Source of the DNA: Verrucomicrobium sp.
Lineage (GTDB): Bacteria > Verrucomicrobiota > Verrucomicrobiia > Methylacidiphilales > GAS474
DNA: 64,000 nt
Reading direction: 5' to 3'
Assembly: GCA_028283855.1 (NCBI GenBank)
Contig: JAPWJX010000001.1
Span: forward strand, 1-64,000
Position 1 is the stretch's first letter, and each line of letters begins with the position of its first letter. A model generated the notes under the pieces. It did no database searches. It was given only the letters and a program-made list of their open reading frames with translations, and was not told the origin of the DNA. The translations under genes and the position numbers were made by a program. Of the stretch, positions 1 through 64,000 are shown in pieces.

Positions 1-1371
1 AAGATCGTCAACGTCCAGGTCCCGTTTGAGGGGAAGCAGTGGACCTTCAAGGCCCTGGCCCAGGTCCAGGAGGACCCGGACCGGGCACGCCGCCAGGCCG
101 CCTGGGAGGCGGTCCGCGCCGCGCGCGCGGGGATCGCGGAAAAGCTGGAAGACCTCTTCGACCAGCAGCTGAAGGTGCGCGACGCGATCGCCAAGGAGGC
201 GGGCTTCGCCAATTACCGGGATTACATCTTCGTCGAAAAGGGCCGCTTCGACTACAAGCCGGAGGATACCCTGGCCTTCCACGAGCAGGTGGAGCGGCAC
301 GTGGTCCCCTTCCTGCGGGAGCTGCAGCGGGAGCGGAAGGAAAAGCTGGGCGTCGAGACGCTCCGCCCGTGGGACACGAAGATCGACGTCCAGGGCGACC
401 AGCCCCTGCGCCCCTTCCAGACTTCCGAGGAGCTCTTCGAGGGGGTGCGGGACATCTTCTCCAAGCTCGACCCGGAGCTGGGGGAACGCTTTGCCGAGAT
501 GAAGAAGACCGGCCTCCTGGACCTGGAGAACCGCCCGGGCAAGGCCCCCGGCGCTTACTCCCAGGTGCTGGCGGAGACGGGCTGGCCCTTCACGTTCATG
601 AGCGCCGTCGGCACCCAGTCTGACGTGACGACGCTGATCCATGAGGGCGGCCACGACCAGCAGGCCATCGCCACGCGCGACCAGCGGCTTTTCTACTACA
701 TGCTCGAGGCGGGCATGTTCATCGAATTCGCGGAGGTCGCCTCCATGGGGATGGAGCAGCTGGCCGTCCCGCACTTGGACCGTTTCTACGGGCCGGAGGA
801 CGCCCGCCGGGCCAAGCTGAGCATGGTGGAGCGTCCCGTGGAGGTCCTGCCCTGGATCGCGGCGATCGACTCCTTCCAGCAGTGGGCCTACACGAACGTC
901 GACGAGGCCCTCGACCATAAGAAGCGGCGGGAAAAGTGGGGCGAGCTGACGGAACGCTTCGGCGGCGGCGAGGACTGGAGCGGCTACGAGGACCGGCGCA
1001 CCGGCCTGTGGCTCGACCAGCCGCACGTCTTCGTCCACCCCCTCTACTACGTCGAATACGCCTACGCGCAGGACGGCGCGCTCCAGATTTTGCAGAACTC
1101 CCTGAAGGACCCGGAGAAGGCGGTGCGCGATTACCGCGCGGGGATCGCCCTGGGCAGCTCCAAGCCGCTGCCGGAGCTTTTCGAGGCGACGGGCATCCGC
1201 TTCGACAAGCGCGGGGAGATGCTGGAATCGATCATGGGCAGCCTGCGGGAGGCGCGTGTCGCGATGCTGCCCCAGGCCGCGCCGCGCAAGGAGCTGGGCG
1301 GCCTCGACTTCCAGCGCAGCGCCGTCGCCGCGCCGATCGAGACGCCGCAGCGGAAGCTGGACAAGGTTTAG
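1..1371 (+). CDS. M3 family zinc metallopeptidase (oligoendopeptidase-like), 5' end missing
   Basis: The reading frame is open from the first base, so the start codon lies outside the window; 456 residues are visible. A zinc-binding HEGGH motif is at window residues 214-218, followed about 25 residues later by an acidic segment (EFAEVASM) that fits the third zinc ligand of the M3 thimet/oligoendopeptidase fold. Aromatic-rich C-terminal sequence (HPLYYVEYAYAQ) is also typical of M3 substrate-binding regions. Known family role: cytoplasmic hydrolysis of short peptides. No signal peptide can be assessed because the N-terminus is missing. The gene converges with the downstream reverse-strand gene, with 3 bases between stop codons. 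The family call is firm; the exact substrate is unknown. Confidence 0.88.
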   Translation, partial: KIVNVQVPFEGKQWTFKALAQVQEDPDRARRQAAWEAVRAARAGIAEKLEDLFDQQLKVRDAIAKEAGFANYRDYIFVEKGRFDYKPEDTLAFHEQVERHVVPFLRELQRERKEKLGVETLRPWDTKIDVQGDQPLRPFQTSEELFEGVRDIFSKLDPELGERFAEMKKTGLLDLENRPGKAPGAYSQVLAETGWPFTFMSAVGTQSDVTTLIHEGGHDQQAIATRDQRLFYYMLEAGMFIEFAEVASMGMEQLAVPHLDRFYGPEDARRAKLSMVERPVEVLPWIAAIDSFQQWAYTNVDEALDHKKRREKWGELTERFGGGEDWSGYEDRRTGLWLDQPHVFVHPLYYVEYAYAQDGALQILQNSLKDPEKAVRDYRAGIALGSSKPLPELFEATGIRFDKRGEMLESIMGSLREARVAMLPQAAPRKELGGLDFQRSAVAAPIETPQRKLDKV

Positions 1372-1374
1372 GGC

Positions 1375-1911
1375 CTAGGGTTTGACGAGGTGGCGCTCGA
1401 TGTGGGCGCGGGAAACCTCGACATACTTCTCCGCCCACTGGCGGAGCCCGGCGCGTTCTTCCGCCGTCAGCGGGCGGACGACCTTGGCGGGCGCACCCAG
1501 GACCATCGACCCTTCCGGGATGACGGTGCCCTGGGTGACCAGGGCGTGGGCGCCGACGATCGACTGGCGGCCGATCACCGCCCCGTCCAGGACGGTGGCG
1601 TGCATGCCGATGAGGCACTCGTCCTCCACCGTGCAGGCGTGGACCACGGCGGCGTGGCCCACGGTCACGTAATTGCCGATTTTCACCCCGTAGTCGTCGG
1701 CCAGGTGGACGATGGCGCCGTCCTGGATGTTGGAACCCTCGCCGATCTCGATGGAGTTGATGTCGCCGCGCAGGACGGCGGAGGGCCAGACGCTGGCACG
1801 GGGGCCGATCGTCACGTCGCCGATGAGCGTGGCCCCGGGGGCGACGTAGGCGGAGAGGTCGACGCGGGGAATGCGGGTCAGGTATTTGTTCAGCCGCTCG
1901 GAAAGGGTCAT
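1375..1911 (-). CDS. gamma-carbonic-anhydrase-like hexapeptide-repeat protein
   Basis: A 178-residue protein built of left-handed beta-helix hexapeptide repeats. The three histidines that bind metal in gamma carbonic anhydrases appear in their usual contexts (AIVH, VTVGHAAVVHAC), followed by GMHATVLDGA and the closing LGAPAKVVRPL. The open frame runs back into mutS, but the ATG at 1911 is chosen because it lies 8 bases after the mutS stop and gives a normal family length. Family members include YrdA, PaaY and CaiE homologues; many have weak or no carbonic anhydrase activity, so hydration of CO2 is only possible. It is probably co-transcribed with mutS. Confidence 0.88.
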   Translation of the reverse strand: MTLSERLNKYLTRIPRVDLSAYVAPGATLIGDVTIGPRASVWPSAVLRGDINSIEIGEGSNIQDGAIVHLADDYGVKIGNYVTVGHAAVVHACTVEDECLIGMHATVLDGAVIGRQSIVGAHALVTQGTVIPEGSMVLGAPAKVVRPLTAEERAGLRQWAEKYVEVSRAHIERHLVKP

Positions 1912-1919
1912 GGGCGCGC

Positions 1920-4445
1920 TCAGGAAACTTCTTCCTGCTTGAAAAGGTCGGCCTGGGCCCAGGCCTTCATGGCCTTTTTGGAGGAGGGGCCGCGGCGGGA
2001 AGGGGAGATGGAGGTGGGAACCGGCTGGCTCAGGCGGGGGCGGCCGCTGGAGTCGAGCTGTTCCTCCTCCAGGACGCGCAGGACTTCCTTGGCCCGTTCC
2101 ACGACTTCCTGGGGCAGGCCGGCCAGGCGGGCCACCTGGATGCCGTAGCTCTTGTCGGCGCCGCCGGGGACGATCTTCCGCAGGAAGATGACCTGGTCGT
2201 TCCACTCGCGGACGGCCACGCTGGCGTTCTTCACGGCGGCGCGGCCGCCGGCCAGCTCCGTCAGCTCGTGGTAGTGGGTGGCGAAGAGGGTGAGGGCGCG
2301 CGCCTTGTCGTGCAGGTATTCGGCCACCGCCCAGGCGATGGAGAGGCCGTCGAAGGTGCTGGTGCCGCGCCCGATCTCGTCAAGGATGACCAGGCTGTGC
2401 GCGGTGGCGTGGTGGAGGATGTTGGCCGTCTCGCTCATCTCCACCATGAAGGTGCTCTGGCCGCGGGAGAGGTCGTCGCTGGCGCCGATGCGGGTGAAGA
2501 TGCGGTCCAGGACGCCGATGCGGGCGCTCTTGGCCGGGACGAAGCAGCCCAGGTGCGCCATGAGGGCGATGAGGGCGGTCTGCCGCAGGTAGGTGCTCTT
2601 GCCCGCCATGTTGGGGCCGGTGAGGATGAGCAGGCGGTTGCCGTGGGGTTCCAGGTGGGTGTCGTTGGGGATGAAGCGCTCGCCCAAAAGGAGCTGCTCC
2701 AAAACGGGGTGGCGGCCTTCCTTGATCTCCACCTCGACGCCGTCGGTCAGTTCCGGGCGGACGTAGTCCTGCTCCTGGGCCAGGGCGCCCCAGCCGGCCA
2801 GGACGTCGATCTCCGCCAGGGCGCGCGCGGCGGCCTGGATGGCCTCCAGCCGCTCGACGGCGGCGGCGCGCAGGGACTGGAAGATCTCGTATTCCAGCTG
2901 CCGGGAGCGTTCCTCCGCGCCCAGGATCTTCCCTTCCATTTCCTTCAGCTCCGGGGTGATGAAGCGCTCGGCGTTGGCCAGGGTCTGCTTGCGCGTGTAG
3001 TCGGCGGGGACGTTGGCGGCCTGGGACTGGGGAACCTCCAGGTAGTAGCCAAAGACCTGGTTGAAGCGGATTTTGAGGGACTTGATGCCGGTCCGCTCCT
3101 GCTCCCGCTGCTGGAGCTGTGCCAGCCAGGCCTTCCCCTCCGTGCCGGCGGCGCGCAGGGTGTCGAGTTCCGCGTGATACCCGTTGCGGACCAGGCCGCC
3201 TTCCTTGAGGGCCAGGGGCGGCTCGTCGACGAGGGCTTTTTCGAAGAGGGCGACGAGTTCCGGCTGCGGGACGATCTCCGCGGAGAGCTGCTCGACGCGC
3301 GGGGCGGGGACTTCCGTGAGGGTTTCCAGGATGGCGGGGAGGCGGGAGAGGGAGACCTTCAGCCCGGCCAGGTCGCGCGCGTTGCCGGAGCCCTGGCAGA
3401 GGCGGCCGATGAGGCGCTCCAGGTCGCGCACCTCGCGCAGCTGGGCGCGCAGGGCCTCGCGGGGGCGCTCCTCCTCCTTCCAGTAGCCGACGGCGGCCAG
3501 GCGCTGGGTGAGGGCGGCGCGGTCCCGCAGGGGGTGCAGGACCCAGCGGCGCAAGAGGCGGCCCCCGGCGGAGGTGGCGGTACGGTCGATGGCGGAAAGG
3601 AGGCAGGCCTTCGACTCGGCCCCGCCGCGCGCGGGTTCCAGGAGGTCGAGGTTCCGCTGGGTGATGGGGTCGACGGTGACGCACTCCTGCCGCTGGAAGG
3701 TGGCCAGGCGGCGGACGTGGGAGAGGTCGCGCCGCAGCTCCTGGGAGAGGTAGTGGAGGAGGCCGCCCGCCGCGCTGACCGCGCCGGGCAGGGCGGTGAG
3801 GCCGAAGCCGTCCAGGGAGTGAATGTGGAAGTGGTCGCGCAGGGCGGCGGCGGCGGTCGCCTCCTCGAAGGGCCAGCCCTCGTGCCGGACCAGGAGACGC
3901 CCTTCTTCCGAGGGCCAGGGGACGTCGGCGGGCATGACCACCTCGGACGGGTCGAGGCGCTGGAACCATTCCCGCGCCTCGTCGGCGTCGGCGGCCTCGC
4001 CCGCCTGGAACTCGCCCGTGCTCAGGTCCAGGCAGGCCAGGCCGTAGCGGCTCTTGCCGATCTGGACCAGGGAGGCGCAGAAGTTGTTCCGCTTGGCGGA
4101 GAGGACGGTGCCGTCCAGCACGCTGCCGGGGCTGATGACCTGGACGATCTCCCGCCGGACGAGCTGGCCGGGGCGGGCCGTTTCCGTCTGGTCGCAGAGG
4201 GCGACGCGCTTGCCCGCCTTGATGAGCCGGGCGATGTAGCCCTCCGCCGCCGCGTGGGGCATGCCGCACATGGGGATGCCCTGGCGCTGGGTCAGCGTCA
4301 GGTCGAGCAGTTCGGATCCGGCCTTGGCGTCCTCAAAGAACATCTCGTAGAAGTCCCCCAGGCGGAAGAGGATGAGGGCGTCCTTCGGCGCCTGGCTCTT
4401 CAGCTGCCGGTATTGCTGCATCATGGGGGAGGCCGCTTCGCTCAT
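1920..4445 (-). CDS. mutS: DNA mismatch repair ATPase MutS
   Basis: An 841-residue protein, close to the usual MutS1 length. The N-terminal mismatch-binding domain has the conserved GDFYEMFFEDA, containing the Phe-x-Glu that stacks into the mismatch. The C-terminal ATPase has Walker A GPNMAGKSTYLRQ near residue 608, then DDLSRGQSTFMVEM, Walker B VILDEIGRGTSTFDG and the ATHYHELTEL switch. MutS recognises mismatches and small loops and recruits MutL; no mutL lies in this window. The start ATG faces a divergent gene about 90 bases away. The gamma-carbonic-anhydrase-like gene follows after 8 bases. A large open frame on the opposite strand is a shadow of the GC-rich coding pattern. Confidence 0.98.
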   Translation of the reverse strand: MSEAASPMMQQYRQLKSQAPKDALILFRLGDFYEMFFEDAKAGSELLDLTLTQRQGIPMCGMPHAAAEGYIARLIKAGKRVALCDQTETARPGQLVRREIVQVISPGSVLDGTVLSAKRNNFCASLVQIGKSRYGLACLDLSTGEFQAGEAADADEAREWFQRLDPSEVVMPADVPWPSEEGRLLVRHEGWPFEEATAAAALRDHFHIHSLDGFGLTALPGAVSAAGGLLHYLSQELRRDLSHVRRLATFQRQECVTVDPITQRNLDLLEPARGGAESKACLLSAIDRTATSAGGRLLRRWVLHPLRDRAALTQRLAAVGYWKEEERPREALRAQLREVRDLERLIGRLCQGSGNARDLAGLKVSLSRLPAILETLTEVPAPRVEQLSAEIVPQPELVALFEKALVDEPPLALKEGGLVRNGYHAELDTLRAAGTEGKAWLAQLQQREQERTGIKSLKIRFNQVFGYYLEVPQSQAANVPADYTRKQTLANAERFITPELKEMEGKILGAEERSRQLEYEIFQSLRAAAVERLEAIQAAARALAEIDVLAGWGALAQEQDYVRPELTDGVEVEIKEGRHPVLEQLLLGERFIPNDTHLEPHGNRLLILTGPNMAGKSTYLRQTALIALMAHLGCFVPAKSARIGVLDRIFTRIGASDDLSRGQSTFMVEMSETANILHHATAHSLVILDEIGRGTSTFDGLSIAWAVAEYLHDKARALTLFATHYHELTELAGGRAAVKNASVAVREWNDQVIFLRKIVPGGADKSYGIQVARLAGLPQEVVERAKEVLRVLEEEQLDSSGRPRLSQPVPTSISPSRRGPSSKKAMKAWAQADLFKQEEVS

Positions 4446-4493
4446 CTGGCCATCAGCTTAGGAAGGAAACGGCAAAAGACAATGGTACAGGGC

Positions 4494-4522
4494 TTGCTTA
4501 CCGGCTGGAGGACGGGAAAAAT
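4494..4522 (+). promoter_or_regulatory. possible sigma-70 promoter for the deoxynucleotidase gene
   Basis: TTGCTT (4494-4499) is separated by 17 bases from AAAAAT (4517-4522), in the 92-base gap between mutS and the divergent nucleotidase gene. This is a partial match to the -35/-10 consensus, placed 16 bases before the ATG. No clear ribosome binding site precedes that ATG. Weak evidence from sequence alone. Confidence 0.3.
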
Positions 4523-4537
4523 CAGGCCTTTAAAGAC

Positions 4538-5068
4538 ATGCGCCAACGTATTGCGATCGACATGGACGAAGTGGTGGCAGACGCCCTTTCCCGCCACATC
4601 TCCCTCTATAACGCCGAGTTCAAAACCGCCTTCAATCCCGCCGATCTCAAGGGCCGGGATCTCCATGAGGCCGTTCCGCAGGCCCACGCCAAGCGGACGA
4701 GCCAATTCCCTCATGAAGAAGGATTTTTCGACGATCTTACGGTTTTCCCCCACTGCCAGGAGGTGATCCGGGAGCTGCAGGAGAAGTATGAGATCTTCTT
4801 CGCCAGCGCGGCGATGGAGTTCCGCCACTCCCTGGTGCCGAAGCACCAGTGGCTCCACGAGCACTTCCCCTTCGTCCCCTGGACCCACCACGTCTTCTGC
4901 GGGGACAAGAGCATCATCAACGCCGACTACCTGATCGACGACCGGGTGAAGAATTTCACCGGCTTCCGCGGGGAGGGGATCCTCTTCACCGCGCCCCACA
5001 ACGAGGGGATCACCGGCTACCGCCGCGCGAACGACTGGCTGGAGGTGCGGCAGCTCTTCCTCGGCTGA
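4538..5068 (+). CDS. 5'(3')-deoxyribonucleotidase family HAD phosphatase
   Basis: A 176-residue protein of the NT5C type (HAD superfamily). The catalytic motif I DMDEVVAD is at residues 8-15, motif II-like FFASAAM is near residue 85, and the acidic [10 protein letters not shown] near residue 132 fits motif IV. The length is normal for bacterial 5'(3')-deoxyribonucleotidases, which dephosphorylate nucleoside monophosphates such as dUMP and dTMP. thyA starts 5 bases after its stop, so the two probably form an operon. This fits control of pyrimidine deoxynucleotide pools, though the true substrate is unproven. The gene diverges from mutS. Confidence 0.85.
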
Positions 5069-5073
5069 CATCC

Positions 5074-5868
5074 ATGCAAAATTACCACGACCTCCTCCGC
5101 CTCCTCCTGGAAAAGGGCAAGTTCAAGCCCGACCGGACCGGCACCGGCACCTACTCCCTCTTCGGCGCGCAGATGCGTTTCGACCTGGAGGAGGGGTTTC
5201 CGCTCCTGACGACGAAGAAGGTCCACCTCCGCTCCATCATCCACGAGCTGCTCTGGTTCCTGCGCGGGGAGACGAACGTGGCCTCCCTGCACGAGGCGGG
5301 CGTCACCATCTGGGACGAGTGGGCCGACGAGGCGGGCAACCTGGGCCGTATCTACGGCGCGCAGTGGTGCGATTGGCGGACGCCGGACGGCGGCTCCATC
5401 AACCAGATCCAGTGGGTCGTCGACGAGATCCGGCGCAATCCCACCAGCCGCCGCCTGATCGTCAGCGCGTGGAACCCGGGGGAGATCCAGCAGATGGCGC
5501 TGCCTCCCTGCCACGCTTTCTTCCAGTTCTATGTTTTGGACGGCCGCCTGAGCTGCCAGCTCTACCAGCGCAGCGCCGACTTCTTCCTGGGGGTGCCCTT
5601 CAACATCGCCTCCTACGCGCTGCTGACCATGATGATGGCGCAGGTCTGCGGGCTGAAAGCGGGGGAATTCATCCACACCTTCGGCGACTTCCACCTCTAC
5701 GCCAACCACGTCGAGCAGGCCAAGCTGCTCCTCTCCCGCGAGCCGCGCCCGCTCCCGCGCATGAGGATCAATCCCGAGGTAAAGACGATCGACGGCTTCA
5801 AGTACGAGGACTTTACCCTGGAAGGCTACGATCCCCACCCGGCGATCAAGGCGCCGGTGGCGGTTTAG
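5074..5868 (+). CDS. thyA: thymidylate synthase ThyA
   Basis: The open frame extends upstream, but the ATG at 5074 gives exactly 264 residues, the length of the E. coli enzyme. It also sits 5 bases after the nucleotidase stop. Conserved landmarks: [12 protein letters not shown] at the N-terminus, [10 protein letters not shown], the catalytic cysteine in [13 protein letters not shown], the dUMP-binding [19 protein letters not shown], and the C-terminal PVAV carboxylate that closes the active site. It makes dTMP from dUMP with methylene-tetrahydrofolate. It overlaps the converging membrane-protein gene by 4 bases. The presence of ThyA implies a folate-dependent route rather than flavin-dependent ThyX. 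Confidence 0.98.
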
Positions 5869-6272
5869 AAGGGGTGCAGAGTTTTCCAGCCCACGAAGCC
5901 GAAGGTCACGGCAATGAGCAGGACGGAAATCAGGCTGATCCAGCCTTGATGCCGCAGGTAGTTCTTGGGGATTTCCAATCGGCTTAGCCCGCGAAAATGG
6001 AAGTAGATGCTTACGATACACGCGAGCAGGAAGCACAGGGAGGGGACGATAAATAGAGCGTGTTGATGGCGGTGCATCACGCGCAGCGGAGCCCACACGA
6101 TCAGGACGATGCAAATCCCAAAGGGAATGATCTGCATCCAGCGCAGGCGCGACTGGTAGTCCAAGACCTTCAGCCGTTCCGCATCAGGCAGAGTGGCCAA
6201 TGCCCGCTGCCGCCAATAAGCCAGGCCTAAAATGGCGGCGAAATAAGGCAGCCAGAAATAGAGCGAGTTCAT
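5865..6272 (-). CDS. small multi-pass membrane protein of unknown function
   Basis: A 135-residue protein with about four hydrophobic segments: residues 5-20, 45-65, 72-92 and 110-130. An aromatic N-terminus ([11 protein letters not shown]) precedes the first. I do not recognise a family. Its base composition is visibly less GC-rich than neighbouring genes, with codons such as TTA, TAT and ATT used more often. This may mean relaxed selection or recent acquisition. It overlaps the thyA stop by 4 bases in convergent orientation and follows the TPR gene by 9 bases on the same strand, so those two may be co-transcribed. Confidence 0.7.
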
Positions 6273-6281
6273 GGTGCGGCG

Positions 6282-6605
6282 CTAAAGGCTCGCGTCCTCC
6301 GTCTCGAGGACGGAGAGGGCCTGGCGGATCTCCGCCTCCGGGCCTTCGTGCTTTTGCAGGACGGCCAGGGGGAGCGCGTATTGGTAATACTGCTTGGCCA
6401 GGTTGGTGTTGTTCCGGCGCAGGGCGCACTGGGCCAGCAGCATGGCGGCGACCATCCAGTCGTTCTTCCGCTCCAGGGCGATGCGGAGGTGGATCTCCGC
6501 CTCCTCAAAGCGGTTCTCGTCGAAGAGGGCCTTGCCCAGGCTGAAGTGGAGCAGCTCGTTGTCGGGCTGGGCCTCGAGCAGGGCCTGGTAACGGGTGGAG
6601 GACAC
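6282..6605 (-). CDS. small TPR-repeat protein
   Basis: A 107-residue protein made almost entirely of tetratricopeptide-like helices. ELLHFSLGKALFDENRFEEA and the following helix form one clear repeat, and MVAAMLLAQCALRRNNTNLA forms a second. There is no signal peptide or membrane segment, so it is probably cytoplasmic. TPR units mediate protein contacts; the partner is unknown. It diverges from the FAD oxidoreductase gene with 44 bases between starts and precedes the small membrane-protein gene. Confidence 0.75.
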   Translation of the reverse strand: MSSTRYQALLEAQPDNELLHFSLGKALFDENRFEEAEIHLRIALERKNDWMVAAMLLAQCALRRNNTNLAKQYYQYALPLAVLQKHEGPEAEIRQALSVLETEDASL

Positions 6606-6649
6606 CTTCTTCTCATAGCCGAGACGGCCGCCTTGTGCAATATGGGGCC

Positions 6650-8209
6650 ATGTTCGACGTTGCCGTCATCGGCGCGGGGCACAACGGCCTCGTCGCCGCC
6701 TGCTACCTGGCCAAGGCGGGCCTGAAGGTGGCCGTCCTGGAGCGGCGGCCCGTCGTCGGCGGGGCGGTCTGCACCCAGGACGACCTGATCCCGGGCTACC
6801 GGATCGATGTGGGCTCCTCCGTCCACATCATGATTCACCTGACGCCCATCGCGCGGGACCTGGAACTGCACCGCTTCGGCCTCGAATACATCGAGATGGA
6901 CCCCTGGGCCTACCACCCGGTGCCGGGCCGGGGCGGCATCTCCTTTTACCGGGACGTCGAAAAGACCTGCGCGAGCATCGCCGCCTTTTCCCAAAAGGAC
7001 GCGGAGAGCTACCGCCGCTTTTGCGAGGTCTGGGGGGAGCTGAATGAGGGGATCTTCGAGACCTTCCTCCAGCCGCCGACGCCGGGCCGGATCTTCGGCA
7101 CGATTTTCAAGCGCAACCTCCTGCGCCCCCGCTCGCGCAAGCTCTGGTCCTCCCTGGACCTTTCCCGCCAGCTCATGGCCCCCTACGGGCAGGTTTTGGA
7201 GGAGTGGTTCGAGGACCCGCACGTCCGCGCCGCGCTGGGCTGGCTTTCCGCCCAGTCCGGCCCGCCGCCGGGGGAGGTGGCCAGCGGCGACATGCTGGGC
7301 TGGAACGCGATGATCCACAAAAGCGGGGCGAAGCGGGCCAAGGGCGGCAGCGGCATGCTGACCCAGGCCCTGGCCGCGCGGCTGCGGGAGGACGGCGGGG
7401 AGATCCTGACCTCCGCCCCCGTCTCCGCCCTGGCGCGGGAGGCGGGCGGCTGGCGGGTGGAGCACGCGGGCGGGGCCCTGCGGGCCAAGGCCGTCGTCGG
7501 CGCCTGCCACGTGCAGACCCTGTTCTCCCTGGTCGCGGAGACGCCGGAGGAGCTGCGCCGCCGCGTGGGCCGCATCCGCGTGGGGAACGGTTTCGGCATG
7601 ATCGTCCGGCACGCGGTGGAGGAACTGCCGCAATACGATGAGGCGCCCGGTCCCCAGCCCCACCACGCGGCGATGCAGCTCCTCTGCCCCTCCCTGGACT
7701 ACCTGGACGCGGGTTACCGGGACTTCGCCGCCGGGCGCCCGCCGGAGAACCCCTCCGTGGTGGCGATGACCTTCACCGCCATCGATCCCACCCTGGCCCC
7801 GCCGGGGAAGCACCTCCTCTACACCTGGGGCCAATACCATCCCTACCAGCTCCGTAACGGGGAGGATTGGGACGCCATCGCGGAGCGGGAGGCGGACAAG
7901 CTCTACGAGGTCGTCTGCCGCCACGCGCCGAACATGCGGGGGAAGATGTTGGCGCGGCACATCCAGACGCCGTTGGAATTGGAACGGACGCTCGGCCTCC
8001 TGCGGGGGAACGTCATGCACACGGAGATGAGCCTGGACCAGATGTTCTTCTTCCGCCCGCTGCCGGAGCTTTCCGCCTACAAGACGCCGCTGCCCGGCCT
8101 CTATTTGACCGGGGCCAGCACCCATCCGGGGGGAGGCGTTTTCGGCGCCAGCGGGCACAACACGGCGCGGGTCCTCCTCAAGGACTGGCGGCGGCTCAAA
8201 AAGGCGTGA
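6650..8209 (+). CDS. PYROXD2 / phytoene-desaturase-like FAD oxidoreductase
   Basis: A 519-residue flavoprotein. The dinucleotide-binding motif IGAGHNG is at residues 7-13, followed by LAKAGLKVAVLERRPVVGGA. The C-terminal FAD contact PLPGLYLTGASTHPGGGVFG matches the carotenoid desaturase/isomerase and PYROXD2 family. An in-frame GTG lies 15 bases upstream; ATG 6650 is preferred because the Rossmann strand begins at once. The family includes CrtI/CrtN-like desaturases, but PYROXD2-type proteins often have no known substrate. It is followed by an ACT-domain gene and a lycopene-cyclase-domain gene on the same strand, so a carotenoid-related substrate is an attractive inference. Confidence 0.88.
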   Translation: MFDVAVIGAGHNGLVAACYLAKAGLKVAVLERRPVVGGAVCTQDDLIPGYRIDVGSSVHIMIHLTPIARDLELHRFGLEYIEMDPWAYHPVPGRGGISFYRDVEKTCASIAAFSQKDAESYRRFCEVWGELNEGIFETFLQPPTPGRIFGTIFKRNLLRPRSRKLWSSLDLSRQLMAPYGQVLEEWFEDPHVRAALGWLSAQSGPPPGEVASGDMLGWNAMIHKSGAKRAKGGSGMLTQALAARLREDGGEILTSAPVSALAREAGGWRVEHAGGALRAKAVVGACHVQTLFSLVAETPEELRRRVGRIRVGNGFGMIVRHAVEELPQYDEAPGPQPHHAAMQLLCPSLDYLDAGYRDFAAGRPPENPSVVAMTFTAIDPTLAPPGKHLLYTWGQYHPYQLRNGEDWDAIAEREADKLYEVVCRHAPNMRGKMLARHIQTPLELERTLGLLRGNVMHTEMSLDQMFFFRPLPELSAYKTPLPGLYLTGASTHPGGGVFGASGHNTARVLLKDWRRLKKA

Positions 8210-8240
8210 CAAGCCCGCTTCCTTCGCCATCTTATCCGCC

Positions 8241-8702
8241 GTGGCCATTGAGACTGAACAAGATCTGCACGACAGCGCGATCCGCCAATTCTCCGTTTTC
8301 ATGGAGAACAAGGCGGGGCGGCTCCTCGACCTCGTCAAACTCCTGGGCGAAAGCCAGGTCCATATCGTCGCGCTGACGATCTTGGACAGCATCGACGCCT
8401 CCATCGTCCGCCTCGTCGTCGACGATCCGGCCCGCGCCCGCGGCGTGCTGCTGGAACACGCCATCGCCTTCACGGAATCGTCCCTCGTCGTCGTCGAGCT
8501 GCCCAGCAGCGCCGAGGACCTGGGCAGCGTCCTCTCCGCCCTCCTCCAGGCGGAGTGCAACATCTACTTCAGCTACTCCTTCCTGACCCGCCCGCGCGGC
8601 AAGGCGGCCCTGGCCTTCCACGTCGACGACGACGACGTGGCCAAGAGCGTCCTGGCCCAGAACCACTTCAAGATCCTCACCCAGCGGGACATTAGCCGCT
8701 AA
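8241..8702 (+). CDS. tandem ACT-domain protein
   Basis: A 153-residue protein (GTG start) consisting of two ACT-like ligand-binding units, about residues 14-78 and 84-150, and no catalytic domain. The first begins IRQFSVFMENKAGRLLDLVK, a typical ACT opening with the ligand-binding loop, and the second contains LLQAECNIYFSYSFL. Double-ACT proteins of this kind are often encoded next to acetate-CoA ligase or amino-acid genes and are thought to sense amino acids. Here the neighbours are a PYROXD2-like oxidoreductase (31 bases upstream) and a lycopene-cyclase-domain gene (15 bases downstream). The ligand is unknown. Confidence 0.85.
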   Translation: MAIETEQDLHDSAIRQFSVFMENKAGRLLDLVKLLGESQVHIVALTILDSIDASIVRLVVDDPARARGVLLEHAIAFTESSLVVVELPSSAEDLGSVLSALLQAECNIYFSYSFLTRPRGKAALAFHVDDDDVAKSVLAQNHFKILTQRDISR

Positions 8703-8717
8703 GGTGGATAGGTCCTC

Positions 8718-9416
8718 GTGACCTATTTCCGGTTCCATCTTCTCTTCAACCTGCCGCCCACCCTGCTCCTCCTGGGGCTGGCGGGCGGCGCGTGGCATCT
8801 CTCCTCTCTGGCGGCGGTCCTCGCCGTCGTCCTCCTCTTCACCTCCCCGTGGGACAACGCGGCGGCGCGGCGCGGCATCTGGGGCTTCGACCCGGCGAAG
8901 AGCGGACGGAAGATCGGCTGGCTGCCGTGGGAGGAATACCTCTTCTTCCTGTGGCAGAGCGTCAACGTGATCGGCACCGTCGCGTGGCTGTTCAAGGCCT
9001 TTCCCGGCTTGCGCTGCGGCCTCCCCACGCCGGTGGGGAAGGGGACCGGGATCGGCCTGGCGGTCCTCATCGTCCTGTGGCTCGCGGCGGGACGGCTCCG
9101 CTGCGTGCCGCGCTGGAATTACGCGCGGCATCTTCTCTATTGGTTCCTGCCGGTTCTGGCCGCGCAATGGATCGTTGCCCCCGCGCTTTTGGCCGCGCTG
9201 GGGCCGGTGCTGGCGGCGGCGGGGCTTTTCTGGGGGACCTATCTCTCCCTGGCCGATTGGGTTGCCGTCCGCGCGGGCGTCTGGCATTTCGACGCGGCGC
9301 AGATCTCCGGCTGGAAGGTGCGGGGGCTGCCGGTGGAGGAGATCGCGTTCTTCTACCTCACCTCGCTCCTGGTGGCGCAGAGCTACCTGCTCCTGCTCCC
9401 CGCGTCCCTGCGCTGA
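8718..9416 (+). CDS. lycopene cyclase domain membrane protein (CrtYc/CrtYd-type repeats)
   Basis: A 232-residue hydrophobic protein with about seven membrane segments. Two homologous halves carry the lycopene beta-cyclase signature. The first has SPWDNAAARRGIWGFD plus LPWEEYLFFLWQ; the second has DWVAVRAGVWHFD plus LPVEEIAFFYLT. Heterodimeric or fused CrtYc/CrtYd and the fungal CarRA cyclase domain share these repeats. The known reaction is cyclisation of lycopene ends. A second family use (bisanhydrobacterioruberin-type or unknown carotenoid steps) cannot be excluded. The GTG start at 8718 lies 15 bases after the ACT gene, with AAGGTGG upstream. No phytoene synthase is in the window. Confidence 0.85.
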   Translation: MTYFRFHLLFNLPPTLLLLGLAGGAWHLSSLAAVLAVVLLFTSPWDNAAARRGIWGFDPAKSGRKIGWLPWEEYLFFLWQSVNVIGTVAWLFKAFPGLRCGLPTPVGKGTGIGLAVLIVLWLAAGRLRCVPRWNYARHLLYWFLPVLAAQWIVAPALLAALGPVLAAAGLFWGTYLSLADWVAVRAGVWHFDAAQISGWKVRGLPVEEIAFFYLTSLLVAQSYLLLLPASLR

Positions 9417-9417
9417 G

Positions 9418-9759
9418 TTACCAGCGGACGCGGACGCCCGCCGAGCGGCCCTTGAGCCGGATCGTGGCGCGGCTGCTCAGGGGCTCCAAGCTGTCGGGCA
9501 GGAGCCCGGCGATGCGGGCGCGCGTGGCGTTCTGCAAGTCCTGAAGCATCGGCGTGCGGGGCTTTTCCTGCGGCGCGGCGAAGGAAAAGCCGGTCGGCGC
9601 CGCCGTGGGCGCGGGGCGGAAAGGCGGCGGGGAAAGGCGGAACACCGGCGCCGCCGGGGCGGCGGAGGGCGCGTCGGGAAGCGCGGGCTGCTGCGCCAGG
9701 GCGGAGGCGGAAAAGGCGAGGGCGCCCAGGAGGCCGACTCGTTTGGCGGGCGGGTTCAT
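9418..9759 (-). CDS. small Pro/Ala-rich secreted protein, unknown function
   Basis: A 113-residue protein with an N-terminal signal peptide (MNPPAKRVGLLGALAFSASALAQ), a proline/alanine-rich central stretch (residues 24-65) and a basic C-terminus ending GVRVRW. Codon use follows the genome pattern, which supports a real gene. No recognised domain. It converges on the lycopene-cyclase-domain gene with one base between stops. Probably periplasmic. Confidence 0.65.
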   Translation of the reverse strand: MNPPAKRVGLLGALAFSASALAQQPALPDAPSAAPAAPVFRLSPPPFRPAPTAAPTGFSFAAPQEKPRTPMLQDLQNATRARIAGLLPDSLEPLSSRATIRLKGRSAGVRVRW

Positions 9760-9866
9760 GAATGGGAACGTTAGGGAAGGCCGGCTTTCATGCGCAAGCA
9801 GGGGGATTACTTAGAGGGGGTCTAGGGCAAGGTTGCTTTTGGGGCGGATCGATCAAGAATGGCGGG

Positions 9867-10571
9867 ATGCGTCCGGAAGAGTTAGGCCCCTACCGGTGGA
9901 TTCAAGGGGAGGCAAAGAAGGTCATGGAGGAGGTGGTGTCTTTTATCCGGCCCGGGATGAGGGAAAAGGACGTGGCTGAAAAAGCCCGCGCCTTGTTTCT
10001 GGAACGGGGCGTGGCCTCTTTTTGGTATCACGGAATCGCCGCCCGCGTCTTGGCCGGGCCCCGGAGCCTGCTTTCCGGCTCGGGCCGCGATTACCAGCCC
10101 GCGGAAATCCCGATCGGGGAGGAGGATTTCCTCACCGTCGACCTGACGCCGGAAAAGGAGGGCGTCTGGGGGGATTACGCGCGCTCCATCTTCGTCCGGG
10201 AGGGCCGGGCCTCCCTGACGGCCGATCCCGCCCAGGAAGAGGCGCACGCGGGGGCCGCGCTGGAGGTCTTTTTGCACCAACGCCTGCGGGAGACGGCGCG
10301 GCCCGGGATGACGGTCGACGCGCTTTGCGCGGACATGAACGGGGTGATCGCCGCGCGCGGCTTCCGCAACCTCGATTTCAAGGGAAACCTGGGCCACTCG
10401 ATCGAGCGGGATCTAAAGGGCCGCCGGTTCCTGGAGCGGGGCAATGCGCTGCCGCTGGGCGAATTGGGGCTGTTCACCTTCGAGCCCCATCTTTGCCGCG
10501 AAGGCGGCGCAAAGGGGCTGAAGCACGAGGATATGTATTACTTTTCCGGCGACCGCCTCTTGGCGGTGTGA
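9867..10571 (+). CDS. M24 family metallopeptidase-like protein
   Basis: A 234-residue pita-bread-fold protein. The five metal-ligand positions of methionine aminopeptidase/Xaa-Pro peptidase can be matched: the first Asp in TVDLTPEKEG, the second Asp in GDYARSIF, His in GHSIE, Glu in FTFEPH and Glu in KHEDMYYF. Upstream in-frame starts exist at 9762, but ATG 9867 begins the conserved first helix (IQGEAKKVMEEV). The length suits a single-domain M24 protein lacking the creatinase N-domain. The substrate is unknown; the GHSIE and FTFEP variants make standard methionine aminopeptidase activity unlikely. It sits alone, convergent with the ArsR-methyltransferase gene. Confidence 0.82.
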   Translation: MRPEELGPYRWIQGEAKKVMEEVVSFIRPGMREKDVAEKARALFLERGVASFWYHGIAARVLAGPRSLLSGSGRDYQPAEIPIGEEDFLTVDLTPEKEGVWGDYARSIFVREGRASLTADPAQEEAHAGAALEVFLHQRLRETARPGMTVDALCADMNGVIAARGFRNLDFKGNLGHSIERDLKGRRFLERGNALPLGELGLFTFEPHLCREGGAKGLKHEDMYYFSGDRLLAV

Positions 10572-10581
10572 GCGGAGGGGG

Positions 10582-11547
10582 TCAGCGCCCGATCTGCGCG
10601 CTGGCCAGCAGGGGCTGGAGGTGGGGCGGCTCCGCGTCGGGATCCAGGAGCTGGACGTCGATCTGGGTGAAGCCCGCTTTCTTGAGCCAGATGCGGAGGT
10701 CGGTCTCGCTGAAGCCGAGCCAGAGGTCGCCGTAAAGCTCCCGCGCCTTGTCGAAGTGGTGCTGGTTCAGGTCCAGGATGAGGAAGAGGCCGCCTTTTTT
10801 GAGCAGGCGGGCGGTGGCCTGGATCGCCTCCGCCGGATTGGCGGCGTGGTGGAGGGCCTGGCTCATGATGGCGATGTCGACGCTGCGCGCGGCGATCGGC
10901 GGGTCGGTCAGGTCGCCCAGGCGGTATTCCAGGTTGGCGATGTTCTTGTTTTTGATCTCGTTGGTGGCGAACTCGATCATCTTCGGCGAGTTGTCGATGG
11001 CGATGACCCGCTCCGCGCGCCGCGCCAGGAGCTGGGAGAGCCAGCCCTCGCCCGCGCCCAGGTCGGCGATGACCTTGTCCGGCACCAGCTGGGCCAGCAG
11101 GGGGCCCACGGCGCTCCACGTCCGGCCCGGACAGGCGGCGCGCTCCAGGCGGCCCGCCACGCGGTTGAAATAGTCCTGCGCGGCCCGGCGGCGCTTTTGC
11201 AGGATTTCCCGCAGGGCGGCGGCGTCCCCGGCGGCGTCCCCGTTTTCCTCCAGGAGGAGGAGGGCCGTCTCCAGCACCCGCGCGGCGGCGGGGGCGGGCT
11301 CCGGGGCCAGAGTGTAATAAATGCGCTGCCCTTCCCGGCGGGGCTTCACCAGGCCGGTCTTGCGCAGGGTGGCCAGGTGGTTGGAAATGGTGGGCTGGCT
11401 CAGGCGGAGGATCTGCTGCAGCTCCGCGACGGAAAGCTCCTCCTCCTTCAGTAAGGAGAGGAGGCGCAGGCGGCTGGAATCGCCCAGGGCGGCCCAGAGC
11501 TGGCGCAGGCCGGTGGAGGAGGCGGCGGGGGGGCGTTTCGTGGGCAC
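10582..11547 (-). CDS. ArsR-family regulator fused to SAM-dependent methyltransferase (SahR-like)
   Basis: A 321-residue fusion. Residues about 14-82 form a winged helix: LWAALGDSSRLRLLSLL, then the recognition-helix region LSQPTISNHLATLRKTGLV and a wing (REGQRIYYTL). Residues about 145-290 form a class I methyltransferase with motif I DLGAGEG (162-168) and IAIDNSPKMIEFA. The GTG start at 11547 is divergent from metK with 85 bases between. Known: ArsR-type SahR regulators of the SAM/SAH cycle occur next to ahcY/metK in Proteobacteria, some with a methyltransferase domain. Inference: this protein senses SAM or SAH through the second domain and controls metK-ahcY and itself. Whether the domain still methylates anything is unknown. 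Confidence 0.88.
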   Translation of the reverse strand: MPTKRPPAASSTGLRQLWAALGDSSRLRLLSLLKEEELSVAELQQILRLSQPTISNHLATLRKTGLVKPRREGQRIYYTLAPEPAPAAARVLETALLLLEENGDAAGDAAALREILQKRRRAAQDYFNRVAGRLERAACPGRTWSAVGPLLAQLVPDKVIADLGAGEGWLSQLLARRAERVIAIDNSPKMIEFATNEIKNKNIANLEYRLGDLTDPPIAARSVDIAIMSQALHHAANPAEAIQATARLLKKGGLFLILDLNQHHFDKARELYGDLWLGFSETDLRIWLKKAGFTQIDVQLLDPDAEPPHLQPLLASAQIGR

Positions 11548-11558
11548 GGAAGATACTT

Positions 11559-11582
11559 ATTGATATATTTGCATGCGTCAAT
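11559..11582. promoter_or_regulatory. candidate operator between the ArsR fusion and metK
   Basis: An AT-rich island in a GC-rich region, with inverted arms ATTGA (11559-11563) and TCAAT (11578-11582) around a central ATATTT/GCATGC. A separate perfect 10-base palindrome, CCACGCGTGG, lies at 11594-11603. ArsR-type dimers bind AT-rich inverted repeats overlapping promoters, and this is the only such site between the divergent genes. Assignment as the fusion regulator's operator is an inference. Confidence 0.4.
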
Positions 11583-11632
11583 GGATTTGTGTTGCCACGC
11601 GTGGCGGGATGGATAAAAAAGAAGGGATCATC

Positions 11633-12871
<1,239 letters not shown>

Positions 12872-12875
12872 GAAG

Positions 12876-14225
<1,350 letters not shown>

Positions 14226-14227
14226 TC

Positions 14228-14416
14228 ATGGCCTCCTTTTCCCAGCCCCGTCTCCAGATTGCCGACGACGCCTCCGACCTCGTCGAGGATCCCCGCCATC
14301 CCGCCGCCACGGCGGAGAAGCGGGAGAATTTCGCCGCCCTGGCTCTGGCCCGCCGTCCCGGCCGGATCCAGCTGGCCGAGGACGGCTGCGACCTCGTCGA
14401 ACAGCCGGTCCGCTAG
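14228..14416 (+). CDS. 62-residue protein with an internal repeat, unknown function
   Basis: The ATG lies 2 bases after the ahcY stop. Third codon positions are nearly all C or G, as in neighbouring real genes, which supports translation. The sequence shows a near-repeat: QIADDASDLVEDP (residues 10-22) and QLAEDGCDLVEQP (residues 48-60), separated by an Arg/Ala-rich helix. There is no signal peptide and no recognised family. It could be translationally coupled to ahcY, with the isoprenoid synthase gene 58 bases downstream. A reverse-strand open frame covers the same bases but has less typical codon use. Confidence 0.55.
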   Translation: MASFSQPRLQIADDASDLVEDPRHPAATAEKRENFAALALARRPGRIQLAEDGCDLVEQPVR

Positions 14417-14474
14417 GCCGCGTCGACATTCGCTCATTGCCTTGGGAGGGGGTATTTTGGCAACCTCCCGGGCG

Positions 14475-15359
14475 ATGAATCTGTCTCAGTATTGGAAGGC
14501 GCGTCAGAAGGAAGTCGAGAGCGCCCTCAACAAGCTCCTCCCCGCGGAGAAGGTCCGCCCCGCCACCATCCACCGGGCGATGCGCTACAGCATCTTCGCG
14601 GGCGGCAAGCGGCTGCGCCCCATCCTGACCCTGGCGGCGGCCGAGGCCGTCGACCCCAAGAAATACCGCGCCTCTCTGCCCCTGGCCTGCGCCGTGGAGT
14701 GCATCCACACCTATTCCCTGATCCATGACGACCTCCCGTCGATGGACAACGACGACCTGCGCCGCGGCAAGCCGACCTCCCACAAGGTCTTCGGGGAGGG
14801 GATGGCGATCCTGGCGGGCGACGCCCTGCTGACCCACGCCTTCTGGATGGTCACGGAGGCTCCCGCCGCGCGCCGCTATACCCAGGGCGACTATGTCCGG
14901 GAGCTGGCCTACGTCTCCGGCAGCCAGGCCCTGGTCGCCGGCCAGGTGGCGGACATCGAGGGGGAGGGAAAGAAGCTCTCCCTGCCCGATTTGAAATATG
15001 TCCACGCCAACAAGACCGGCGCGCTCATCGCGGGCTCGCTCCGTCTCGGCGCCATGGCGGCCAACGCCACGCCGAAGCAGCTGGCCGACATCACGAAGTT
15101 CGGCCAGGCCCTCGGCCTCGCCTTCCAGATCATCGACGACATTCTCGACGTGACCCAGACTTCCGAGAAGCTCGGCAAGAGCGCCGGAAAGGATCTGAAG
15201 GCGCAGAAGTCGACCTATCCGGCCCTCTTGGGCATGGAGAAGGCCCAGAAAGAGGCCGCGCGCGTCACCGCCGAAGCCCACAAGGCCGCCGACAAGTTCG
15301 GCAAGCGCGGGGAGACGCTCCACGCCATCGCCGACTTCATGCTCCAGCGGGAGAATTAG
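14475..15359 (+). CDS. ispA: short-chain polyprenyl diphosphate synthase (farnesyl/geranylgeranyl type)
   Basis: A 294-residue all-alpha prenyltransferase. The first aspartate-rich motif LIHDDLPSMDNDDLRRG has the two-residue insert typical of bacterial IspA-type enzymes; the second is FQIIDDILD. FAGGKRLRPILTLAAAEAV carries the isopentenyl-diphosphate-binding Gly-Lys-Arg. The ATG at 14475 gives a normal length; the open frame upstream is not conserved sequence. It condenses IPP onto allylic diphosphates to make C15 (or C20) chains for quinones, undecaprenyl carriers and possibly carotenoids. Product length cannot be fixed from sequence alone. It is downstream of metK-ahcY and may be in the same transcript. 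Confidence 0.92.
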   Translation: MNLSQYWKARQKEVESALNKLLPAEKVRPATIHRAMRYSIFAGGKRLRPILTLAAAEAVDPKKYRASLPLACAVECIHTYSLIHDDLPSMDNDDLRRGKPTSHKVFGEGMAILAGDALLTHAFWMVTEAPAARRYTQGDYVRELAYVSGSQALVAGQVADIEGEGKKLSLPDLKYVHANKTGALIAGSLRLGAMAANATPKQLADITKFGQALGLAFQIIDDILDVTQTSEKLGKSAGKDLKAQKSTYPALLGMEKAQKEAARVTAEAHKAADKFGKRGETLHAIADFMLQREN

Positions 15360-15390
15360 AAGCCGGAGCCTGCCCGCCCCCTTGCCGCGG

Positions 15391-15951
15391 TTACTCCCTG
15401 GGCGGCGGGCGGAGCTTGGGGAAGAGCACCAGGGCGGGGGGCGTTTCCCGATCGGCCAGGGCCAGCGCCTCCCGGCGCCGCGTTTCCAGGATTTCCCGGG
15501 ACTTTTCCTTTTGCGCGGGCGTCAGCGGCAGTTCCTCCGCCAGCCTCTCCAGGTAGGGGCGGTAGATAAAGAAGCTCAGGTAGGAGTCGTCATTTTCCAG
15601 AGGCCCTGCCAGGGGGCCCGCGATGGCCAGGACTTTGCGCAGGGCATGCGGGGCGTGCGGCGGGCCATCCTCCTTGAGAGCGTCGGCAGCCTCCTCCATC
15701 CGCTCGTATCGGGCGCGGACGGAGGGGTCCAGAAGCGCGGCGATTTTGGTCCGGGACTCCCGGCGGATGGAGTCGAGTTTTTCCCGATAGGCCCGTATGG
15801 CCGGCTCGGCCTGGCCGAATTCCTTGGAAAGGTCGCCTTGCTCGAAAAAGGGGGGCGGTGGGGGATGGAGGCGCTGCGTCCAGACGCCCGTTAGGAGGCC
15901 GCCCAGGAAGACGGCCGTGGTGACCAGCATGATTTGAATGGATTCCTTCAT
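15391..15951 (-). CDS. membrane-anchored periplasmic protein, Spy/CnrX-like sensor candidate
   Basis: A 186-residue protein with one N-terminal membrane segment (residues 7-24), a short proline run (PPPPPF) and an alpha-helical, charged periplasmic domain. It contains LTPAQKEKSREIL, resembling the LTxxQ motif of the Spy/CpxP/CnrX group. It is the third gene of an operon after an ECF sigma gene and a single-TM small protein, with 11 bases from the preceding gene. In the cobalt/nickel CnrYXH system the same three parts are sigma factor, short anti-sigma and membrane-anchored sensor. I infer a similar sensor role; the signal is unknown and no obvious metal-binding His cluster is seen. Confidence 0.6.
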   Translation of the reverse strand: MKESIQIMLVTTAVFLGGLLTGVWTQRLHPPPPPFFEQGDLSKEFGQAEPAIRAYREKLDSIRRESRTKIAALLDPSVRARYERMEEAADALKEDGPPHAPHALRKVLAIAGPLAGPLENDDSYLSFFIYRPYLERLAEELPLTPAQKEKSREILETRRREALALADRETPPALVLFPKLRPPPRE

Positions 15952-15962
15952 GATTCTGATTC

Positions 15963-16226
15963 TTAGAGGGAGGGGCCCACCTGGATCCGGGTCCAGGCGT
16001 AGGCGTGCCAGGCGTCGAGCGCGCGTTTTTCTTCCTCCCGGGCGTGCCAGCGCCAGCCTGCGTTCACCACCAGGAAGAGGAGGAGCGCGGTGCAGAGCGC
16101 CCCGCGCATCCGCCGCGCGTGGAGGGCGCGCCGCGCGGCCAGTAGGACCGTGCGGCGGGCAAAGTCGGGGGAAAGAAAGCGTCCCGCCTGGGTGGTCAGG
16201 CGGCGCCAGTGAGGGTCATGTTTCAT
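15963..16226 (-). CDS. short single-pass membrane protein, candidate anti-sigma factor
   Basis: An 87-residue protein: about 40 residues of basic cytoplasmic N-terminus, a membrane helix (residues 42-58, GALCTALLLFLVVNAG) and a short outer tail. Its ATG lies 11 bases inside the end of the ECF sigma gene, so translation is coupled. Size, topology and position match short anti-sigma factors such as CnrY, where the N-terminal helix grips the sigma factor. No zinc-binding (ZAS) motif is present. The role is inferred from context, not from a recognised domain. Confidence 0.6.
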   Translation of the reverse strand: MKHDPHWRRLTTQAGRFLSPDFARRTVLLAARRALHARRMRGALCTALLLFLVVNAGWRWHAREEEKRALDAWHAYAWTRIQVGPSL

Positions 16227-16755
16227 GGGGTTTTTGGGCTTTGAGGCTTTTGCGCGCGCGGAATAGGCGCGATTTCACGGAGCTGACGGAGCTGCCGGTC
16301 AGGCGCGCCAGGTCTTCGTAGCTGAGATCCCCTGCCTGGCTGAGGGCCAGCAGCTCCCGCTGTTCCGGCGGGAGGGAGAGGATGGCGGAGCGCAGCCAGT
16401 CCGCGCGGGAGCTTTCTTCCGCGGGGGGAGGCTCCTCCGCGGGCGTGTCGTGGTGGGAGAGGAAGGGCACGAAGCGGCGCCGCCACCTTTCCCTGCGCAG
16501 GTGGGTCAGGCAGACGTTGCGGGCCAGGCGGAAGAGCCAGGCCTCGAACCGCTCGGAGTCCTTCAACTGATGCAGTCCCCGCAGCATCTTGAGAAAGACC
16601 TGCTGGGCGAGGTCCTCGATGACCGCCGTTTCCCCGGTGAGGGAGAAAATGAATCCAGCAATCCGTTGCTGGTAGCATAGGATGATGGCTTCCTGGGCAG
16701 TCAGGTCGCCGTTGCGGGCCGCGGCAAGACGGGGCAGCAGCTCCTCTTTTTGCAT
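16216..16755 (-). CDS. ECF-family RNA polymerase sigma factor
   Basis: A 179-residue two-domain sigma factor. Region 2 spans about residues 20-95 (AVIEDLAQQVFLKML and FEAWLFRLARNVCLTHLRRE). Region 4 spans about 125-175 (ILSLPPEQRELLALSQAGDLSYEDLARLTGSS broken at the helix-turn-helix, then VKSRLFRARKSLK). A Pro/Glu-rich linker separates them. The operon continues with a short membrane protein (11-base overlap) and a membrane-anchored periplasmic protein. A canonical ECF promoter lies 38 bases upstream on the same strand and a second faces the opposite gene, implying autoregulation. The sigma assignment is firm; the inducing signal is not known. Confidence 0.95.
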   Translation of the reverse strand: MQKEELLPRLAAARNGDLTAQEAIILCYQQRIAGFIFSLTGETAVIEDLAQQVFLKMLRGLHQLKDSERFEAWLFRLARNVCLTHLRRERWRRRFVPFLSHHDTPAEEPPPAEESSRADWLRSAILSLPPEQRELLALSQAGDLSYEDLARLTGSSVSSVKSRLFRARKSLKAQKPHET

Positions 16756-16792
16756 GGGTTGGGATTCATGGGGCGGAAGGGGTGCATGAAGC

Positions 16793-16817
16793 TAGACGCC
16801 CGGGACGGGGAAAAGTT
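16793..16817 (-). promoter_or_regulatory. ECF-type promoter for the sigma operon
   Basis: On the reverse strand TGCAACTTTT provides a -35 whose AAC core is at 16815-16817, followed by exactly 16 bases and then CGTCTA (16793-16798). AAC-N16-CGTC is the classic ECF sigma promoter architecture. It is about 38 bases from the sigma gene start, leaving a leader of roughly 30 bases. The mirror-image promoter on the other strand strengthens the call and suggests that this sigma factor drives its own operon. Confidence 0.72.
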
Positions 16818-16851
16818 GCACCCGGAAAGGAAAAAATCGGCGCGGGCGCGC

Positions 16852-16876
16852 AACTTTTTCGGGCCGGGCGGGTCTG
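16852..16876 (+). promoter_or_regulatory. ECF-type promoter for the Ser-rich protein gene
   Basis: GCAACTTTTT with AAC core at 16852-16854, then 16 bases, then GGTCTG (16871-16876). The spacing matches the divergent promoter exactly and nine bases of the -35 region are identical (GCAACTTTT). It lies about 70 bases upstream of the ATG at 16948. This predicts that the Ser-rich gene belongs to the regulon of the neighbouring ECF sigma factor. Confidence 0.65.
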
Positions 16877-16947
16877 GCTCCGTACGAAGGGAATCGCTGG
16901 CTGCAACCAGGGAAGGTTTTTTAATAACCTAACCAAGGAGTTTTCCC

Positions 16948-17661
16948 ATGTCATCCACCAGCGGCGTCGGCGGCACCAGCCTTTACCAGGCTCTTATCCA
17001 AGCCCTTCAGCAGACCACCATCTCATCCACCATTTCCGTGGGCACGGCTCTGGATAGCGGCCTGTCCAGCACATCCAGCGCGGCGATCGATACCATCAGC
17101 ATTTCCAGCAGTTCCTCGGCGGGGGATGTTTCCTCCTCCTCGGACGATTCCTCCAGCCAGTTTGAGGACCTGCTTAAGGAATTCACGGAGGCGCTGACTC
17201 AGCTCTTCCAGCTTTTGAGTTCCAACACGGCTTCGGACTCTTCGGCCGGCGGGTCCTCTTCCGGTTCCAGCTCCGATTCCAGCACCTCCTCGGTAAGCGG
17301 AAGCGATTCGAGCACGGCGGCCCAGGGGCTTTCCTCCTCCCTCTCTTCCAGCGCGCAGGCGTTGTACTCTTACTCGGCCAGCGGGGGGGATGCCGGCAAT
17401 GACGGCGCCTCCCAGGACAGCTCGGAAACCCTGCGGAGCCGTTTCCTGGAGGAGTTGCAGAAGGGGGCGAACGATTACTATAGCCAGACTCAGGGGAGCG
17501 GGGACGGAACGGATAGTGCCTCCGGTTCCGGAAGCGGCGTTTCCCGGGCGGATTTTCTGGCCCAGACTCAGGCGGCGGGAAATGACTTTGCCTCCGTGCT
17601 GCAGCAGGGGGGCGGGGTGGCCTATATGAAGGCTTTCCTGTCCAAGGCCTACTCCTCGTAG
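16948..17661 (+). CDS. Ser-rich low-complexity protein, predicted ECF target
   Basis: A 237-residue protein with a strong AAGGAG ribosome binding site 7 bases before the ATG. Roughly a third of the residues are serine, in runs separated by Asp, Gly and Thr. Two more ordered, amphipathic stretches stand out: QFEDLLKEFTEALTQLFQLL (about residues 70-89) and a C-terminal helix ending VAYMKAFLSKAYSS. There is no cysteine and no classical signal peptide. The composition is unlike its neighbours. No family recognised; the look is that of an exported or surface/structural low-complexity protein, but that is only a guess. An ECF-type promoter matching the adjacent sigma operon precedes it. Confidence 0.72.
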   Translation: MSSTSGVGGTSLYQALIQALQQTTISSTISVGTALDSGLSSTSSAAIDTISISSSSSAGDVSSSSDDSSSQFEDLLKEFTEALTQLFQLLSSNTASDSSAGGSSSGSSSDSSTSSVSGSDSSTAAQGLSSSLSSSAQALYSYSASGGDAGNDGASQDSSETLRSRFLEELQKGANDYYSQTQGSGDGTDSASGSGSGVSRADFLAQTQAAGNDFASVLQQGGGVAYMKAFLSKAYSS

Positions 17662-17683
17662 GCTTGAGGGGCGCCGCGCGCGA

Positions 17684-18361
17684 TCAGGCCGGGGAGACGA
17701 AGCCCGCCTTGATCGCGTAGCGGGTCAGGCCGACGGCGTCCCGGATGTTCAGCTTGTTCATGATGTTGGCGCGGTGGTTTTCCACCGTCCGGGAGCTGAC
17801 ATGGAGTTGCGCGGCGATTTCCTTCGACGAAAGTCCCTGGGCGACCAGCTGAATGATCTCCCGTTCCCGCGCGGTGAGGTGCGGGCGGTCGTGCTGGGGG
17901 TTGACCAGGTGCTCGCGGAGGACTTCCGTGATGCGGGGACCGAAGAAGGTCTTGCCGCTGGAAACCTCGCGCAGGGCCTCGCTGAAGGTTTCCAGGGGGG
18001 CGCTTTTTTCGACGAAGCCGTGGGCGCCGCAGGCCAGCATTTCCTTGAGCATGGCCGGGTCGTCGTGGGCGGAGATGGCCAGCACGCGCAGGGTGGGGCG
18101 CTGCGGCATGACGCGGCGGAGGACTTCCGCGCCGGGGATCTTCGGCAGGATGACGTCCAGGACCAGCATGTCCGGCTGGAGTTCCTGGCAGAGCTTGAGG
18201 GCTTCCTCGCCGTCGCTGGCCTCGCCGACGACGGTGAAGTTTTCCAGGGGCTTGAGGACGGCGACGATGAGCTGCCGGAGCATGGTCTGGTCGTCGACGA
18301 CCAGTACGCGCGTCTTTTTGGGCTGCGCTGCTTTGGATGATTCCGCGTTTTTGGTGCCCAT
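17684..18361 (-). CDS. NarL/FixJ-type response regulator
   Basis: A 225-residue protein from the ATG at 18361 (MGTKNAESSKAAQ); an in-frame extension to 18406 is possible but lacks conserved sequence. The receiver domain has acidic VVDDQ, phosphoacceptor Asp in VLDVILPKIPG and the switch lysine in GFVEKSAP. The C-terminal LuxR helix-turn-helix reads LTAREREIIQLVAQGLSSKE with SSRTVENHRANIMNKLNI. It should bind DNA when phosphorylated. No cognate histidine kinase is in the window. The neighbouring divergent gene encodes a receiver-HPt protein, so the two may exchange phosphate. Confidence 0.92.
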   Translation of the reverse strand: MGTKNAESSKAAQPKKTRVLVVDDQTMLRQLIVAVLKPLENFTVVGEASDGEEALKLCQELQPDMLVLDVILPKIPGAEVLRRVMPQRPTLRVLAISAHDDPAMLKEMLACGAHGFVEKSAPLETFSEALREVSSGKTFFGPRITEVLREHLVNPQHDRPHLTAREREIIQLVAQGLSSKEIAAQLHVSSRTVENHRANIMNKLNIRDAVGLTRYAIKAGFVSPA

Positions 18362-18376
18362 ATAAAGGGTACTTAA

Positions 18377-18399
18377 GTATGAAACCTGATTGACGTCAA
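18377..18399 (-). promoter_or_regulatory. possible sigma-70 promoter of the NarL-type regulator
   Basis: On the reverse strand TTGACG (18394-18399) is followed, after 16-17 bases, by a TTAAG element at about 18372-18377. The -35 lies inside a perfect palindrome TTGACGTCAA (18390-18399), and the -10 region overlaps the palindrome TACTTAAGTA (18370-18379). Either palindrome could also be an operator. Evidence is from sequence only. Confidence 0.35.
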
Positions 18400-18469
18400 A
18401 AAGCAATGCCGTGATTTCGGTTTGTCAGGGGATGGGGGAGGGGATCACAATGGACGTCCCCCCCGCGGT

Positions 18470-19255
18470 ATGGAAATCCTCGTCGTCGACGACAGCAACA
18501 TCGCCCGCCGCCTGACTAGCCAGCTCCTGCGGAGCCTGGGCCACCGCTCCGACGCGGCGGAGAGCGCGGAGGAGGCCATTTCCCTCGTCGCCAAGAAAGG
18601 GTACGACATTATTTTTCTGGACCTGCACATGCCTGGCATGGGCGGCCTGGAGGCGATGGCCGCCATCCTCAAGAAGGTCCGCAAGAACCGCCCGCCGCCC
18701 GCCGTGGTGGCGCTCACGGCGGAGAATTCCGAGGCGCAGCGCCAGGCCTGCCTGGCCGCCGGAATGGCGGGCTTCCTCACCAAGCCCTGCCGCCGGGACG
18801 AGATGTCCCGCGTGATCGAGGCGTGCCAGAAACATGAGGACGTCTCCGCCTTCCGCCCCGGCCTCCGCCCGGCGGAGGGCGGCTGGACGCATGAGCCTTT
18901 CCTGCGCGCCGGTACGGTGGAGGCGCTCAAGCGTTTGCCGGGGGAGAACGGCGGCAGTCTCCTGCCGGAGATGATCGCCGCGCTGGAGAAGGACACGCCG
19001 AAGACCGCCCGGCAGATCGGCGTCCTCCTGCGCGCCCGCAGCTGGAAGGCGGCGCGGGAGGGCCTGCACAAGCTCATCGGCAATTTTGAGGTGATCGGCT
19101 CCCCCCGGCTGGCCGCCTTCTGCCGGGCCTGTTCCGCCCATGTGAAGGACGCGGAAGGCGGCAAGCGCGGCGCCGGGCCCGCCGTGCGCCGCCTGTGGAA
19201 CGATTTTTCCAACGAGTTTGCCGCCCTGAAAGACACCTTGCGACGCGACGGCTGA
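18470..19255 (+). CDS. receiver-HPt two-component protein
   Basis: A 261-residue protein. The N-terminal receiver (residues 1-120) has ILVVDDSN, phosphoacceptor Asp in IIFLDLHMPGMGG, LTAEN and the conserved lysine in GFLTKPC. The C-terminal helical region contains REGLHKLIGNFEVIG, matching the histidine phosphotransfer pattern with the phospho-His near residue 200. There is no DNA-binding domain. Such receiver-HPt proteins pass phosphate between a hybrid kinase and a final regulator; the divergent NarL-type gene is a plausible output partner (inference). ATG 18470 starts exactly at the first receiver strand; an upstream TTG at 18422 is less likely. Confidence 0.88.
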   Translation: MEILVVDDSNIARRLTSQLLRSLGHRSDAAESAEEAISLVAKKGYDIIFLDLHMPGMGGLEAMAAILKKVRKNRPPPAVVALTAENSEAQRQACLAAGMAGFLTKPCRRDEMSRVIEACQKHEDVSAFRPGLRPAEGGWTHEPFLRAGTVEALKRLPGENGGSLLPEMIAALEKDTPKTARQIGVLLRARSWKAAREGLHKLIGNFEVIGSPRLAAFCRACSAHVKDAEGGKRGAGPAVRRLWNDFSNEFAALKDTLRRDG

Positions 19256-19275
19256 AGTTCTATTGTCCCAAACTT

Positions 19276-20337
19276 ATGTATACCGTTAAGGCTTATTCCG
19301 CGAAAAGTCCTGCATCTCCCCTGGCTCCCTACACGCTGCAGCGCCGCGATCCGCTGCCGCACGACATCCAGATGGAGGTTCTCTACTGCGGCGTCTGCCA
19401 CTCCGACCTGCACCAGGTCCGCAACGAGTGGGCCGACTGGAACCCGACGGAGTATGACTGCGTTCCCGGCCACGAGATCGTCGGCAAGGTGACGAAGGTC
19501 GGCGACAAGGTGAGCAAGTTCAAGGTGGGCGACTACGCCGCCGTCGGCTGCATGGTCGACTCCTGTAAAAGCTGCGTGAACTGCAAGGACGGCTTCGAGC
19601 AGTATTGCGCGGAAGGCGCCACCTTCACCTACAACAGCCCGGACAAGGTCTCCGGCGGCCATACCTACGGCGGCTATTCCAACGGCCTGACGGTCACCGA
19701 GTCCTTCGCTTTGCGCGTCGCGCCCAGCCTGGCGGAGAAGAACCTGGCCGCCGTCGCTCCTCTGCTTTGCGCGGGCATCACCACCTACTCCCCCCTGCGC
19801 CACTGGAAGGTGGGTCCGGGCCAGAAAGTCGGCATCATCGGCCTGGGCGGCCTGGGCCACATGGGGGTGAAATTCGCCGCCGCCTTCGGCGCGCATGTGG
19901 TCATGATCACCACCTCCCCCGGCAAGGGCGCCGACGCCGAGCGCCTGGGCGCCAAGGAGGTCCTGGTCTCCAAGGATCCGGAGCAGATGAAGAAGCACGC
20001 GGGCACCTTCGACTTCCTCCTGGACACCGTCGCCGCGGAGCACGATCTGAGCGCCTATCTCTCCCTCCTCAAGCGGGACGGGACGATGACCATGGTCGGC
20101 ATCCCGGACAAGCCGCTGCCCATCCACACGGTGACCCTGGCCTTCCCGCGCCGCCAGCTGGCGGGCTCCGTCATCGGGGGCATCCCGGAGACCCAGGAGA
20201 TGCTCGATTTCTGCGCGGAGAAGGGAATCTTCTCCGACATCGAGCTGATCCCCATCGACAAGATCAACGAAGCTTACGAGCGCCTGCTGAAGAGCGACGT
20301 GAAGTACCGCTTCGTGATCGACATGAAGACCGTCTAA
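19276..20337 (+). CDS. zinc-dependent alcohol/aldehyde dehydrogenase, YahK/CAD family
   Basis: A 353-residue medium-chain dehydrogenase. Catalytic zinc ligands are in CGVCHSDLH and PGHEIVGKV; structural zinc cysteines are in the DSCKSCVNCKDGFEQYC segment; the NADP(H) Rossmann motif is GLGGLGHMGVKFA. The overall pattern matches broad-range NADPH-dependent aldehyde reductases such as YahK. ATG 19276 is taken because it begins the conserved YTVKAYSA start, 20 bases after the preceding stop. The last 31 coding bases and the stop are duplicated about 73 bases downstream. Confidence 0.92.
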   Translation: MYTVKAYSAKSPASPLAPYTLQRRDPLPHDIQMEVLYCGVCHSDLHQVRNEWADWNPTEYDCVPGHEIVGKVTKVGDKVSKFKVGDYAAVGCMVDSCKSCVNCKDGFEQYCAEGATFTYNSPDKVSGGHTYGGYSNGLTVTESFALRVAPSLAEKNLAAVAPLLCAGITTYSPLRHWKVGPGQKVGIIGLGGLGHMGVKFAAAFGAHVVMITTSPGKGADAERLGAKEVLVSKDPEQMKKHAGTFDFLLDTVAAEHDLSAYLSLLKRDGTMTMVGIPDKPLPIHTVTLAFPRRQLAGSVIGGIPETQEMLDFCAEKGIFSDIELIPIDKINEAYERLLKSDVKYRFVIDMKTV

Positions 20338-20340
20338 AGA
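20307..20340 (+). repeat. 34-base direct repeat, copy 1 (end of the dehydrogenase gene)
   Basis: This covers the last codons and the stop of the dehydrogenase gene. It is repeated at 20380-20413 with one difference (C to G in the Val codon before the stop). The copies flank a 39-base palindromic core. Confidence 0.85.
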
Positions 20341-20379
20341 AGCGGGGGTCCAAGGGGCTTGCCCCTTGCGTCTGTCCCG
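20341..20379. repeat. REP-like palindromic core with GC-rich hairpin
   Basis: It contains a perfect stem CAAGGGGC (20351-20358) / GCCCCTTG (20361-20368) with a two-base loop. Outer complementary bases also pair: AAGCGG at 20340-20345 with CCGCTT at 20380-20385. There is no T-run, so a classical intrinsic terminator is doubtful, although it may still slow transcription. The GGGGTCCAAGGGGC type of sequence looks like a bacterial intergenic REP element. Confidence 0.6.
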
Positions 20380-20413
20380 CCGCTTCGTGATCGACATGAA
20401 GACGGTCTAAAGA
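20380..20413 (+). repeat. 34-base direct repeat, copy 2
   Basis: A second, non-coding copy of the end of the dehydrogenase gene, including a stop codon, 33 of 34 bases identical to 20307-20340. With the palindromic core between the copies, it looks like an insertion with a long duplication or a slipped tandem duplication. Confidence 0.85.
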
Positions 20414-20447
20414 CCGTTGCTCAGGCCTAGATTCGGGTTTGCACCCA

Positions 20448-20477
20448 TGCGGGCCCCCGCTACAAAGGGGGCCTGCA
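20448..20477 (+). promoter_or_regulatory. hairpin enclosing the plsY ribosome binding site and start
   Basis: TGCGGGCCCCC (20448-20458) pairs with GGGGGCCTGCA (20467-20477) through ten Watson-Crick pairs and one G-U pair, leaving an 8-base loop GCTACAAA. The right arm contains the only Shine-Dalgarno-like sequence (AAGGGGG) and ends on the A of the plsY ATG. Such a stem should limit ribosome access unless opened. An alternative in-frame ATG at 20447 would place the hairpin inside the coding region but has no ribosome binding site. Confidence 0.5.
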
Positions 20478-21118
20478 TGACCCCGGATTCGGCCACGTCC
20501 TCCCTCAATGGCGCGATCGCCATCTCCTTCCTCTCCGGTTCCGTCCCGTACGGCTACCTGATCGGGAAGCTCAAGCGCGTCGACCTCCGCCAGCACGGCA
20601 GCAAGAACATCGGCGCCACCAACGTCTGGCGCGTCCTGGGGTGGAAGTGGGGGCTGCTCGCCTTCACCCTCGATTTCCTGAAGGGATTCGTCCCCGTCGC
20701 CCTCCTGCGCCACTCCCTCGGCACGATGGCCTCCGCTCCCGGGGGGCAGTGGATCCTCGTCCTGGCCGCCCTGGCCGCCGTGCTGGGGCACGTCTTCACC
20801 CCCTGGCTCAACTTCCGGGGCGGAAAGGGCGTGGCCACCTCCGCGGGCGTCCTGGCCGCCATGCTGCCGGCGGCCTTCAACGTCGTCCTCGGCACCTGGG
20901 TCCTTTTCTTCGCCGCCACGCGGATCGTCTCCCTCTCCTCCATCATGGCGGCAGTCATCCTGCCGGTGGCCACCCACTTCCTCTATCCCGGACAGAAGCT
21001 CTTCCTTATCTTCTCCCTGGCGGCGGCCCTGCTCACCGTCGTGCGCCATAGCGCCAATATCCGGCGCCTCCTCCGCGGGGAGGAAAAGCCGATCGTCCCC
21101 AAGAAAAAGAAGCCGTGA
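20477..21118 (+). CDS. plsY: glycerol-3-phosphate acyltransferase PlsY
   Basis: A 213-residue inner-membrane protein with about five to six hydrophobic segments. PlsY signatures are present: SGSVPYGYLIGK, GSKNIGATNVWRVLG and FRGGKGVATSAGV. It transfers the acyl group from acyl-phosphate to glycerol-3-phosphate, the first step of phospholipid synthesis; the acyl-phosphate maker PlsX is not in the window. The start at 20477 is chosen for length and a purine-rich site just upstream; in-frame alternatives are ATG 20447 and TTG 20417. Its stop overlaps the GTG start of gpsA, so glycerol-3-phosphate synthesis and use are coupled in one operon. Confidence 0.95.
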   Translation: MTPDSATSSLNGAIAISFLSGSVPYGYLIGKLKRVDLRQHGSKNIGATNVWRVLGWKWGLLAFTLDFLKGFVPVALLRHSLGTMASAPGGQWILVLAALAAVLGHVFTPWLNFRGGKGVATSAGVLAAMLPAAFNVVLGTWVLFFAATRIVSLSSIMAAVILPVATHFLYPGQKLFLIFSLAAALLTVVRHSANIRRLLRGEEKPIVPKKKKP

Positions 21119-21996
21119 AGGTCGGCATCCTTGGCGCGGGAGCCTGGGGGCGGGCGATCGGCTCCCTCCTGGAGCGCAATGGCCACGCCGTCTCCTACCG
21201 CCACCACTTCGACCGCGACTGGCCGGAGGGGATCGAGTCCCTCGCCCTGGCTCTCCCCGTCTCCCACTTGCGGGAAACCCTCTCCCGCTTCCCCGCCCCC
21301 GGCGTCCCCGTCCTTTCCTTGAGCAAGGGGATGGAGACGGGGTCCGGCCTGCGCGTCAGCCGGATCGTCGCGGAGGCGTGGAAAGAGGAGCGCGTCGCCG
21401 CCCTGTCCGGGCCCAACTTTGCCGGGGAGATCGTCCGGGGGCTGCCCGCCGCCGCCGTCGTGGCCGCGGAGGACGAGGCCCTGGCAGGCCACTTCCAGAG
21501 CCTTCTCCACCAAAAGAGCTTCCGCCTCTACCGCTCCGGGGACCTGGCGGGCGTCGAGCTGGGGGGCTCCCTCAAAAACGTCTACGCCATCGCCGCCGGC
21601 GTCTGCCGGGGGCTCGACCTGGGGGAAAACGCCTTCGCCGCTTTGGTCACCCGCGCCCTGGCGGAGATGACCCGGTTGGGCCTGCGCCTGGGCGGCCGGG
21701 CGGAAACCTTCGCGGGCCTGAGCGGAGCGGGGGATCTCCTGTTGACCTGCGGCAGCGCGCAAAGCCGCAATTTCCGGGTAGGGCAGGGGATCGCCCAGGG
21801 GCGCTCCCTGGAGGCCATCGTGGCGGAAACCGGCCTGGCGGAGGGAGTCTCCACCACCCGGTCCGTCGCGGGGAATCCCGCCATCCCGGCCGAGGCCCGG
21901 CCGATCGCCTCCGGCGTCGCCGCGCTCCTCTTTGACGGGGCCTCCCCGCGGCAGGTCGTGGAAGGGCTCCTGGAACGGGCCGTCCACGCCGAATAG
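21115..21996 (+). CDS. gpsA: glycerol-3-phosphate dehydrogenase GpsA, compact form
   Basis: A 293-residue protein with GTG start overlapping the plsY stop by 4 bases. Conserved sites: NAD(P)-binding GILGAGAWGRAIG, substrate/catalytic lysine in ELGGSLKNVYAIAAG, SGPNFAGEI, AGLSGAGDLLLTC and EGVSTTRS. It reduces dihydroxyacetone phosphate to sn-glycerol-3-phosphate for lipid synthesis. The family is usually 325-340 residues; here the N-terminal lobe is about 30 residues shorter between the first Rossmann strand and ALALPVSHL, though catalytic residues remain. The adjacent PlsY consumes its product. Confidence 0.93.
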   Translation: MKVGILGAGAWGRAIGSLLERNGHAVSYRHHFDRDWPEGIESLALALPVSHLRETLSRFPAPGVPVLSLSKGMETGSGLRVSRIVAEAWKEERVAALSGPNFAGEIVRGLPAAAVVAAEDEALAGHFQSLLHQKSFRLYRSGDLAGVELGGSLKNVYAIAAGVCRGLDLGENAFAALVTRALAEMTRLGLRLGGRAETFAGLSGAGDLLLTCGSAQSRNFRVGQGIAQGRSLEAIVAETGLAEGVSTTRSVAGNPAIPAEARPIASGVAALLFDGASPRQVVEGLLERAVHAE

Positions 21997-22033
21997 AACT
22001 TCCCAAGTTTTTCAAAGCCGGTAGCGTTGCGGG

Positions 22034-23104
22034 GTGAAGCCCAAGTCTCTTGAGTTCCTCGGCCGCCTCCTGAACACCCCCAGCCCCTCCAGCGGCGAGG
22101 CCGCCGGGCAGCGCGTCTGGCTCGACTACGTTACCCCCTACGCCGACGAGGTGGGAACCGACGCCTACGGCAACGCCTGGGCCATCCTCAACCCGAAGGG
22201 GACGCCCCGCATCATGGTCGGCGGCCACGCGGACGAGATCGCCTTCCAGATCCAATATATCTCTGAGGAGGGCTTCCTCTACTTCGCCCCCGTCGGCGGG
22301 CCGGACCCGGCCCTGGCCCGGGGCCAGCGCGTCGAGATCCATCACGAGGGCAAGCGCGTCCTGGGCGTCATCGGCTCCCTGGCCATCCACATGCAGGACC
22401 GGAGCAAGAAGGCCGAGGCGCCGGAATGGCACGACCTTTTCATCGACATCGGCGCCGCCGACAAGAAAGACGCCGAAAAGCGCGTCTCCGTGGGCGACCT
22501 GATCACCTACACCGTCGGCTTCGAGCAGCTCAACGGGGAGGTCTACGTCGCCCGCGGCTGCGACAACCGCGTGGGCACCTTCGTCGCGGCGGAGACGCTG
22601 CGCCTCTGCGCGGAGCGGAAGGGGAAGCTGGACGCCTGCCTGATCGCCGTCTCCACCGTGCAGGAGGAAAACGGCCTCTACGGCGCCAGCATGGTCGGCT
22701 ACTCGATCAACCCGGACGCCGCCCTGGTCGTCGACGTCTGCCAGGCCACCGACATCCCCATCACCAGCAAGAAACGCTTCGGCGACATCCGCCTGGGCAA
22801 GGGCCCGGCCCTCAACCGCGGCAGCGTCAACCATCCCGTGCTGGTCGACCGCCTGGCCCAGGTGGCCAAGAAGCGGAAGCTCAAGCACCAGTGGGGCATC
22901 GACAGCCGCTGGTCCGGCACCGACGCCGACGCCATCTTCAAGCAGCGCGGCGGCATCCCCGTGGCCGCCCTGGGCATCCCCAACCGCTACATGCACAGCC
23001 CCATCGAGGCGATCCACCTGGGCGATCTGGAGACCCTGGCCGAATTGTTGCACCAATTCGTGGCCGATGTATCCTCGAAGGACCGCTTCAAAGTCAAAAT
23101 CTAG
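22034..23104 (+). CDS. M42 family aminopeptidase (PepA/FrvX type)
   Basis: A 356-residue protein from GTG 22034. The dinuclear-metal residues of the M42 glutamyl aminopeptidase/tetrahedral aminopeptidase family are visible: His-x-Asp in GGHADEIAFQI, Asp in GCDNRVGTF, the Glu-Glu pair in VQEENGLYGA, Asp in LVVDVCQATD and His in YMHSPIEAI. It is likely a cytoplasmic peptide-trimming enzyme forming large tetrahedral complexes. It follows gpsA by 37 bases; the glyoxalase gene starts 3 bases after its stop, so the downstream genes probably belong to the same transcript. Specificity is unknown. Confidence 0.92.
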   Translation: MKPKSLEFLGRLLNTPSPSSGEAAGQRVWLDYVTPYADEVGTDAYGNAWAILNPKGTPRIMVGGHADEIAFQIQYISEEGFLYFAPVGGPDPALARGQRVEIHHEGKRVLGVIGSLAIHMQDRSKKAEAPEWHDLFIDIGAADKKDAEKRVSVGDLITYTVGFEQLNGEVYVARGCDNRVGTFVAAETLRLCAERKGKLDACLIAVSTVQEENGLYGASMVGYSINPDAALVVDVCQATDIPITSKKRFGDIRLGKGPALNRGSVNHPVLVDRLAQVAKKRKLKHQWGIDSRWSGTDADAIFKQRGGIPVAALGIPNRYMHSPIEAIHLGDLETLAELLHQFVADVSSKDRFKVKI

Positions 23105-23107
23105 CCC

Positions 23108-23494
23108 ATGATAAAGCGCCTCCTCCACACCCGCTACCGGGTCGACGACCTGGAAAAGACCGTCTCCTTCTACCGGGACGTCCTGGGCCTCGAAGTGGTG
23201 AAGACCCACACCTCCCCGCGCGGCTCCTCCCTGGTCTTCCTGAAGACTCCCGGCAGCGAGGAACTGATCGAGATCAGCCATTTCCCGAAGAGCGGCCCCG
23301 TCCGCGTCGACCCCGACCTGACCCACCTGGCCTTCGAGGTCGACGACCTCGACGCCTTCGCCGCCGAGGCGGCCAAGAAGGGCTACCCCCTGAGCGACGG
23401 CCCCACGGAAAGCGGCTCGGGCGAGTCCCGCTTCGCCTTCATCGACGCCCCGGAGGGGTACGAGATCGAGCTGATCGAGTACAAGAAAAAGTAA
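23108..23494 (+). CDS. glyoxalase I / VOC superfamily protein
   Basis: A 128-residue vicinal-oxygen-chelate protein with two beta-alpha-beta-beta-beta modules. LHTRYRVDDLEKTVSFYRDV and LGLEVVKTH open the first; DLTHLAFEVDDLDAF opens the second. Metal-ligand positions typical of lactoylglutathione lyase are present: His 7, Glu near residue 56, His in THLAFEV and Glu in YEIELIEY. This supports glyoxalase I-like detoxification of methylglyoxal, though other VOC activities are possible. It lies between the M42 gene and rpe with almost no spacing. Confidence 0.87.
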   Translation: MIKRLLHTRYRVDDLEKTVSFYRDVLGLEVVKTHTSPRGSSLVFLKTPGSEELIEISHFPKSGPVRVDPDLTHLAFEVDDLDAFAAEAAKKGYPLSDGPTESGSGESRFAFIDAPEGYEIELIEYKKK

Positions 23495-24172
23495 GTGAGG
23501 CCGCTGATCCTGGAACCTTCCGTCCTGGCGGCGGACTACGGCAACATCGAGCGCGACATCCGCGCCGTCGAGGCGGCCGGGGCCGACGCCATCCACGTCG
23601 ACATCATGGACGGCCACTTCGTGCCGAACATGAGCTTCGGCCCGGACTTCGTGGCCACCCTGCGCCGGATCACCCGCCTGCCGCTGGACGTCCACCTCAT
23701 GATCCAGCAGCCGGACCGCTACGCCCGCGCCTTCATCGAGGCGGGCGCCGACACCCTCACCGTCCACCTGGAAGCCTACCACGACGTCTCCCGCACCCTG
23801 GAGATCATCCGGAACATGGGCTGCCGCGCCGGGCTGGCCGTCAACCCGCTGACCCTGATCGAGAAGGCGGAGAAATACTTCAAGTGGGTCGACATGGTCC
23901 TCTGCATGACCGTCAATCCCGGCTTCGGCGGCCAGGCCTTCATCGTCGAGGTGATGGAGAAGGTCCGCCAGGCGCGCGCCTTCCGCCAGCAGCACAATTT
24001 GAACTTCGACATCGAGGTCGACGGAGGCCTCAATTCCGAGACCATCGGGCCCTCCGTCGTCGCCGGAGCCAACGTCATCGTGGCGGGCAGCTCCATCTTC
24101 GGCCAAAAGGACGTGAAGGCGGCCGTCGAAAACCTCCGCCGCCGCGCCACGGAGGCCAACGCAGCAGGTTAG
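23495..24172 (+). CDS. rpe: ribulose-phosphate 3-epimerase
   Basis: A 225-residue TIM-barrel enzyme. The GTG start directly follows the glyoxalase stop (TAAGTG). Conserved: PSVLAADYGNIERDI, HVDIMDGHFVPN (catalytic Asp and metal His), DVHLMIQ, MTVNPGFGGQAF and the second catalytic Asp in IEVDGGL. It interconverts ribulose-5-phosphate and xylulose-5-phosphate in the pentose phosphate pathway. Length is normal. It lies in a tight co-directional cluster with lepA 8 bases downstream. Confidence 0.96.
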   Translation: MRPLILEPSVLAADYGNIERDIRAVEAAGADAIHVDIMDGHFVPNMSFGPDFVATLRRITRLPLDVHLMIQQPDRYARAFIEAGADTLTVHLEAYHDVSRTLEIIRNMGCRAGLAVNPLTLIEKAEKYFKWVDMVLCMTVNPGFGGQAFIVEVMEKVRQARAFRQQHNLNFDIEVDGGLNSETIGPSVVAGANVIVAGSSIFGQKDVKAAVENLRRRATEANAAG

Positions 24173-24180
24173 CTTAGACC

Positions 24181-25986
24181 ATGGACAGAGAACTCATCCG
24201 CAATTTTTGCATCATCGCCCACATCGACCACGGGAAGACGACCCTCTCCGACCGGCTGCTGCAGGCCACCGACACCATCTCCGAGCGGGAGATGCAGAAC
24301 CAGCTCCTGGACTCCATGGACCTGGAGCGGGAGCGGGGCATCACCATCAAGGCCCACCCCGTCACCATGAGCTACAAGGCCAAGGACGGGAAAACCTACC
24401 GCCTCAACCTCATCGACACCCCCGGCCACGTCGATTTTTCCTACGAGGTTTCCCGCAGCCTCTCCGCGTGCGACGGCGCGCTCCTGGTCATTGACGCCGC
24501 CCAGGGCGTCGAGGCGCAGACGGTGGCCAACGTCCACCTGGCCACCAAGCAGAACCTGACCCTCATCCCCGTCATCAACAAGATCGACCTGCCCAGCGCC
24601 GACGTCCCCTCCGTCCAGCGGCAGGTGGAGGACCTCCTGGCCATCCCGGCGGAAGAGTCGATCCCCTGCAGCGCCAAGGCGGGCCTGGGCATCACCGACA
24701 TCCTGGAGGCGGTCGTCGCCCGCATCCCGCCCCCGACTCCCCAGCCGGACGAGACCCTGCGCGCCCTCGTGTTCGACTCCCTCTTCGACACCTACCGCGG
24801 CGTCGTCACCTACGTCCGCGTCTTCTCCGGGGAGCTGAAGGCGGGCACGCAGATCTACCTCATGGCCACCAACAAGACCTACGAGGTCAAGGAGGTCGGC
24901 ATCTTCACGCCCAAGATGACCCGCGTGGAGAAGCTTTTGCCCGGCTACACCGGCTACCTGATCGCCAACATCAAGAGCCCCACGGAGGTGAAGATCGGCG
25001 ACACCATCACCACCGCCATCGCCCCGGCGAAGGAGCCGCTCCCCGGCTTCAAGCAGATCACGCCGATGGTCTTCAGCGGCATCTACCCGATCAACACCGC
25101 CGACTACGAGCAGCTGAAAGTCGCCCTGGCCAAGCTCCAGATCAACGACGCCGCCCTTCTCTACACGGCGGAGAGCAGCGTGGCGCTGGGCTCCGGCTTC
25201 CGCTGCGGCTTCCTGGGCCTGCTGCACATGGAGATCGTCCAGGAGCGCCTGCGCCGGGAATACGGGATGGACATCATCGCCACCTATCCCAGCGTCATCT
25301 ACCAGATCCGCCTGACCAACGGGGAGGAGATCGAGGTCGACAACCCCATCAAGATGCCCGACCCCTCCGTGATCGACGAGATCCGGGAGCCCATGGTGAA
25401 GGCCTTCATCATGATCCCCAACGAGAACATCGGGGACATCCTTCAGCTGATCATGGAAAAACGGGGGCAGTGCGAGCACACCGAGTCGGTCGACAGCAAG
25501 CGCGTCATGCTCCGCTGCGACCTGCCGCTCTCGGAAATCCTCGTCGACTTCAACGACCGCATCAAGTCGATCACCCGCGGCTACGGCTCCATGGACTACG
25601 AGGCCTCCCCCTACCGCGCGGGGGACCTGGTGAAGCTGGACATGCTGGTCAACGGCGAGCCGGTCGACGCCTTCTCCTCCATCGTGGACCGGGAAAAGGC
25701 TCCCGGCCGCGGCCGTCAGATCGCCGGGCGGCTGAAGGAGGTCATCCCGCCGCACCTCTTCCGCATCGCCATCCAGGCCGCCATCGGCGGAAAGATCGTC
25801 GCGCGCGAGGACGTCGGCTCCCTGGGCAAGAACGTCACGGCGAAGTGCTACGGCGGCGACATCACCCGCAAGCGCAAGCTTTTGGAAAAGCAGAAGGAAG
25901 GCAAGAAGCGGATGAAATCCTTCGGCAAGGTCGACATCCCGCAGGAGGCCTTCATCGCCGTCCTCAAGACCGACGTGGAGTCGTGA
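24181..25986 (+). CDS. lepA: elongation factor 4 (LepA) GTPase
   Basis: A 601-residue protein, typical LepA length. G1 P-loop AHIDHGKTTLSDRLL, G2 GITIKAHPVTM, G3 DTPGHVDF, G4 NKIDLP and G5 CSAKAG are all visible in the first 170 residues. The unique C-terminal domain has the conserved AKCYGGDITRKRKLL and the ending KVDIPQEAFIAVL. It binds the ribosome and promotes back-translocation/recovery of stalled complexes. Its stop overlaps the lepB start (TGATG), the same pairing as in E. coli, giving tight translational coupling. Confidence 0.98.
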   Translation: MDRELIRNFCIIAHIDHGKTTLSDRLLQATDTISEREMQNQLLDSMDLERERGITIKAHPVTMSYKAKDGKTYRLNLIDTPGHVDFSYEVSRSLSACDGALLVIDAAQGVEAQTVANVHLATKQNLTLIPVINKIDLPSADVPSVQRQVEDLLAIPAEESIPCSAKAGLGITDILEAVVARIPPPTPQPDETLRALVFDSLFDTYRGVVTYVRVFSGELKAGTQIYLMATNKTYEVKEVGIFTPKMTRVEKLLPGYTGYLIANIKSPTEVKIGDTITTAIAPAKEPLPGFKQITPMVFSGIYPINTADYEQLKVALAKLQINDAALLYTAESSVALGSGFRCGFLGLLHMEIVQERLRREYGMDIIATYPSVIYQIRLTNGEEIEVDNPIKMPDPSVIDEIREPMVKAFIMIPNENIGDILQLIMEKRGQCEHTESVDSKRVMLRCDLPLSEILVDFNDRIKSITRGYGSMDYEASPYRAGDLVKLDMLVNGEPVDAFSSIVDREKAPGRGRQIAGRLKEVIPPHLFRIAIQAAIGGKIVAREDVGSLGKNVTAKCYGGDITRKRKLLEKQKEGKKRMKSFGKVDIPQEAFIAVLKTDVES

Positions 25987-27131
25987 TGAAGGGCTTCTTC
26001 TCCCGCCGGGCGCGGCACGCCCGCCGCCTGCGTGCCCAAGGGGAGGAATTCCTCGCCGCCTTCCGCAAGCACCGGCTCTACCGCAGCGACCTGCTCGCCC
26101 CCGCCCAGCGGGAGGAGGCCCTCTCCTTGGAGAAACGCCTGGCCGCCGCCGTGAACGCGAAGGACGCCCCCCGCCTGGAAGCCCTCCTGCCGGAGGGGGA
26201 CCGCCTGGCCGCCGCCCTTTTCCCCGCCCGCCCCGGCGACGTTTGGCGGGAGAACCTGGAAGTCGTCTTCGTCGCCATCGTGGCCGCCCTGGCCCTGCGC
26301 GCCTACTTCCTGCAGCCCTTCAAGATCCCGACCGACTCGATGAAGCCGACCCTCTACGGCATCCAGACGGCCGCCGCCACGGAGCCGCCGCCCTCCCTGC
26401 CGGTGCGGATCTTCCGGCAGGTCGTCTTCGGCCGCAGCTACGGCGCCGTCCGCTTCGACCACCCCGTGACCCTTACCGGCATGCGGGGCGGCAGCATCCC
26501 GCCGTGGTTTGAATACACCGACCTCTCTTTCGACACCGGGGAGACCGCCCGCGTCTGGGTCAGCCGGGAGGCCCTCTATTCCCGCCTGGGCCTGCGCCTG
26601 GGCCAGCGCTTCGCGCCGCCCCAGGAAGTCGTCCATTACGTGAACGAGGCGGGGGATCAGGTCCTGGTCAACAAGCTGGCCTACAACTTCCGCCTGCCCC
26701 ATCGCGGGGAGGTCTTCGTTTTCCGCACCAACGGCATCGAGGGGATCGAGGCGGGGCTGCGCCAGCGCGGCATCTTCACTTCCGAGTATTACATCAAGCG
26801 CTGCGTCGGCGTTCCGGGCGACAGTCTGCGGCTGATCCCGCCCTACCTGGAAATCAACGGTTCCCGCACGGAGGGGGTCAACGCCGCCATGCGCCGCGTG
26901 GAGGCGGCGGAACACGGCTACCAGGGCTACGGCCAGCTGCGCGGGCAGAACTTCCTGGCCACGCCGGAGGAAACTTACCGCATCGAGCCCGATTCCTTCT
27001 GGGCGATGGGGGACAACAGCTACAACAGCCTGGACAGCCGCTACTGGGGAGCCGTGCCGCGGCCGAACCTGGTCGGCACGGGAGTCTTCGTCTACTGGCC
27101 CTTCGGCCCCCGGTGGGGCTTTATTCGTTAG
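25986..27131 (+). CDS. lepB: signal peptidase I
   Basis: A 381-residue S26 peptidase. After about 85 residues of charged N-terminal sequence, a single membrane helix appears (VVFVAIVAALALRAYF, about residues 90-107). Catalytic Ser is in PTDSMKPTL and catalytic Lys in YYIKRCVGVPGD; the C-terminal box is GDNSYNSLDSRYWG. The N-terminal cytoplasmic extension (RRARHARRLRAQGEEFL) is longer than in E. coli and looks coiled-coil-like. A large insertion lies between the Ser and Lys boxes (residues about 125-265), as in several Gram-negative LepB proteins. It cleaves signal peptides of exported proteins. ATG 25986 overlaps lepA. Confidence 0.96.
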   Translation: MKGFFSRRARHARRLRAQGEEFLAAFRKHRLYRSDLLAPAQREEALSLEKRLAAAVNAKDAPRLEALLPEGDRLAAALFPARPGDVWRENLEVVFVAIVAALALRAYFLQPFKIPTDSMKPTLYGIQTAAATEPPPSLPVRIFRQVVFGRSYGAVRFDHPVTLTGMRGGSIPPWFEYTDLSFDTGETARVWVSREALYSRLGLRLGQRFAPPQEVVHYVNEAGDQVLVNKLAYNFRLPHRGEVFVFRTNGIEGIEAGLRQRGIFTSEYYIKRCVGVPGDSLRLIPPYLEINGSRTEGVNAAMRRVEAAEHGYQGYGQLRGQNFLATPEETYRIEPDSFWAMGDNSYNSLDSRYWGAVPRPNLVGTGVFVYWPFGPRWGFIR

Positions 27132-28156
27132 CCTTTGCGGACCAGCGGGGCGACTTTCTCTCCCAACAGCCCGATGGCGCGCAGCGCCTTGGCGTGCGGC
27201 AGGGTGCCGGGGCTCATCTGGATCGTGATCCGGTCCACGCCGCCCAGCGCCTCGCTCCGGGAGAGGATCTTTTCCGCCATCGCTTCCGGCTCCCCGATGA
27301 AGAGGGCGCCGGTGGGCCCCAGCAGCGCGTCGTAATGGGCGCGGGTGATCGGCCCCCAGCCGCGTTCCTTGCCGATCTGGCCGAACATCCGCGCGTAGCC
27401 GGGGAAGAAGTCGTCGGCGGCCTGCTTGGCCGTCTCGGCAAAGTAGCCGAGCACGTGGATGCCCACCTTCAGCTTTTCCGGCGGGTGCCCGGCCTTGGCG
27501 CCGGCCTGCCGGTAGAGGTCGACGAGCGGGCGGAACCGGTGGGGCTCCCCGCCGATGATGGCCACCATGAGCGGCAGCCCCAGCGTCCCCGCGCGGACGA
27601 AGGAGGCGGGCGTGCCGCCGACGCCGACCCAGACCGGCAGCAGGTCCTGCTTTGGCCGGGGATGGACGCTCTGGCCGGTGAGGGGAGGGCGGTGCCGCCC
27701 GGACCAGGTAATTTCCGGCTGCGCGCGGAGCTTTAAAAGGAGGTCGAGCTTCTCGGCGAAGAGGGAGTCGTAATCGTCCAGATCGAGGCCGAAAAGGGGG
27801 TAGGCCTCCACGAAGGAGCCGCGCCCGGCGACGATCTCCGCCCGCCCGTTGGACAGCAGGTCCAGGGTGGCGAAGTCCTGGAAGACCCGCACCGGATCGT
27901 GCGCGGAGAGGACGGTGACGGCGCTGCAGAGCCGGATGCGCCGCGTCCGCGCGGCGGCCGCCGCCAGGAGGACGGCGGGCGCGGAGTCGAGGAACTCGGG
28001 CCGGTGATGCTCCCCGATGCCGAAGACGTCCAGGCCCGCCTGGTCGGCCCGCGCGACCTCTTCCAAAAGGTTTTGCAGCCGCACGACGGGGTCGACCAGG
28101 GCGCCGCTGACCGGATCGGCCAGCGTGGCGACGAAACTGTCCAAGCCGATTTCCAT
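27128..28156 (-). CDS. LLM-class flavin-dependent oxidoreductase
   Basis: A 342-residue luciferase-like TIM-barrel protein. Typical features: FGIGEHHRPEFLDSAP near the N-terminus, RIRLCSAVTVLSAHDPVRV, FATLDLLSNGRAEIVAGRGS (split by the catalytic loop) and LPVWVGVGGTPAS. These proteins use reduced FMN or F420; the EHH and GRAEI features fit the FMN-type family with unassigned substrates. The 3' end overlaps the converging lepB stop by 4 bases. A secreted-protein gene lies 7 bases upstream on the same strand. Confidence 0.9.
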   Translation of the reverse strand: MEIGLDSFVATLADPVSGALVDPVVRLQNLLEEVARADQAGLDVFGIGEHHRPEFLDSAPAVLLAAAAARTRRIRLCSAVTVLSAHDPVRVFQDFATLDLLSNGRAEIVAGRGSFVEAYPLFGLDLDDYDSLFAEKLDLLLKLRAQPEITWSGRHRPPLTGQSVHPRPKQDLLPVWVGVGGTPASFVRAGTLGLPLMVAIIGGEPHRFRPLVDLYRQAGAKAGHPPEKLKVGIHVLGYFAETAKQAADDFFPGYARMFGQIGKERGWGPITRAHYDALLGPTGALFIGEPEAMAEKILSRSEALGGVDRITIQMSPGTLPHAKALRAIGLLGEKVAPLVRKG

Positions 28157-28163
28157 CCGCGCC

Positions 28164-28715
28164 TTATTCGGTGGGGAGGGGGATCATCCGGCTGACTTCC
28201 GACCGCAGGCGGTCGAATTCCTTTAGCCACTCGGCCAGGGCGCGGCGGCGTTCGGGGTTGGTCTCCAGCTTTTCCAGGGACTTCGCCAGGTTCATGCCGT
28301 AGTAGAGGGACTGCCACTGGAGGGTCAGGTAGAGCTTGTCGAAGGCGGGCGTCTTGGCGGCGAAGATTTCCTTGGCGTGCGCGGCGCTGATTTCCTTGCG
28401 GGCCTCCGCCTCCACGGCGGGCAGATGGCGGTTTTTCAGGTCGAGCGACTCGTCCTGCTTGTCCCAGGCTTCCAGCTCTTTGGCGATTTGCTTGTAGAGC
28501 GCGGCCAGGCGCTTGATGGTTTCCTTTGTCTCCGGCAGGGCGGTCTTGAAGAGGAAGATGCCGTCGGCGTTCTTGTCCTCGTTGCAGAGGTTTAGGAGAA
28601 GGGCGTAGCCGTCGCTCAGTTTTTCGGCGCGGGTGAATCCGGCGCGGACGGGGGCTTCCGCCCGGACGGAGGAGAGGGTCAGAACCGTGAGCAGGGCCAG
28701 GAGGAAAAGGCGCAT
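28164..28715 (-). CDS. secreted helical protein, unknown function
   Basis: A 183-residue protein with a clear signal peptide (LFLLALLTVLTLSSVRA, cleavage near residue 19). The rest is alpha-helical and charged (TKETIKRLAALYKQIAKELE; AEWLKEFDRLRSEVSRM). No recognised family. Probably periplasmic. It lies directly upstream of the LLM oxidoreductase gene (7 bases) and is divergent from the C39-like gene. Confidence 0.72.
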   Translation of the reverse strand: MRLFLLALLTVLTLSSVRAEAPVRAGFTRAEKLSDGYALLLNLCNEDKNADGIFLFKTALPETKETIKRLAALYKQIAKELEAWDKQDESLDLKNRHLPAVEAEARKEISAAHAKEIFAAKTPAFDKLYLTLQWQSLYYGMNLAKSLEKLETNPERRRALAEWLKEFDRLRSEVSRMIPLPTE

Positions 28716-28777
28716 GGCCCGTATCTTAACCGAAAAAAGAGGATGCGCCAGTACCCCGCCTGTTACATTATGGCGGC

Positions 28778-29380
28778 GTGATCCGCACGATCGTCGCCCT
28801 TTGCCTGGCCCTGCTCCTCCTCGGCCTGGGAGAGGCCTATTGGTTTTGCAAGCGTCCGCTGGCCCCGTCCGGCGGCCTTTATTTCTGGCGGCCGGTCCAC
28901 CTGGGCGTCATCCCCTTCCGCCAGAACGATCCCCGCTGGGGGCGGGACCTCATCGGCCGGCGCGGGGACACCCTGGGCGCGCAGGGGTGCGCCGTCACCT
29001 CCGCCGCCGCCATCCTGGCCTCCTACGGCGTCGCGCTGACTCCGCAGACCCTCAACCAATTCCTGAACACCCACGGCGGCTACACGCCGGAGGGGTGGCT
29101 GATCTGGGAGAAGGCGGCCGCCTTCCAGCCCGGCGTGGCGGAAAAGTCCTATGAGGACGATGCCTCCTACTACCTCATCGACTCCAGCCTGATGCGGGGC
29201 GTCCCGGTCATCGTCCGGCTCAAGCTGCGGAGCGGGCGCACCCACTTCGTCGTCATCATGGGGAAGGAAGGCTGGGACTACCTCATCTGCGATCCGGGCG
29301 CGGGCGCGTCGAAAGGGTTCTACCCGCTGCGCCAGATCGGCTCGCAAATTTACGCCCTGCGCGCCTATCGCCGCCTATGA
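28778..29380 (+). CDS. C39-like cysteine peptidase, membrane-anchored
   Basis: A 200-residue protein starting at GTG 28778 with an N-terminal hydrophobic anchor (residues 4-22). The peptidase C39-like 2 fold is indicated by IPFRQNDPRWG, the Cys motif LGAQGCAVTSAAAILASYG, the His motif HFVVIMGKEGWDYLICDPG and the following Asp. C39 enzymes cleave double-glycine leader peptides; stand-alone C39-like proteins have varied or unknown substrates. It overlaps the ABC ATPase gene by 4 bases (ATGA), so the two may act together, although no transmembrane permease gene is present here. Confidence 0.85.
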   Translation: MIRTIVALCLALLLLGLGEAYWFCKRPLAPSGGLYFWRPVHLGVIPFRQNDPRWGRDLIGRRGDTLGAQGCAVTSAAAILASYGVALTPQTLNQFLNTHGGYTPEGWLIWEKAAAFQPGVAEKSYEDDASYYLIDSSLMRGVPVIVRLKLRSGRTHFVVIMGKEGWDYLICDPGAGASKGFYPLRQIGSQIYALRAYRRL

Positions 29381-30192
29381 AAGCGAAGCCCCCCCTCGTC
29401 TCCGTCCAAGGGCTCTCCGTGGAGCGGGACCGCGCCATTCTGAAAGATATCGACTGGACGATCCGGCCCGGCGAGCACTGGGTGCTTTTGGGCGCCAACG
29501 GCTCCGGCAAGACCTCCCTCCTTAGCGCCCTGACCGGCTACCTGACGCCCAGCGCGGGGGAGATTGAGCTGCTGGGCAAGCGCTACGGCGCGGCCGATTG
29601 GCGCGTCTTGCGGCAGGCCGTGGGCCTGGTCAGCGCGGGCATCCAAAAGCGGATCGAGCCGGAGGAAACCGCGCTGGAGATGGTCGCCAGCGGGCGGGAC
29701 GCCGTCCTCAATTTCTGGGGGAAGCTGACCCCCGCGCTGCGCCGCCAGGCGCTGCGGCGGCTCCGGCAGGTGGACGGGGCGCACCTGGCCGCCCGCCCGT
29801 GGTGGCAGCTTTCCCAGGGAGAACGGCAGCGGGTCCTCATCGCGCGGGCCATGATGTCCTCCCTCAAGATCCTCATCCTGGACGAGCCCTGCGCGGGCCT
29901 CGACCCGGTGGCGCGGGAGGAGTTTCTCGGCTTCCTCGCCCGCTTCACCAAGGCGCGCGGCGGCCCCGGCCTGGTCCTGGTCACGCACCATGTGGAGGAA
30001 ATCGTCCCCGGCTTTACACACGGCCTCGTCCTGCGGCAGGGGAAGGCCCTGGCCTCCGGGAAGATCGGCTCCGTCATGACCTCCCGGGTCCTCTCCGCCG
30101 CCTTCGGCGCGCCGTGCCGGATCGGCCGGCGCGGGGGGCGTTACGCCTTCGCTTTGACGGGGAAGGCAAAAACCCCGCACTTCGCCTTCTAA
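29377..30192 (+). CDS. orphan ABC transporter ATP-binding protein (YlmA/ModF-like)
   Basis: A 271-residue ATPase. Walker A is LLGANGSGKTSLL near residues 36-48, the ABC signature is LSQGERQRVLIARAM, Walker B is ILILDEPCAGLDP, and the H-loop is VTHHVEEI. VERDRAILKDIDWTIRPGEH at the start matches the YlmA-type branch, which is often encoded without a permease. It overlaps the preceding C39-like gene. The gene ends in an 18-base sequence shared with the region upstream of 56088. Confidence 0.9.
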   Translation: MKAKPPLVSVQGLSVERDRAILKDIDWTIRPGEHWVLLGANGSGKTSLLSALTGYLTPSAGEIELLGKRYGAADWRVLRQAVGLVSAGIQKRIEPEETALEMVASGRDAVLNFWGKLTPALRRQALRRLRQVDGAHLAARPWWQLSQGERQRVLIARAMMSSLKILILDEPCAGLDPVAREEFLGFLARFTKARGGPGLVLVTHHVEEIVPGFTHGLVLRQGKALASGKIGSVMTSRVLSAAFGAPCRIGRRGGRYAFALTGKAKTPHFAF

Positions 30193-30204
30193 ATAGCCGA
30201 ATTA
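30191..30204 (+). repeat. shared 14-base intergenic motif, copy A
   Basis: AAATAGCCGAATTA, ending 6 bases before the GTG start at 30211. The same 14 bases occur at 56099-56112 and 63265-63278 on the reverse strand, each time upstream of a gene of unknown role. With copy B the identity extends to 18 bases. It is AT-rich in a GC-rich genome, so it is probably a promoter element or regulator site. Confidence 0.65.
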
Positions 30205-30210
30205 ACTAGA

Positions 30211-30714
30211 GTGAGAACGACGCTCAAGGGTTTGGGAGCATGGGGAGTGGCCGCGGCGCTCTCCCTTCCCGTCCAGGCTTCGATCCCTTCCTCCTGGCGC
30301 CCCCCCGTGGAGCCCCGGGGCCAGTGGGCCGGCTTCCTGGACACCGATGGCAACCTGCAAGGCCTTCCCGAATACGGCGCGGCCCATTGCTCCGCCGAGC
30401 GGCCTGTCGTCGTCACCCTGCCGCAGGACGGCCGTAATCTCACCATCGGCTGCACGCTGAAGGGGCCCCTGGCCGTCGAAGAGCCGCCGCCCGCCCTTGC
30501 CTTTCCCGACAACTTCCTCAACCGCCCCTTTTGGTATCCCGTCACGTACGATCCCCATCCGCCCCGCCCCTTGGCTTTCAGCCGGGATGGGGAGGCGGCG
30601 GCCAAGAGGGGCCTGGATATCTCCGCCTGCGACCTGCGGCGGCCCGTTCACATCGCCCTGCCCCAGGGAGAAGGACGCGGGGAAGCCCGCGTCGCCTGTT
30701 CCTCCCGGGAATAG
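30211..30714 (+). CDS. secreted protein, unknown function
   Basis: A 167-residue protein starting at GTG 30211 with a signal peptide (LGAWGVAAALSLPVQA, cleavage near residue 23). The mature part is proline-rich and contains three cysteines (AAHCSAE, TIGCTLKG, ISACDLRR). A fourth cysteine near the end (RVACSSRE) would allow two disulfides. No recognised family. No Shine-Dalgarno sequence precedes the start; the shared 14-base motif is immediately upstream, as at two other loci. Confidence 0.65.
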   Translation: MRTTLKGLGAWGVAAALSLPVQASIPSSWRPPVEPRGQWAGFLDTDGNLQGLPEYGAAHCSAERPVVVTLPQDGRNLTIGCTLKGPLAVEEPPPALAFPDNFLNRPFWYPVTYDPHPPRPLAFSRDGEAAAKRGLDISACDLRRPVHIALPQGEGRGEARVACSSRE

Positions 30715-30717
30715 CGG

Positions 30718-30745
30718 TTGACGGCCTTTTAGCTATTCCTAGACT
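30718..30745 (+). promoter_or_regulatory. sigma-70-like promoter of the NDK gene
   Basis: TTGACG (30718-30723), 16 bases, TAGACT (30740-30745). The predicted transcription start falls about 5 bases before the ATG at 30757, and no ribosome binding site is present (GTGCCTTTTTATG). This suggests a leaderless mRNA, as an inference. Confidence 0.5.
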
Positions 30746-30756
30746 CGTGCCTTTTT

Positions 30757-31929
30757 ATGGCACGCGAACTCACCTACGTGGCGGTCAACCCCTACACGAT
30801 CTATAAGTCCCGTACGGGCGGCATCCTTTCCCGGCTGCTGACCCGGACCGCCCTCGACCTGGTGGGCGCCGTCATGATCGCCCCGGACCAGGCCTTCGTC
30901 GACGCCTACGCCGAAACGATCGTCACCGACAAGGACCCCGCCCGCCGGGCCTACCAGGAGCAGATCCGGGACTACGTGAAGCGCAACTACGCGCCGGACG
31001 CCTCCGGCCGGCCGAACCGGATCATGGTCCTCCTCTTCGAGGGAGAGGACGCCGTCCGCAAGACCCTGGAAGCCGTCGGCAGCCTGCGGGGGAAGAGCGG
31101 CCAGGGCGGGGAAACCATCCGCGACACCTACGGCGACCTCATCGCCAACCCGGACGGCACCCTCCGCTACTTCGAGCCCGCCGTCCTCGTCGCCCCCACG
31201 GCGGAGGACGCCCAAAAGCAGCTCCGCCTCATGGCCAAGCACGTCGCCGCCAAGGGCCCCCTGCTGGAAAACGCCACCCCCACCGCCGGCCAGCCCGGCC
31301 ACCAGCGCACCCTGGTCATCATCAAGCCGGACAACTTCCGCTTCCCCAGCGGCCGCCCGGGCAACGTCATGGACCTCTTCTCCCGCGCCGGTCTCTACAT
31401 CGCCGGGGTGAAAGTCCACCGCATGTCCGTGGAGCAGGCGGAGGAATTCTACGGCCCCGTCCGCCAGACCCTGCTCAACCAGCTGCGGGAGCCCACCGCC
31501 CAGCGGGCCAAGGAATTGTTGGAATCGGCCCTCTCCTTCTCCGTCGGGCCGGAGACGCTCAAGCAGCTCGGGGAGATCCTGGGCCCCCTGGCCGGGGAGG
31601 ACCGCTTCCAGACCATCGTCAAGTTCATGGCCGGGCGCGCCCCGCGGGACTGCGCCACCGCGGCGGAAAAGAAGGAGCCCGGCAGCGAGAAGTGCATCGT
31701 CCTCATCTACGAGGGGATCGACGCCGTGAAAAAGATCCGCGAGGTCCTGGGGCCCACCGACCCCTCCAAGGCCCCTCCGGGCTCCATCCGGCGGGAGTTC
31801 GGCCAGACCATCATGGTCAACGCCGCCCACGCCTCCGACTCGGCGGAAAACGCCCGGCGGGAGATGGAAATCGTCCGCATCCAGGAAAATAATTTTAAAG
31901 CATTGATCGACGAGGCGTACGGCTCGTAA
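30757..31929 (+). CDS. tandem nucleoside-diphosphate-kinase-like protein with degenerate first domain
   Basis: A 390-residue protein with two NDK-fold units. The C-terminal unit (about residues 183-390) has VIIKPDNF, GSIRREFG and NAAHASDS, with the phospho-accepting His at about residue 358. Both units carry inserts of roughly 40-60 residues compared with ordinary 140-residue NDKs. The N-terminal unit (residues 1-160) keeps the fold and an ETIRDTYGD element, but its equivalent of the NxxHxSDS motif reads YFEPAVLVAP and has no His, so it should be inactive. Expected role: transfer of phosphate from ATP to NDPs. The gene appears to be transcribed from its own promoter. Confidence 0.85.
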   Translation: MARELTYVAVNPYTIYKSRTGGILSRLLTRTALDLVGAVMIAPDQAFVDAYAETIVTDKDPARRAYQEQIRDYVKRNYAPDASGRPNRIMVLLFEGEDAVRKTLEAVGSLRGKSGQGGETIRDTYGDLIANPDGTLRYFEPAVLVAPTAEDAQKQLRLMAKHVAAKGPLLENATPTAGQPGHQRTLVIIKPDNFRFPSGRPGNVMDLFSRAGLYIAGVKVHRMSVEQAEEFYGPVRQTLLNQLREPTAQRAKELLESALSFSVGPETLKQLGEILGPLAGEDRFQTIVKFMAGRAPRDCATAAEKKEPGSEKCIVLIYEGIDAVKKIREVLGPTDPSKAPPGSIRREFGQTIMVNAAHASDSAENARREMEIVRIQENNFKALIDEAYGS

Positions 31930-31970
31930 GCTGGACGGCTCAATTTTAGAAACCCAAAGACCCCATCGTA

Positions 31971-33140
31971 ATGATTATGGAAGCCGCCTCCCGTCTGCGC
32001 AAAATCACCCCCTCCCTGACCCTGTCCATCGACAGCAAGGCCAAGGCCATGAAGGCCGAGGGCATCGACGTCATCAACTTCGGCGCCGGTGAGCCCGATT
32101 TCGACACCCCCGACCACATCAAGGCGGCGGCCATGGGCTCCTTGGACGCGGGCTTCACCAAATACACTCCCTCCTCCGGCATCCCGGAGCTGCGCACCGC
32201 CATCAGCGAGAAGCTCAAGGCCGACAACAACCTGGACTACAAGCCCTCCCAGATCGTCGTCACCTGCGGCGCCAAGCACGCCTGTTTCAACGCCATCCTG
32301 GCCGCCATCGAGCCGGAGGACGAGGTCATCATCCCCGCCCCCTACTGGCTGAGCTACCCGGAAATGGTGAAGATCGCCGGCGGCAGCCCCGTCGTCGTCC
32401 AGACCACCGCCGAAAGCGGCTACAAGATCACCCCGGAGCAGTTCGAGGCGGCCATGACCCCCAAGACCCGCCTCATCATCCTCAACAGCCCCGGCAACCC
32501 CACCGGCGCCGTCTACACCCGCGACGAGCTGGCCGCCCTGGCGGAAATCGCCCTGGCGGAGGACATCCTCATCCTTTCCGACGAGATCTACGAGAAACTC
32601 GTCTATGACGGGGCCAAGCACTTCAGCATCGCCTCCCTGAGCAAGGAAGTCTACGACCTGACCTTCACCGTCAACGGCTTCAGCAAGCCCTACGCGATGA
32701 CCGGCTGGCGCCTGGGCTACGTCGCCGCCCCCGAGTGGGCCGCCAAGGCGATCGACTCCCTCCAGAGCCAGACCACCTCGAACACCACCTCCTTCGCCCA
32801 AAAGGGCGCCCTGGCCGCCTACAAGGGGCCGCAGGACTGCGTCGCGCAGATGGTCACGGAGTACGACGTGCGCCGGAAGATGGTCGTCGAGGCCGCCTCC
32901 AAGCTGGGCAAGGTCAGCTGCGTCACCCCGCAGGGCGCCTTCTACGCCCTCTTCAACATCTCCGGCACCGGCCTGAGCTCCACCGCCTTCGCCGAGCGCC
33001 TGCTGGAAAAGCAGAAGGTCGCCGTCGTCCCGGGCATCGCCTTCGGCGATGACGAGACCGTCCGCCTCTCCTACGCCACCAGCCGCGAGAACATCGAGAA
33101 GGGCCTGAAGCGGATCGCCGAGTTCGTGGCGACCCTCTAA
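31971..33140 (+). CDS. aspC: class I aminotransferase, aspartate aminotransferase type
   Basis: A 389-residue PLP enzyme of the Ib aspartate aminotransferase group. Landmarks: INFGAGEPDFDTPDHIK, ATPs-like TKYTPSSGIPELR, the NSPGNPTGAVY loop with the conserved Asn, SDEIYEKLVYDG with the cofactor-binding Asp and Tyr, and the PLP lysine in FSKPYAMTGWRLGY. The C-terminal Arg is in VRLSYATS. It interconverts aspartate and oxaloacetate; some members also take prephenate. ATG 31971 and ATG 31977 are both possible starts. trxB follows after 19 bases. Confidence 0.93.
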   Translation: MIMEAASRLRKITPSLTLSIDSKAKAMKAEGIDVINFGAGEPDFDTPDHIKAAAMGSLDAGFTKYTPSSGIPELRTAISEKLKADNNLDYKPSQIVVTCGAKHACFNAILAAIEPEDEVIIPAPYWLSYPEMVKIAGGSPVVVQTTAESGYKITPEQFEAAMTPKTRLIILNSPGNPTGAVYTRDELAALAEIALAEDILILSDEIYEKLVYDGAKHFSIASLSKEVYDLTFTVNGFSKPYAMTGWRLGYVAAPEWAAKAIDSLQSQTTSNTTSFAQKGALAAYKGPQDCVAQMVTEYDVRRKMVVEAASKLGKVSCVTPQGAFYALFNISGTGLSSTAFAERLLEKQKVAVVPGIAFGDDETVRLSYATSRENIEKGLKRIAEFVATL

Positions 33141-33159
33141 CCCTTCCCGGAGTCTCTCC

Positions 33160-34083
33160 GTGGAAAACCTGGTCATCATCGGCTCCGGCTGCGCGGGGTG
33201 GACGGCCGCCGTCTACGCCGCGCGGGCCAACCTGAAGCCGCTCCTGGTCACCGGCGAGCAGCCCGGCGGGCTCCTCACCACCACGACCATCGTCGAGAAC
33301 TACCCCGGCTTCGCCGAGGGGATCGACGGCAGCGCCCTCATGGAGGCCATGCAGGCCCAGGCCAAGCGCTTCGGCACCCAGGTCCGCTACCTCACCAAGG
33401 TGGAGAAGGTCGACTTCTCCGCCCAGCCCTTCCGCCTCACCGTGGACGGGGAGGAAGTCCTGGCCCGCGCCGTCATCATCGCCGTCGGCGCCGGGCACAA
33501 GCACCTGGGTGTCCCCGGCGAGCACGAGCTGGAGAACAAAGGCGTCACCTACTGCGCCACCTGCGACGGCGCGCTCCCCATCTTCCGGGACAAGCCCCTG
33601 GTCGTCGTCGGCGGCGGCGACTCCGCCTGCGAGGAAGCCCTCTACCTGACCCGCTTCGGCTCGGAGGTTTACCTCGTCCACCGCCGGGACAAGCTGCGCG
33701 CCTCCCCCATCATGGCGGAGCGCGCCCTCTCCAACCCCAAGATCAAGCCCGTCTGGAACACCGAGGTGGAGCGCGTCCTGGGCGAGGGCGGCAAGGTTTC
33801 CGGCGTCGTCCTGCGCGACCTCTCCGGCCAGACCCGCGAGCTGGCCTGCGCGGGCGTCTTCGTCGCCGTCGGCCACCGGCCGAACACCGCCGTCTTCGAA
33901 GGCCAGATCGACCTGGACGAGGGCGGCTACGTCCGCCTGGGCCAGGGCAGCCGGACCAACGTCCCCGGCGTCTTCGCCGCGGGCGACTGCGCCGATCCGG
34001 TCTACCGCCAGGCCATCACCGCCGCGGGCATGGGGTGCGCCGCCGCCATCGACGCGGAGCGCTATCTCGCCGGGCTTCCCTAG
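33160..34083 (+). CDS. trxB: thioredoxin reductase
   Basis: A 307-residue flavoprotein starting at GTG 33160. It has the FAD motif GSGCAGWTAAVYAARA, the redox-active CATCDGA pair near residue 130, the NADPH motif GGGDSACEEALYL and the C-terminal FAD contact FAAGDCADPVYRQA. It reduces thioredoxin with NADPH in the cytoplasm. CATC is the usual TrxB active site. A membrane DsbD-type reductase encoded at 36.5 kb could receive these electrons through thioredoxin. Confidence 0.97.
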   Translation: MENLVIIGSGCAGWTAAVYAARANLKPLLVTGEQPGGLLTTTTIVENYPGFAEGIDGSALMEAMQAQAKRFGTQVRYLTKVEKVDFSAQPFRLTVDGEEVLARAVIIAVGAGHKHLGVPGEHELENKGVTYCATCDGALPIFRDKPLVVVGGGDSACEEALYLTRFGSEVYLVHRRDKLRASPIMAERALSNPKIKPVWNTEVERVLGEGGKVSGVVLRDLSGQTRELACAGVFVAVGHRPNTAVFEGQIDLDEGGYVRLGQGSRTNVPGVFAAGDCADPVYRQAITAAGMGCAAAIDAERYLAGLP

Positions 34084-34096
34084 GCCGGTTTTCGCC

Positions 34097-35224
34097 ATGA
34101 AGTGCGACGTCCTCATCGCCGGCTGCGGCTTCGCGGGGGCGGTGCTGGCGGAACGCCTGGCCAGCCAGTGCGGGCTGCGCGTCGTCGTCGCCGACCGGCG
34201 CGGCCACATCGGCGGCAACGCCCACGACGCCCCGGACGCCGCGGGGATCCTCCTCCACGTCTACGGCCCCCACTACTTCCGCACCAACGCGCCGCACCTC
34301 GTCGACTACCTCTCCCAGTTCACGGAGTGGCACCCCGTCGAATACAAGATCCTCTCCTGGAGCGACGGGCGCTACTGGCAATTCCCGATCAACCTCAACA
34401 CCTTCGAGCAGCTCATCGGCCGCCCCTCCACCACGGAGGAAATGGAGGCCTGGCTGGCGGAAAAGCGGGTCCCCATCGAAAAGCCCGCCAATTCGGAGGA
34501 AGTCATCGTCTCCCAGGTCGGTTGGGAGCTGTACGAGAAATTCTTCCGCAACTACACGCGCAAGCAGTGGCGGCGGGAGCCGAAGGACCTCGACGCCAGC
34601 GTCTGCGGCCGCATCCCCGTCCGCACCAACCGGGACGACCGCTACCTCTCGGAAAAATTCCAGGCCCTGCCGAAGGAGGGCTACACCAGGCTCTTCGAGC
34701 GGATGCTCAGCCATCCGAACATCGAGGTCCGCCTCCACACCGACTACCGGGATCTCCTGCCCGGCTCCACCCACCGCCACCTGGTCTACACCGGCGCCAT
34801 CGACGAGTATTACGGCTTCCGCTTCGGCCCGCTCCCGTACCGCTCCCTGCGCTTCGAGCCGGAGACCCTGCCGCAGGAGCAGTTCCAGCCCGCGATGCAG
34901 GTCAACTACCCCAACGACCACGACTACACCCGCATCGTCGAAATCAAGCACGCCACCGGGCAGAAGAGCCCGGTGACCACCATCGTCCGCGAATACCCGG
35001 ACGACTATGGCCCGGGCAAGGAGCCTTACTACCCCATCCCCGCGCCCGACGCGCAGGCGATCTACCGGCGCTACGCCGAGCTGGCCGCGCAGGAGAAGGA
35101 CGTCAGCTTCGTCGGGCGGCTGGCCAGCTACCGCTACTACAACATGGACCAGGTCGTCGCCCAGGCCTTGACCGAGTTCGAGAAACTGAAGGCGAAGTTC
35201 CCCCATGTCCCACCTGCCTCCTGA
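34097..35224 (+). CDS. glf: UDP-galactopyranose mutase
   Basis: A 375-residue flavoenzyme. It has the FAD motif IAGCGFAGAVLAERLA, RRGHIGGNAHD, HVYGPHYFRTN with the flavin-contact His, NYTRKQWRREP with substrate-binding Arg/Trp and VYTGAIDEYYGFRFG. The closing RLASYRYYNMDQVVAQAL motif is highly conserved in Glf. It converts UDP-galactopyranose to UDP-galactofuranose for surface polysaccharides; this implies galactofuranose in the envelope. The Nudix gene overlaps its 3' end by 20 bases. Confidence 0.95.
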   Translation: MKCDVLIAGCGFAGAVLAERLASQCGLRVVVADRRGHIGGNAHDAPDAAGILLHVYGPHYFRTNAPHLVDYLSQFTEWHPVEYKILSWSDGRYWQFPINLNTFEQLIGRPSTTEEMEAWLAEKRVPIEKPANSEEVIVSQVGWELYEKFFRNYTRKQWRREPKDLDASVCGRIPVRTNRDDRYLSEKFQALPKEGYTRLFERMLSHPNIEVRLHTDYRDLLPGSTHRHLVYTGAIDEYYGFRFGPLPYRSLRFEPETLPQEQFQPAMQVNYPNDHDYTRIVEIKHATGQKSPVTTIVREYPDDYGPGKEPYYPIPAPDAQAIYRRYAELAAQEKDVSFVGRLASYRYYNMDQVVAQALTEFEKLKAKFPHVPPAS

Positions 35225-35861
35225 GAAGGGCTCCTCCTACTGGGGCTCTCCCGCGCAGCCCTACTGGTTCCGGGGCGTCAACCCCAGCGCCGACCTCGTC
35301 CTCCTGCGGGACGGCGCCCGGGGGAAGGAAGTCCTCCTCGTCCACCGCGCCCCGACCGCTCCCGCCGAGGCCGGGAAATGGGCGCTTCCCGGCGGCTTCA
35401 TGGAAAGCGACGCCGCCCGGGGCCATCCCTGGAAGCCGGGCCGCGAAACCGCCCGCCAGGGGGCCGTCCGCGAGACGCGGGAGGAAACCAGCCTCGACGT
35501 CTCCGCCTGGATCGAGCGCCTCCGTTGCGTCGGCATCTTCGAAGGGGACGGCCGCGACCCGCGCGACAACGCCGAGGCGTGGGGGAAGAACGTTTCCTAC
35601 GTCCTCGACATCGGCTCCCATCCCTTGCCGGAACCCGCCGTCCAGGAGGAGACGGACGGGGTGGAATGGGTCCCCCTGGCTCTCCTTTCCGGGCGGGAGC
35701 TGGGTTTCGACCACGCCGCGATCATCGCCCGGGGCGTCGCCGTCGCTTCCGGCTTCCTTCCCGCCTGCGACGACCGGGGCGAGCTGTTCAAGGGGCTGGC
35801 CTTCCGCCGCAGCGGCCCTCTTCCGGGGGACGAGGGGCGGCAGCCGGTGCGGGAACGCTAG
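35205..35861 (+). CDS. Nudix hydrolase, copy 1 of a tandem pair
   Basis: A 218-residue protein. The Nudix box is recognisable as GGFMES, then a 14-residue insert (AARGHPWKPGRETA), then AVRETREETSLDV. The segment GIFEGDGRDPRDNAEAWGK is shared nearly exactly with the next gene, a sign of duplication. Such insert-containing boxes occur in ADP-ribose and NAD-related pyrophosphatases. It overlaps the glf end by 20 bases, in another frame. The stop codon falls inside a perfect 22-base inverted repeat. Substrate unknown. Confidence 0.9.
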   Translation: MSHLPPEKGSSYWGSPAQPYWFRGVNPSADLVLLRDGARGKEVLLVHRAPTAPAEAGKWALPGGFMESDAARGHPWKPGRETARQGAVRETREETSLDVSAWIERLRCVGIFEGDGRDPRDNAEAWGKNVSYVLDIGSHPLPEPAVQEETDGVEWVPLALLSGRELGFDHAAIIARGVAVASGFLPACDDRGELFKGLAFRRSGPLPGDEGRQPVRER

Positions 35862-35879
35862 GTCGTGAACACGACCTAG
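35858..35879. repeat. perfect 22-base inverted repeat over the Nudix-1 stop codon
   Basis: CTAGGTCGTG (35858-35867), AA, CACGACCTAG (35870-35879): a 10-base perfect stem. It includes the TAG stop (35859-35861) and lies 26 bases before the second Nudix gene. There is no T-run, so it is an operator, processing site or weak terminator rather than a standard terminator. Confidence 0.7.
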
Positions 35880-35904
35880 GCACGGCCTTTGCTTTGCTTC
35901 GTTC

Positions 35905-36513
35905 ATGGGCCAACCCTACCGGCATCCGGGACCTAATCTGACCGCCGACCTGGTCCTCCTGCGGAACGGCGCGCAAGGCCGCGAAATCCTCCTGGTCCAG
36001 CGCTCGGAAAACTCTCCCGCCGAGCCCGGCAAATGGGCCTTGCCCGGCGGCTTCGTCGAGACCGACGCCGCGCGGGGCGAGCCCTGGAAGCCCGGCCTGG
36101 AAACGCCCCGCCAGGCCGCCGTCCGGGAAACCAAGGAGGAGACCCGCCTCGACGTGAGCCGGATCGAAGGCGGCCTGAAGCGGATCGGCGTCTTCGAGGG
36201 AGGAGGTCGCGATCCGCGCGACAATGCCGAGGCGTGGTCGAAAAGCACCGCCTACGTCCTCGACATCGGCGACACGCCGTTGCCGGAGCCCGAAGGGGCC
36301 GACGACGCCGCGCAGGCCAAATGGGTGCCGCTGGCCCGGGCGGTTTCCCTGCCGCTCGCCTTCGACCACCGCCGGATCATCGCGCAGGGCGTCGAGATCG
36401 CCGACGGCAAGCGCAGGCCGGAGGAGGAGCTGGAGGCCTGGCGGGGCTTGGATTTTCGGCGCGGCGCTCCTCTCATCCAGGCGGCATCGACGGATCGGGA
36501 AATCGGGAAGTAG
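35905..36513 (+). CDS. Nudix hydrolase, copy 2 of a tandem pair
   Basis: A 202-residue paralogue of the preceding gene. It has GGFVET, the same-length insert, then AVRETKEETRLDVS as the Nudix box. GVFEGGGRDPRDNAEAWSK is shared with copy 1. The opening residues (YRHPGPNLTADLVLL) also align with copy 1 (YWFRGVNPSADLVLL). The two copies have diverged outside these blocks, so their substrates may differ. The gene is followed by the reductase gene 36 bases on. Confidence 0.9.
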   Translation: MGQPYRHPGPNLTADLVLLRNGAQGREILLVQRSENSPAEPGKWALPGGFVETDAARGEPWKPGLETPRQAAVRETKEETRLDVSRIEGGLKRIGVFEGGGRDPRDNAEAWSKSTAYVLDIGDTPLPEPEGADDAAQAKWVPLARAVSLPLAFDHRRIIAQGVEIADGKRRPEEELEAWRGLDFRRGAPLIQAASTDREIGK

Positions 36514-36549
36514 CCTTGTCTAAGGGCCCGCCTCTTCTAACCTGAAAGG

Positions 36550-38571
36550 GTGACGCTCCGCCTCCTCCTTGCGGTTTTTCTTTCCCTCTCCACCCTGGCC
36601 TCCGCCCAGGCCATTTCCTCCAAACCCGGCCACTCCCGCCATGCCGAGGCCGTCCTCCTGGCCGAGCCCGCCGGAAAGGATGCCTGGACCGTCGCTCTGC
36701 GGCTTACGACGACTCCCGGCTGGCATACCTACTGGCGCAATCCGGGGGACGCGGGGTTGGCCACCTCGATCGAGTGGAAGCTCCCCTCCGGTTGGAGCGC
36801 CGGGCCGATCGAATGGCCGGTGCCGCAGCTGATCTCCCTGCCTCCCCTCATGAGCTACGGCTATGAGGGAGAGGCCTGGCTCCTCACCGAGGTGAAGGCG
36901 TCCGGCCCCGGCGCGCTCCACGCGACGGTCCGCTGGCTGGAATGTTCCGCCGACACCTGCATCCCGGCCTCGGCCGACTTCACGCTCGCGCTCCCTGCGG
37001 CCGCCGCGCCGGGGAAGGACCCCCGCATCGCCGCCGCCCGCGCGGCGCTGCCGCAGCCGTGGCCCGGCACGGCGGCGGTGAAGGCGGAGGGCGACGCCGA
37101 TGTGGTCGAGCTTTCCGGCGGGCCGAGCCTCGGCACGCTCCGCGCCCGCTTCCTGCCGTTCGACTCCGGCCTGATCGACAACGCCGCGCCGCAGCTCTCC
37201 GTCCACGCCTCCGGCGGCGGCACCTGGCGGGTGAAGCGGGACGCCAACGCCCCCGCGCTGAAGCCCGGCGCGACGGTCGACGGCCTGCTGGCCGGGATCG
37301 ACGAGGCGGCGGGCAAGCCCGTCGGCTGGCAGGTCGCCCTCCGCGTCGCGGAGGTACCCGCCCCGTCCTCCGCCTCCGGCTTTTCCTGGCTCCTGGTTTT
37401 CGGCGCGTTCGCGGGCGGCCTGCTCCTCAACCTCATGCCCTGCGTGCTGCCGGTCCTGGCGCTCAAGGTCCTTTCCCTGACGCGCTCCGGCGCGGGGAAG
37501 CGGGAGGGCCTTCTCTTCACCCTGGGCGTCCTCGTCTCCTTCTGGGGCCTGGCGGGGCTTCTCCTGGCCCTGCGGGCCACGGGGGAAAAGATCGGCTGGG
37601 GCTTCCAGCTTCAGTCGCCTTCCTTCGTCATCCTCATGGCGGCGCTTTTCCTCCTCATCGCGCTGAACCTCTTCGGCCTCTTCGAGGTCGGCCTGATGGC
37701 CTCCGGCGCGGCCGGGCGCGCGTCGGGCCGGGGAGGGGCGTTTTGGAGCGGCGTGCTGGCCGTCCTGGTCGCCAGCCCGTGCACGGCGCCTTTCATGGGC
37801 TCGGCCCTCGGCGTCGCGCTCACCGCCTCTCCCTGGGTGGCGCTGGTGCTCTTCACCTCCCTGGGCCTGGGACTGGCGGCGCCCTACCTCGTCCTGGCGG
37901 CCAATCCGGCGTGGCTCCGCTTCGTGCCTAAGCCCGGCCCCTGGATGGAGCGGCTGCGGCAGTTCCTCGGCTTCCCGATGCTGGCCGCCGCGCTCTGGCT
38001 CGTCTGGGTCGATGCGGCGCAGGTCGGCCTGGCCGGTGGGTTTCTCCTCCTGGCCGCGCTCCTGGTCCTTTCCCTGGCAGCCTGGCTCTACGGGCTCTCC
38101 CTCCAGCCGGGACGTCCCGGCGCGAAGGCCTTCCTCTCCATCGCCGCTGTCGTCCTGGCCGGGGCGGCGCTCACCGTCGCCATGGCGCGGCAGGAGCCGC
38201 AGGCCGCCGCCGCATCGGGGCAGGGCGCGTGGGAGCATTTCACCCCGGACCGCCTGGCCGCGCTGCGTGCGGAGGGGAAGCCGGTCTTCGTCGACTTCAC
38301 CGCCACCTGGTGCCTCAGCTGCCAGGTGAACCGCCGGATCGCGCTGGAAGACGCCGCCGTCCGCCGGAAATTCCAGGAAAAGGGCGTCGCGCTCCTGGAG
38401 GCGGACTGGACCTCCCGCGACCCGGGGGTGACCGCCGCGCTGGCGGGTTTCGGGCGGCAGAGCGTGCCGCTCTACGTTCTCTACGTTCCGGGAGAGGAGC
38501 CGCGGGTGCTGCCCCAGCTCCTCACGCCGGGCCTTGTCCTGAAGGCGTTGGACGCGCTGCCCGCGCGGTAA
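36550..38571 (+). CDS. thiol:disulfide interchange protein DsbD/ScsB type
   Basis: A 673-residue three-part protein (GTG start). A signal peptide (LLLAVFLSLSTLASAQA) leads an N-terminal ScsB-like domain (WHTYWRNPGDAG; ECSADTCIPAS). The central membrane domain has about eight helices with the redox cysteines in LMPCVLPVLALK and SPCTAPFMGSALG. A periplasmic thioredoxin domain with WCLSCQVN closes the protein. It moves electrons from cytoplasmic thioredoxin to periplasmic targets such as isomerases or peroxide-detoxifying proteins. The N-domain is of the ScsB rather than the classical DsbD kind. The M23 gene starts 4 bases after its stop. Confidence 0.93.
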   Translation: MTLRLLLAVFLSLSTLASAQAISSKPGHSRHAEAVLLAEPAGKDAWTVALRLTTTPGWHTYWRNPGDAGLATSIEWKLPSGWSAGPIEWPVPQLISLPPLMSYGYEGEAWLLTEVKASGPGALHATVRWLECSADTCIPASADFTLALPAAAAPGKDPRIAAARAALPQPWPGTAAVKAEGDADVVELSGGPSLGTLRARFLPFDSGLIDNAAPQLSVHASGGGTWRVKRDANAPALKPGATVDGLLAGIDEAAGKPVGWQVALRVAEVPAPSSASGFSWLLVFGAFAGGLLLNLMPCVLPVLALKVLSLTRSGAGKREGLLFTLGVLVSFWGLAGLLLALRATGEKIGWGFQLQSPSFVILMAALFLLIALNLFGLFEVGLMASGAAGRASGRGGAFWSGVLAVLVASPCTAPFMGSALGVALTASPWVALVLFTSLGLGLAAPYLVLAANPAWLRFVPKPGPWMERLRQFLGFPMLAAALWLVWVDAAQVGLAGGFLLLAALLVLSLAAWLYGLSLQPGRPGAKAFLSIAAVVLAGAALTVAMARQEPQAAAASGQGAWEHFTPDRLAALRAEGKPVFVDFTATWCLSCQVNRRIALEDAAVRRKFQEKGVALLEADWTSRDPGVTAALAGFGRQSVPLYVLYVPGEEPRVLPQLLTPGLVLKALDALPAR

Positions 38572-38575
38572 AGTA

Positions 38576-39268
38576 ATGAGGGCGCGGCTCTTCTCCTGCC
38601 TCTTCCTGGCGGCGTGGTGCGGCGCCGTCTGGCTCTTCCTGGACTGGGCCGCGCAGCCTTCCCAGGCTCCCGTGGACGATTGGGGGCGGCGGCTCGATTG
38701 GAACGTCTTCTTCACCCGCTACCTCCTGCCGGAGATGCCGGTGGCGGAGCGGTTCGATTTTCCCCTGCGTCCGCCGGACGGGGAGGGGGCCTTTGTCGCC
38801 AAGCCCTTCGCCTTCCACGGCCACGCCGGGGAGGACTGGAACACCGCGCCGGGCAACGGCGACCTGGGCGAGCCGGTCCGCTCCCCCGCTGACGGCCGCG
38901 TCGTCCTGGCCCTCGACTTCCAGGGGGGATGGGGAAAGGTCGTGTTGGTCGATTACCGGCTGCCGGACGGGTCCGATCCGGCGGCGGTGGAAATGATGTT
39001 CGCGCAATTGAGCGAGACCGCCGTGCAGCCGGGCCAGCTGGTGAAGCGGGGCGAGGTCCTGGGCAAGGTGGGCAACGCCGACGGGGCTTACGCCGCACAC
39101 CTTCACTGGGAAGTGCGGCGGGTGATCGGGCTGGGCTTGGGCGGCGCCTACGCGGACGATCTAAGTCCCTGGCTCAATCCCAGCGCCTTCGTCGCCGCGC
39201 GGCACGGCGGCCCGTCCCGAGTCAAACTGCTTCCCGCCTCCCAATGGGAGAAGTGGGGGGACGATTAG
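38576..39268 (+). CDS. M23 family metallopeptidase (LytM-type)
   Basis: A 230-residue protein with an N-terminal hydrophobic anchor or signal (residues 4-24). The LytM fold is marked by HAGEDWN (His and Asp zinc ligands near residues 83-87), PVRSPADGRVVLA, and HLHWEV with the second His pair near residue 180. LVKRGEVLGKVGNAD is the usual turn. All zinc ligands are present, so it is probably active on peptidoglycan cross-bridges in the periplasm. It is likely co-transcribed with the DsbD-type gene. Confidence 0.9.
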   Translation: MRARLFSCLFLAAWCGAVWLFLDWAAQPSQAPVDDWGRRLDWNVFFTRYLLPEMPVAERFDFPLRPPDGEGAFVAKPFAFHGHAGEDWNTAPGNGDLGEPVRSPADGRVVLALDFQGGWGKVVLVDYRLPDGSDPAAVEMMFAQLSETAVQPGQLVKRGEVLGKVGNADGAYAAHLHWEVRRVIGLGLGGAYADDLSPWLNPSAFVAARHGGPSRVKLLPASQWEKWGDD

Positions 39269-39702
39269 GGCCCGGGCTTGATGTAGTAGCCGGAGGCCTT
39301 CCAGGCGTCGCCGACTTTCTCGAACGTGACGGTCTCGATCGCGCGGGGGAGCCGCTCGAAGGAGGTGTGAAATTGCGCGAGGACGAAGTCCCCCTGCTGC
39401 GCCCCGGTGGGGCTGGCCACGACGGTTTGCCGGGAGGCGGAGGCGATCCGGCGGCCCAGGCATTTCCCGTAGGGCGCGCGGGCGGTCTGCAGGGCGTTCG
39501 CCCAATCCTTTTCCGTGACCGCCTTTTGGAAGGAAGGCGCGGCGTCCTGCCAGCTGCGGTCGTAGAGGTGGTTGTCGATTTTTTGCAGCCAGGGCTGCAT
39601 GGCGGCCTCGGCGGCGGCCGTTTCGTCGGCGGCCCGCGCCGTGCCGGCCAGGGAGGCGAGGAGGAAGGCCAGGAGGAGGAAGGTTTTCCGAATGGAGGTC
39701 AT
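39265..39702 (-). CDS. DUF4019-type secreted protein
   Basis: A 145-residue protein with a signal peptide ([17 protein letters not shown]). The mature domain matches the DUF4019 pattern: a helical start ([17 protein letters not shown]), [31 protein letters not shown] and a closing [13 protein letters not shown]. Function of the family is unknown. Its start overlaps the dnaJ stop by 4 bases, so it is translated from the chaperone operon, and its stop overlaps the converging M23 gene by 4 bases. Periplasmic location is expected. Confidence 0.85.
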
Positions 39703-40862
39703 GGCGCGGTGAAGAAGTCCTTCGCCTTCTTGAAGAAGCTTTCCTGTTGAGGGTGGGTCTTCTCGTCGCAGATCTCGGCGAATTCCTGGAGCTTGGCCCG
39801 CTGTTCGGCGGTGAGGTGGGTGGGCACCTCGATGAGGATGCGGGCGTGCATGTCGCCGTGGCCGCGGCCGCGGACGTCCGGCAGGCCCTTGCCCTTCACG
39901 CGGAACATGCGGCCGTTCTGGCTGCCGGGGGTGACTTTGATGCTGGCAGGGGTGCCGTCCAGGGTGGGGACGCTGACCTCCCCGCCCAGCGCCGCGCGGG
40001 CGAAGCTGACGGGGACGTCGCAGAAGAGGTCGCTCCCCTCCCGCTTGAAGATCTCATGCTCGGCGACGTGGAGGACGACGTAGAGGTCCCCGGCCTCGCC
40101 GCCCTGGAAGCCTCCTTCCCCGTGGCCGGAGGAGCGGAGCCGCGCGCCGTTGTCGACGCCCGCGGGAATCTTGACCCGGACGCTGGCCTTGTGGCGGATG
40201 CGGCCCTCTCCGCGGCAGCGGTGGCAGGGTTTTTCGATGACGCGGCCGTTGCCCTGGCAGCGGGGACAGGTCTGGGCCACGGTGAAGAAACCGCGGCTGA
40301 CGCCGACCTGGCCCTGGCCCGCGCAGGTGGGGCAGGTGACGACCTTGGTGCCCGGCTCCGCGCCGCTGCCGGTGCAGTGGGGGCAGGTGTCGAGCTTGTG
40401 GAAGGTGATCTCCTTCTCGCAGCCGCGCGCGGCTTCCTCGAAGGTCAGCTCCAGGTCGTAGCGGAGGTCGGCGCCGCGGCCGCGCTGGCCCCGCCCGCCG
40501 CCGCCCCCGAAGGCTTCCTCGAACATGCTGCCGAAGATGCCGCCTCCGGCTCCCCCGCCGCCGCCGAAGACCTCGCGGAAGATGTCGAAGGGGTCGTGGA
40601 AACCTCCCGCCCCGCCCCCGCCGCCGCGCGCGTCAAAGGCGGCGTGGCCGAAGCGGTCGTAGGCGGCGCGCTTCTGGGGATCGTTGAGGGCCTCGTAGGC
40701 CTCGCCCAGTTCCTTGAACTTTTCCTCGGCCTCCTTGTCCCCCTTGTTCTTGTCCGGGTGGTATTTGACGGCCAGCTTGCGGTAGGCCTTTTTGAGTTCC
40801 TCGGTGGTGACGGTCCGTTCGACCATCAGCACCTCGTAGTAGTCGCGCTTGGTGGAGGCCAT
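39699..40862 (-). CDS. dnaJ: chaperone DnaJ
   Basis: A 387-residue type I Hsp40. The J domain contains the HPD motif (KYHPDKNKG, residues about 33-41), then a Gly/Phe-rich linker (residues 70-125). Four zinc-finger CxxCxGxG motifs follow ([32 protein letters not shown]) and the C-terminal substrate domains. It delivers clients to DnaK and stimulates its ATPase. grpE lies one base upstream on the same strand; dnaK is not in the window. DUF4019 follows with a 4-base overlap. Confidence 0.98.
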
Positions 40863-40863
40863 T

Positions 40864-41403
40864 TTACTTCGCGGAAGCCTCGGCCTTCTTGCCCTTCTTT
40901 TCCGGAACGCCTTGGGAGACGACGACCAAGGCGGGGCGCAGGAGCTTGCCCTTCAGGGAGTAGCCCTTGCGGCGCTGGGAAATGACGGTGCCTTCCGGCT
41001 GGTCGGAGGGCTCGTGGCCGATGGCCTCGTGCTGGTGGGGGTCGAAGGGCTTGCCCACGGCGTCGATGGCCTCCAGGCCGGAGTCCTTGAGGAAGTTCTG
41101 GATCTGGCCGAGGACCATCTGCAGGCCGACGGCGATGGCCTTGGCGTCCTGGGCTTGGCTGGCGGCCATCATGCCCAGTTCGAAATTGTCGACCACGGGC
41201 AGGAGGGTTTCCAAGAGGCCCTCGTTGGCGAAGCGGATGGCGTCTTCCTTTTCCCGGGCCATCCGTTTGCGGGAATTGTCCCATTCGGCCAGGGTGCGCA
41301 CGGCTTTGTCCTGGGCCTCGGTGGCCTTCTCCTGCCAGGACTTGGCCAGGGCGGAGGAGACGACGATGTAGGCGGGATTTTCTCCGGTGATCTCTTCTTT
41401 CAT
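40864..41403 (-). CDS. grpE: nucleotide exchange factor GrpE
   Basis: A 179-residue protein with a long coiled-coil (residues 20-60, [16 protein letters not shown] and following), then the conserved [27 protein letters not shown] and the beta-domain pattern [20 protein letters not shown]. The C-terminal [10 protein letters not shown] is typical. It speeds ADP release from DnaK. It sits one base before dnaJ and 15 bases after an RsbU-like phosphatase gene, so the chaperones appear to share a transcript with a partner-switch regulator. No CIRCE element was seen upstream. Confidence 0.95.
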
Positions 41404-41418
41404 AGGGAAGGGGGGAGT

Positions 41419-42882
41419 TTATGCGTTTTTTTGCCCGGGGTCCAGCCGTTGGAGGGCCAAAAGGGTGATGTCGTCCGCCTGGGAGCCGTCCTGGCCGAAC
41501 TGCCGGACCCGATCCACCAGGTCCTTCACCAGGAAGTCGACGCTCTGGGAGCCGGACTCCTTCAGGGCGGCCCGCAGGTTCTCCTGGCCGAATTGGCGGC
41601 CCTGGGCGTTGGGGGTTTCCGTGAGGCCGTCGGTGTAGAGGACGAGGGTGTCGAGGGGATCGAGGCGGATTTCGACGTCGTCGATCATCTGGTCGAAGAC
41701 TTCTCCCGGGTCGATCCCCAGGGCCAGGCCGGGGGCGCTGACCGCCTCGATTTTCCCGGTGGCGTGGCGGTGGAGGAGGGGCGGCTCGTGCCCGGCGCGG
41801 GCCAGGCGGACGGTCCCGGCGGCGGGGTCCAGGACCAGGTAGGTCATGGTGATGAACATGTCCTCGCGGATGTCGGGGAAGATCTGGCGGTTGAGCTCGC
41901 GCAGGATCTGGGCCGGGGAGGCCGACTGCGGCGCGATGCTCCGCAGCATGCTGCGGCACATGGCCATGATGAGGGAGGCGGGGATCCCCTTGCCGGAGAC
42001 GTCGGCGATGACCAGGCCCCAGCGGCCGCCGCCCACGGGGACGAAGTCGTAGTAGTCCCCGCTGACCTGCTGGGCGGGGAGATTCAGCGCGGCGGCGCTG
42101 AAGGGGTCGAGCTGCGGGGAGGCTTCCGGCAGGAGGATGCGTTGGATCTCCCGGGCCGTCTCCAGGTCGGAGTCGAGCTTGCGCTTCTCCGCCAGCTGCA
42201 TGGAGAGCCGGGCGACGTGGAGGGAGTAGGCCGCCTGCTGGGCCACCGTGCGCAGGATGTTCAGGTCGGCCTCCGTGAAGGCGTGGCCGTCCCGGCGGTT
42301 GGCGGCGGCGATGACGCCCAGGATCTCCCCCCGGTATTCGAGCGGCACGGCCAGGTAGGAGTGGGCCTGCAGGGGCTCCTGCTCGAAGAAGGGAAAGCGC
42401 GGGTCCTTCGCCGCGCTGCGGATCAGCTCCGCCTTGCCGCTGCGGGCGGCGGCGGCCAGCGGGGCGGGGCTTTCCAGGGGGACCGGCTCCCGGCGCAGGA
42501 AGGAGCCCAGGCGCAGGCGGTCGCGGGCCAGGTCGTCGGCGGCGTCCGGCGGCACGGCCAGGGGAGGGGGGAAGGGGCCGTCCAAGGCGGCCAGGCGGAG
42601 GGTCTTCCCTTCCTCGTCGAGCATGTAGAGGGCGCCGCTCTGCGCGTCGGTCACGTTGGTGGCGCAGTGGAGGACGACCTGGAGGAGGAGCTTTTGGTCG
42701 AGGTCCTCGCTGATCGCCTCCCCCAGTTCATGGAGGAAACTGAAGTAGACCCGTTTTTCCTCCTGGAGGACCAGGAGCTCCGCCCGCAGCTCCTCCCGCT
42801 GGAGGGCGTCCCGGGCGGCCCGGCGGCGGGCCAGGAAGAGGACGGAAAGGAAAAGGGCGGCGACGATCAGCCAGGGAATCAT
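41419..42882 (-). CDS. GAF-SpoIIE/PP2C phosphatase (RsbU-like), membrane-anchored
   Basis: A 487-residue protein: an N-terminal membrane helix (residues 2-18), a coiled-coil linker, a GAF domain (about 60-220, LLLQVVLHCATNVTDAQSGA) and a PP2C/SpoIIE phosphatase domain (about 255-480). Metal-binding aspartates are in GDYYDFVPVGGGRWGLVIADVSGKG and in YTDGLTE and DDITLLAL. Such enzymes dephosphorylate STAS-domain antagonists to free a sigma factor or other target. The STAS gene lies 15 bases upstream; no RsbW kinase gene was found nearby. Confidence 0.92.
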   Translation of the reverse strand: MIPWLIVAALFLSVLFLARRRAARDALQREELRAELLVLQEEKRVYFSFLHELGEAISEDLDQKLLLQVVLHCATNVTDAQSGALYMLDEEGKTLRLAALDGPFPPPLAVPPDAADDLARDRLRLGSFLRREPVPLESPAPLAAAARSGKAELIRSAAKDPRFPFFEQEPLQAHSYLAVPLEYRGEILGVIAAANRRDGHAFTEADLNILRTVAQQAAYSLHVARLSMQLAEKRKLDSDLETAREIQRILLPEASPQLDPFSAAALNLPAQQVSGDYYDFVPVGGGRWGLVIADVSGKGIPASLIMAMCRSMLRSIAPQSASPAQILRELNRQIFPDIREDMFITMTYLVLDPAAGTVRLARAGHEPPLLHRHATGKIEAVSAPGLALGIDPGEVFDQMIDDVEIRLDPLDTLVLYTDGLTETPNAQGRQFGQENLRAALKESGSQSVDFLVKDLVDRVRQFGQDGSQADDITLLALQRLDPGQKNA

Positions 42883-42897
42883 GGCCGATGCGGGAGC

Positions 42898-43398
42898 CTA
42901 ATCGACGGACTGGCCGAGGTCTTCGCGCAGGTAGGCGACGACGTCCTTGAACTTGGTCGCGTTCTGCTGGTCCCACTTGATGAGGGTCTCGTGGGCCTGG
43001 AGCATGAGCGCGCCGGTCTGTTGGCGGCCCGTGGCGGGCCCGTCGAGCTGTTCCAGGGAGACGCCCTCAAACTCGGGCGGCTTCAGGTGGAAACGGAAAA
43101 GGCGGTCGAGGCCCAGATTCTGAATCAGCTCCGCATTGCGGTGGCTGGCGTGGATGACCTCCACCAGGCCGTGTCCGGCAGTCCGCAGCTTCAGGCCGAT
43201 GCCGGCCAGGATGCCCAGGAAGGTGCTGTCCAGATAGCTGCACTCCTTGAGGTCGATCAGGAAGTCCTCGGCGCCCGTCTTGAGCATTTCGTCGCAAAAC
43301 CCCTTCAGATGGGCGGCGTTCTGAAAGGAGCCCCGGCCCCGCACCTGGACATAGACGAGCTTGTCGCGGCGGGCTACCTGGACGGTCGATTTTTCCAC
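42898..43398 (-). CDS. STAS-domain anti-sigma-factor antagonist-like protein
   Basis: About 166 residues from the GTG at 43398; the open frame continues to 43536, but that would overlap the ftsK start and carries no conserved sequence. The STAS fold is seen in KLVYVQVRGRGSFQNAAHLK and DFLIDLKECSYLDSTFLGIL, with the phospho-acceptor serine at SYLDST. The C-terminal 50 residues (LMLQAHETLIKWDQQNATKF) form an extra helical tail. It is the probable substrate of the adjacent RsbU-like phosphatase. The output regulator is not visible here. Confidence 0.82.
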   Translation of the reverse strand: MEKSTVQVARRDKLVYVQVRGRGSFQNAAHLKGFCDEMLKTGAEDFLIDLKECSYLDSTFLGILAGIGLKLRTAGHGLVEVIHASHRNAELIQNLGLDRLFRFHLKPPEFEGVSLEQLDGPATGRQQTGALMLQAHETLIKWDQQNATKFKDVVAYLREDLGQSVD

Positions 43399-43502
43399 AG
43401 AGGTACTCTGCGCCAAAGCCTCCCCGGGAGTCAATGTCGGGGAGGAGACACTTCTGGGTTGAATCGGCGTGAAAAGGGGAAGATACTCATTTTCTTCTAC
43501 CG

Positions 43503-45989
43503 ATGGCCGCCACCAAGCCGACCCCGACTCATGCATACGCCGAGGTTTGGGGCATCCTCTGCTTCGGCGGGGTGCTGTTGACTGTCCTCAGTCTCTTCTC
43601 CTATGACGCCTACGACATCGGCGTCAACACCTCCCAGGCCAACCTCCAGATCAACAACGCCATCGGTCCGGTGGGGGCCTACCTCTCCTTCTTCCTTTTT
43701 GCCTCCTTCGGCATGGCCGCCTATGTCGTCCCGCTGCTGCTCCTGACGGCCAGCATCGCCTTCGTCCGAAAGTGGGAGATCCCCTGGAAGGAGTGTTTCT
43801 TTTGGGCCGTACTCTTTTTGGCCGGGCTCTGCGGCCTGCTCGACCTGCCCCCCAGCTTCGCGGACGGGTGGCGGCGGAAGATCGACGTGGGGAGCGTGGG
43901 CGGCTTCTTCGGGGAAAACCTGAACGCCTTTCTCCTGGTCCGTTTCCTGGGCCGGACCGGCGCGGCGATCCTCCTTAGCTCGATGACGATCACCTCCTTC
44001 ATCTTCCTCTTCCGGCAGCGGCCCATCGGGCTGGCCATCGCCTTTGCGGAGTGGTGCGTGGAGAGCTGGCAGGAATACCTGGAAAGCCGCCTGGAGAAAA
44101 AAGAGGGCTCCGCCGGCCGCATCGCCGTGGCGGAGCGCCGCCTCCGCCAGGAAGAGCAGATCCTGCAGAAGAAGATCACCCGCCTGGCCAAGGCCCCTCA
44201 GCCCGCCGCCGCCCCGGCCGCCGCGGCCATCCCGGAACCCCGCGTCATCGACACCTCCTACACCCCCGCATCCGTGCCGGAACCAGAGCCCGCCGCCGTC
44301 CAGGCCGCACCGCCGGCGGAGGAAGAGGTGGAAGAGCCCGCCGCGGAGGCAGCTCCCGCCCCCAAGCGCGCGCCGAAGAAGGCCCCCGCGCCCGCCGCCG
44401 TCCCGGCGGGCCCCGTGCCCGACTTCACCGGCTACGCCCTGCCGCCCCTCGACCTCCTGCAGAAGAACAACGCCGTCGCCCGTCCCCAGGCCACCTCGGA
44501 GGCGGAGCTGCGGGAGAACGCCGAACTGCTCGTCGCCACCCTGCGCACCTTCGGCATCGAGGTGACCCCGGGCGACATCACCAAGGGAACCACCATCACC
44601 CGTTACGAGGTCTACCCCGCTCCCGGCGTCCGGGTCGACCGCATCGTCAGCCTCCAGCGGGACCTCGCCCGCTCCCTCAAGGCGGAGCGGATCAACATCC
44701 TGGCCCCCATCCCCGGGCGCGACTCCGTCGGCATCGAGATCCCGAACACCTCGAAGGTCCCCGTCGTCCTGCGCGACCTCTTCGAGACGCCGGAGTGGAC
44801 CGCCGCCCTGGCCAAGGGGAAGATCCCCTTGGCGCTGGGGAAGGACGTCTACGGCCAGACCCTCGTCGCCGACCTGGCGGAGATGCCCCACCTCCTCATC
44901 GCGGGAACGACCGGCTCCGGCAAATCGGTCTGCATCAACTCGATCCTCCTCTCCCTCCTCTTCAAGTTCACCCCCGCCGACCTGCGCCTGATTCTCGTCG
45001 ACCCCAAGCAGGTCGAAATGCAGGTCTACAACGCGGTGCCCCACCTCGTCGTTCCCGTCGTCGTCGAGCCGAAGAAAGTCCTCGTCGCCCTCAACTGGGT
45101 CATCAAGGAAATGGAGAAACGCTACCGCATCCTGGCCCAGACCGGCGTGCGGAACATCTCCGCCTTCAACGGCCGCGTCCGCACCCCGGCCAAGCCCGCG
45201 TCGGAAGAGGAGCAGATGGACCTGCTCGATCAGCAGGGCGGGGAAGGGGAGGCGGACGACGAGGGCGCGCCGCCCGCGCCGAAGTCCCCCGCGGACGACA
45301 TTCCCGACCGCCTCCCCTACATCGTCGTCATCATCGACGAGCTGGCCGACCTCATGCAGACCACCTCCGCCGAAGTGGAGACGGCCATCGTCCGCCTCTG
45401 CCAAAAGGCGCGCGCGGCGGGCATCCACCTCATCGTCGCCACGCAGACCCCGCGCCGGGAGGTCATCACCAGCCTCATCAAGACAAACATCCCCTCCCGC
45501 GTCGCCTTCCAGGTGCCCAGCGCCCTCGACTCCCGCGTCATCCTGGACGAGAACGGCGCGGAAAACCTCCTGGGCAAGGGCGACATGCTCTACCTCCCCC
45601 CCGGCTCCGGGAAGACCCTTCGCGGGCAGGGGGCCTTCGTCTCGGACGAGGAAGTCCTGCGCGTCGTCGAGGCCGCGGCCAAGCAGGCCCCCAACACCTT
45701 CGACTCGGAAATCCACCGCAAGCTCAACCCCGGCGGCGGCGGGGGCGGCGAGGCCGTTTCCGACGAGGACCGGGAGCTCGTCCTTCAGTGCATGGAAGTC
45801 ATGCGCCAGGAAAAGCGGGCCAGCACCTCCATGCTCCAGCGCCGCCTGCGCCTGGGCTACAACCGGGCCGCCTGGGTCGTCGACTTCCTGGAGCGCAACG
45901 GCGTCCTGGGGCCGGAAAACGGCGCCAAGCCGCGCGAAATCCTGGTCGACCTCGACCAGTTCGATCCCGAAAGCCTCTTTGCGGGTTGA
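43503..45989 (+). CDS. ftsK: DNA translocase FtsK/SpoIIIE
   Basis: An 828-residue protein. Four N-terminal membrane helices (about residues 12-165) anchor it at the septum; a Pro/Ala/Glu-rich linker (about 215-310) follows. The motor domain has Walker A AGTTGSGKSVCIN, LVDPKQVEMQ, Walker B YIVVIIDELADLM, and QTPRREVITSLIKTNIPSR. The C-terminal winged helix gamma domain (about 760-828) would read KOPS-like sequences. It pumps chromosome DNA during division and activates XerCD at dif. The start ATG at 43503 is divergent from the STAS gene. Confidence 0.97.
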   Translation: MAATKPTPTHAYAEVWGILCFGGVLLTVLSLFSYDAYDIGVNTSQANLQINNAIGPVGAYLSFFLFASFGMAAYVVPLLLLTASIAFVRKWEIPWKECFFWAVLFLAGLCGLLDLPPSFADGWRRKIDVGSVGGFFGENLNAFLLVRFLGRTGAAILLSSMTITSFIFLFRQRPIGLAIAFAEWCVESWQEYLESRLEKKEGSAGRIAVAERRLRQEEQILQKKITRLAKAPQPAAAPAAAAIPEPRVIDTSYTPASVPEPEPAAVQAAPPAEEEVEEPAAEAAPAPKRAPKKAPAPAAVPAGPVPDFTGYALPPLDLLQKNNAVARPQATSEAELRENAELLVATLRTFGIEVTPGDITKGTTITRYEVYPAPGVRVDRIVSLQRDLARSLKAERINILAPIPGRDSVGIEIPNTSKVPVVLRDLFETPEWTAALAKGKIPLALGKDVYGQTLVADLAEMPHLLIAGTTGSGKSVCINSILLSLLFKFTPADLRLILVDPKQVEMQVYNAVPHLVVPVVVEPKKVLVALNWVIKEMEKRYRILAQTGVRNISAFNGRVRTPAKPASEEEQMDLLDQQGGEGEADDEGAPPAPKSPADDIPDRLPYIVVIIDELADLMQTTSAEVETAIVRLCQKARAAGIHLIVATQTPRREVITSLIKTNIPSRVAFQVPSALDSRVILDENGAENLLGKGDMLYLPPGSGKTLRGQGAFVSDEEVLRVVEAAAKQAPNTFDSEIHRKLNPGGGGGGEAVSDEDRELVLQCMEVMRQEKRASTSMLQRRLRLGYNRAAWVVDFLERNGVLGPENGAKPREILVDLDQFDPESLFAG

Positions 45990-46035
45990 TAAACCCCTTC
46001 CCCTTGATACCGTGACGAATTCCCCTTTCATAACG

Positions 46036-46731
46036 ATGAAAAGCGTCGGTACCCAATTGCGCGAAGCGCGCGCCGCCCGCGGCCTGACCTCCAAGGCCGC
46101 CGCCAAGCTCACCAAGATCAAGGAACAGCAGCTCCTCCAGCTGGAAGCGGAGGCATACGACCAATTTCCCGCCCCCGCCTACGTCCGGGGCTTCGTCCGC
46201 ATCTACGCGCGGACCCTCGGCCTGGACGAGGAAGCCGTCCTGCGCGACCTCGACCAGGTGCTGCTGAAGAAGGAAGACTCCCCCGCCTACCCCGCGCCGC
46301 TCCCCTACATCGACCGGAACGAGGAGCGCCGCTTCAGCCAGCCCCGGTTCCTCCGCCGCCTCACCTTCCTGGCCGCCCTGCTCATGGCCGGGGCAGTCCT
46401 CCTCATCCTGGCCATCCGCATCCGCCAGGTACTGCCCTCCTCCGCTCCGGCGCCTTCTGCCGCGGCGCCCGCGGCGGCTGCCATCGATCCGGTGCCCACT
46501 CCGCCCGCCGTCCCCGCTGATCCGGCGGACGAGCCCGTGGCCAAGGCGACGGCCATCGTCACCCCCGGGACTCCGGCAGCGGCCGCGCCCGCCCCGGACG
46601 AGCCCGTGGCCAAGGCCGTCCCCATCGCTCCCGCTTCGCCCGTCCCCGCCTCGGCGGCCGCCGTCTCCGCGCCCGCCCATCCCAACCCCACCCCGACTCC
46701 CGCCGCCAGCCATGAAATCACCACTCCCTGA
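46036..46731 (+). CDS. RodZ-like helix-turn-helix membrane protein
   Basis: A 231-residue protein: an N-terminal HTH_25 domain (VGTQLREARAARGLTSKAAA; YDQFPAPAYVRGFVRIYART), a basic juxtamembrane segment (RFLRRL), one membrane helix (about residues 112-132) and a periplasmic Ala/Pro tail of about 95 residues. RodZ ties MreB to the cell wall machinery; here the usual beta-domain DUF4115 is replaced by low-complexity sequence, so the periplasmic function may differ. An in-frame upstream start at 45979 is less likely. Its 3' end overlaps rimO by 20 bases. Confidence 0.85.
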   Translation: MKSVGTQLREARAARGLTSKAAAKLTKIKEQQLLQLEAEAYDQFPAPAYVRGFVRIYARTLGLDEEAVLRDLDQVLLKKEDSPAYPAPLPYIDRNEERRFSQPRFLRRLTFLAALLMAGAVLLILAIRIRQVLPSSAPAPSAAAPAAAAIDPVPTPPAVPADPADEPVAKATAIVTPGTPAAAAPAPDEPVAKAVPIAPASPVPASAAAVSAPAHPNPTPTPAASHEITTP

Positions 46732-48124
46732 GCCCCCCGCCGCCGCCGCCGAGGCGACGGTCAAAGTCGGCCTCATCTCCCTGGGCTGCGCCAAGAACCT
46801 CGTCGACTCGGAAATCATGATCGGCCACCTCCACCAGGCGGGCATGGCCATGACGCCGGACGCGGCGGAGGCCGACGTCCTCATCGTCAACACCTGCTCC
46901 TTCATCGACGAGTCAAAGGAGGAGAGCATCGAGGCCATCTTCGAGGCCAACCGCGACCGCGGCATGCACCGCCGCCGGGGCGGGCAGAAGCTCATCGTCG
47001 CCGGGTGCATGGCCCAGCGCTTCTCCAAGCAGCTGCCCAAGCTCATGCCGGAGGTCGACGCCTTCATCGGCCTGGACCAGATCACCAAGGTGGCCCCCAT
47101 CATCGAGGGGCTCCTGGGCAAGGAGAAGGCCGCCGACGCGCCGGAAAACTTCGTCACCCCCAATTCCCGCTACATCCCGGACTACGACACGCCGCGCTTC
47201 CGCCTCACGCCGCAGCACAGCGCCTACGTGAAGATCGCGGAGGGGTGCAACCACCCCTGCGCCTTCTGCATCATCCCGCAGATCCGGGGCCGCCACCGCA
47301 GCCGCAGCATCGCCTCCATCGTTGAGGAAGTGCGCCGCCTGGCCGCCGCCGGGGTCAAGGAATTCAACCTCATTTCCCAGGACACCACCTACTTCGGCAT
47401 GGACCGGTGGGAGGAGAAGGCCGGCCCGCGCCAGAAGATCGACTCCACGCGCGGCGAAACTCTCTGCGACCTCCTGCGCGCCCTCCAGGCCGTCGAGGGG
47501 GACTTCTGGATCCGCCTCCTCTACACCCACCCCGCCCACTGGAGCGACGAGCTGATCGAAACCATCGCCCAGTGCGACAAGGTGGCCCGCTACGTCGACA
47601 TGCCCCTCCAGCACATCTCCCAGCACATGCTGGAGGCGATGCGCCGGGAGACTTCGGAAGAATACGTCCGCGACCTCGTCGCCCGCATCCGCAAGGGGAT
47701 CCCGGGCGTCACCCTGCGCACCACCTTCATCGTCGGCTTCCCCGGCGAGACGGAGGACGATTTCCAGACCCTCCTCGGCTTCATCAAAGAGACCGAATTC
47801 GACCGCCTGGGCGTCTTCCGCTACTCCCAGGAGGAAGGGACCCGCGCCGCCAAGATGGAAGAGCAGCTCCCGGAGCCGGTTAAGAAAGCCCGCTGGAACC
47901 AGGCCATGGCCCTCCAGCGCGACCTGGCGGAGAGCGTCGGCGAGCGTTTCGTCGGCCGCCGCCTGCGCGTCCTGGTGGAAAAGCCCGGCATCGGCCGCAC
48001 CCAGGGGGACGCCCCGGAGGTCGACGGCCAGGTCATCCTTTCCGGGGAGGCACCCGTCTCCACGTTCGTGGAGGTGGAAGTCACCGGCTGCCGCGGCTAC
48101 GACCTCCTGGCCAAGGTTATCTAA
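46712..48124 (+). CDS. rimO: ribosomal protein S12 methylthiotransferase RimO
   Basis: A 470-residue radical-SAM enzyme. The N-terminal UPF0004 domain has SLGCAKNLVDSE, NTCSFIDESKEESI and VAGCMAQRF, providing three cluster cysteines. The radical-SAM CxxxCxxC is CNHPCAFC in EGCNHPCAFCIIPQIRGRHR. A C-terminal TRAM domain (about 405-470) ends with FVEVEVTGCRGYDLLAKV. It adds a methylthio group to an Asp of ribosomal protein S12. The sequence fits RimO rather than MiaB. It is co-directional with pgsA 11 bases downstream. Confidence 0.95.
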   Translation: MKSPLPEPPAAAAEATVKVGLISLGCAKNLVDSEIMIGHLHQAGMAMTPDAAEADVLIVNTCSFIDESKEESIEAIFEANRDRGMHRRRGGQKLIVAGCMAQRFSKQLPKLMPEVDAFIGLDQITKVAPIIEGLLGKEKAADAPENFVTPNSRYIPDYDTPRFRLTPQHSAYVKIAEGCNHPCAFCIIPQIRGRHRSRSIASIVEEVRRLAAAGVKEFNLISQDTTYFGMDRWEEKAGPRQKIDSTRGETLCDLLRALQAVEGDFWIRLLYTHPAHWSDELIETIAQCDKVARYVDMPLQHISQHMLEAMRRETSEEYVRDLVARIRKGIPGVTLRTTFIVGFPGETEDDFQTLLGFIKETEFDRLGVFRYSQEEGTRAAKMEEQLPEPVKKARWNQAMALQRDLAESVGERFVGRRLRVLVEKPGIGRTQGDAPEVDGQVILSGEAPVSTFVEVEVTGCRGYDLLAKVI

Positions 48125-48135
48125 GGAACGACTGC

Positions 48136-49296
48136 ATGCACCGTTTCCGCGTCGCCCTGAACCTGCCGAACCAGCTCACCCTGGGGCGGCTCGGCCTTTG
48201 CGTCTTCTTCGTCGCGGCGATGTCGTTCGACTTTCCCTACAGCCGCACCCTGGCCCTGGCCATCTTCGTCGTCGCCAGCCTGACAGACTGGCTCGACGGC
48301 GCGCTGGCTCGCCGCTACGGCCTCATCACCGACCTGGGAAAGCTCCTCGATCCCCTGGCGGACAAGATCCTCATCAGCGCCGCCTTCATCGGCCTCATGG
48401 GGGACCAGGTCGGCGCGCCCATGTGGGTCGTCGTCACCATCATCGCGCGGGAATTCCTCATCACCGGCCTGCGCATCGTCGCCGCCAACCAGGGCTTCAT
48501 CATGGCCGCCGAGCGGGCGGGCAAGCACAAGACCGTCTCCCAGATGGCCTTCGTCACCGTCGCCCTCATCCTGGAAAGCGCGGACGAGCTGGGCATCGGC
48601 GAGAGCCACTTCCTCTCCCTCCTCGACTTCGTCCAGCCGCTCCTCCTCTGGATCACCCTGGGCATCACCGTCGGCTCCGGGGCGATTTATTTCTACAAGA
48701 ACCGCGGCCTCTTCGCCGACGCGGCGGAGACGGAGGAATCCTCCCGCCCCGCCTTCAAGGAATGGCGCTCCGTCGTCGCCGCCCTCGCCAAGGGGGAACA
48801 GGCCGTCATTCTGCGCAAGGGAGGCATCGCGGAGGGGAAAAGCGGCTTCCAGCCCGTCCACGAGCGCTTCTGGCTCCTGCCCACCCGCTTCCATGAGGAA
48901 GAGGGCAAGCTGAAGCCCGGCGCCGTCCTCCCTCCGGAGCACGCCGCTGACGAGGCCCCCGTCACCCTCTCCGCCTGGGCGGAGGTGGCCGAGGTCCGCT
49001 ACCTGACCCGCTGGGAAGAGGTCGAGGCCCTGGCCCCGTTCCATCACTGGACCACCGAGGCGATGCGCGAGCGGTTCGATTGGAAAGAGCCCGGCCTCCA
49101 CTGCTTCGTCCTGCGCGTATACCGCCTGGACGAGCCGGTCACCGTTCCTTGGCAGAAGAATTTCGGCGGCTGCCGTTCCTGGACGGAAGCGCCCGCCGAC
49201 TGGGCCGGGCGCCCTTCCGTTCCCGCGATGGATGAGGCCGCCTTCGCCGCCCTGCGCCAGCGCGTGAACGGAGCGGTCGCCACGCCCGTTTCTTAA
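48136..49296 (+). CDS. pgsA: CDP-diacylglycerol-glycerol-3-phosphate phosphatidyltransferase fused to DUF1802
   Basis: A 386-residue fusion in one uninterrupted frame. Residues 1-190 are PgsA: multi-pass membrane helices and the CDP-alcohol phosphotransferase motif DGALARRYGLITDLGKLLDP (residues 54-73). It makes phosphatidylglycerophosphate. Residues about 206-375 form a soluble DUF1802 domain: FKEWRSVVAALAKGEQAVIL, then RKGGIAEGK, FWLLPTRFHEE and HCFVLRVYRL. DUF1802 is normally a stand-alone protein of unknown function. Both halves are complete. It follows rimO by 11 bases and precedes the DJ-1 fusion by 14 bases. Confidence 0.92.
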   Translation: MHRFRVALNLPNQLTLGRLGLCVFFVAAMSFDFPYSRTLALAIFVVASLTDWLDGALARRYGLITDLGKLLDPLADKILISAAFIGLMGDQVGAPMWVVVTIIAREFLITGLRIVAANQGFIMAAERAGKHKTVSQMAFVTVALILESADELGIGESHFLSLLDFVQPLLLWITLGITVGSGAIYFYKNRGLFADAAETEESSRPAFKEWRSVVAALAKGEQAVILRKGGIAEGKSGFQPVHERFWLLPTRFHEEEGKLKPGAVLPPEHAADEAPVTLSAWAEVAEVRYLTRWEEVEALAPFHHWTTEAMRERFDWKEPGLHCFVLRVYRLDEPVTVPWQKNFGGCRSWTEAPADWAGRPSVPAMDEAAFAALRQRVNGAVATPVS

Positions 49297-49310
49297 GCTA
49301 TAGTGGGGCC

Positions 49311-50273
49311 ATGCCTTCCGCCCTGGTCATTCTGGCCCCCGGTTTCGAGGAGATCGAGGGGATCACTGTCATCGACATCCTGCGCCGCGCTGAATTTACG
49401 GTGACGGCGGCGGGCCTGGTCCCCGGCGTCATCACCGCCGCGCGCGGCACGCGCCACTTGGCGGACGTCGACCTCAACGAAGTCCTGCGGAACGACTTCG
49501 ACGTCGTCGTCCTCCCCGGCGGCGGACCCGGCACCGCCCACCTGAAGGTCGACGACCGTGTGAAGGCCGTCCTGGAGCGGCAGGCCGCCGCGGATCGCTG
49601 GGTGGCCGCCCTCTGCGCCGCGCCCACGGTCCTTTTGGAACACGGCTTTTTTCCCGACGCGCCGCTCACCTGCCATCCCTCCGAGCAGGCGAAGGTGCCG
49701 CCCGCCCGGCTCCGGGGCACACAGCGCGTCGTCGTCTCCGGCAAGCTCATCACCGGCCTGGCGGCGGGCGCGGCATTGGAGTTTTCCTACGAGATCGTCC
49801 GGCGCCTCCTGGGGGAGGAGGCCGTCCGCAAGGTCAACCAGGGCGTCTGCGCCCAGGGCCACCGCAATCCCGTGCTGGGCGGCGGTTTCCACCACACCGC
49901 CATCCAGGTGCGGAATTACGACGAGACGATCGCATTCTACAAGAAGCTGGGCTTCACCGAGAAGGTCGCCTGGAAGCACGACGCCCGCCGGGCGGCGATG
50001 CTCGACAGCGGCGACGGCAACTACCTGGAAGTCTTCGAGCGGGAGGCCCGGCTGGGCGAGATTCCGGCGGAAGGAGGAATCCTCCACTTCGCCCTCCGCA
50101 CGCCGGACGTCGACGCCGCCCACGCGGCCGCCCTGGCGGCGGGGGCGACGGAGCAGCGCGCGCCCGCCGACGTGACGATCCCGAACGAGGCCTACCCCGT
50201 CCCCGTCCGCATCTCCTTCGTGAAGGCCCCGGGCGGCGAGGTGGTCGAGTTCTTCCAGAACGAGCTGACCTAG
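49311..50273 (+). CDS. DJ-1/PfpI domain fused to a VOC/glyoxalase domain
   Basis: A 320-residue fusion. Residues 1-185 are a DJ-1/ThiJ fold with Glu 16 (FEEIEG) and nucleophilic Cys 102 (AALCAAPTVL), followed by CHPSEQ and SGKLITGLAAGAA. Residues about 190-320 are a VOC module: FHHTAIQVRNYDETIAFYKK and GILHFALRTPDVDAAHA. DJ-1 proteins act as glutathione-independent glyoxalase/deglycase; VOC modules include glyoxalase I. The fusion suggests one protein handling reactive carbonyls in two ways, but either part may have another substrate. Confidence 0.9.
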   Translation: MPSALVILAPGFEEIEGITVIDILRRAEFTVTAAGLVPGVITAARGTRHLADVDLNEVLRNDFDVVVLPGGGPGTAHLKVDDRVKAVLERQAAADRWVAALCAAPTVLLEHGFFPDAPLTCHPSEQAKVPPARLRGTQRVVVSGKLITGLAAGAALEFSYEIVRRLLGEEAVRKVNQGVCAQGHRNPVLGGGFHHTAIQVRNYDETIAFYKKLGFTEKVAWKHDARRAAMLDSGDGNYLEVFEREARLGEIPAEGGILHFALRTPDVDAAHAAALAAGATEQRAPADVTIPNEAYPVPVRISFVKAPGGEVVEFFQNELT

Positions 50274-50274
50274 C

Positions 50275-51183
50275 TTAGCTAGGCAGCTTCTCCAGCGCCG
50301 CGATCCGGTCGTCGAGCGACGGGTGGTCGGCGAAGAGGGAGGCGTGGCGCGGGGCGCCGTTGATCTTGAAGGCGTTGAAGGCCGGGGCGCGGTTGTCGAC
50401 CACGGGCGCGCCCGCCGCCACCTGCACCTCGGTGATCTCCTTCAGGCGGCGCAGCGCGGCCAGCATCGGCCCTTTCCCTTCCAGCGCGGCGGAGCCGGCA
50501 TCGGCCCGGTATTCGCGGGCGCGGGAGTAGGCGTAGATGACCAGGCTAGCCAGGAAGCCGAAGAGGATCTGGAAGGCCAGGCTGGCCAGGAAGAAGCCGA
50601 TCCCTTCCCCCCGCTCCTCGCGGCCGCCGGAAAGGGCGCGGTCCAGGAAGAAGGCGAAGACGCGGGAGAGGAAGATGACGAAGGTGTTCAGGATGCCCTG
50701 GAGAAGGGTCATGGTCACCATGTCGCCGTTGGAGACGTGGGTGATCTCATGGGCCAGGACGCCGGTCACTTCCTCCCGGGTCATGGTGTGGAGGAGGCCG
50801 GTGCTGACCGCCACCAGGGAATTGCTGCGGGAGGGGCCGGTGGCGAAGGCGTTGGCCTCCGGGCTGTCGTAGATGCCCACTTCCGGCATGGCGATGCGGG
50901 CCTTGGCGGCCTGGCTGCGGACGGTGTCGACGAGCCACTGCTCGGCCTCGCTGGAGGGCTTTTCGATCACCTGGATCTGGTAGGCCATCTTGGCCATCCA
51001 CTTGGACATGGCCAGGGAGATGAAGCTGCCGGTGAAGCCGCAGACCAGGGAGAAGCCGAGGAGTTCCGTGTAGCTGATGCCGTTGGCGTAGAGCCAGTGG
51101 TCGACCCCCAGGAGGCGGGTCACGATGGTGATCGCCGCCAGGATGGCGATGTTGGTGAGGATGAAAAGGAGGATGCGTTTCAT
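50275..51183 (-). CDS. htpX: membrane zinc protease HtpX
   Basis: A 302-residue inner-membrane protease. Two N-terminal helices (about 5-20 and 35-57), the zinc motif HEITH in VLAHEITHVSNGD, two further helices (about 155-215) and the third ligand Glu in YSRAREYRADAGSAA. NAFATGPSRSNSLVAVSTGL is the HtpX hallmark. It degrades damaged membrane proteins with FtsH and is usually stress-induced. It converges with the DJ-1/VOC gene by one base and lies 56 bases downstream of the S41-like gene. Confidence 0.97.
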   Translation of the reverse strand: MKRILLFILTNIAILAAITIVTRLLGVDHWLYANGISYTELLGFSLVCGFTGSFISLAMSKWMAKMAYQIQVIEKPSSEAEQWLVDTVRSQAAKARIAMPEVGIYDSPEANAFATGPSRSNSLVAVSTGLLHTMTREEVTGVLAHEITHVSNGDMVTMTLLQGILNTFVIFLSRVFAFFLDRALSGGREERGEGIGFFLASLAFQILFGFLASLVIYAYSRAREYRADAGSAALEGKGPMLAALRRLKEITEVQVAAGAPVVDNRAPAFNAFKINGAPRHASLFADHPSLDDRIAALEKLPS

Positions 51184-51239
51184 GGGTTGGGAAGCTCAGT
51201 TTAGGAGCCCTTATCCCCCGCGCAAGTGAAACTGGAAAG

Positions 51240-52914
51240 CTACTCCGCGGCGGGCCGGGAGAAGGTGGGGAGGACGGTGATCGCCTTGAGGGCGTCGACG
51301 GCCTGGAGAAGGATGATGTCCTTGGGCGCCAGGGGTTTGGATTCGGCCGCGGCCGGGGATTTTCTGCCCGCCCGGCGGATGGCTTCCGCCTGCGGGCTCT
51401 GGTCGCGGGCCAGGATGGTCTCGTTGACCTCCGGCGGGGCGGAGGTGGAGGCGATGACCTCGGCGGGGGAGGTGGTGTCGAGTTGGGCCAGGGCCAGGCG
51501 CTCTTCTTCCGGCGTCACGCTGACGGCGATGTCCGGGGTGATCGGCTCGCCCAGGAAGGGGTGGTCGTCCGGGCGGCGGACGGCGGCCACCGGCATGTGG
51601 AGGACCCGGCTTTCGTCCAGCCGGAAGTCGCCGAAGAGGGCGGCCTCCCCCGGCGTGGCCTGGCCGACGAGGATGGCGTTCCGTTCCCGGCGCAGCACGT
51701 CGGCCAGCGCCTCCGCCGCGCCGCGCGTGCCCGCGTCGACGAGGACGACGAGAGGGCCGTCGTAGACGGTGGCCGCCTCGTCGGAGGCCTGGGTCTTGTA
51801 GGACTTCAGAATGGTCTGCGGGCCGTCGACGGTGAAGAGGGCCTTTTCCGGGCGCATGAGGAGGGCGGCCAGGCGGGCGGCTCCGGCGAAGTCGGACGGG
51901 GCGGTGGTGCCCCGCAGGTCGAGGATCAGGCCGTTGATGGCCCGCTCCGGGCCGCCCTGGTTCCATTCCCGCAGCTGGCGGGAGAGGCGCGGCCAGCCGC
52001 CCGTTGGGCGCGGCCAGGCCGGGGGCGCGCCAGTAGCCGATGCGGCCGGGCAGGAGGTTGGTGCGGGTGGTCGGGGCGCTTTCCTTTTCCGCCGCGGGGA
52101 CGATGCGGACGCCGGGCAGGCGGAAGAGTTCCCGGCCGATGTTCTCATTCGGCACCTTTTCCAGGCCGGAGCTGCGGAGGAGGGCGGGATCGTAATAGTT
52201 CTTTTCCAGCAGGGCGTAGATCGCGCCGTGGGAGGCGTCCGGCGCGGGGGACGCGGCGGTGGCGGGAAGGGTGATCTCGATCTTGGCCTTCGGCGCGGGC
52301 GGCTGGACCACCACCGCCGGGGGCGGCAGCGGGGCGGGCGCGGGCTTTTTAGGCGTGAGGGTGAGCGGAGGGGGCGGCGGAACGGCGGCGGCGGGCAGGA
52401 CTTCTTCCTGGGCGGGCAGGACGATTTCCGGCGCGGGGGCGGCGGGAGGCTCGACGGGGGTGGCGTAGAGGATGATCTCGTCGTCCGGGATCATCTCCGC
52501 CGGGACGGTGACGGGCGGCGGGGAGGGGGGGACCGGCTTGGCCTTCGCCACGGGTTCCGGCTTTGCCTTGGCGGTTTTCTTGGCGGGGGCCTTCTTGGCT
52601 TTTTCCTTCTTGGCGGGGGGCGGCGTGACGGCCACGGCGGGCTTCACGGTGGCGTCGTCATCGGCGGCGGCCGGTTCCAGCGGTTTGGCGGAACGGATCT
52701 CTTCCGCGTCGGCGGCGTCGGCGGGTTTGGGGGCCTTCTTTTTCGCGGGGGCGGTCTCCGGCGGCTCGACGGGGAGGGCGGGGAGGATGGCGTCGTCCTG
52801 GGCCAGGACGGCCGACGGCGTGGGAAAGGGCTCCTGTCCCCGCGCGGGCACCGATAGGGCCGCGCCGGCCCAGAGGGCGCTGAGGAAAAGGGAGGCGGAG
52901 CGGCGCATGGTCAC
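51240..52914 (-). pseudogene. S41-like C-terminal-processing protease homologue, frameshifted
   Basis: Start ATG at 52914 overlaps the purD stop by 4 bases. The first frame encodes a signal peptide (residues 1-26), a long Ala/Pro/Lys-rich linker (about 30-240) and then KNYYDPALLRSSGLEKVP. Near 52000 the frame shifts by one base, and the C-terminal S41-like sequence (INGLILDLRGTTAPSDFA, GPLVVLVDAGTRGAAEALAD, ILVGQATPGEAALFG) continues in another frame to 51240. Restoring the frame gives about 557 residues. The position of the S41 catalytic serine reads DAGTRGAAE, so no nucleophile is evident. This may be a sequencing error or a recent mutation in an already non-catalytic homologue. Confidence 0.7.
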
Positions 52915-54182
52915 GTTTTTTGCTGGGCGCGGGCGCCGATGTCGCGGCGGAAGACTTTCCCCGCGAAGCCGATGCCTTCCACCAACTCATAGGCGTGGCG
53001 GCGGGCGGTTTCAAGGTCCCGGTCCCACGCCACGGCGGTGGCGACGCGGCCGCCGCGGGTGACGGTCCGGCCTCCCTTGGTGCCGGTGCCGGCGTGGAAG
53101 ACGTAGCGGTTGCCGGTGGCGGGAAGGTCGATGCCTTCGATCGGCCCGTCGAGGCGGGGCGCTTCCGGGTAGCCGGGGGCGGCGGCGACGACGCCCAGGG
53201 CGCTCAGGTCGTTGAAGCGCAGTTCCAGGGAGCCCAGCTCCCCGCGGGCGACGGCGGCGGCGATGTCGACCAGCGGCGTTTCCAAAAGGGGGAGGATGAC
53301 CTGCGTCTCCGGATCGCCTAGGCGGCAGTTGATCTCCAGGAGCTGCGGGCCGGTCGGCGTCAGCATGAGGCCGGCGTAGAGGATCCCCTTGTAGTCGATC
53401 CCTTCCTTCGGCAGCGCGGCCAGGAGGGGGGCCAGGACCTCTTCCTCGATGCGGCGGCGCGTGGCCTCGTCCAGGAAGCGGGCGGGCGCGTAGGCGCCCA
53501 TGCCGCCGGTGTTCGGGCCGGTGTCGCCGTCGCCCACGCGCTTGTGGTCCTGCGCCAGGGGGAGGAGCTGGTAGGTTTTCCCGTCGGTGACGGCCAGGAC
53601 GGAGATCTCCGGCCCGGTGAGGCATTCCTCGATGACGACTTCCCGGCCCGCGTCGCCGAAGGCGCGGCGCTCCATGATCCGGTAGATGGCCTTGGCCGCC
53701 TCGTCCGGGTTCTTGGCGATGACGACGCCCTTGCCCGCCGCCAGCCCGTCGGCCTTGATGACCTGCGGGTAGGGGGCCTTTTGGCTGTGCGCGTAGGCTT
53801 CCAGGGGGTCGGAAAAGATCGCGCCGGCGGCGGTGGGCAGGCGGTGCTTGAGGAAGAGGCGCTTGGCGAAGGCCTTGCTTCCCTCCAGCCGCGCGGCGCT
53901 TTGGTTGGGGCCGAAGGCGGCCAGGCCCTTTTCCGCGAAGCGGTCGACGACGCCGAGGCAGAGCGGCTCCTCCGGCCCGACGATGGTCCAGTCCGGCCGC
54001 TCCTTTTCCGCCCAGGCCAGGAGGCCGGGCAGGTCGTTGGCGGCGATGGGGAGGTTCGTGCCCAGCTGGGCGGTGCCCGCGTTGCCCGGGGCGATGAAAA
54101 GCCCGGTGACGCGCGGGTCTTTCCGCGCGTGCCAGGCGATGGCGTGCTCCCGCCCCCCGGAGCCGATGACCAGGACCTTCAT
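52911..54182 (-). CDS. purD: phosphoribosylamine-glycine ligase
   Basis: A 423-residue ATP-grasp enzyme. It has GSGGREHAIAWHARKDP at the start, the ATP-binding KADGLAAGKGVVIA, LTGPEISVLAVTDG, TGGMGAYAPA and the metal-binding INCRLGDPETQ. It joins glycine to phosphoribosylamine in purine synthesis. Its start overlaps the upstream metallo-beta-lactamase-fold gene (TAATG) and its end overlaps the S41-like gene (ATGA), so three genes are coupled. No other pur gene is present in the window. Confidence 0.97.
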   Translation of the reverse strand: MKVLVIGSGGREHAIAWHARKDPRVTGLFIAPGNAGTAQLGTNLPIAANDLPGLLAWAEKERPDWTIVGPEEPLCLGVVDRFAEKGLAAFGPNQSAARLEGSKAFAKRLFLKHRLPTAAGAIFSDPLEAYAHSQKAPYPQVIKADGLAAGKGVVIAKNPDEAAKAIYRIMERRAFGDAGREVVIEECLTGPEISVLAVTDGKTYQLLPLAQDHKRVGDGDTGPNTGGMGAYAPARFLDEATRRRIEEEVLAPLLAALPKEGIDYKGILYAGLMLTPTGPQLLEINCRLGDPETQVILPLLETPLVDIAAAVARGELGSLELRFNDLSALGVVAAAPGYPEAPRLDGPIEGIDLPATGNRYVFHAGTGTKGGRTVTRGGRVATAVAWDRDLETARRHAYELVEGIGFAGKVFRRDIGARAQQKT

Positions 54183-54982
54183 TATTGGGCGTCGTCTTCG
54201 TCCACCATCTGTACGACGGGGAGAAGGTAATAGGTCGGCTTTTCCGGCAGGTCGGCGGGCTTGAGGGAAAGCTCCGCCGAGCCTTTCAGGTCCTTCACCA
54301 AAGGCTTGGAAGGGAGCCCGGCGAAGAACTCCTGGAGGGAGCGAAGCTTCATGTCGGCCGAGTATTTCGTGCGGTAGGCGATGGGGATGATGATGCGGGC
54401 GCCGGTGTCCTCGACGATCTTGGCCAGCTCCGCGGGGTTCAGGTTGGGCGTGCCGACGGGCAGGAAGAGGACGTCGACGGAGCCGATCTGCGCCCGCTGC
54501 GTGGGCGTCAGCGGGTGGCCGATCGCCCCCAGGTGGCAGAAGTGGATGCCGTCCAGGGTGAAGGTGAAGGCAGCGTTGGTGATGCCGTGGACCTCGTCGT
54601 TGCGGGAGGGGAAGGTGGGCACGCCGCGGAAGAGGAGGCCGCGCGCGTTGTTCAGGCCGATGGCGGTGACGCTGGAGAAAATCTGCGGGCTGCCGGAGAG
54701 GCGGATGCTGCCGTCGTGGTCCAGGGTCTCGTTGCTGATGAGGACGACGTCGGCCGGCAGCTGGACGGGGAACTTGTAGGTGAGGGCGGAGCTTTCCGCG
54801 TAGGGGTCGATGGCGATGCGGACCCCCGTGGAGGTAATCAGATAAATGAAGGCATGGCCGTAATTGCGGAGGGTCAATGCGGAGGCCGCCGCGGTCTCTT
54901 CTTTCTTTTCCGCATGGAGGGAAACGCCGCCCAAGGCCATCGAAATGGCCAAAATGAGCAAAACCCAGGCGCGACGGAACAT
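54182..54982 (-). CDS. secreted metallo-beta-lactamase-fold protein with degenerate metal site
   Basis: A 266-residue protein with a signal peptide (VLLILAISMALGGVSLHA). The fold resembles UlaG/PF13483-type hydrolases: LTLRNYGHAFIYLI, RIAIDPYAES, then the motif normally THxHxDH reads SNETLDHDG, so two zinc-binding histidines are lost. Later FCHLGAIGHPLT and VLFLPVG are retained. It may be a binding protein or use one metal only. It overlaps the purD start by one base. Periplasmic or lipoprotein location expected. Confidence 0.8.
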   Translation of the reverse strand: MFRRAWVLLILAISMALGGVSLHAEKKEETAAASALTLRNYGHAFIYLITSTGVRIAIDPYAESSALTYKFPVQLPADVVLISNETLDHDGSIRLSGSPQIFSSVTAIGLNNARGLLFRGVPTFPSRNDEVHGITNAAFTFTLDGIHFCHLGAIGHPLTPTQRAQIGSVDVLFLPVGTPNLNPAELAKIVEDTGARIIIPIAYRTKYSADMKLRSLQEFFAGLPSKPLVKDLKGSAELSLKPADLPEKPTYYLLPVVQMVDEDDAQ

Positions 54983-55036
54983 CTCCCCGCCAGGGTAGGG
55001 AAATACTCCTTAAATGGCAACTATTCCCGCCGTTAA

Positions 55037-55546
55037 TTACTTGGTTTTGCGGGAAAGGTCGGGGGCGGCATCGCCGGGGAGAGGGGCCACTTCGCGCGCG
55101 CGGCGGAAATCGGCCGGTGGGGCGGCTTCGCAGCGGGCTTTGAGGAGGTCGTAACGGGCCTTCGTCGCGGGATAGCTCAGGATGAATTCCCGGGCGGATC
55201 CCTCGAACTTTTCCTGCCGCAGCATGGCGGCGGTGGCGGCAAGGAGCTCCTCGTTGGAGGCGGAGAGGGGCGGGTCAAATCGGACGTCGGGGGAGAACTG
55301 CCCGCGCGTCAGGTCGGCGCGGCGGCCGTCCGGCAGGATGTTGAAGAAATGGGAGTCGTGGAAGCCCCGGTCGTCGATCAGGACGTGGGCGATTTCCCCG
55401 CCCAGCTTTTCCTGGACCCAGGCGGCGGTGACGGCGCAGTGGCCCGCCGCCGGATTGTCCGGGGTCCAGGTCTCCTTGTAGTAGGTGGTTTCCCGGCACC
55501 AGGCCTGGCGCACCTGCGCTTCGACGGCGGCCAGGGAAGAAGCCAT
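55037..55546 (-). CDS. YunG-like family protein
   Basis: A 169-residue protein from ATG 55546, preceded by the unknown gene with 5 bases between. WCRETTYYKETWTPDNPAAG is followed directly by HCAVTAAWVQEKLGGEIAHV and DSHFFNILPDGRRADLTRGQ, matching YunG of Bacillus. The Cys (GHCAVTA), His (DSHFFN) and Asp order resembles a papain-like catalytic set, but no activity is known. The C-terminus is Ala/Pro/Arg-rich. Cytoplasmic. Confidence 0.78.
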   Translation of the reverse strand: MASSLAAVEAQVRQAWCRETTYYKETWTPDNPAAGHCAVTAAWVQEKLGGEIAHVLIDDRGFHDSHFFNILPDGRRADLTRGQFSPDVRFDPPLSASNEELLAATAAMLRQEKFEGSAREFILSYPATKARYDLLKARCEAAPPADFRRAREVAPLPGDAAPDLSRKTK

Positions 55547-55551
55547 GGGGC

Positions 55552-56088
55552 TTACTTCGTGCGGGACTGCTCGGGGCCGCCCTGTTCCTGCTGAGTGGCG
55601 GGGCGCTTGGCCGCTTCCCACGGATTGCCCTGGGGCGGGATGTAGCCGGAGCTTTCCAGGGCGGCGATGACCTTCTCGGAAAAGCGGCGGGCCAGCGGAT
55701 CGTTCGGCGGATTGAGGTAGGCCTGGACCGTCGGCTCGACGAGGGGGCGGATCTCCGCGTCGCGGCCCGATTCGCGGGCCAGGCGGGTTAGCTTGGCCAG
55801 GGAATACTCGGCCACGAAGGTGTCGCGAATGACCTCGGTGCGGGCCTGTTCGGAAGGGGATTTTTTCTCCAAGAGCGACTTGCCGCTGGCGATGGAAACG
55901 GCGGCGGTGACGATGGCGGCGGCCAGCTCCTTCGGCTCCTGGAAAGAGACGGTCTGGGCTGCGGCGACCTCTTTCAGCATCTCCTGATCCTGCGCCCCGT
56001 TCTTCCCGTAGAGGGGCAGAAGGGGGGTGGGCAGCTTGGTCACGTCGGGCTCCCAAGTCACGGGGAAGGTGGAGAGGTCCAGGTTCAT
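55552..56088 (-). CDS. hypothetical helical protein, unknown function
   Basis: A 178-residue soluble protein: a short N-terminal TWEPDVTKLPTPLLPLYG segment, then helices (AAAIVTAAVSIASGKSLLEK; FVAEYSLAKLTRLARESG) and a Gln/Gly-rich tail. There is no signal peptide and no recognised family. It lies 5 bases before the YunG-like gene, so both are probably transcribed together. Copy B of the shared 14-base motif ends 10 bases upstream of its ATG, and no ribosome binding site is seen. Confidence 0.7.
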   Translation of the reverse strand: MNLDLSTFPVTWEPDVTKLPTPLLPLYGKNGAQDQEMLKEVAAAQTVSFQEPKELAAAIVTAAVSIASGKSLLEKKSPSEQARTEVIRDTFVAEYSLAKLTRLARESGRDAEIRPLVEPTVQAYLNPPNDPLARRFSEKVIAALESSGYIPPQGNPWEAAKRPATQQEQGGPEQSRTK

Positions 56089-56098
56089 AGTTACGGAT

Positions 56099-56112
56099 TA
56101 ATTCGGCTATTT
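56099..56112 (-). repeat. shared 14-base intergenic motif, copy B
   Basis: On the reverse strand AAATAGCCGAATTA, 10 bases before the ATG at 56088. With copy A the identity covers 18 bases (TCTAAATAGCCGAATTAA). It lies between the divergent unknown gene and the flavin reductase gene. Confidence 0.65.
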
Positions 56113-56190
56113 AGAGCGGCCCGGGCCGGAAAACACAAAAAGAAATTGGAATCGACCCCCTCCCTGCTGCTAAACAAGACCCTCCCCGCC

Positions 56191-57357
56191 ATGACCGAAA
56201 CCGCCACCCCTCCCGTCGTCCAGCCCTGGTCCCGCAACAACCCCTTCCTCGCCCTCGTTTCGGAGAACAAACTCCTTTCCAAGGCCGGATCGAACAAGGA
56301 CACCCGCCACATCGTCGTCGACATTTCCGGCAGCGGCCTGAAATACGGCGTGGGCGATTCCCTGGGCGTCCTGGCGAAGAACCCCGCCGCCCTGGTGGAC
56401 GAGATCCTGCGCCTGCTCAAGATCGACCCCGCCGCCCCCGTCGCTGGTCCCGCCGGGAACATTCCCGTGCGCGAGGCCCTCATCAAGAACTACATCGTCA
56501 ACCGCGTGGGCAAGAAATTCGTCAAAGGCCTGGCGGAGCGCCTGCCCGCGGGCGAGAAGAAAGCCGCCCTCGACGCCGTCTGCGCGAATGAGGAGGCGCT
56601 GGACGACTACGTCTTCACCCGCGACCTGGTCGACGTCCTCGTCGAGCACCCCGGCGTCACCCTGACGGCGGAGGAGCTAGTCAGCCTGATCAACAAGTCC
56701 CTGCCCCGCCTCTACTCCATCGCCTCCTCCGGCACCGTCCATCCGGAGCACGTCCACCTGACGGTGGCCGTCGTCCGCTACCAGACGCATAACCGCTGGA
56801 AGACCGGCCTGGCCTCCGGCTACCTGGGCGACCACTGCCCCGTCGGCTCCCGGGAGGTGCCCGTCTACGTCCAGCCGACGAAGCATTTCCACCTGCCCGC
56901 CGACGACGCGCCGATCATCATGGTCGGTCCCGGCACCGGCATCGCCCCCTTCCGCGCGTTCCTCCAGGAACGCCGCCACCGCGGGGCCACCGGCCGCAAC
57001 TGGCTCTTCTTCGGCGACCAGCAGCGCGCCAGCGACTTCCTCTACGAGGAGGAGTTCGAGGATTACAAAAAGGACGGCTTCCTTACCCGTCTGGACACCG
57101 CCTTCTCCCGCGACCAGGAGCAGAAGGTCTACGTCCAGGACCGCATGCGCGAGAACGGCGCCGAGATGTGGAAATGGCTCCAGGAAGGCGCCTACTTCTA
57201 CGTCTGCGGCGACGCCAAGCGGATGGCCAAGGACGTCCACCAAGCCCTCATCTCCATCGCCGCGGAGCACGGCAAGCTCCCCCAGGAGGAGGCCCAGGCC
57301 TACATCGAGACGACCTTCGCCAAGACCGAGAAGCGGTACCTGAAGGACGTCTATTAA
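56191..57357 (+). CDS. sulfite/cytochrome reductase-like flavoprotein without FMN domain
   Basis: A 388-residue protein matching the FAD/NADPH half of CysJ and cytochrome P450 reductase. It has a connecting domain (about 85-165), FAD motif LPRLYSIASSG, NADP motif MVGPGTGIAPFRAFLQERR and YVCGDAKRMAKDVH, and a C-terminal aromatic (LKDVY). The flavodoxin-like FMN domain is missing; the first 30 residues carry none of it. It must pass electrons to a separate flavodoxin, ferredoxin or hemoprotein. ATG 56191 is preferred over a TTG at 56146. A membrane-protein gene follows after 12 bases. Confidence 0.9.
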   Translation: MTETATPPVVQPWSRNNPFLALVSENKLLSKAGSNKDTRHIVVDISGSGLKYGVGDSLGVLAKNPAALVDEILRLLKIDPAAPVAGPAGNIPVREALIKNYIVNRVGKKFVKGLAERLPAGEKKAALDAVCANEEALDDYVFTRDLVDVLVEHPGVTLTAEELVSLINKSLPRLYSIASSGTVHPEHVHLTVAVVRYQTHNRWKTGLASGYLGDHCPVGSREVPVYVQPTKHFHLPADDAPIIMVGPGTGIAPFRAFLQERRHRGATGRNWLFFGDQQRASDFLYEEEFEDYKKDGFLTRLDTAFSRDQEQKVYVQDRMRENGAEMWKWLQEGAYFYVCGDAKRMAKDVHQALISIAAEHGKLPQEEAQAYIETTFAKTEKRYLKDVY

Positions 57358-57369
57358 AAGACGGAGAAG

Positions 57370-57732
57370 GTGAAGCACTCCCTCTTTTCCTGGCTGGTCC
57401 TCGGCTCCTCCGTGACCGTGGCGGTGCTGCTGGCCGTCAACTTCCTGTGGCTGCGCCGCCTGGCGCGGAAGCTCCTCCACGCGCAGATCCTCTTCTACAA
57501 GGCCGCCGCCCTCCTGCAGAAAGCGCAGAAGCAGCGGGCCGCGGAGATGGAAGCCGCGGGGGAGGAATCGGCCGTGCAGGAAGGCCGGCGCACCGCGATG
57601 TCCGTGGAGGGGCACGAGATCGAGATCGTCGAGGTCGACGGCAAAGAGGTCGTCTATTTCGACGAGGAGGCCTCCGAAGAGGAGCGCATCCGCATCATGA
57701 ACTACCTGAAGAACGAGGGATTCCTTCCCTGA
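57370..57732 (+). CDS. small membrane-anchored protein, unknown function
   Basis: A 120-residue protein from GTG 57370. One N-terminal membrane helix (residues 6-26, SWLVLGSSVTVAVLLAVNFL) is followed by a coiled coil (residues 30-62, including FYKAAALLQKAQKQRAAEME) and a small acidic domain with IEIVEVDGKEVVYFDEEASE. No recognised family. It lies 12 bases after the flavin reductase gene and 8 bases before the inositol-phosphatase-type gene, so it probably shares their transcript. Confidence 0.7.
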   Translation: MKHSLFSWLVLGSSVTVAVLLAVNFLWLRRLARKLLHAQILFYKAAALLQKAQKQRAAEMEAAGEESAVQEGRRTAMSVEGHEIEIVEVDGKEVVYFDEEASEEERIRIMNYLKNEGFLP

Positions 57733-57740
57733 TTTATCCT

Positions 57741-58490
57741 ATGGACGAACGTTTTCTCAATGAGGCCGTCGCCGCCGCGCGCGCGGCGGGCAAGGTGCAG
57801 CGCGACGCCCTGGGCGGCCCCCTGGACGTCGACGCCGCGCTGGACCACGACATCAAGCTGCGCCTGGACCGCGACTGCCAGGACCTCATCACGGAGCACC
57901 TGCTAAAGGCCTTCCCGGACCACACCGTCTTTGGCGAGGAAGGCGGCAGCCCGCTGGGCGCCTCCGAATACCAGTGGATCGTCGACCCGATCGACGGCAC
58001 GGTGAACTTCTTCTACGGTTTCCCCCACTTCTGCGTCGCCATCGCCCTCCAGCACAAGGGGGAGACGATCCTGGGCGTCACCCTGGACCCGAACCGGGAC
58101 GAGCTGTTCACCGCCTGGCGCGGGCAGGGGGCCTTCTGCAACGGCCGCCGCCTCTCCGTCAGCAGCCGCACCCAGCTGAAGGAGGCGATGGTCTCCACCG
58201 GCTTCTCCAAGAGCAACGAGACCCTGGAGCAGAGCATTGAGCTGACCAAATACTACGGCCTCAACGCCCGCAAGCTGCGCATGAACGGCAGCGCGGCGCT
58301 CGACCTGGCCTACGTCGCCTCCGGGCGGTTGGACATCTACCTGGAGCGGACGATCAACCTCTGGGACGTCGCCGGAGGCGTCCTCTTCATCCAGGAGGCC
58401 GGCGGCCACGTCGACCTGAGCCCGCTGCCCAACGGCAAGGGTTACTCCCTCATCGCCAGCAACGGCAAGGTCCCCGTCCGGGCCTGGTAG
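57741..58490 (+). CDS. suhB: inositol monophosphatase family protein
   Basis: A 249-residue protein; ATG 57741 is 8 bases after the previous stop. Metal-binding and catalytic motifs are complete: FGEEGGSPLGA (Glu), WIVDPIDGTVNFFYGFPHF (Asp-x-x-Asp-Gly-Thr) and INLWDVAGGVLFIQEAGG (Trp-Asp-x-Ala-Gly). The family covers myo-inositol monophosphatase (SuhB), fructose-1,6-bisphosphatase and histidinol phosphatase, so the substrate needs testing. Length is normal. It is co-directional with the flavin reductase and small membrane-protein genes. Confidence 0.88.
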   Translation: MDERFLNEAVAAARAAGKVQRDALGGPLDVDAALDHDIKLRLDRDCQDLITEHLLKAFPDHTVFGEEGGSPLGASEYQWIVDPIDGTVNFFYGFPHFCVAIALQHKGETILGVTLDPNRDELFTAWRGQGAFCNGRRLSVSSRTQLKEAMVSTGFSKSNETLEQSIELTKYYGLNARKLRMNGSAALDLAYVASGRLDIYLERTINLWDVAGGVLFIQEAGGHVDLSPLPNGKGYSLIASNGKVPVRAW

Positions 58491-58526
58491 GCTTGTTTTC
58501 CGGCTTCTTTCCGCCATCCTGGCGGG

Positions 58527-59096
58527 GTGAAGAAGGGGCTCCTGCTGCTTTGGCTCGTCCTGCCGGCCGGCTTCGCCCGGGCGGAAGGCATCGACTTTTC
58601 CTTCGACCCGAACAAGGTCAGCCCCCTGTCGGCCAAACGTTTCGAGCTGAAGGAGGCGGACGGTTTCGGCGGGATCGCCCCGGGCTTCGAAAAATCCTTC
58701 GCGCTCCCCTCGTCCGATTGGACCTTCCGCACCGCCAGCCTGGGCGGGCGGCAGATCTACGCTCCGGCCGTCGATTTTTCCAAGGAATACCGGACCCCCG
58801 CCGTGGCCCTGGCGCAGACCTCCTCCTCCCTCCAGGAAAAGACCGCGCCCTTCTCCAGCACCACCGTGGCGCCGCTGCCGGGACAGGCCCCCGTGTCCAA
58901 ATTCGATCACCTCTTTGACGACAAGTTTTACCGCGGCCGGGAAGAAGACCTCATCCGGCAGGCGATCGACCGCCTCTCCGCCCAGAGCGACGCGGCCCTG
59001 GCCAAGCAGATCAAGCCCGGCGGCGGCAACGGCCCCTCCCTGACCGTCGATCAGGTCAAGGAACTGATCAACAAGGATGTGGCGCCCGCGCGGTGA
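58527..59096 (+). CDS. secreted protein, unknown function
   Basis: A 189-residue protein from GTG 58527 with a signal peptide (LLLLWLVLPAGFARA). The mature part has FSFDPNKVSPLSAKRFEL, several FxxDxK-like turns and a C-terminal helix with LTVDQVKELINKDVAPAR. No family recognised. It lies between the inositol-phosphatase-type gene and the DedA-rhodanese gene, close to both. Confidence 0.7.
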   Translation: MKKGLLLLWLVLPAGFARAEGIDFSFDPNKVSPLSAKRFELKEADGFGGIAPGFEKSFALPSSDWTFRTASLGGRQIYAPAVDFSKEYRTPAVALAQTSSSLQEKTAPFSSTTVAPLPGQAPVSKFDHLFDDKFYRGREEDLIRQAIDRLSAQSDAALAKQIKPGGGNGPSLTVDQVKELINKDVAPAR

Positions 59097-59114
59097 ATCG
59101 CCTAGCGTCGCGCC

Positions 59115-60077
59115 GTGCACCTCCCTTCCGTTTCCGAGATCGGCTACGCCGGCCTTTTCGCCTGGATTTTGGCCGAGCAGCTCGGCGTCCCCATCCCTGC
59201 CATGCCCGTCATTCTGGCGGCGGGGACCCTCGTCGCCTCCGGCAAGTTCGGCCTCCTTTCCTGCGTGGGCCTGATCCTGGTCGCCTGCCTGCTGGCCGAC
59301 GGCATCTGGTATTACCTGGGCCGTTCCAAGGGCGTCCATATCCTCCACTTCGTCTGCCGCCTCTCCTGGAAGCCGAACACCTGCATCTCCCAGACCAAGG
59401 GCGTCTTCATGCGCTACGGGGCTTCCGCGCTCCTCTTCGCCAAGTTCGTCCCCGGCCTCAACACCCTGGCCCCTCCGCTGGCGGGCGCCGTCGGCATTTC
59501 CGCGCGGCGCTTCTTTGCCTACGACGCGGCGGGCTCCCTCTTCTGGGGCCTGCTCCCGCTCCTGGCGGGCCTGGGGCTGGGCGCGGCCATGCCCGATCCG
59601 GCGCGCATCGGCGCCTTCCTGCAGGAAAACTGGGCGGAGGTGCTGGCGTGCGTGGTCGGCGCCTTCCTGCTTTGGACCTTCGCCCACCGCCGCATCTACC
59701 TCTACCAGCTTGGCCAGGAGCTGAAGAAGGCCGTGACCGTGGAGGCGCTCAAGGAAATGCTAGACCGGGGGGAAGACCTGGTCCTCCTCGACATCCGCCA
59801 CCCCATCAACTTCAAGCTGCGCCCCGTCATGCTGCCCGGCGCGCGCCACGTCGGCTACCAGGAGATCGAGGCGAACAACCTGGAAAAGGTGCCGATGGAG
59901 CGCTCCCTCATCGTCTACTGCGACTGCCCGCGGGACCAGGCCTCCGCCCACGTCGTGCGGATGCTGCGCCGCCGGGGGGCCAAGTCGGTCCGCCTGCTGC
60001 ACGGCGGCCTGGAAGCGTGGGAAAAGCTGGGCATGCCCACCGTCCCGGCGGAGGGGCTGGAGCCGCTCCCGGCCTAA
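59115..60077 (+). CDS. DedA-family membrane protein fused to rhodanese domain
   Basis: A 320-residue fusion from GTG 59115. Residues 1-195 are DedA-like: several membrane segments and FAKFVPGLNTLAPPLAGA, the conserved amphipathic loop. Residues about 205-315 are a rhodanese domain with LVLLDIRHP, and active Cys 269 in VYCDCPRDQAS. DedA proteins act in membrane homeostasis and some move lipid carriers; rhodaneses transfer sulfur or sense thiol state. The combination is known in some bacteria, with unknown purpose. It converges with the BsuPI-domain gene by 3 bases. Confidence 0.88.
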   Translation: MHLPSVSEIGYAGLFAWILAEQLGVPIPAMPVILAAGTLVASGKFGLLSCVGLILVACLLADGIWYYLGRSKGVHILHFVCRLSWKPNTCISQTKGVFMRYGASALLFAKFVPGLNTLAPPLAGAVGISARRFFAYDAAGSLFWGLLPLLAGLGLGAAMPDPARIGAFLQENWAEVLACVVGAFLLWTFAHRRIYLYQLGQELKKAVTVEALKEMLDRGEDLVLLDIRHPINFKLRPVMLPGARHVGYQEIEANNLEKVPMERSLIVYCDCPRDQASAHVVRMLRRRGAKSVRLLHGGLEAWEKLGMPTVPAEGLEPLPA

Positions 60078-60080
60078 CGC

Positions 60081-60653
60081 TTAGGGAGTGACGGTGAACG
60101 TCGCCTTCGCCGTCACCTCGGGATAATTCGCCATGGCGAACTCCACGGTATAGGTGCCCGTCTCCAGCGGCGCGTAGAGGGCGTTGAAGGAAATCGTCTC
60201 CGCGTAGGCGATCTTGTCCGTGGGATTGATCATCACCAGCCCCACCTGGTCCAGGAACTTCTTGTCCAGCGACCAGCGGTAGACCGTCTGCCCCGCCGGA
60301 TTCTTGATCGCGATCTCGTAGCGCTGCGTGTTCGGGAAGGAGAGAGTATAGGTCTGCTTTCCCGTGTTCTTCACGCTCAGCGTGGCGCGGACGTTGTTGG
60401 CCAGGGAGGGATCCCGCTCCGTGCCGCTCAGGCTCACGGTGGCGGGGTTCAGCTCCAGCTTGGTCTGGAAGTCCCGGAAGTCGATCGAGTTGGCCTTCTG
60501 GATGCGGGTGGGATCGCTGGAAAAAATGCTGAAGCGCTGGCCGGAGGCGTCCGTCTGATTCGGCTCATGGTCCCGGCTGGGGCTGATGTCGACGGCGTGG
60601 AGCGGCGCGGCGGCGCAGGCCAGCAAGAGGAGGGGGGAAAGGAGGCGGCGCAT
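60081..60653 (-). CDS. BsuPI-domain secreted protein
   Basis: A 190-residue protein from ATG 60653 (MRRLLSPLLLLACAAAP, a signal peptide). The mature domain matches the BsuPI intracellular proteinase-inhibitor fold: ATLSVKNTGKQTYTLSFPNT, RYEIAIKNPAGQTVYRWSLD and KKFLDQVGLVMI. A closing YTVEFAMANYPEVTAKATFTV is an immunoglobulin-like strand pattern. In spite of the name most such domains are of unknown function. The open frame extends to 61166, but that part overlaps the divergent gene and is non-conserved. Confidence 0.78.
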   Translation of the reverse strand: MRRLLSPLLLLACAAAPLHAVDISPSRDHEPNQTDASGQRFSIFSSDPTRIQKANSIDFRDFQTKLELNPATVSLSGTERDPSLANNVRATLSVKNTGKQTYTLSFPNTQRYEIAIKNPAGQTVYRWSLDKKFLDQVGLVMINPTDKIAYAETISFNALYAPLETGTYTVEFAMANYPEVTAKATFTVTP

Positions 60654-60731
60654 AGGGTCCGGGAGCCGCGCATTTTCGGGATCCCCTTTACGGATTGCAA
60701 CCTTGAACTGGCTGCCCCATGTTCCCAGGCC

Positions 60732-61199
60732 ATGCGGATCCTCTTCTGCGCCGTGTGGTGGCTGGCCGCCTTTGCCCCCGCCTGGGCCGGGGCAAAGCCG
60801 CCCTCCGTCTCCCTGCGCATCTGCCTGGAAACGGAAGGCGCCGGCTCCTCCAACCAGTCGGTGCCCGTGCAATTGCAGAACCCGGACCAGACCGTCTACG
60901 TCAATCCCGCCCCGGAAGCCTCCGAACGGGACCTCGTCGGCGCGGAGGCTTACTCCGGCCCCGGCGGCGAGCAGGGAGCCCTTCTCCACTTCAACCGCCA
61001 CGCGGCGATCGCCCTTTCCTCCGCCACCATGCAGCATGAGGGGAAAATCCTGGTCGTCTTCCTGGATGGGCGGATCGTCTACGCGCCCGTCATCGACGCC
61101 GCCCTTTCCAGCGGCGACTTCCTCATCCCCCGCGGCGTTCTGCCGGAGGAAATCGCCCTTCTCCAAGCCCAGGCGAAGGAGAACTTAAAACGCAAATAG
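60732..61199 (+). CDS. secreted protein with SecD P1-head-like domain
   Basis: A 155-residue protein with signal peptide (LFCAVWWLAAFAPAWAG). The mature part resembles the SecD/SecDF P1 head: VSLRICLETEGAGSSNQSV, LLHFNRHAAIALSSATMQHE, ILVVFLDGRIVYAPVIDAAL and LPEEIALLQAQAKE. No SecD membrane domain is present. Similar orphan P1-head proteins are found in several bacteria, with unknown role. It diverges from the BsuPI-domain gene by 78 bases. Periplasmic. Confidence 0.72.
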   Translation: MRILFCAVWWLAAFAPAWAGAKPPSVSLRICLETEGAGSSNQSVPVQLQNPDQTVYVNPAPEASERDLVGAEAYSGPGGEQGALLHFNRHAAIALSSATMQHEGKILVVFLDGRIVYAPVIDAALSSGDFLIPRGVLPEEIALLQAQAKENLKRK

Positions 61200-61262
61200 T
61201 GCAAAAAAAGGAAGGGACTTGATTCCCCGCCCGGATGATCCATTCTTAAAGACGGTCCTTAT

Positions 61263-61895
61263 ATGCCTTCCGAGCCCGATTCCTCCTCCAAGACGCCCCA
61301 TCCGGTCGACTTCGATTTCCTCAAGGGTCCCAGCGCTCCCAAGCTGAAGAGCACCGTGGCCCCTTCCGAGGAAGCCAAGAAACGCTCCTTCACCCGTCCC
61401 GCCGGCGCCCCTGCCGCCGCGGAGCCCGCCGCATCCGCCGCGCCGGCCGACAAACCCCAATCTAAAACTATGCCCACTCCTCAGAACATCGAAGACTTCC
61501 GCCGCAACGCCGAACGCCAGAGCCGGGAGCAGCAAAGCTTCGGCAACGTGCTGGCCACCGTCACCTACTCCATCCTCATCGCCTTCATCCTGGTCACCGG
61601 CCTGGCCGCCTACGGCGGGTACATCCTCTTCGGCCGCGTGAAGGCGCAGAGCCAGTCCCTCGTCGCCATCAACAAGCGGTATGACGCGGAAGTGATCGGC
61701 CTCAAGGAAGACCTCACCCGCTCCCATGCCGAGGTGCAGCGCCTGAGCGACGATGTCGAGCGCCAGCAGGAAGAGCTGACGCGCCTGCGCGCCGTCGCCG
61801 ACCGCCTCGCCGCCGACCTGGCTTCCGACCACAAGGACCTCCAGTCCCTGCGCGGCCGTTCGTCCTCCTCCTCCTCCTCCGTCTCCCACCAGTAG
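61263..61895 (+). CDS. membrane coiled-coil protein, unknown function
   Basis: A 210-residue protein: an Ala/Pro-rich N-terminus (residues 1-70), one membrane helix (about 100-122, YSILIAFILVTGLAAYGGYI) and a coiled coil (about 135-195). The coil has heptads such as LKEDLTRSHAEVQRLSDDVE and RQQEELTRLRAVADRLAADL. A Ser-run closes it. An internal ATG at residue 70 could be an alternative start. No recognised family. Confidence 0.7.
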   Translation: MPSEPDSSSKTPHPVDFDFLKGPSAPKLKSTVAPSEEAKKRSFTRPAGAPAAAEPAASAAPADKPQSKTMPTPQNIEDFRRNAERQSREQQSFGNVLATVTYSILIAFILVTGLAAYGGYILFGRVKAQSQSLVAINKRYDAEVIGLKEDLTRSHAEVQRLSDDVERQQEELTRLRAVADRLAADLASDHKDLQSLRGRSSSSSSSVSHQ

Positions 61896-61931
61896 CAAGC
61901 GGCTCCAAGCCCTTAGCGCCCCGCCCTTCGG

Positions 61932-62471
61932 ATGCTTTCGACGACCGAACTGCGCCGCCTCTTCAACGAGTGGCGCTGGCGGCTGAAGCGGGTCCAGGCC
62001 ATCCTCCAGCCCCCCGTGTGGAGCGAGGACGAGTGGCGCCAATTCGCCCAGGCGCTCACCGTCCTCCTGCAAAAGCACGGCGCCAGCTGGACCCATGACG
62101 ACGGCTCCCAATGCTGGGACATGCGCTGGCAGATCCGGGAAGGGGGGGAACTGGTCTGCCAGGTGGAGCAGCACGGCCCGGAGAAAATCTCCCTCGTCGT
62201 CGCGCAGACCGGCGGCTTCGCGGAAGAGATCGGCAGCTACACCTGGCTGTGGGCCGAGTTCGGCACCGACGGCCATTTCACCCGCGACCCCTACTGGGTC
62301 GACGGCGCGTGGAAGGAAGCCCTCATCGGCCTCCTCATGCCCTACCAATACCGTTCCAACTTCTACCTGGAAGCGCCGACGGAGACGCCCGCCGCGCTCA
62401 TGATCGAGCATCCCCACATCGACGAGCATCCTCCCCAAGCCTATGAGCAAGAAAATCATCCAAGCGCCTGA
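61932..62471 (+). CDS. hypothetical protein, unknown function
   Basis: A 179-residue soluble protein with a Trp-rich first third (ELRRLFNEWRWRLKRV; PVWSEDEWRQFAQALT), then GSQCWDMRWQIREGGELVC, and PEKISLVVAQTGGFAEEIG. The overall look is alpha/beta, without signal peptide. No family recognised. It overlaps ridA by 29 bases, so the two are translated together. Confidence 0.7.
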   Translation: MLSTTELRRLFNEWRWRLKRVQAILQPPVWSEDEWRQFAQALTVLLQKHGASWTHDDGSQCWDMRWQIREGGELVCQVEQHGPEKISLVVAQTGGFAEEIGSYTWLWAEFGTDGHFTRDPYWVDGAWKEALIGLLMPYQYRSNFYLEAPTETPAALMIEHPHIDEHPPQAYEQENHPSA

Positions 62472-62832
62472 GGGCAAGGCCCCCCAGGCCATCGGTCCCT
62501 ATTCCCAGGGCGTCCGCGTCGGCGACCTCGTCTTCCTTTCCGGCCAGATCCCGACCGATCCGGCCACCGGCGCCTTCCCGGAGGGCATCGCCGCCCAGAC
62601 CGAACAGGCGATCAAAAACATCACCGCCCTTTTGGCCGTCGAGGGGCTGACTCTGGCCCACGTCGTGAAAGCCTCCGTCTTCATGGCCGACTTGGCCGAG
62701 TTCGCCGCGATGAACGAGGTCTACGCCCGCCACTTCGCCTCCGCGCCGCCCGCCCGGTCCACCTTCCAGGTGGCCAAGCTCCCGCGCGACGCCCGCGTCG
62801 AGATCGAAGTAGTCGCCCACGCCGGGGCTTAA
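62443..62832 (+). CDS. ridA: RidA family enamine/imine deaminase
   Basis: A 129-residue protein of normal RidA length: AIGPYSQGVRVGDLVFLSGQ, then IPTDPATGAF, VVKASVFMADLAEFAAMNEV and PPARSTFQVAKLPRDARVEI. The conserved catalytic Arg (ARSTF) and Gly-Gln are present. It hydrolyses reactive 2-aminoacrylate and similar enamines. The gene overlaps the preceding unknown gene by 29 bases. It converges with the reverse-strand unknown gene, 19 bases apart. Confidence 0.95.
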   Translation: MSKKIIQAPEGKAPQAIGPYSQGVRVGDLVFLSGQIPTDPATGAFPEGIAAQTEQAIKNITALLAVEGLTLAHVVKASVFMADLAEFAAMNEVYARHFASAPPARSTFQVAKLPRDARVEIEVVAHAGA

Positions 62833-62851
62833 GAAGAAAGAAGGGGACGGC

Positions 62852-63247
62852 CTAGGCCGCTTCCCGCCGGTGGTCCGGGCCGTCCGCGGCTTTTCCCGCC
62901 TGGGGCGCGGCATGGCGCATTTCCGCGGCGTTTTGCCGGATGGCGGTAAGATCGGGGGAGGGGTGCTTCGCCTGGTGCTCGCGGAGCGGGCGCTCCATCC
63001 ATTCCTCCAGTTTTTCCCGGACCACGTGGTCGTGGGCCGTCTGATCCAGAGTGGCCTGGCGCTGGAAGACGGCGGCGAGAATCGTTTGCCGCAGGCGGGC
63101 GAAAGCTTGGGTGAACTTGCCCACGGGGCCTTCCTCACTCCGGCCGGCCACGATGCCCAGCTCGGCGATGTCGGCCCGCTGCCGGTCGTCCCGCGCCTCG
63201 AAGGCGTCGTTGGTGAACTTGACCTGATGAAGCTTCGGCTCTTCCAT
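62852..63247 (-). CDS. hypothetical charged protein, unknown function
   Basis: A 131-residue soluble, highly charged helical protein with a strong AGGAGGA ribosome binding site before ATG 63247. It opens with KLHQVKFTNDAFEARDDRQR and has EKLEEWMERPLREHQAKHP. There is no signal peptide. Codon use is typical of this genome. Copy C of the shared 14-base motif lies 17 bases upstream. It diverges from pyrE, whose start is 41 bases away. Confidence 0.68.
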   Translation of the reverse strand: MEEPKLHQVKFTNDAFEARDDRQRADIAELGIVAGRSEEGPVGKFTQAFARLRQTILAAVFQRQATLDQTAHDHVVREKLEEWMERPLREHQAKHPSPDLTAIRQNAAEMRHAAPQAGKAADGPDHRREAA

Positions 63248-63264
63248 AAAGTCCTCCTACTATA

Positions 63265-63278
63265 TAATTCGGCTATTT
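63265..63278 (-). repeat. shared 14-base intergenic motif, copy C
   Basis: On the reverse strand AAATAGCCGAATTA between the divergent unknown gene and pyrE. On the forward strand a perfect TATAAT (63263-63268) overlaps it, so it may be a -10 element for pyrE or a regulator site. The same 14 bases occur at 30191 and 56099. Confidence 0.65.
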
Positions 63279-63288
63279 CCTCTCCCCC

Positions 63289-63852
63289 ATGCCCTTAGAC
63301 CCCCTGCAGGCCTTTCGTGACACCGGCGCCCTCCTGGAAGGGCATTTCATCCTCCGTTCCGGGCGGCACAGCCGCCAGTTCTTCCAGTGCGCCCTCCTCC
63401 TCCAGCACGCCGCCCTGGCGGCGGAACTCTGCGGCGACCTGGCCGCCAAGGTGAAGGGACTCTCCTTCGACGCCATCGCCTCGCCCGCCATGGGAGGCAT
63501 CCTCGTCGGCCAGGAAGTGGCCCGCCACCTGAAGACCCGCCACATCTTCGCCGAAAAGCAGGAGGGGAAGCTGGTCATCCGCCGCTTTCCGATCGAGCCG
63601 GGCACCCGCTTCCTCGTCGCGGAGGACGTCGTCACCACCGGCGGTGCCGTGCGGGAGACGATGGCCCTTCTGCGCGCCGCCGGGGCGGAAGTCGCGGGCG
63701 TCGCCGCCATCGTCGACCGCAGCGGGGAGCCGCCGGTCGACTTCGGCGTGCCGTTCTTCAGCCTCCTGCGCCTGCATGTGGAAACCTTTCCCGCCGACGC
63801 CGTCCCGGACGACCTGCGCGGCGTTCCCGCCATAAAACCCGGGAGCAAATAA
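63289..63852 (+). CDS. pyrE: orotate phosphoribosyltransferase
   Basis: A 187-residue enzyme with GHFILRSGRHSRQFFQCALL, AIASPAMGGILVGQEVARH and the PRPP-binding VAEDVVTTGGAVRETM. It makes orotidine monophosphate in UMP synthesis. It is slightly shorter than E. coli PyrE but close to other bacterial forms. A perfect TATAAT lies 20 bases upstream of the ATG; no clear -35 was seen. A secreted-protein gene begins one base after its stop. Confidence 0.95.
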   Translation: MPLDPLQAFRDTGALLEGHFILRSGRHSRQFFQCALLLQHAALAAELCGDLAAKVKGLSFDAIASPAMGGILVGQEVARHLKTRHIFAEKQEGKLVIRRFPIEPGTRFLVAEDVVTTGGAVRETMALLRAAGAEVAGVAAIVDRSGEPPVDFGVPFFSLLRLHVETFPADAVPDDLRGVPAIKPGSK

Positions 63853-63853
63853 G

Positions 63854-64000
63854 ATGAAGCCGCGCGGCCTGTTCCTCCTTTTCTCCCTGTTCCTGCTGCT
63901 TTCCGCCGCCGTCCGGGCGGAAGACGCGCCGTCCGCGCCGGTGCTGGAGATGGTCTGGGTCCGCTGCGACCATGTCCCCCGCACCCAGGCGGAAATGGAG
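63854..64000 (+). CDS. N-terminal part of a secreted protein, cut by the window end
   Basis: ATG 63854 lies one base after the pyrE stop. The visible 49 residues contain a clear signal peptide (LFLLFSLFLLLSAAVRA) followed by PSAPVLEMVWVRCDHVP. The gene continues past the window, so its family cannot be judged. Co-transcription with pyrE is likely from spacing. Confidence 0.6.
   Translation, partial: MKPRGLFLLFSLFLLLSAAVRAEDAPSAPVLEMVWVRCDHVPRTQAEME

Follow-up and report, generated by a model that had tools for sequence, protein, structure and literature searches.

The hallmarks of ECF sigma factor systems are a promoter with AAC in the -35 element and CGT in the -10 element, autoregulation, and a linked membrane anti-sigma factor (PMC8103513). 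In the CnrYXH system of Cupriavidus metallidurans, the ECF sigma factor CnrH is encoded together with the class II anti-sigma factor CnrY and the periplasmic sensor CnrX. CnrY binds its sigma factor through two short helices (PMC7406223). The inducer frees CnrH from the CnrYX complex, and CnrH then transcribes its own operon and neighbouring output genes (PMC4803752). In the literature searched, we found no ECF sigma factor with a Ser-rich divergent target.

We analysed a stretch of 64,000 nucleotides (the window) with a locus that is probably a self-contained ECF sigma switch, driving both its own operon and a Ser-rich gene via divergent promoters. The features of the locus are as follows.

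15391..15951, minus strand: putative membrane-anchored periplasmic helical sensor, 186 aa (N-terminal TM helix, sub-threshold LTXXQ/Metal_resist matches)
15963..16226, minus strand: putative small anti-sigma factor, 87 aa (ORF, hydropathy, conserved position)
16216..16755, minus strand: ECF sigma factor, 179 aa (Pfam Sigma70_r2 4.1e-16, Sigma70_r4_2 1.3e-16)
16795-16819, minus strand: predicted ECF-type promoter on the sigma operon side, GCAACTTTT-N12-CGTC
16850-16874, plus strand: predicted ECF-type promoter on the Ser-rich gene side, GCAACTTTT-N12-GGTC
16948..17661, plus strand: Ser-rich acidic low-complexity protein, 237 aa (ORF, AAGGAG ribosome-binding site)

The one-TM and sensor genes lie outside the range 16216-17661 to which the first-pass annotation had assigned the system. 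Elsewhere in the window are genes for a NarL-type response regulator (17684-18361, minus strand), convergent with the Ser-rich gene, and for a receiver protein whose Hpt match falls just below threshold (18470-19255, plus strand); no kinase was seen adjoining either gene. Searches with defence-system models gave no match.

The 192-bp spacer between the sigma gene and the Ser-rich gene holds the two divergent predicted promoters. The minus strand from 16819 to 16795 reads GCAACTTTTCCCCGTCCCGGGCGTC, with AAC at 16817-16815 followed by 16 bases and then CGTC. The plus strand from 16850 to 16874 reads GCAACTTTTTCGGGCCGGGCGGGTC, with AAC at 16852-16854 and, again after 16 bases, GGTC. The two AAC cores are separated by 34 bases, and the distance from the end of the -10 element to the ATG is 39 nt for the sigma gene and 73 nt for the Ser-rich gene. 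On re-reading, the ORFs, AAC cores, 34-base distance and 16-base intervals to CGTC or GGTC given in the first-pass annotation proved exact. Its further claim that the two promoters form a matching divergent pair holds beyond chance. The strict pattern GCAACTTTT-N12-[CG]GTC has exactly two matches on both strands of the window's own genome (2,556,416 bp), both in the spacer, compared to an expectation of 0.18 matches per genome from a third-order Markov model built on the window, and the reversed-pattern control gives 0 matches in the same 2,556,416 bp. With two mismatches allowed, the window contains three more, scattered matches, where 1.6 are expected in all.

The genus comparison comprised the window genome, G001 and G002, the latter two also being the only other genomes of the family available. 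All three carry the four-gene block of sigma factor, one-TM protein, sensor and divergent Ser-rich protein. The sigma orthologs are 61% (G001) and 59% (G002) identical to the window sigma factor, and in the same order the one-TM proteins have 92 and 91 aa, the sensors 180 and 173 aa, and the Ser-rich proteins 365 and 340 aa. Conservation of the promoter pair in relatives had been proposed earlier as a test of the system. Of 384 class genomes searched, the inverted pair occurs once in each of the three genus genomes, flanked by the same divergent genes every time, and is absent from the other 381; a match, being palindromic, scored on both strands. The reversed control matches in 5 of the 384. 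The distance between the two GCAAC elements varies from 30 to 47 bases among the genus genomes and that from AAC to [CG]GTC is constant at 16; outside the promoter blocks, which stay, the spacer diverges. The genes flanking the block also differ: judged by inspection of translations, its neighbour is ornithine carbamoyltransferase-like in G001 and aminotransferase-like in G002, and in the window it is the NarL-type regulator. This implies that the block holds together independently of its surroundings. In both G001 (L025) and G002 (L026), CGTCGTACG is found just past the -10 element on the Ser-rich side, and the window counterpart, CCGTACG, lies 10 bases further on.

The sigma factor has Sigma70_r2 at residues 25-92 and Sigma70_r4_2 at residues 119-171, both above cut-off. 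With sigma2 and sigma4 only, it is an ECF sigma factor by domain content, preceded by a predicted site of the AAC -35/CGT -10 type. Its ORF shares 11 bp with that of the 87-aa protein, for which hydropathy indicates ~40 cytoplasmic residues, one TM helix (~40-60) and a short outer tail. A family-model search with this protein gave no match, and the anti-sigma profile found no meaningful match in the PDB. One-TM proteins of 88-98 aa adjoin the sigma gene in seven other loci of the order, with one of 119 aa in a metagenome-assembled genome (MAG L018, see below), and the relatives share the conserved pattern W..L...A...L..DF..RV. We infer an anti-sigma role for the 87-aa protein and, likewise, a sensor role for the 186-aa protein. 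The window sensor scores 17.0 bits against LTXXQ (PF07813), below the cut-off of 24.3, and has no match to Metal_resist (PF13801) in the Pfam scan. Sub-threshold matches to both models recur in the sensor family, the best member reaching 19.6 against a cut-off of 29.2. The structure model of the sensor is mostly helical (pLDDT 70); Foldseek and VIA-align gave no significant structural match to it, and CnrX and Spy were absent among the matches listed. Native sensors, in the window and in relatives, align to the LTXXQ profile with the halves exchanged, its first half falling on their C-terminal part and its second half on their N-terminal part. A circular permutation was considered but gained no support, as artificially swapping the halves shifts the LTXXQ scores only slightly (17.0 to 16.1, 17.2 to 20.6, 16.7 to 17.8, 15.4 to 16.1, 18.8 to 19.5 and 13.4 to 13.1 bits). 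The first-pass annotation had grouped a short anti-sigma-like membrane protein and a sensor-like protein with the sigma factor and the Ser-rich gene, and these four do recur as one unit in the relatives.

The Ser-rich protein of the window contains 28.7% Ser and no Cys, and has a pI of ~4. The three genus copies have 26-34% Ser, no Cys and few Lys or Arg. The likeness between the window and G001 copies exceeds what composition gives (1 of 500 shuffles as good), and between the window and G002 copies this excess is weak (20 of 500). A dN of 0.37 and a dS of 0.87 between the G001 and G002 copies are consistent with a protein under selection. Profile searches of 369 class and 388 phylum genomes, made insensitive by the low complexity of the protein, found no relative beyond the genus, and no Pfam or NCBIfam model matches at E<=1. 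The protein had been suggested to be exported or structural. Neither idea gains support, as we found no signal peptide or Sec-type hydrophobic N-terminus and no TM helix, and the structure model is of very low confidence (mean pLDDT 39), with no confident fold. A bolder and rather doubtful proposal is that it founds a new genus-restricted family of acidic low-complexity stress proteins, an orphan that an older autoregulated triad captured when one promoter was gained, and that would be the sole dedicated output of the ECF sigma factor and might leave the cell by a non-Sec route.

The pair in the spacer could be the most visible part of a broad sigma regulon. A relaxed consensus gives one further site in G001 and three in G002, and the strict consensus may overlook weaker targets. 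One of the G002 sites, GCAACTTTGGCCACCTCAACACGTC (L039, reverse-strand site 1501; contig C341:1120-1144), is intergenic, 90 nt upstream of the gene for a 331-aa protein whose start resembles a signal peptide, and is a possible extra target in G002. The window's own genome, however, has no third strict site, and its single relaxed extra site is antisense within an ORF with the spacing off by one, so we consider a broad regulon unlikely.

The closest sigma factors outside the genus, at ~197 bits well above other non-genus ones, come from three genomes (G038, G039 and G040) that belong to a different family in the order. Two of them show the full operon of sigma factor, 88-aa one-TM protein and 200-aa sensor, and in the third the contig stops after the one-TM gene. 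Their sigma-side sites are GCAACTTTT-N12-CGTC in G039 and G040 and GAAACTTTT-N12-CGTC in G038 (the three in full: GCAACTTTTCGTGCTGAGCGGCGTC, GCAACTTTTTCAAGTCAGCGGCGTC and GAAACTTTTTGTGCTTTCTCGCGTC). The gene beside the sigma gene is not Ser-rich in these operons, and the sigma-facing site has no mate. MAG L018 (JAJPHG010000008.1), labelled Alphaproteobacteria, encodes a sigma factor 52% identical to that of the window in a triad with the order sensor, sigma factor, anti-sigma factor, the last a small one-TM protein. Its upstream site, read by eye, is GAAACTTCGCCCGGTAAGCTCCGTC (GAAACTT-N14-CGTC), and no Ser-rich gene adjoins the triad. The L018 sensor clearly belongs to Metal_resist, the family of CnrX, with 45.7 bits against a cut-off of 29.2. 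Horizontal transfer or a mislabelled bin is possible for this locus (3456-4872). Altogether, related sites precede five orthologous operons within the order and the operon of MAG L018, and the order sigma factor, one-TM protein, sensor is kept in the genus and other-family operons. Because the other-family and L018 operons have a predicted promoter of their own and no Ser-rich neighbour, the triad with its putative self-regulation is older and more widespread than the Ser-rich gene; the latter was apparently added at genus level, unless it was lost elsewhere. The two-promoter arrangement also appears unnecessary to the system, since the distant orthologous operons keep the sigma-facing site only.

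The single site in the other family would also fit a sigma factor that controls itself alone, with the Ser-rich-side site inert or the Ser-rich gene under another promoter, as would the less usual GGTC of the window's Ser-rich-side site (the remaining five genus sites have CGTC). We regard such self-only control as very unlikely, as the Ser-rich-side site is present with the right spacing in all three genus genomes, and a sigma70-type site, looked for in the spacer, was not found. It is hardly credible that the GCAACTTTT repeat, albeit near-perfectly inverted and with a response regulator gene adjoining the block in the window, acts as the operator of a dimeric regulator such as the NarL-type protein, or as a transcribed hairpin, in place of sigma promoters, given that the GCAAC elements shift relative to each other while each keeps its 16-base interval to [CG]GTC, that orthologous operons elsewhere retain one half-site and its -10 element with no mate, and that the predicted RNA hairpin is no stronger than shuffled sequences on the plus strand (z -1.0) and exceeds them by just a modest margin on the minus strand (z -2.2).

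A second triad is encoded in the window's own genome, with a sigma factor 41% identical to that of the window, and a copy of this paralogous triad is found in G001.

5883-7506 of L028 (own genome, G000, contig C3): paralogous sigma/one-TM/sensor triad, TGTAACC-type upstream site
4148-5975 of L027 (G001): paralogous sigma/one-TM/sensor triad, TGTAACC-type upstream site

Upstream of the triad on contig C3, TGTAACC is followed about one -10 distance away by CGTC; in the G001 copy TGTAACC goes with GGTC. The sigma4 stretch VKSRLFRAR is common to all six order orthologs, the sigma factors with GCAACTTT sites, and the paralogs have KTRVHRA. As the candidate promoter of the paralogous triad differs, these few sequences would fit two insulated sigma-promoter pairs, each of dedicated specificity. 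The candidate pairs VKSRLFRAR/GCAACTTT and KTRVHRA/TGTAACC may be of use in predicting the promoter code and in building orthogonal circuits.

The self-contained switch that we favour would operate as follows. At rest, the 87-aa one-TM protein and the sensor would tether the sigma factor to the membrane. A periplasmic signal, sensed by the membrane-anchored helical protein, would weaken this tether, and the free sigma factor together with RNA polymerase would bind GCAACTTT-N13-[CG]GTC and fire both divergent promoters. Firing of the sigma-side promoter would yield more sigma factor, anti-sigma factor and sensor, a positive feedback loop that brings its own brake. The Ser-rich-side promoter would yield the Ser-rich protein, which would be the principal further target and perhaps the sole one. 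Sigma binding and the direction of control are predictions from sequence. The autoregulation expected earlier gains sequence support from the sigma-side site, conserved in the genus and before the other-family orthologs, and the Ser-rich gene from its own site, kept in all three genus genomes, as a predicted direct target. The locus may be a clean, naturally occurring case of an ECF regulon reduced to its minimum, in which an ancestral, apparently self-regulated triad present in several lineages would have been joined in one genus by one output gene with its own promoter. It would also tie a protein family without assigned function to a testable inducing system.

The system shares with RpoE/SigW-type ECF systems the AAC -35 and CGT -10 elements, predicted autoregulation and a linked putative membrane anti-sigma factor; it differs in that the window anti-sigma factor has no detectable RseA-type domain and that the sensor has a separate gene. 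The L018 triad resembles it in sigma identity, in the small one-TM protein and in the related upstream site, whereas in L018 the sensor gene precedes the sigma gene and a Ser-rich neighbour is lacking. Compared to CnrYXH, the gene order is sigma factor, anti-sigma factor, sensor instead of anti-sigma factor, sensor, sigma factor, and the predicted output is a Ser-rich protein instead of a metal efflux pump. The window sigma factor is 28% identical to CnrH and scores better against other ECF sigma factors, for example Pseudomonas aeruginosa sigma-H. Profile comparisons revealed no similarity of the window anti-sigma factor to CnrY (hhalign probability 0.3%) or of the window sensor to CnrX, and by family thresholds both proteins fall short of membership in the CnrYXH families. 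The one-TM protein has the class II (CnrY-like) layout, with ~40 aa (fewer than 50) before a single TM helix and an ORF overlapping that of the sigma factor. As predicted from sequence, the window system is likely to work like CnrYXH, with which it shares the three-gene set, a sigma factor of ~180-190 aa, an anti-sigma factor of less than 100 aa that has one TM helix and whose cytoplasmic part is short, and a periplasmic helical protein anchored at its N-terminus.
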